DNA from: an uncultured Saprospiraceae bacterium
GTDB lineage: Bacteria; Bacteroidota; Bacteroidia; Chitinophagales; Saprospiraceae
Reading direction: 5' to 3'
Assembly (NCBI GenBank): GCA_937959095.1
Contig: CALGLY010000719.1
Span: forward strand, 1 to 15,109
DNA length: 15,109 nt
The stretch's first letter is position 1; each line of letters opens with the position of its first letter. A program made the translations under genes and the position numbers. The notes under the pieces are model-generated. The model made no database searches, was not told the origin of the DNA, and saw nothing but the letters and a program-made list of their open reading frames with translations. Of this stretch, positions 1 through 15,109 are shown one piece after another.

Positions 1-3000
1 ATCTGTGCGAGTAGTGCTTCGTACTTGCTTTGCAAATCAGTAATCACACTTGTCTTTTCTTCTACTATTGTAGTATGTGTGATTTGATGAGCTTCCAGTT
101 GCGCTAGTAGGGCATTGTATCGCTCTTCGATACTTCCCTTCTCTACCGTTACATTTTCTATAGTAGCAGTTTGTGCTTCTATTTGAGCTAATAGTGCTTC
201 GTACTGGTTTTGCAAATCAGCAATCACATTAGCTTTTTCCTCTACTAAGTCATCGTATCGGTCTTGAGCATCAGCAATGGCTTGTGCTTTAGCAGCTACC
301 AAATTTGCATTTGCTGCTTGCTGTTCTTCAAGCTGTGCTACTATTGTATTGTACCGTTCTTCGATACTGTTCTTCTCTGCTGTTACATTTCCTATAGTAG
401 CAATTTGTTCTTCTATTTGTGCTACTAATGCGGTATGCGTTCTTTGTAAATCAGCAATTAGAGCTGTTTGTTCTTCTACAAAATTAGCATGTGTGACTTG
501 TTGCTCTTCAAGCTGTGCTACTACTGTATTATACCGTTCTTCGATACTGTTCTTCTCTGCTGTTACATTTTCTATCGTAACAGTTTGTGCTTCCAACTGT
601 GCTACAAGCTCTGCATACTTGCTTTGAAGATCAGCGATTACGGCTGTTTTATCTTCTACAAAAGCAGTATGGATACTTTGATGCTCTTCTAGCTGTGCTA
701 ATATGGCATCATACTTTGCTTGCCAGGTTGTATCTAGATCGTTCTTTTCGTTGGTTAAAGTCGTCATGGCTAGGCTATGCTCCTCTAACGTTGTCGTGCG
801 CTTGATTTCCAATTCATTAATGATGCCATTTTTCTCATTCAGTAATGATTCTAATGCGTCATTATGTTCATCAAGCTGTACGTCGTACTTTCGTTGTAAT
901 TCTTCGATAGCTGCATTTTGCTGTGCTATCAAGTTGGTATTGACCTGGTGCAATTCCTCGCTTTCCATCACGAAGATATTATGCTTGTTTTCCAGTTTTT
1001 CAATGACATTGTTCTTTTCTGCAACAATGGTAGTAGTTGCTACTTTCTGTGCTTCCAACTGGATGTGCAAGTCATTTTGCTTCGCCTGTAATTCTACGAT
1101 GATTGTTTCTTTCTCATTGATGATGCGTTCTTTCGCTTCTGAAAGTTCAATCAAGTTGCGTTCTTGAATTTCCTTCTCGTGCGTTAGTGTCTCAATGCGA
1201 GTAGTCAATTCTTCTATCGTAAGTTCCTTCTCGTTGTTTAGTATTTCAATCGCTGCGCGCTCTTCTTCCAAAGATTGGATAAGCACTTTTTGCTGATTGA
1301 TAGAGATAACGGTATCGTTGTATTTGCCCTGCAATTCTTCAAGGCTGTTCTCCAAGCTTAGGACACGGGCGCTTGTCTGCTCCTGCTCTTCTTGGAGCGT
1401 ATCATAGGCAGCGCATTTCATAGTATGTTCTTCGTCCAGTGTATTGAATTTCGCCTCTAGTGCTACCAGTGCTTTTGCATCCTCATCTATTGTTTTTTGC
1501 AACAATTCGATTTGTGCATTCAGTACTGATTTTTCTGCTTGAAGTTCCGTTATTTGAACCTGCGCTTCTGTGTACGTTGTTTCCCAATCCGCCGTCTTTT
1601 GAGCGTATTCGGTTTCCAGTTCAGCAAAGCTTGCTTGTAATGTTTCAAGCTCTTCGCTCTTTGTTCTTAGTTGCTCTTGGCCTTCGCCATATTGCTCTAG
1701 TAATTCGCTATATTTCGTATTCCAATTTTCGTTGATACGAACATTGTTAGTTTCGAGCTGCTTGATTTCTTCAATCAAACCGTCGCGCTCTGTTTCGAGG
1801 TTGCTTAATTCTGCTGACTTGTTGTCGTATTGTTGTTGTAAGCTATCGTACTTCGATTGCCACTCCATAATACTTGTCACCTGAAGGTTCTTAGATAGCT
1901 CCAAGTCATCCGTCAGTTTCGTGCGATCATCGTTCAGTATCTGTAACTGCGCTTGTAGGGCTTCGTATTCGCTAGTCAAATCTTCATGCCTAGCGTGCAA
2001 CGCTGCGAGTAGTGCTTCATTACTCTCGAGTGCTGCTCGTAGTCCTTTTGTAGTTTCTAGTTCTGTTTCTAGTTCCGTTACTTGCAAGATACTCTGGTCG
2101 TATTCGCCTTGCAAGCTGCTGTATTTCATCGCCCATTGTGCGATGCCTGCTATTTTTTCATTCTCTATTTGCTGTAGTGCTTCCGATATACTAGATAGTT
2201 CTACTTGCTTCGTGTTTAGTTCTTCTAATGCTGCTGCAAGTCGTGCTTCTAGTTCTTCTATATCGCTTTGCTTCTGTGTTGTAATTGTGCGTTCCTTAAT
2301 AAGGAGTTGTTCCTTATCTTCTAAGTAGCGTGCACGCTCTTGTGCGTTGATGAACTGTCCTACTACTTTCTTGTACTTATCTTCCCAGTTGCCTTCACTT
2401 TCCTTATGAAGATTCTGTATGTTGGCAAGCTCTTCTTCTAGTGCAAGCTTTCTAGTGTTCAGTTCTTCTATTTCTGACTTACTAATGGTGTAAGTAGCTT
2501 GTAGTGTTTCGAACTTTTCTGCCCAGTCAGTTAAATCAGCTTCTTTTGCTTGCAATGTTGCTTCAAAAGAAGTATTCGCTGCATTGTGCTGGTCGGATAG
2601 GTCGCGGTATTTATCCAAGTTTTCGTTGTACTCAATCAATAAACTATTGTACTTGATTTCCAACTCTGGATTAACACTGCTGCTCAATTCTAAGCCAGTT
2701 TTAGAAGCAGATTGAAGTGTCGTATAATCATTCAGCAATGCATTATATTTCAATGCCCAACGTGCTGAATTTTCATCTTTCTCTTTCTCCAATCCATCTA
2801 CGCGCTGTATTAGCTGGTTGCGCTCTAAGTTCCAATTTGCTGTTAATGTTTCAAATTCTTCCTTCGTATTATCTTCCTCTACTACTTCTTCTACTGCAGG
2901 TTCTTCTTCCACTACTTCTACTACTTCTTGTTCTGCCACAGGCATATTATTAGAAGCAGAAAGGTTACTGTAAGCCAATTGCGTTTCTTCTTCATGTACC

Positions 3001-3386
3001 GCTTCTTCTATTAGGTCGGCTACATTCGCTTCTTCCTCCATGCGAGCGAGTTGCTCTTTTAGTGTGGTTATTTCCACATCTTTCGCTTCGCTCTCGGCTT
3101 CTAATTTCTTATAATAATCTTCAGCATCGAAGTAGCGTGTCTTCCACTCGGAGAGTTCGCCATCGTGTTGCTGTTCTTTTGTTTTTAGTACATTGATGCG
3201 ATCTTGTAGCTCGCGATGCTTATTGGAAGCGTCCGTGAAATCGCGCTGGAGCGTCCGATAGGAACGGCTAACTTCCTCTAATTCGTTAATAGCATTTTGC
3301 AAACGAGGTCGTAGCATGGACCAGGCGATGGCAGAGCCAATCAACAGTCCACCTAGCCCTGCTAGCAATGGATATAAAAAACACAT
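1..3386 (-). CDS. Giant membrane-anchored coiled-coil protein, C-terminus beyond window
   Basis: An open frame runs without a stop from the ATG at 3384-3386 to the left edge, giving 1128 complete codons; the C-terminus lies outside. Residues 4-24 form one hydrophobic segment. Arginines at 26 and 28 just after it suggest, by the positive-inside rule, that the rest is cytoplasmic. The remainder is almost wholly Glu/Gln/Leu/Ala/Lys-rich with coiled-coil character, broken by an acidic Val/Glu linker at about 151-172. A W-x-x-K-Y-like motif recurs at W81, W210, W288, W334, W418, W509, W555, W601 and W888, often about 46 residues apart. Residues 938-1128 are tandem 60-residue repeats. I do not recognise a family; coiled coils give misleading matches to myosin and SMC. 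The gene lies downstream of, and codirectional with, the OmpA-like gene. It may be a structural or tethering rod, which is inference. Plus-strand frames opposite it are low-complexity shadows. Confidence 0.88.
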   Translation of the reverse strand, partial: MCFLYPLLAGLGGLLIGSAIAWSMLRPRLQNAINELEEVSRSYRTLQRDFTDASNKHRELQDRINVLKTKEQQHDGELSEWKTRYFDAEDYYKKLEAESEAKDVEITTLKEQLARMEEEANVADLIEEAVHEEETQLAYSNLSASNNMPVAEQEVVEVVEEEPAVEEVVEEDNTKEEFETLTANWNLERNQLIQRVDGLEKEKDENSARWALKYNALLNDYTTLQSASKTGLELSSSVNPELEIKYNSLLIEYNENLDKYRDLSDQHNAANTSFEATLQAKEADLTDWAEKFETLQATYTISKSEIEELNTRKLALEEELANIQNLHKESEGNWEDKYKKVVGQFINAQERARYLEDKEQLLIKERTITTQKQSDIEELEARLAAALEELNTKQVELSSISEALQQIENEKIAGIAQWAMKYSSLQGEYDQSILQVTELETELETTKGLRAALESNEALLAALHARHEDLTSEYEALQAQLQILNDDRTKLTDDLELSKNLQVTSIMEWQSKYDSLQQQYDNKSAELSNLETERDGLIEEIKQLETNNVRINENWNTKYSELLEQYGEGQEQLRTKSEELETLQASFAELETEYAQKTADWETTYTEAQVQITELQAEKSVLNAQIELLQKTIDEDAKALVALEAKFNTLDEEHTMKCAAYDTLQEEQEQTSARVLSLENSLEELQGKYNDTVISINQQKVLIQSLEEERAAIEILNNEKELTIEELTTRIETLTHEKEIQERNLIELSEAKERIINEKETIIVELQAKQNDLHIQLEAQKVATTTIVAEKNNVIEKLENKHNIFVMESEELHQVNTNLIAQQNAAIEELQRKYDVQLDEHNDALESLLNEKNGIINELEIKRTTTLEEHSLAMTTLTNEKNDLDTTWQAKYDAILAQLEEHQSIHTAFVEDKTAVIADLQSKYAELVAQLEAQTVTIENVTAEKNSIEERYNTVVAQLEEQQVTHANFVEEQTALIADLQRTHTALVAQIEEQIATIGNVTAEKNSIEERYNTIVAQLEEQQAANANLVAAKAQAIADAQDRYDDLVEEKANVIADLQNQYEALLAQIEAQTATIENVTVEKGSIEERYNALLAQLEAHQITHTTIVEEKTSVITDLQSKYEALLAQ
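3..575 (-). repeat. In-frame tandem repeats (60 and 78 codons) inside the coiled-coil gene
   Basis: Three consecutive units begin at the I-x-N-V-T-x-E-K motif. They lie at 396-575 (60 codons), 162-395 (78 codons) and 3-161 (cut by the window edge). The 78-codon unit is a 60-codon unit plus an internal 18-codon duplication of the E-E-K-x-x-x-I-A-D-L-Q segment. Copies at 353-390 and 533-570 are identical over 38 bp, exactly 180 bp apart, which points to recent slippage or unequal recombination. A more diverged unit precedes them, at about 576-760. Confidence 0.85.
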
Positions 3387-3412
3387 ATGTTATGAGATTT
3401 AGGTCTAGAAGA

Positions 3413-3606
3413 GTTAATAATTGAGAATTGAGAATTAATAATTTAGAAAGTATATGCTTAGGTAAGCACTCATTGAATATTCAAAAAATGAAATACTATC
3501 ATTTTGAAAGTCAATGGGATATGTAATTTAATGGACATATCCATAAACACCTTGTATTCCTAATTATTAATTTTCAATTTTCAATTTTCAATTTTCAATT
3601 ATTAAC
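3413..3606. repeat. Inverted intergenic element with amplified 7-bp repeat arms
   Basis: The left arm (3413-3444) contains two copies of a heptamer like gaattga between gttaataatt-type ends. The right arm (3562-3606) is its near reverse complement but carries four copies of the corresponding heptamer ttttcaa. The arms enclose about 117 bp of AT-rich DNA with no gene. The element fills the gap between the OmpA-like stop codon and the coiled-coil start. It resembles the short tandemly repeated sequences known from bacterial intergenic DNA. A terminator or mRNA-stability role between the two genes is possible but not shown. Confidence 0.7.
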
Positions 3607-3616
3607 TGTAAATTAG

Positions 3617-4843
3617 TTATTTTATCATTACTTCTACTCTGCGATTCTTTGCACGTCCTTCTGGCGTTTTATTCGATTCCAACGGATCGCGATGCCCCTT
3701 TGAAGAGACCTCTATTTGATCTGCCGAAATTCCATTTTGTGCCAAGTAGCCTCGTACAAATTCCGCACGTCGTTCTCCTAATTTCAAGTTATCTTTTGAA
3801 CTACCTTGATTATCGGTATGCCCAACTACCATGATTTTAGCATCACTTTCTAAATTGAGGTAGTACGCCAAATCCGTGAAATATTGACGTAGGTCGGTAG
3901 TGAGCTGTATTTTGTCTTTTCCTGTTTCGAAGTGAAGCTTTCGCTTCTTTCCCTTCAAATTTTTCTCCATTTCCATCAGTGTAGTTTTGTCCTCTTCTGC
4001 TTTCATGGCCATGAAAGAAAAATCGACACCCCCTATCACTGCACTATCAAACATATCTAAGTCCTTACTCTCTGCCCCAAATACTTTCAGTTGCTTCGGC
4101 GACACATCCAAATCCAATAGGATATTTTTCACTGTATTCGCTCTTGCCAAGCCTAAGTCATTAAATACGCTTGAGTTCTCTTCTTTGCTTGAGTATAATC
4201 CAGTAAGTTGTAGCACTCGCTCCGGATTATTCTGTAAATAATTCGCTGTTTTTTCTAGGGCTTCCATCACGTTTGGTGAAGCCTTTGTCGTGTAATCCGA
4301 GAAAGAAAACACCAAATTGTCTTTCACACTTATCTTTCCATTTTTCTTATCCGCTGTATCCTCTATAACTAAGTATCGGTTCTTGAAAGAGTAGTTCAGT
4401 GCATTCCACACAAAACCCTCTTCGGTAGGTAGCTGATCAGCTACTTGCTCCATTATTGCAATCTGTCGGGCTGGTATGCCCATTTCTACTAAATGTTCTC
4501 TGAAACTTTCTGCTCGTTCTAGTCCTAAATACTGTTCGTCTGTTTCTGCTGCTTCTGCTTCTGTAAATCCGCCTGTCAATATGAGCACCTTCGCTGGGTG
4601 CTTCTCCATGTATCGTGTTAATTTTTCTAGTTCTGGTTCTGCTAGTTGAGGTACGATAGCAGCCTCATCAGCTACTGCAAATTTGATACCTTCATCTGCT
4701 TGTGCTACGATGGCGTTGTTGTCTGAAATGAGTAGCGACATATTTGCTGCTCCACCATTACAACACTGCTTCCAATTCAAGAAGCTACAAAAGCCAATCC
4801 AAGCTACCCAAAGTCCTATAAGTAAAGGCACTGGTATCTTCAT
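3617..4843 (-). CDS. OmpA-like envelope protein with three tandem OmpA-type domains
   Basis: A 408-residue protein. Residues 4-23 form an N-terminal hydrophobic signal or anchor after Lys2, with Cys27-Cys28 just behind it; no good lipobox is seen. The C-terminal domain (about 302-408) is a typical OmpA/MotB peptidoglycan-binding domain: GHTD at 341-344, L-x-x-x-R-A around 354-360, and the late motif N-R-R-V-E-V at 400-405. Asp344 and the arginines at 358-359 are the expected ligands for diaminopimelate. Two earlier segments (about 53-158 and 177-280) repeat the same plan: a strand, a helix, an LTG turn at 89-91 and 213-215, an LGL-x-R-A helix, then a short Q-I or Q-L strand. They lack the Asp of TD-x-x-G, so they look like degenerate OmpA domains. 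The product is probably periplasmic and held to the cell wall. The next gene downstream is the giant coiled-coil protein. Confidence 0.88.
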   Translation of the reverse strand: MKIPVPLLIGLWVAWIGFCSFLNWKQCCNGGAANMSLLISDNNAIVAQADEGIKFAVADEAAIVPQLAEPELEKLTRYMEKHPAKVLILTGGFTEAEAAETDEQYLGLERAESFREHLVEMGIPARQIAIMEQVADQLPTEEGFVWNALNYSFKNRYLVIEDTADKKNGKISVKDNLVFSFSDYTTKASPNVMEALEKTANYLQNNPERVLQLTGLYSSKEENSSVFNDLGLARANTVKNILLDLDVSPKQLKVFGAESKDLDMFDSAVIGGVDFSFMAMKAEEDKTTLMEMEKNLKGKKRKLHFETGKDKIQLTTDLRQYFTDLAYYLNLESDAKIMVVGHTDNQGSSKDNLKLGERRAEFVRGYLAQNGISADQIEVSSKGHRDPLESNKTPEGRAKNRRVEVMIK

Positions 4844-4865
4844 GAAAGATTAATTTTAATTGTAG

Positions 4866-4917
4866 ACTCCGTTGGAGTGAAGGAACAATGAATAGTGCGT
4901 GTCCCGATAACTATCGG
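4866..4917. repeat. Cluster of two short palindromes upstream of the OmpA-like gene
   Basis: ACTCC-GTT-GGAGT lies at 4866-4878 and CCGATA-AC-TATCGG at 4904-4917. Palindromes of this look are, from memory, widely dispersed between genes in Bacteroidota. They lie in the region that would be the leader or promoter of the OmpA-like gene, but neither is followed by a T-tract. No function is claimed. Confidence 0.45.
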
Positions 4918-5781
4918 AATGAATAATTCGGTGGAGTAGCTAAATGAAAAACACTTAATATTTAAATATTAATATGTATAAGTATTGGTGTTTTCCATCT
5001 TTAAGTCACGGCATCTATGTATTGTTTCTTCTAAGAACGGGTCTCATAGGTAAAGAAATAGTAGTCAGGCAATCAACCAAATGACTGTCCTGTTTTGCTA
5101 GATAAGGATCTAGTAAACCCAAATTTTTGTATAACTAGTAAGTGTTTAGGAAATAATGGACTATAAATGATGATGAATAGATACGCAATTTTCTAGGGCA
5201 TCATCAAGAAACAGCCAGAAAGGGGTTGGCTGAAAATACGTCTCATTACTTAAAAAAAATAGAAGTCCAATAAATCGCGAAACGAACAACAGTAAAAGAT
5301 TTTCATCGCCTCTTACTTTCTTCTTTCTTATTCATTCCTTCTCTCTTTTTCATGACTCTTCCTAATTTTCTAAAAGGTTAGCTGTCGAGGAATTCGGTAT
5401 ACGGTTTCTATTATTTTTTTTCCAACCATCCCTTTTCATTCAGGTGGTATTAAAAAACAAAAAAACATTTTTGCCTATCGACTTTCTTACTTCTCCTGGT
5501 AGCAGATAGCGATTTTCTTTTTTAGGTGTAAGTAGTCATCTTACTTTTATCTGACTACTTATGCGGTGCATATTTAAGAAAACCCCTTTTTTGTCGGAGG
5601 GTAAGTGTCCGTACTTAATTCATTTGATATGTCATTTAGTACGCCTCTGCTATTTGTTACGACAAAAATGAACAAATGTTGTGGCTTATAAAAGCTGAAT
5701 CTCGGTAATGGTAGGAAATTGCCAGTAAAGGGGTATTAACGGCTTATTTCGTGGGGACAACCGTTTTTGGGCTTTTTTGAT

Positions 5782-5817
5782 AAAAATGCGGTAATAACGC
5801 TTGTTACCACCGCATTT
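5782..5817 (-). terminator. Probable Rho-independent terminator
   Basis: AAATGCGGT (5784-5792) pairs perfectly with ACCGCATTT (5809-5817). Inside, TAAC-GCTT-GTTA forms a second helix closed by a tetraloop, after a 2x2 internal loop. Read on the minus strand the stem ends in a run of five T. It lies about 200 bp beyond the yqeY stop codon, so it could end that transcript or that of an unseen small RNA. Confidence 0.5.
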
Positions 5818-5870
5818 GGGCTTAGGGGCTATTCTTCTACAGCAATTCTCAATTTTAAAAAAAGAGGATA

Positions 5871-5974
5871 AGACTTTTGAAGTTTTTATTCAAAAAGTAC
5901 CGCTTCTAGGCTAACAAACGATTCTTTAGCAAAGAAAACCTGTCCGTTGCGAAGCAGGCGGGCTTCAAAAGTCT
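5871..5974. repeat. Intergenic element with 12-bp terminal inverted repeats
   Basis: AGACTTTTGAAG at 5871-5882 is the exact reverse complement of CTTCAAAAGTCT at 5963-5974. At 5939-5965 inside it lies a GC-rich module (CCTGTCCG ... GCAGGCGGGCTT) that occurs again, slightly changed, at 13886-13913. The element lies just beyond the yqeY stop codon and could fold as a long 3' hairpin. It looks like a dispersed repeat. Confidence 0.6.
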
Positions 5975-6020
5975 CTCCCTACTTCAATCAAAAGGAGGGG
6001 ACTGATTCTTTCAGTATTCC

Positions 6021-6467
6021 CTATCCAAGCAATTGCTTCACAATAGTAGAGATAGCCTTACCATCTGCCTTGCCTGCTAGTCCCTTCGATGCCATGCCCA
6101 TGAGCTTACCCATGTCTTTCATAGAAGTAGCGCCTACTTTTGCCATCAAGCCTTTTAAGTACTCGGTCAATTCCGCTTCATCCATTTGCTTTGGTAAGTA
6201 GCGTTCTATTACTGCGATTTCTTCGACTTCGGTTTTCGCCAAGTCCTCGCGGCCCTGCTTTGTGTATATATCTAACGACTCCTTTCGTTGCTTCACCAAC
6301 TTCTGGAGCATCTTGATTTCATCTGCTTCTGTAATCTCTGCACCACTGCCATCCGTTTTCGCCAACAATATTGCGGTCTTGATTGCTCGAATGCCTCGCT
6401 TCGCTACATCATCCTTTGCCTTCATAGCCGCTTTCAAGTCTTGTGCAATTTGCGTTTCTAAACTCAT
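6021..6467 (-). CDS. yqeY: GatB/YqeY domain-containing protein
   Basis: 148 residues, the usual length for stand-alone YqeY proteins. These resemble the C-terminal tRNA-binding part of the GatB subunit of Asp/Glu-tRNA amidotransferase. Family features seen are the N-terminal helix pair, R-G-I-R-A-I-K at 24-30, K-Q-R-K-E-S at 59-64, R-Y-L-P-K-Q-M at 89-95, and M-G-x-x-M-G at 119-124 before a basic C-terminal tail. A role in tRNA-dependent amidation or tRNA quality control is inferred from the relationship; the exact function of free YqeY is not well established. The ATG at 6465-6467 gives the full-length domain; no Shine-Dalgarno is visible. It stands alone, with repeats on both sides. Confidence 0.93.
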   Translation of the reverse strand: MSLETQIAQDLKAAMKAKDDVAKRGIRAIKTAILLAKTDGSGAEITEADEIKMLQKLVKQRKESLDIYTKQGREDLAKTEVEEIAVIERYLPKQMDEAELTEYLKGLMAKVGATSMKDMGKLMGMASKGLAGKADGKAISTIVKQLLG

Positions 6468-6488
6468 CTTGTTTTTAAAATTTATTAC

Positions 6489-6649
6489 AGGGACTTCTCA
6501 ACTAATAACCTATACATCTAGCTTGTGTTTTTTAACTTATTCTTCGTTGAAAAGCCTCGTCATAGTTAAGGCTATATCTATGTTTTTCGCCTCGACTAAG
6601 TTAAAAAATCCTACGCCATCTGGCATAGTTTATTAATTGCGAAGTCCCT
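6489..6649. mobile_element. 161-bp near-palindromic MITE-like element
   Basis: Ends: 6490-6507 and 6631-6648 are inverted copies matching at 16 of 18 bases (GGGACTTC...TAATA). Deeper in, TTTTTTAACTTA (6528-6539) pairs exactly with 6597-6608, and weaker complementarity continues toward the centre near 6568. The whole segment can therefore fold into one long hairpin. TATTA occurs next to both ends (6483-6487 and 6650-6654, with one base of offset on the left), which may be a target duplication, though AT-rich flanks make chance likely. It contains no gene. It lies immediately upstream of yqeY and could influence its expression. A decayed transposon end pair or a structured leader are alternatives. 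Confidence 0.5.
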
Positions 6650-6749
6650 TATTAAGTATTTTCGTTCTAGTAACATCTTTTTGGGGGTGGAAAGTTCAAT
6701 TGGGCTTGTTCCTAGTGGTTTACTTACAAAAGTACAGTTTTATAAACAG

Positions 6750-6779
6750 TTTGCAAGACCCTTCTTTTTTTAGTAACTT
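6750..6779 (+). promoter_or_regulatory. Probable Bacteroidota-type promoter for the Uma2 gene
   Basis: TTTG at 6750-6753 and TAACTTG at 6773-6779 are separated by 19 bp. This fits the Bacteroidota sigma pattern (-33 TTTG, -7 TAnnTTTG) except for one missing T in the -7 box. Transcription would begin near 6786, leaving a leader of about 45 nt before the ATG at 6832. Confidence 0.45.
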
Positions 6780-6831
6780 GCTAAAGACCCCGTTCACAAC
6801 TTGAGTTGAACTTGATAGATTTTTTTAAAAA

Positions 6832-7404
6832 ATGACAGTACGAACAACAACACAAGCTAACCTGAAACCTCTTAGTGTGAAAGATTATTACGCACTCTTC
6901 GAGTCGGGTATCATCACGGCAGCGGATAGAGTGGAATTAATTCATGGAAAAATCATTCGTATGTCTCCAATAGGAAGTATGCATGGCGGCTATGTCAAAT
7001 TGTTGAATCGTATCCTTAATCAAGCTTTAGCGGAACAATCTATTATTGGGGTGCAAGATCCCGTGCGACTTAGTACGTTCTCTGAACCCGAACCTGATAT
7101 TTCCGTATTACATTTGCGTGATGACAGTTATACAGAAAGTCATCCAACTGCCGAAGATGTATTTTTCCTTATAGAAGTAGCAGATACTTCTGTCGGATAT
7201 GATTTTGATGAAAAATTACCGCTCTATGCAGCAGCAGGTATTCCTGAAGTTTGGATACTCGATGTGCAAGCGCGACAAATCACACAACATACCCAACCCG
7301 ATGCCAATGTCTATCTCCTGATGGATACCTACCAAGCGGGTATGCGGCTACGCTGCACCGTCCTTGATTTTGAGTTAGATTTGAGTCGAATATTTCGAGG
7401 ATAA
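6832..7404 (+). CDS. Uma2-family (DUF820) PD-(D/E)XK nuclease-fold protein
   Basis: 190 residues, the family's usual size. The Uma2 signature is complete: R-V-E-L-I-H-G-K-I at 33-41, E-P-D-I-S-V at 87-92, L-I-E-V-A-D at 113-118, then K128-L-P-L-Y-A-A-A-G-I-P-E-V-W-I-L-D to 144. Glu36, Asp89, Glu115 and Lys128 are the candidate residues of the PD-(D/E)XK-like active site. The fold is that of a restriction-type nuclease, but the biological role of Uma2 proteins is not established. They are abundant, often as many paralogs, in cyanobacteria and some Bacteroidota. The gene is a single unit with its own promoter and terminator and no adjacent methylase or toxin-antitoxin partner. Confidence 0.93.
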   Translation: MTVRTTTQANLKPLSVKDYYALFESGIITAADRVELIHGKIIRMSPIGSMHGGYVKLLNRILNQALAEQSIIGVQDPVRLSTFSEPEPDISVLHLRDDSYTESHPTAEDVFFLIEVADTSVGYDFDEKLPLYAAAGIPEVWILDVQARQITQHTQPDANVYLLMDTYQAGMRLRCTVLDFELDLSRIFRG

Positions 7405-7441
7405 ACAAAAGCCGAAGTTCTGATAGAACTTCGGCTTTTGT
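7405..7441. terminator. Perfect bidirectional terminator
   Basis: ACAAAAGCCGAAGTTC (7405-7420) pairs along all 16 bases with 7426-7441, with loop TGATA. A-rich bases on one side and T-rich on the other make it work both ways. It begins on the base after the Uma2 stop codon and lies 24 bp beyond the stop of the convergent gene ending at 7466, so it should end both transcripts. Confidence 0.92.
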
Positions 7442-7465
7442 ATTTAAATTCTAATTGCAAAAATG

Positions 7466-8479
7466 CTAACGCATATATTTTGGAAGTGTACCTTTTGTAC
7501 GAATATGCGTTGCTAAATTCAATAAATTTTCTCTTGGCTGTATTCCTTCTTTTTTCGCCTGTTCAATTTGAGTAAGAATATGTTCTGCTTGATTCAATTC
7601 AAATAAGGTGCTGACAAGTATATAAAGCTTAATTTCCTTACTGCGCCCACCTCCTCCTCGATGATATTCTTTTTGAAAGAAGGCGATTGCTTCTTCATAC
7701 TTATCCATGCTTGCATAAAGTCGGAATATCAAATCGACTAGATGATTATGTTTTCTATTTTTACTATACTCATCACTATCGAATCGTTTTCCTTCAGTTG
7801 GTGGTGTATAGCCATGTTGGTTGAGTAGATGTTTAGTTCGATGAAGTGCCAACACTTGAAGGTCTTCATTATTTTTAAGCTCTTTTATAAATACATTATA
7901 TAAACTTTGCTTGAGGATATTGCCATCTGAAGGACCAAGTGCTAGTCGAATAGCTGTTTTGATAAAATCTGTTTCGCTTTTTGATTCATATAAAAATCGA
8001 AGAACAGTAGCATAAAAGTCTTGCGAATCAACGCTAATAGAACGAAATGGATCGAAGGTATTAAAATGAGCATATTCACAAGCTTCCGAAAGCAGTTGAT
8101 AAAGTGCTGTAAGCAAATCTGCTTGCAAGGAAATATTACGGTCGCGGCGATTAAAATTATTGAGTTCTTTATAATAGCGTTTTACCTTGAATCGCCATTT
8201 GGAACGTTCCGCTTTCGGCACTACTTTATTGGAGACATAGTAATACTCTAGTCGTACATGTTCAATAAACGTATGGATTTCTGTTTCCAACTCGATGAGT
8301 GTTGCCGCTTGTTTTTTTACTGTTTTTGCTTTCGCTTGTTTTGGATTTTGTATCAGGTTATCAATATCATATTCTTCCTTCTTCGCTTTGGGTACGCGCT
8401 TGTACAATTCCACCGCTACTTTAATGATTTCTGCTTTACTTTGCTTACCGAGTATTGTCCTTAGCTCTGCTACTTTCAT
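7466..8479 (-). CDS. Hypothetical helical protein, 337 residues
   Basis: I do not recognise a family. The start chosen is the ATG at 8477-8479. A longer frame reaches 8632, but its extra 51 residues are unlike a protein N-terminus and overlap the 3' end of the phosphatase gene. The N-terminus (1-46) has an L-x-x-x-S-K-A-E-I-I-x-x-A-x-E-L-Y pattern, a SAP-like helix pair followed by Y-D-x-D-N-L-I. It weakly recalls some uncharacterised Bacteroidota families. Next comes a Lys-rich linker (47-57) and then mostly alpha-helix to the end. Y-E-E-A-I-A-F-F-Q-K at 261-270, preceding a Gly4 turn (275-278), resembles a TPR helix. No signal peptide or membrane segment; probably cytosolic. It follows the phosphatase gene by 79 bp on the same strand, so co-transcription is plausible. 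Confidence 0.75.
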   Translation of the reverse strand: MKVAELRTILGKQSKAEIIKVAVELYKRVPKAKKEEYDIDNLIQNPKQAKAKTVKKQAATLIELETEIHTFIEHVRLEYYYVSNKVVPKAERSKWRFKVKRYYKELNNFNRRDRNISLQADLLTALYQLLSEACEYAHFNTFDPFRSISVDSQDFYATVLRFLYESKSETDFIKTAIRLALGPSDGNILKQSLYNVFIKELKNNEDLQVLALHRTKHLLNQHGYTPPTEGKRFDSDEYSKNRKHNHLVDLIFRLYASMDKYEEAIAFFQKEYHRGGGGRSKEIKLYILVSTLFELNQAEHILTQIEQAKKEGIQPRENLLNLATHIRTKGTLPKYMR

Positions 8480-8558
8480 AGAATAGAAAAAATTTGAATT
8501 GCCTAATTTGATTGGAAGTATTGACACAAATATATTGCTTTTGAAAAGGAAACTCTTA

Positions 8559-9371
8559 TTAATTTTCTTCCGAATAATACACCTCCCGCACCACCTCCAA
8601 CAATTCCGCGTGAATAGCAGGAGTTGCCGCAATCACTTCACCACCGAAAAGGTAATCTGTGCCACCTCGATAGTCGGTAAGAATTCCACCTGCTTCTTGC
8701 ACGAGTAGGATACCTGCCGCAACATCCCAAGCATTAATCGCGCCTTCAAAATAAGCATCGAATCGACCCGCTGCCACAAATGCCAAATCGAGTGCTGCCG
8801 AACCAAAGCGTCGGATTCCTCTGGAGTGTTGTTTCAGATAATCGACTACTTTCAGATTTTTAGTTACCCGCGCTTGTTCATTGAAAGGGAAACCTGTGAC
8901 AAAAAGCGAAGCTTGAAAATTAGGCGAATTACTCACACGTATACGTTGCCCATTCAGATACGCGCCACCACCAAGGGTAGCCGTGAAGCATTCATCGGAA
9001 GCAGGATTGTAAATAATGCCAAGTACGAGTTGGTCATTATGAAGCAAACCAACACTCACCCCAAAATGCGGAAGCCCATGCAAATAGTTGGTCGTACCAT
9101 CCAACGGATCAATAATCCAAGTGGCAGCGCTCGCCTTATTTTGCACCGTCTCCTCTTCGGTAATGAAAGTAGCAGTTGGTAAAATTTTCTGTAAACCTTC
9201 TACCAAAATGACTTCCGCTTGTTTATCCACATAACTGACTAGGCTGTTCAGTGCTTTGTCTTCTATTTGTTCGCTAGTCACTTTGCTTTGTTCGGCACGC
9301 ATAAAGGCACCTGCTTGTTTCACGATTGGGAGTGCTTGTTGTAATAAATCTTGTAATTGTGTGGTGTTCAT
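8559..9371 (-). CDS. Inositol monophosphatase family protein
   Basis: 270 residues, typical of the Mg2+-dependent IMPase/SuhB superfamily, which hydrolyses inositol phosphates or related sugar or nucleotide phosphates. All metal-site motifs are present: F-I-T-E-E-E at 69-74, W-I-I-D-P-L-D-G-T-T-N at 85-95 (Asp88 and Asp91), G-G-G-A-Y-L-N-G at 134-141, and W-D-V-A-A-G at 215-220 (Asp216). The start ATG at 9369-9371 gives the normal N-terminal helix. Substrate cannot be told from sequence: myo-inositol-1-phosphatase, 3'(2'),5'-bisphosphate nucleotidase-like or SuhB-like roles are all possible. The DPLDGTTNYLHG form favours the classical IMPase branch. Cytosolic. Confidence 0.95.
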   Translation of the reverse strand: MNTTQLQDLLQQALPIVKQAGAFMRAEQSKVTSEQIEDKALNSLVSYVDKQAEVILVEGLQKILPTATFITEEETVQNKASAATWIIDPLDGTTNYLHGLPHFGVSVGLLHNDQLVLGIIYNPASDECFTATLGGGAYLNGQRIRVSNSPNFQASLFVTGFPFNEQARVTKNLKVVDYLKQHSRGIRRFGSAALDLAFVAAGRFDAYFEGAINAWDVAAGILLVQEAGGILTDYRGGTDYLFGGEVIAATPAIHAELLEVVREVYYSEEN

Positions 9372-9388
9372 TTTTTCTTTTTTACTTG

Positions 9389-9413
9389 AACGCAGAGACG
9401 CGAAGACGCAGAG
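9389..9413 (+). repeat. 8-bp-unit GC-rich dispersed repeat, copy 1
   Basis: Three 8-bp units in the order CGCAGAGA, CGCGAAGA, CGCAGAG, preceded by AA. An inverted copy with the same A-B-A order lies at 12724-12748. Its GC content stands out from the AT-rich flanks. This copy lies 18 bp upstream of the phosphatase ATG. Confidence 0.65.
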
Positions 9414-9639
9414 TTTTTTTAAGTATGATAAAGAAAACCTACTTTTTCGACCTCATTTCTTTTAGTGTAGAAAGTGGGAAAAAAACGTTAAAAATACTAC
9501 ACTGTTTGAGCTAAAAATCACTTCAAGAAAAAGGGATGGGAGTTGTAACAGATAACAGTGATTTGCAAAACAATTCGCTAAAGCGAGTTTGTAGGATTTA
9601 GTTTTTTTGCCGCTTTCGTAGCGTTAAGAAAGAAATGCA

Positions 9640-9687
9640 GTCTTGACTTTTTTTGGTTCGTTTTTTGTGTCAAGACAAAAAATGAAC
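9640..9687. repeat. Palindromic element with two mutually exclusive hairpins
   Basis: GTCTTGAC (9640-9647) pairs exactly with GTCAAGAC (9669-9676). Alternatively 9656-9668 (GTTCGTTTTTTGT) pairs at 12 of 13 positions with 9675-9687 around the loop GTCAAG. The two helices share bases, so only one can form. It looks like a dispersed intergenic palindrome rather than a gene-specific attenuator. Confidence 0.5.
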
Positions 9688-9749
9688 ACGCCCCTATTGG
9701 ATCGCATCAATTTCTAATATTTGTGATTTGTGCATGTAAAAATAGCAAT

Positions 9750-9777
9750 AAAAAAAGGGAAGCAATAGATGCTCCCC
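9750..9777 (-). terminator. Rho-independent terminator of the blaI-M56 operon
   Basis: On the minus strand GGGGAGCA pairs with TGCTTCCC (one G-U pair) around the loop TCTAT, followed directly by seven T. The hairpin occupies 9757-9777 and the T-tract 9750-9756. It begins 53 bp beyond the M56 stop codon. Confidence 0.82.
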
Positions 9778-9830
9778 TTCATAAACAAATCGGGTGATTA
9801 ATAATTACAGGACAAAAAACTAAAAGAATA

Positions 9831-12173
9831 CTACAACGTCCCGTGTATTTTCATTTTTAGATATTGTTCCAAAGTCAAATCAGTCATGCCTTTTGCTCTT
9901 GCGCGTTTCACTACACTCGGAGTCACGCCATGAATTCGGAGCTTGATTGCTTGTTGCAAGGAAATATCTCTGAATCCTAAATCTCGAAAACCTTCTATGA
10001 AATCGGTATCAACACCATGAATAGCACAAGACTTAATTTTATCGGCTGGAATATCGGTATAGCCCATGCGCTGTAGCGAAGCAATGAATTCCGTAGAGAC
10101 ACCATGAATTTTAAAAGCAATCAAATCATCAATATCTTCTAAATTATAACCTGCTTTTTTGATGCGATTGATATAACTTTTACTCACGCCATGAATAGCT
10201 GCGGACTTAATTTCGTGAGCAGAAAGATTATTGAAACCAACACTAGCTAAGGATTCTACCAAGTCTTGATTGACACCATGAATTTTAAAAGCAATCAAAT
10301 CATCAATATTTTCTAAATCATAACCCGCCTTTTTGATGCGATTGATATAACTCTTGTTCACACCATGAATAGCTGCTGACTTAATATCATGTGCAGAAAG
10401 ATTTTTGAAACCAATACTAGCCAGCGATTCTACTAAGTCTCGATTGACACCATGAATTTTGAATTTTACAAAATCCTGAAAAAGAAGATTGCGATAACCA
10501 AGCGAGCGAATTTCTTTTACATAGTCTGCTTCTACGCCATGAATACTTCCTTTCAGCAAGTCGTCCATATCTAAATCATCAAAACCAACACTTCCCATAT
10601 CATCAATATAGGCACGGCCTACTCCATGAATTTTTAGCTTCACGAGTTGATCCACCGAATTATCTGTGAAACCATTTGCTTTTAGCGCAGGGAGTTGTTC
10701 TTCCAGATAATCTTGTGTGAGGCCATGAATCGCTAATTTTTTTAATTGACTTTTCGATATATTCCTATATCCTTGCTGCGCCATATACTGGAAGTAGGCT
10801 TTGTTGATATTCGCCATGAATAGATGAAGCAATAACTCATCTTCCATATTGGAGTAGCCTTGTTGTTGCTTCAAATAATTTTGAAAGGATTCATTGATGG
10901 TAAAGTTATACTTCCCAAAATCGCCTTCGCTACCAATTACCTTGTTGAAGTTTACCTCTCCTGCATCTCTTGTTAATTTCGTTGCAGTACTTCCTGCTGA
11001 TAGACCAGTAAATTCGTTGACATCAAAACATCTAGTGCATGACCATATGGAAGTCTTCGACATAGTTTCAAAACGGATACAAATTTCAGCCCCATCGCGT
11101 TCTGCATACCACATTCCTCTTGCTCCATCGGTAGTTGAATCGAAGCTTGATTTTACTGTTTCATTTTTTGCGGTTGCCTTTTTTTCTTCTTTTTCCGATT
11201 TAACAGTTTGGTGTTCTGTTTGGGAGATTTGTTTTTCTTGAGTAGTTGCTTTCACGGGATTCAAAGCAATAACGGATAAACCGAGAATAGGAAATAGTAT
11301 TAAATATTTCCAACTAGAACGAACGGATGATTTCTTTGCATTCATCATGTTGATGCGTTTTTTTAAAAATGATTGATTATAATTCATAGCCAGTCCAATC
11401 GGGTATTGCGGTACTGACACTTTCAATAAATTCAGTTGATAAGAACTTGGCGCAGTGCCTTGTCCTAGCATAGTGCTATCAGTCAGAAATTCTAAATTGT
11501 TTTCGATGAGTTTTCGATATTGCCAAGCGGCAGGATTGAACCACTGTAGCACCACCAAGATTTCTGCCAATATCATATCCAAACTATGCACTTGCTGGAT
11601 ATGAATTTTTTCATGTTCGATAATTTGGTTGTAGGTTTCCCATTCATATTTTTCAGGATTGATGAAGATGAAATTCAAAAACGAATAAGGCGGTTCATCT
11701 TTATCGAGTTCCACAATTCGGTAGCCTTCATCTTTCAAACTTGGGAGTCGAATGATTTTAGAAATCAGTGTTCCTAATTGTATCAATAGATTAATTCCAA
11801 AAAGAAATAGTCCCGCCAAATAGATGTACCATAGACTTTGCCAAAGATCAAAATTGGAAAATAAATTAGGTTTTGTGGCTTCACTAGGCGAAGCTGTATT
11901 TTTTGTGCGAATATCTCCAATTGCTTCTATTGGAGTAGAATTTGCAATTTCCGTATTTGGGAGCGACGAAATTTCCGTTCCTAAAGTGGTAACGGCTTGC
12001 CAGCTTGCAAATTCTTGTGGAATTTGATATAGGGGAAGTAAAAAACAAATTATAGCACCGAACAGTAACATCCATCGATTGAGCAAAAAAAAGGTTTCTT
12101 TTTCAAGTAACAATTTGTAAAGCAGAAAAAAGCCAACTAAGAGGAGCGCGACGTGCAGCGTATATGGTATCAT
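9831..12173 (-). CDS. M56-family (BlaR1-like) membrane metallopeptidase with IHGV repeats
   Basis: 780 residues. Membrane helices lie at about 4-20, 32-49, 112-135 and 288-305. The cytoplasmic loop holds the zinc motif H187-E-K-I-H191 and, 36 residues on, N-L-E228-F-L-T-D, whose Glu is the likely third ligand. In the BlaR1/MecR1 family this protease, once its sensor is triggered, leads to inactivation of the partner BlaI repressor. After the last helix come a Lys/Glu-rich linker (about 311-340), a domain at about 350-440 (W355-Y-A-E, an L-T-R-D-A-G strand at 400-405, F-G-K-Y-N-F at 419-424), then about ten repeats of 29 residues starting I-H-G-V (482-780). No penicillin-binding SxxK sensor domain is present, so the signal is probably not a beta-lactam. 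It follows the BlaI gene by 50 bp: one operon. Domain plan resembles repeat-bearing M56 proteins of Bacteroidota and Acidobacteria. Confidence 0.9.
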   Translation of the reverse strand: MIPYTLHVALLLVGFFLLYKLLLEKETFFLLNRWMLLFGAIICFLLPLYQIPQEFASWQAVTTLGTEISSLPNTEIANSTPIEAIGDIRTKNTASPSEATKPNLFSNFDLWQSLWYIYLAGLFLFGINLLIQLGTLISKIIRLPSLKDEGYRIVELDKDEPPYSFLNFIFINPEKYEWETYNQIIEHEKIHIQQVHSLDMILAEILVVLQWFNPAAWQYRKLIENNLEFLTDSTMLGQGTAPSSYQLNLLKVSVPQYPIGLAMNYNQSFLKKRINMMNAKKSSVRSSWKYLILFPILGLSVIALNPVKATTQEKQISQTEHQTVKSEKEEKKATAKNETVKSSFDSTTDGARGMWYAERDGAEICIRFETMSKTSIWSCTRCFDVNEFTGLSAGSTATKLTRDAGEVNFNKVIGSEGDFGKYNFTINESFQNYLKQQQGYSNMEDELLLHLFMANINKAYFQYMAQQGYRNISKSQLKKLAIHGLTQDYLEEQLPALKANGFTDNSVDQLVKLKIHGVGRAYIDDMGSVGFDDLDMDDLLKGSIHGVEADYVKEIRSLGYRNLLFQDFVKFKIHGVNRDLVESLASIGFKNLSAHDIKSAAIHGVNKSYINRIKKAGYDLENIDDLIAFKIHGVNQDLVESLASVGFNNLSAHEIKSAAIHGVSKSYINRIKKAGYNLEDIDDLIAFKIHGVSTEFIASLQRMGYTDIPADKIKSCAIHGVDTDFIEGFRDLGFRDISLQQAIKLRIHGVTPSVVKRARAKGMTDLTLEQYLKMKIHGTL
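9834..10730 (-). repeat. 29-residue IHGV protein repeats, about ten units
   Basis: Units start at residues 482 (33 long), 515, 544, 573, 602, 631, 660, 689, 718 and 747, and a stub I-H-G-T-L ends the protein. Consensus: I-H-G-V-x-x-x-[FYL]-[IV]-x-x-[IL]-x-x-x-G-[FY]-x-[DN]-[IL], then a second helix. Each unit looks like a helix-turn-helix pair, so the array should form a solenoid, probably outside the membrane. This is the likely sensor or partner-binding part. Confidence 0.85.
10110..10457 (-). repeat. 174-bp tandem duplication within the IHGV repeat array
   Basis: 10284-10457 (residues 573-630, units 4-5) and 10110-10283 (residues 631-688, units 6-7) are nearly identical at DNA and protein level. 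Units 4 and 6 share L-V-E-S-L-A-S and units 5 and 7 share S-Y-I-N-R-I-K-K-A-G-Y. The array therefore recently grew by a two-unit block of 58 codons. Confidence 0.85.
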
Positions 12174-12223
12174 GATTTTGCCTATATGATTTTGAAAATG
12201 AATTTGCTAGAAATGTCGAAGTG

Positions 12224-12571
12224 CTATTTTTTCCCTTTTATCATTTCAATAATTTCTTCTAATTCTGCTGGCGATATTTTTTCCCCCTTTGCAAAATGCG
12301 CGACTAGGCTTTTGTACGAATTGCCATAATAGCCATCAAGTACATCTTCCAGATATGCCTCTCTAGAAATGAGTGGATGATACTGATGGGAACCGCCAAC
12401 AGCGTCATGTCCTACAAATCCTTTTTTCTGCAAAATCCGAATCATGGTAGAAACCGTATTGTAATGTGGTTTCGGTTCGGGTAGCTCCTCGATGATTTCT
12501 TTGACAAATGCTTTTTCTAATTGCCAAAGTACTTGCATCAATTGTTCTTCTCGCTTGGCTAGTTTTTTCAT
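12224..12571 (-). CDS. BlaI/MecI/CopY-family transcriptional repressor
   Basis: 115 residues, close to the usual 120 or so. The N-terminal winged helix (about 5-70) includes L-M-Q-V-L-W at 11-16, a recognition-helix region H-Y-N-T-V-S-T-M-I-R-I-L at 36-47, and the wing G-F-V-G-H-D at 51-56. The C-terminal dimerisation helices include S-L-V-A-H-F-A-K-G-E-K-I-S at 88-100. The family binds dyads as a dimer and is removed when the partner M56 protease is activated. The M56 gene follows by 50 bp. Three copies of a 16-bp dyad cover the promoter just upstream, so autoregulation is very likely. I leave the gene name blank because the signal is unlikely to be a beta-lactam. Confidence 0.95.
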   Translation of the reverse strand: MKKLAKREEQLMQVLWQLEKAFVKEIIEELPEPKPHYNTVSTMIRILQKKGFVGHDAVGGSHQYHPLISREAYLEDVLDGYYGNSYKSLVAHFAKGEKISPAELEEIIEMIKGKK

Positions 12572-12573
12572 GT

Positions 12574-12653
12574 AACTAATATTTTAGTTCAAAGTTAAAC
12601 TAAAATATTAGTTGATGCAAGTTTTGAAAGATATTTAAACTAAAATATTAGTT
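12574..12653 (-). promoter_or_regulatory. Three identical 16-bp dyads, probable BlaI operators
   Basis: AACTAAAATATTAGTT occurs at 12598-12613 and 12638-12653, and its exact reverse complement at 12574-12589. Each is a perfect AACTAA/TTAGTT dyad with a 4-bp centre. The outer ACTA...TAGT matches the outer bases I recall for staphylococcal bla/mec operators (ACTACA/TGTAGT). Site 1 begins 2 bp upstream of the repressor ATG, site 2 fills the spacer between the -33 and -7 boxes, and site 3 lies upstream of the -33 box. Confidence 0.85.
12590..12621 (-). promoter_or_regulatory. Promoter of the blaI-M56 operon
   Basis: On the minus strand CTTG (12618-12621) and TAACTTTG (12590-12597) are 20 bp apart. 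The second fits the Bacteroidota -7 box TAnnTTTG exactly and the first is one base off the -33 TTTG. Only 18 nt separate the -7 box from the ATG, so the leader is about a dozen bases and lies within operator 1. Confidence 0.75.
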
Positions 12654-12873
12654 GATTATTTTAGAAAACATTTTTGCTCTATAGGTATTCGACTTCAAGT
12701 TCGCCTGTCCATTATAAATATTTCTCTGCGCCTCCGCGCCTCTGCGTTCTATTATACAATCCGTAATCAAAAAGGCTGCTGCCCAATTCTTGCAAAGAGC
12801 CATTCATCATATCTTAGAATAACGGTATCTTGCCTTTGGAATATTATATATTAACAAAAATCATAATATATTA
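12654..12873. other. Remainder of the divergent blaI-thrB intergenic region
   Basis: 220 bp with no gene, part of a 302-bp gap that starts at 12572. It holds the second copy of the 8-bp-unit repeat (12724-12748) and an AT-rich leader before thrB with imperfect dyad symmetry (about 12841-12872). I found no clear -33/-7 promoter or riboswitch for thrB. Confidence 0.5.
12724..12748 (-). repeat. 8-bp-unit GC-rich dispersed repeat, copy 2 (inverted)
   Basis: Read on the minus strand: AA then CGCAGAGG, CGCGGAGG, CGCAGAG. This is the same A-B-A arrangement as 9389-9413, in inverted orientation about 3.3 kb away. The pair flanks the blaI-M56 operon. Confidence 0.65.
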
Positions 12874-13809
12874 ATGAGAACAGGCCTAAAAGTATTTGCA
12901 CCTGCCACGGTAGCAAACGTAGCTTGTGGTTTTGATATACTAGGCTTTGCACTAGATAAACCAGGCGACGAAATCATTGCACGTTTTTCGGATACACCCG
13001 GTTTGCGAATTACTGCTATCACAGGAACGAAAGGAAAAAAACTCCCCTACGAGTTAGAGAAGAATACTGCGGGATTTGCCGCTATGCAATTTCTAAAACA
13101 TATCGGAGAAGAAGAGCGTGGTATTGAAATGGAGATTCATAAGAAGATGCCTTTCGGTAGTGGACTTGGTTCTAGTGCTGCAAGTGCCGTAGCAGGTGTG
13201 ATGGCGATGAACGAACTCTTTCGTTGCCCACTCGAAAAACGACAATTGCTTCGCTTTGCAGTAGAAGGCGAACAGATTGCAGATGGCGCATTTCATGCCG
13301 ATAATGTTGCACCTTCCTTAATAGGTGGTATCATTCTGATTCGAGATAATCCAACTTTAGATGTGCATCGCTTGGCTGTTCCGAAGGGATTGCAAGTGGT
13401 AGTTGTGCATCCTAAGATTAAGATTCTTACAAAAGATGCTCGTGCTATCTTGAGTGATACGACTTCTTTGAAACAACATATTCAGCAAAATGGAAATCTT
13501 GGTGGTTTGATTGTTGGCTTGTTTCATTCGGATTTCGACCTTATCAGTCGGTCTCTTCAGGATGTAATCATAGAGCCACAACGTGCCAAATTGATTCCTA
13601 ACTTCTATGAAGTGAAAGATGCAGCACTAAAGAATGGTGCATTGGGTTGTAGTATTTCAGGAGCTGGACCTTCTATTTTCGCACTTTGTGCCAATACCCT
13701 CATTGCCGAAAATGTAGCCAAGGCGATGCAACAAACCTTCTTTGATAATAAAGTAAGAAGCGAAATATTCATTTCAGGCATCAATCAAGAAGGTGCCATT
13801 AAGAGATAA
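12874..13809 (+). CDS. thrB: Homoserine kinase
   Basis: 311 residues. A GHMP-superfamily kinase that phosphorylates L-homoserine with ATP to O-phosphohomoserine, the fourth step from aspartate to threonine; cytosolic. Motif 1 is A-P-A-T-V-A-N-V-A-C-G-F-D at 9-21. The ATP-binding glycine/serine loop is P93-F-G-S-G-L-G-S-S101. The C-terminal motif is G-C-S-I-S-G-A-G-P-S at 258-267. All are intact and length is normal. The ATG at 12874 begins directly with the conserved N-terminus; no Shine-Dalgarno is seen, as is usual in this phylum. thrC follows after 123 bp on the same strand. The expected upstream thrA (aspartokinase-homoserine dehydrogenase) is not in the window; its place is taken by the divergent blaI-M56 operon. 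Confidence 0.97.
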   Translation: MRTGLKVFAPATVANVACGFDILGFALDKPGDEIIARFSDTPGLRITAITGTKGKKLPYELEKNTAGFAAMQFLKHIGEEERGIEMEIHKKMPFGSGLGSSAASAVAGVMAMNELFRCPLEKRQLLRFAVEGEQIADGAFHADNVAPSLIGGIILIRDNPTLDVHRLAVPKGLQVVVVHPKIKILTKDARAILSDTTSLKQHIQQNGNLGGLIVGLFHSDFDLISRSLQDVIIEPQRAKLIPNFYEVKDAALKNGALGCSISGAGPSIFALCANTLIAENVAKAMQQTFFDNKVRSEIFISGINQEGAIKR

Positions 13810-13810
13810 A

Positions 13811-13913
13811 AGGTATTAGGTACAAGGTATTAAGTCTTCTTAGTAGTTTTCTTAATACCTGATACCTGATACCTGATACCTGATACCTGCCCGTTCGCGG
13901 AGCAGGCGGGCTT
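13811..13913. repeat. thrB-thrC intergenic element: 7-bp tandem repeat with hairpin and GC-rich module
   Basis: AGGTATTAAG (13825-13834) pairs exactly with CTTAATACCT (13851-13860). The right arm is extended by four GATACCT units (13861-13888), while the left arm has one diverged extra unit (from 13811). The end merges into a GC-rich module (13886-13913) also seen at 5939-5965. It could act as a processing hairpin or partial terminator between thrB and thrC, but its composition marks it as a dispersed repeat. Confidence 0.7.
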
Positions 13914-13932
13914 AATACCAAAATTATAAAAG

Positions 13933-15109
13933 ATGAAACTATATAGTACCAATAGTCCTGACCAATATGTCTCCTTGAAGGAAGCTGTCTTGAAAGGATT
14001 GCCGGATGATAATGGCTTATTTATGCCGAAAGAAATCCCTGCCCTATCGAAGGAATTTGTTAGAAAGTTGGAAGATTATCCTTTTGCAACTATTGCCTAT
14101 GAAGTATGCCGAACCTTATTACAGGGAGCAATACCTGAAAAAGACCTCTATATGCTAGTGCGGAATGCAGTGAATTTTCCCGCACCTGTTGTTGCACTCG
14201 ATGAATCGAAGTATATATTGGAGTTGTTTCATGGACCATCTTTAGCCTTTAAGGATTTCGGTGCGCGATTCATGGCGCAACTTATGAGCTATTTCAATAA
14301 AGGAGAAGATAAAGAACTGACTATTCTAGTAGCTACTTCGGGAGATACGGGTGGTGCTGTGGCTGCCGGATTCTATAAAACACCAGGTATAAATGTAATT
14401 ATACTCTACCCTTCTGGTAAGGTAAGTGCTTTGCAAGAAAAGCAATTGACCACTTTGGGTGAGAATATTACAGCTTTGGAAGTAGATGGAACCTTCGATG
14501 ATTGCCAAGCTATGGTGAAAAAAGCCTTCTTGGATGAAGACTTGAATAAGCATCTACGCCTTAGTTCTGCCAATTCTATCAATATAGCACGACTGATTCC
14601 ACAGTCCTTTTACTACTTTGAAGCCTATAAACAACTACCAAAAGATGATAGAGATGTAGTTTTTTGCATACCTAGTGGCAACTTTGGCAACCTAACAGCA
14701 GGTCTTTTTGCACAGAAAATGGGCTTGCCTATACATCATTTCATGGCAGCGACCAATGCAAATGATGTAGTTCCTAGCTATTTGAGTACTGGTGAATACC
14801 TTCCCAGGCCTTCTATTCCTACTATTTCTAATGCTATGGATGTAGGAAGTCCGTCTAATTTTGCCCGAATGCAAAACCTATGTTCCACGTGGAACATCAT
14901 GAAAGACACTATATCAGGCTACTCCTGTGATGATGAATTGACTAGACAAGGGGTAAAAGAAGTCTTTGACACCTATAACTATATCATAGATCCGCATGGC
15001 GCAGTGGGCTATAATGCAGTAAAAGACTACCAAAAAGACCATCCCAATACCAAAGCGGTGATACTAGAAACGGCACATTTCTCTAAATTTATAGATGTAG
15101 TAGAACCTG
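13933..15109 (+). CDS. thrC: Threonine synthase, C-terminus beyond window
   Basis: 392 codons are present; the family is usually about 430-480 residues, so only the C-terminal end is missing. The PLP-dependent enzyme converts O-phosphohomoserine to threonine. Evidence: the N-terminus M-K-L-Y-S-T-N, the PLP-lysine segment H-G-P-S-L-A-F-K107-D-F-G, the S-G-D-T-G-G-A loop at 136-142, and the phosphate-binding P-S-G-N-F-G-N-L-T-A-G near 254-264. The late motif D-P-H-G-A-V-G-Y is also present. The start ATG at 13933-13935 begins the conserved sequence directly. It follows thrB by 123 bp with a repeat between them. A parS-like palindrome lies within the reading frame at 14880-14897, in a stretch that looks variable in the family. 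Confidence 0.97.
   Translation, partial: MKLYSTNSPDQYVSLKEAVLKGLPDDNGLFMPKEIPALSKEFVRKLEDYPFATIAYEVCRTLLQGAIPEKDLYMLVRNAVNFPAPVVALDESKYILELFHGPSLAFKDFGARFMAQLMSYFNKGEDKELTILVATSGDTGGAVAAGFYKTPGINVIILYPSGKVSALQEKQLTTLGENITALEVDGTFDDCQAMVKKAFLDEDLNKHLRLSSANSINIARLIPQSFYYFEAYKQLPKDDRDVVFCIPSGNFGNLTAGLFAQKMGLPIHHFMAATNANDVVPSYLSTGEYLPRPSIPTISNAMDVGSPSNFARMQNLCSTWNIMKDTISGYSCDDELTRQGVKEVFDTYNYIIDPHGAVGYNAVKDYQKDHPNTKAVILETAHFSKFIDVVEP
14880..14897. other. parS-like ParB-binding site inside thrC
   Basis: ATGTTCCACGTGGAACAT is a perfect 18-bp palindrome. Its core TGTTCCACGTGGAACA fits the conserved chromosomal parS consensus TGTTNCACGTGNAACA, on which ParB loads for chromosome segregation. It is the only CACGTG-centred site I see in the window. 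In frame it encodes L-C-S-T-W-N-I, in a linker-like part of threonine synthase. parS sites inside genes near the replication origin are well known. Confidence 0.75.

Follow-up and report, generated by a model that had tools for sequence, protein, structure and literature searches.

A predicted parS centromere site embedded in conserved threonine synthase codons of Saprospiraceae

The window, meaning the whole stretch of 15,109 nucleotides analysed here, is a contig (CALGLY010000719.1) of an uncultured Saprospiraceae bacterium whose metagenome-assembled genome (MAG) consists of 857 contigs and is 74% complete. At the end of the window, on the plus strand, lies thrC, which encodes threonine synthase (13933–15108; Pfam PALP and Thr_synth_N; match to PDB 1vb3 at E 4.3e-104); its reading frame is open at the window end, and the 3′ end of the gene is missing from the window. 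Upstream on the same strand is a GHMP kinase gene (12874–13809; Pfam GHMP_kinases_N/C), presumably thrB (homoserine kinase), a name taken from its position before thrC. Farther upstream, on the minus strand, a gene for a BlaI-type (Penicillinase_R) repressor (12224–12571) adjoins a gene for a BlaR1-type M56 peptidase with a long C-terminal repeat array containing IHGV (9831–12173), and an ORF of more than 1100 residues (3–3386), open at the window end, is repetitive and coiled-coil-like by eye. The MAG also holds a second, diverged thrC-like match with 38% identity (contig C562, 2366–3355).

Within thrC, positions 14880–14897 read ATGTTCCACGTGGAACAT, a perfect 18-bp palindrome whose symmetry ends at the flanking T (14879) and C (14898), and to which neither strand is assigned. 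The inner 16 bases (14881–14896) match the parS consensus TGTTNCACGTGNAACA with no mismatches; the T..A form of the consensus appears as TGTTTCACGTGAAACA in the available text of PMC10197239. The motif is in frame with thrC, where the 16-bp core spans codons 317–321 (TGT TCC ACG TGG AAC, encoding C-S-T-W-N) and the first base of codon 322, so that the earlier note's description of a perfect palindrome inside thrC agreeing with parS at every conserved position is borne out. The chance rate given there, 3.5 per million windows, is correct for one fixed 16-mer and does not carry over to the consensus, which has 14 fixed positions among 16 and for which base composition gives 6.2e-5 expected exact matches per window and 0.018 per 4.45-Mb genome. 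Two more perfect 18-bp palindromes occur in the window (4000–4017 and 4955–4972), one within an OmpA-family gene and one AT-rich and outside ORFs of at least 80 residues; it is thus the motif and its conservation, and not palindromy, that are unusual at 14880–14897. In an AlphaFold2 model of ThrC, residues 317–321 sit at the junction of helices 309–317 and 320–326 (block pLDDT 87), while the tolerance of the enzyme for this segment is argued from its variation in sequence and length among relatives.

A genome-wide search for the motif, proposed in the earlier note, returned two exact consensus sites in the MAG and none for the reversed control. A chance match is ruled out by this count (2 against 0.018 expected) together with conservation across the family. 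The sites are few and clustered, one lying in thrC and the other (contig C256, 195–210) 35 bp past the apparent thrC stop. C256 begins with 37 bases that repeat the window's final 37 apart from 2 mismatches, and its positions 1–159 read as the ThrC C-terminal end through the stop; from this overlap and the continuity of the protein we infer that the two contigs are adjacent, and the 2 mismatches suggest strain variation within the MAG. The second site is a 24-bp palindrome immediately behind a strong hairpin, and the next gene on C256 has a Peptidase_M1 match. No promoter was predicted at the start of C256, and the terminator scan called the hairpin on the minus strand only, so it is not claimed as a thrC terminator.

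Exact parS sites were found in 154 of 199 Saprospiraceae genomes, against 3 of 199 for the reversed control, and a thrC match was found in 160 of the 199. From these 160, 129 distinct thrC loci were fetched (L035 was dropped as a duplicate of L152); the 31 omitted were mostly the lowest-scoring, so the sample leans toward closer relatives. In a protein alignment, 88 of the 129 genes carry the motif at homologous codons with at most 3 mismatches (0 in 19, 1 in 55, 2 in 13 and 3 in 1), while the non-carriers comprise 37 with at least 5 mismatches and 4 that are gapped at the motif. Carriers span 56 genera and non-carriers 22, with one genus mixed; the cultured relatives Haliscomenobacter hydrossis and Phaeodactylibacter luteus share the thrC site CGTTCCACGTGGAACA and have intergenic sites as well. 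In six other families of the order the motif was present in none of 44 thrC genes (44 examined of 89 out-of-family matches), and the only parS-like hit within 2 mismatches among these 44 loci lies 2.8 kb before a thrC stop. On a FastTree phylogeny built without the motif columns, the carrier label needs 14 changes, compared with 58 for shuffled labels; we claim no single origin for the thrC site, since the deep branches of the tree are poorly supported. Copies outside the gene lie mostly downstream of thrC, and in some relatives one lies just before it, while 22 of the 129 loci lack a site altogether, whether in thrC, immediately upstream or in the 1 kb downstream, among them one genome with a changed motif (G102, below). 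The thrC site singled out in the earlier note is real, with the correction that such a site usually belongs to a small cluster of parS copies around the 3′ end of the gene.

The number of outside copies was compared in 120 of the 129 loci, 9 being dropped because thrC was incomplete or less than 700 bp was available downstream. Among 83 carriers, 26, 46, 8 and 3 have 0, 1, 2 and 3 exact outside sites; among 37 non-carriers, 20 have none, one has a single site, 13 have two, and one each has three, four and seven. Two loci lacking a thrC site, L059 (G169) and L043 (G079), have 7 and 4 exact intergenic parS sites in tandem after thrC. Given at least one outside site, the ratio of one to at least two is 46:11 in carriers and 1:16 in non-carriers (Fisher 2.7e-8), a test that ignores relatedness and is inflated by it; 3–4 independent pairs fall on well-supported branches, mostly in the expected direction and not significant, and a tree-aware test was set aside for having too few such pairs. 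A named-record search added 34 loci, where 29 carriers have 0, 1 and at least 2 outside sites in 3, 21 and 5 cases and 5 non-carriers in 0, 2 and 3; one of its six retrieval patterns contained the motif peptide, so its carrier rate is biased. A rule of a two-site minimum was dropped because 26 of the 83 carriers have no exact outside site and because, at up to 2 mismatches, the fetched loci of 7 (L067, L088, L101, L116, L121, L136 and L140) contain no second site; 13 of the 83 have no outside site within 1 mismatch. In five of these 13 (G048, G148, G099, G115 and G005) the exact thrC site is the only exact parS in the assembly. The coding site can apparently accompany, or replace, intergenic sites, and we raise only tentatively the possibility that in some Saprospiraceae, such as these five, the whole chromosomal centromere may be written in protein code. 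If so, ParB would load onto the very DNA through which thrC is transcribed, and the two processes may affect one another, which would link segregation to threonine synthesis.

GC skew, sampled over about 5% of each genome, was examined in two single-contig chromosomes. In the 7.5-Mb chromosome of a non-carrier (G062), dnaA lies at 0.0004 Mb, parB at 5.79 Mb and thrC at 2.364 Mb, and 20 sampled stretches of 20 kb place the best skew origin at 2.35 Mb (permutation p 5e-5), with r 0.81 at thrC, −0.31 at dnaA and −0.67 at parB. This genome is without an intragenic site and has exact parS copies 64 and 156 bp after the thrC stop. In a carrier (G125), whose skew is noisy, the best origin falls at 3.87 Mb and thrC at 3.79 Mb (r 0.58, p 0.004). 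The earlier note had suggested an origin-proximal domain for the locus; support comes from these two relatives, one of them without an intragenic site, in which the thrC locus coincides with the GC-skew origin and dnaA and parB are not its neighbours. In gut species, parS and the GC-skew origin are not systematically coincident with dnaA, according to the available text of PMC10197239. We conclude that the thrC locus probably marks an origin-proximal centromere.

The ParB_N domain was matched in 53 of 59 distinct family genomes, with one match each and both genomes of the window's genus included; the six without a match are G035, G122, G102, G005, G184 and the window's own 74%-complete MAG (G000), in which a ParB query from the same genus also found none. 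An arrangement with parS beside parB was considered for the family and rejected, as none of the 53 parB loci has an exact parS within about 1.5 kb of parB or to the contig end.

The reading frame of thrC restricts the form that the site can take. A right arm of GAAAC would read TGA, a stop codon, in the thrC frame, which excludes the symmetric TTTCACGTGAAAC form there; the right variable base is G in all 84 standard-form thrC sites, while among 123 exact outside sites it is A in 27 and T in 3. The left variable base varies together with that of the outside site at the same locus (thrC/outside C/C 56, T/T 6, A/A 1, C/T 6, T/C 1; n = 70; C against not C, Fisher p 1e-5, a test that ignores relatedness). 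One genus (g36) has TGTCACACGTGTGACA as its intergenic form and both TGTCACACGTGTGACA and TGTAACACGTGTGACA among its thrC sites, with peptides CHTCD and CNTCD; the TGTCACACGTGTGACA 16-mer was found in 2 of 26 genomes searched, in this genus only and at thrC only. In G102, a genome scored as a non-carrier in every count, the motif codons of thrC read TGTTCTTCGAAGAACG, and TGTTCTTCGAAGAACA follows downstream of the gene. Measured from the thrC stop of this locus (L041), the two copies of the changed palindrome TGTTCTTCGAAGAAC lie 348 bp upstream and 497 bp downstream; there are none elsewhere in the genome and none in 5 other genomes searched. Given that G102 has neither a standard parS nor a ParB_N match, a new centromere specificity is possible in this genome. 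In two further genomes (G091 and G122) the thrC site is asymmetric and its reverse complement is found, base for base, outside the gene; thrC and outside sites have also changed in a similarly matching way in G146 and G197. Co-change with cognate sites in the same genome is therefore seen for the left base, TGTCACACGTGTGACA and TGTTCTTCGAAGAAC, against the counter-cases G037 and G138, where thrC has CACGGGG and the outside site is standard. Covariation of the ParB recognition helix with the motif is not claimed, because helices also vary without motif change (e.g., G029 and G037); the recognition helix is divergent in G137, which supplied the sole ParB from the TGTCACACGTGTGACA genus, and the ParB_N search had no match in G035 or G102, both with changed motifs.

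The codons under the motif bear on whether the five residues could simply be conserved for ThrC function, the palindrome being a by-product of protein constraint and chance. Such an account draws on the commonness of xSTWN in the family, on the alignment of the motif Trp with one in the threonine synthase structure 1vb3, and on a Trp at that position in several non-carriers and outgroup genes; some non-carriers keep Trp or WN at the motif (GKDWS, SLQWN, QDDWN). However, in 74 genes with xSTWN the Ser codon is TCC in 72, the Thr codon ACG in 73 and the Asn codon AAC in 74, and all three occur jointly in 72, against 0.72 expected from each gene's own codon usage, which gives the thrC of the window a probability of 0.003 for all three. 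The three degenerate motif columns rank 1–3 for lowest codon entropy among 166 amino acid-conserved degenerate columns of thrC, so that synonymous constraint at the motif exceeds that in the rest of the gene; the check on synonymous sites suggested in the earlier note thus finds these codons frozen. Furthermore, STWN occurs at the motif position in no non-carrier and in none of 44 outgroup genes, carriers differ in spacing, with 9 to 20 residues separating the motif from the conserved SNF (one locus was left out, where the automatic count failed), and the residues track the DNA variant, with CHTCD accompanying TGTCACACGTGTGACA and CSSKN accompanying TGTTCTTCGAAGAAC. A purely protein-level explanation is, on this evidence, very improbable. 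As far as the alignments indicate, the DNA site largely determines the residues under the motif, which lies in a segment of ThrC of variable sequence and length, and across much of the family it appears to dictate a few ThrC amino acids. Outside sites begin with T in 138 of 151 cases and thrC sites in 25 of 88, a deviation in thrC that amounts to a compromise, with Gly, Ser, Arg or Cys as the encoded residue; the usual thrC site, being imperfect in this respect, may bind ParB more weakly.

Two other readings assign the palindrome to gene regulation. It can fold as RNA, 79 of the 88 carriers keep 7 or 8 of 8 Watson–Crick pairs, and G102 retains pairing (7 of 8) despite a wholly different core, all of which would suit an mRNA hairpin in thrC or an attenuation element. 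Yet 9 of the 88 carriers keep 6 pairs or fewer, the thrC site with its surroundings forms no stabler fold than shuffled sequences (z −0.49), the change in G102 is common to the copy 497 bp after the stop, and copies upstream and downstream of thrC generally share the sequence itself and not complementarity alone, which leaves a structural RNA role hardly credible. A parS-like operator of another regulator, for example of the threonine genes, would account for a site in and beside thr genes and for the copy just before thrC in some relatives, but the outside copies lie mostly downstream of thrC and not ahead of thr genes, two relatives have this locus at the skew origin, and the identical motif stands beside ybeY and/or gidA (both in 20) in 23 of 25 non-Saprospiraceae loci returned. 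We therefore judge this operator most unlikely.

We are thus highly confident that 14880–14897 is a genuine chromosomal parS, a predicted ParB-loading site kept by selection on thrC codons. ParB dimers would bind and load at the palindrome in codons 317–321, and, following established ParABS biology, ParB would spread from here and ParA would segregate the region. In most Saprospiraceae examined, the thrC site is one of a small parS group around the thrC 3′ end, and in the MAG of the window it is one of two, inside thrC and just after its stop. A second, segregation-related role for thrC codons, as suggested in the earlier note, is supported by their frozen state. The thrC reading frame limits which parS form is possible, and when the motif changes the coding copy changes along with the intergenic ones. 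Genomes with coding-only, both, or intergenic-only sites offer a natural experiment on the number and placement of parS per chromosome. For origin-based estimates of growth from metagenomes, it also matters that the Saprospiraceae origin region is probably at thrC, which lies far from dnaA in two genomes.

Chromosomal ParABS centromeres, built on parS and ParB, are known from bacteria such as Bacillus subtilis and Caulobacter. Like these, the thrC site has the 16-bp consensus and few, clustered copies, with ParB_N in 53 relatives and the locus at the skew origin in two; unlike them, the Saprospiraceae sites are not found beside parB, and one site lies within codons at a homologous place across much of the family. 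In the phylum as a whole, exact parS occurs in 226 of 296 genomes. The sites beside ybeY and gidA in other Bacteroidota show the same motif in one to few copies, with neighbours about 35–55 bp apart in several genomes, whereas the Saprospiraceae group is usually at thrC, with an M1-type peptidase gene nearby in 55 of 130 thrC loci. In one locus (L138) ybeY is near thrC and the peptidase gene, and in two (L004 and L020) it is near parS; the thrC group may represent the ybeY/gidA origin neighbourhood in rearranged form. Other possible coding overlaps were also noted, where parS lies inside the gidA ORF (L407, G230) or at the very 3′ end of the ybeY ORF (L425–L428, L430, L433 and L435, family f25).

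A literature search, mostly of openly accessible papers, returned no description of parS in thrC or in Saprospiraceae. Sites within coding sequences have been reported elsewhere: in the available text of the respective accounts, 9 of 10 predicted parS sites of Pseudomonas aeruginosa lie within coding sequences (PMC4368675) and parS1 of Corynebacterium glutamicum lies in trpCF (PMC7083940). The thrC parS resembles both in lying inside an ORF, and that of C. glutamicum in lying in a gene of amino acid biosynthesis. The same portions of those accounts mention neither conservation at homologous codons across a family nor frozen synonymous sites, and neither residues set by the site nor an inverse relation with intergenic copies. 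Intragenic parS is thus already known, and it is the embedding at homologous codons across much of a family, together with the shaping of the enzyme sequence, that sets the thrC case apart.
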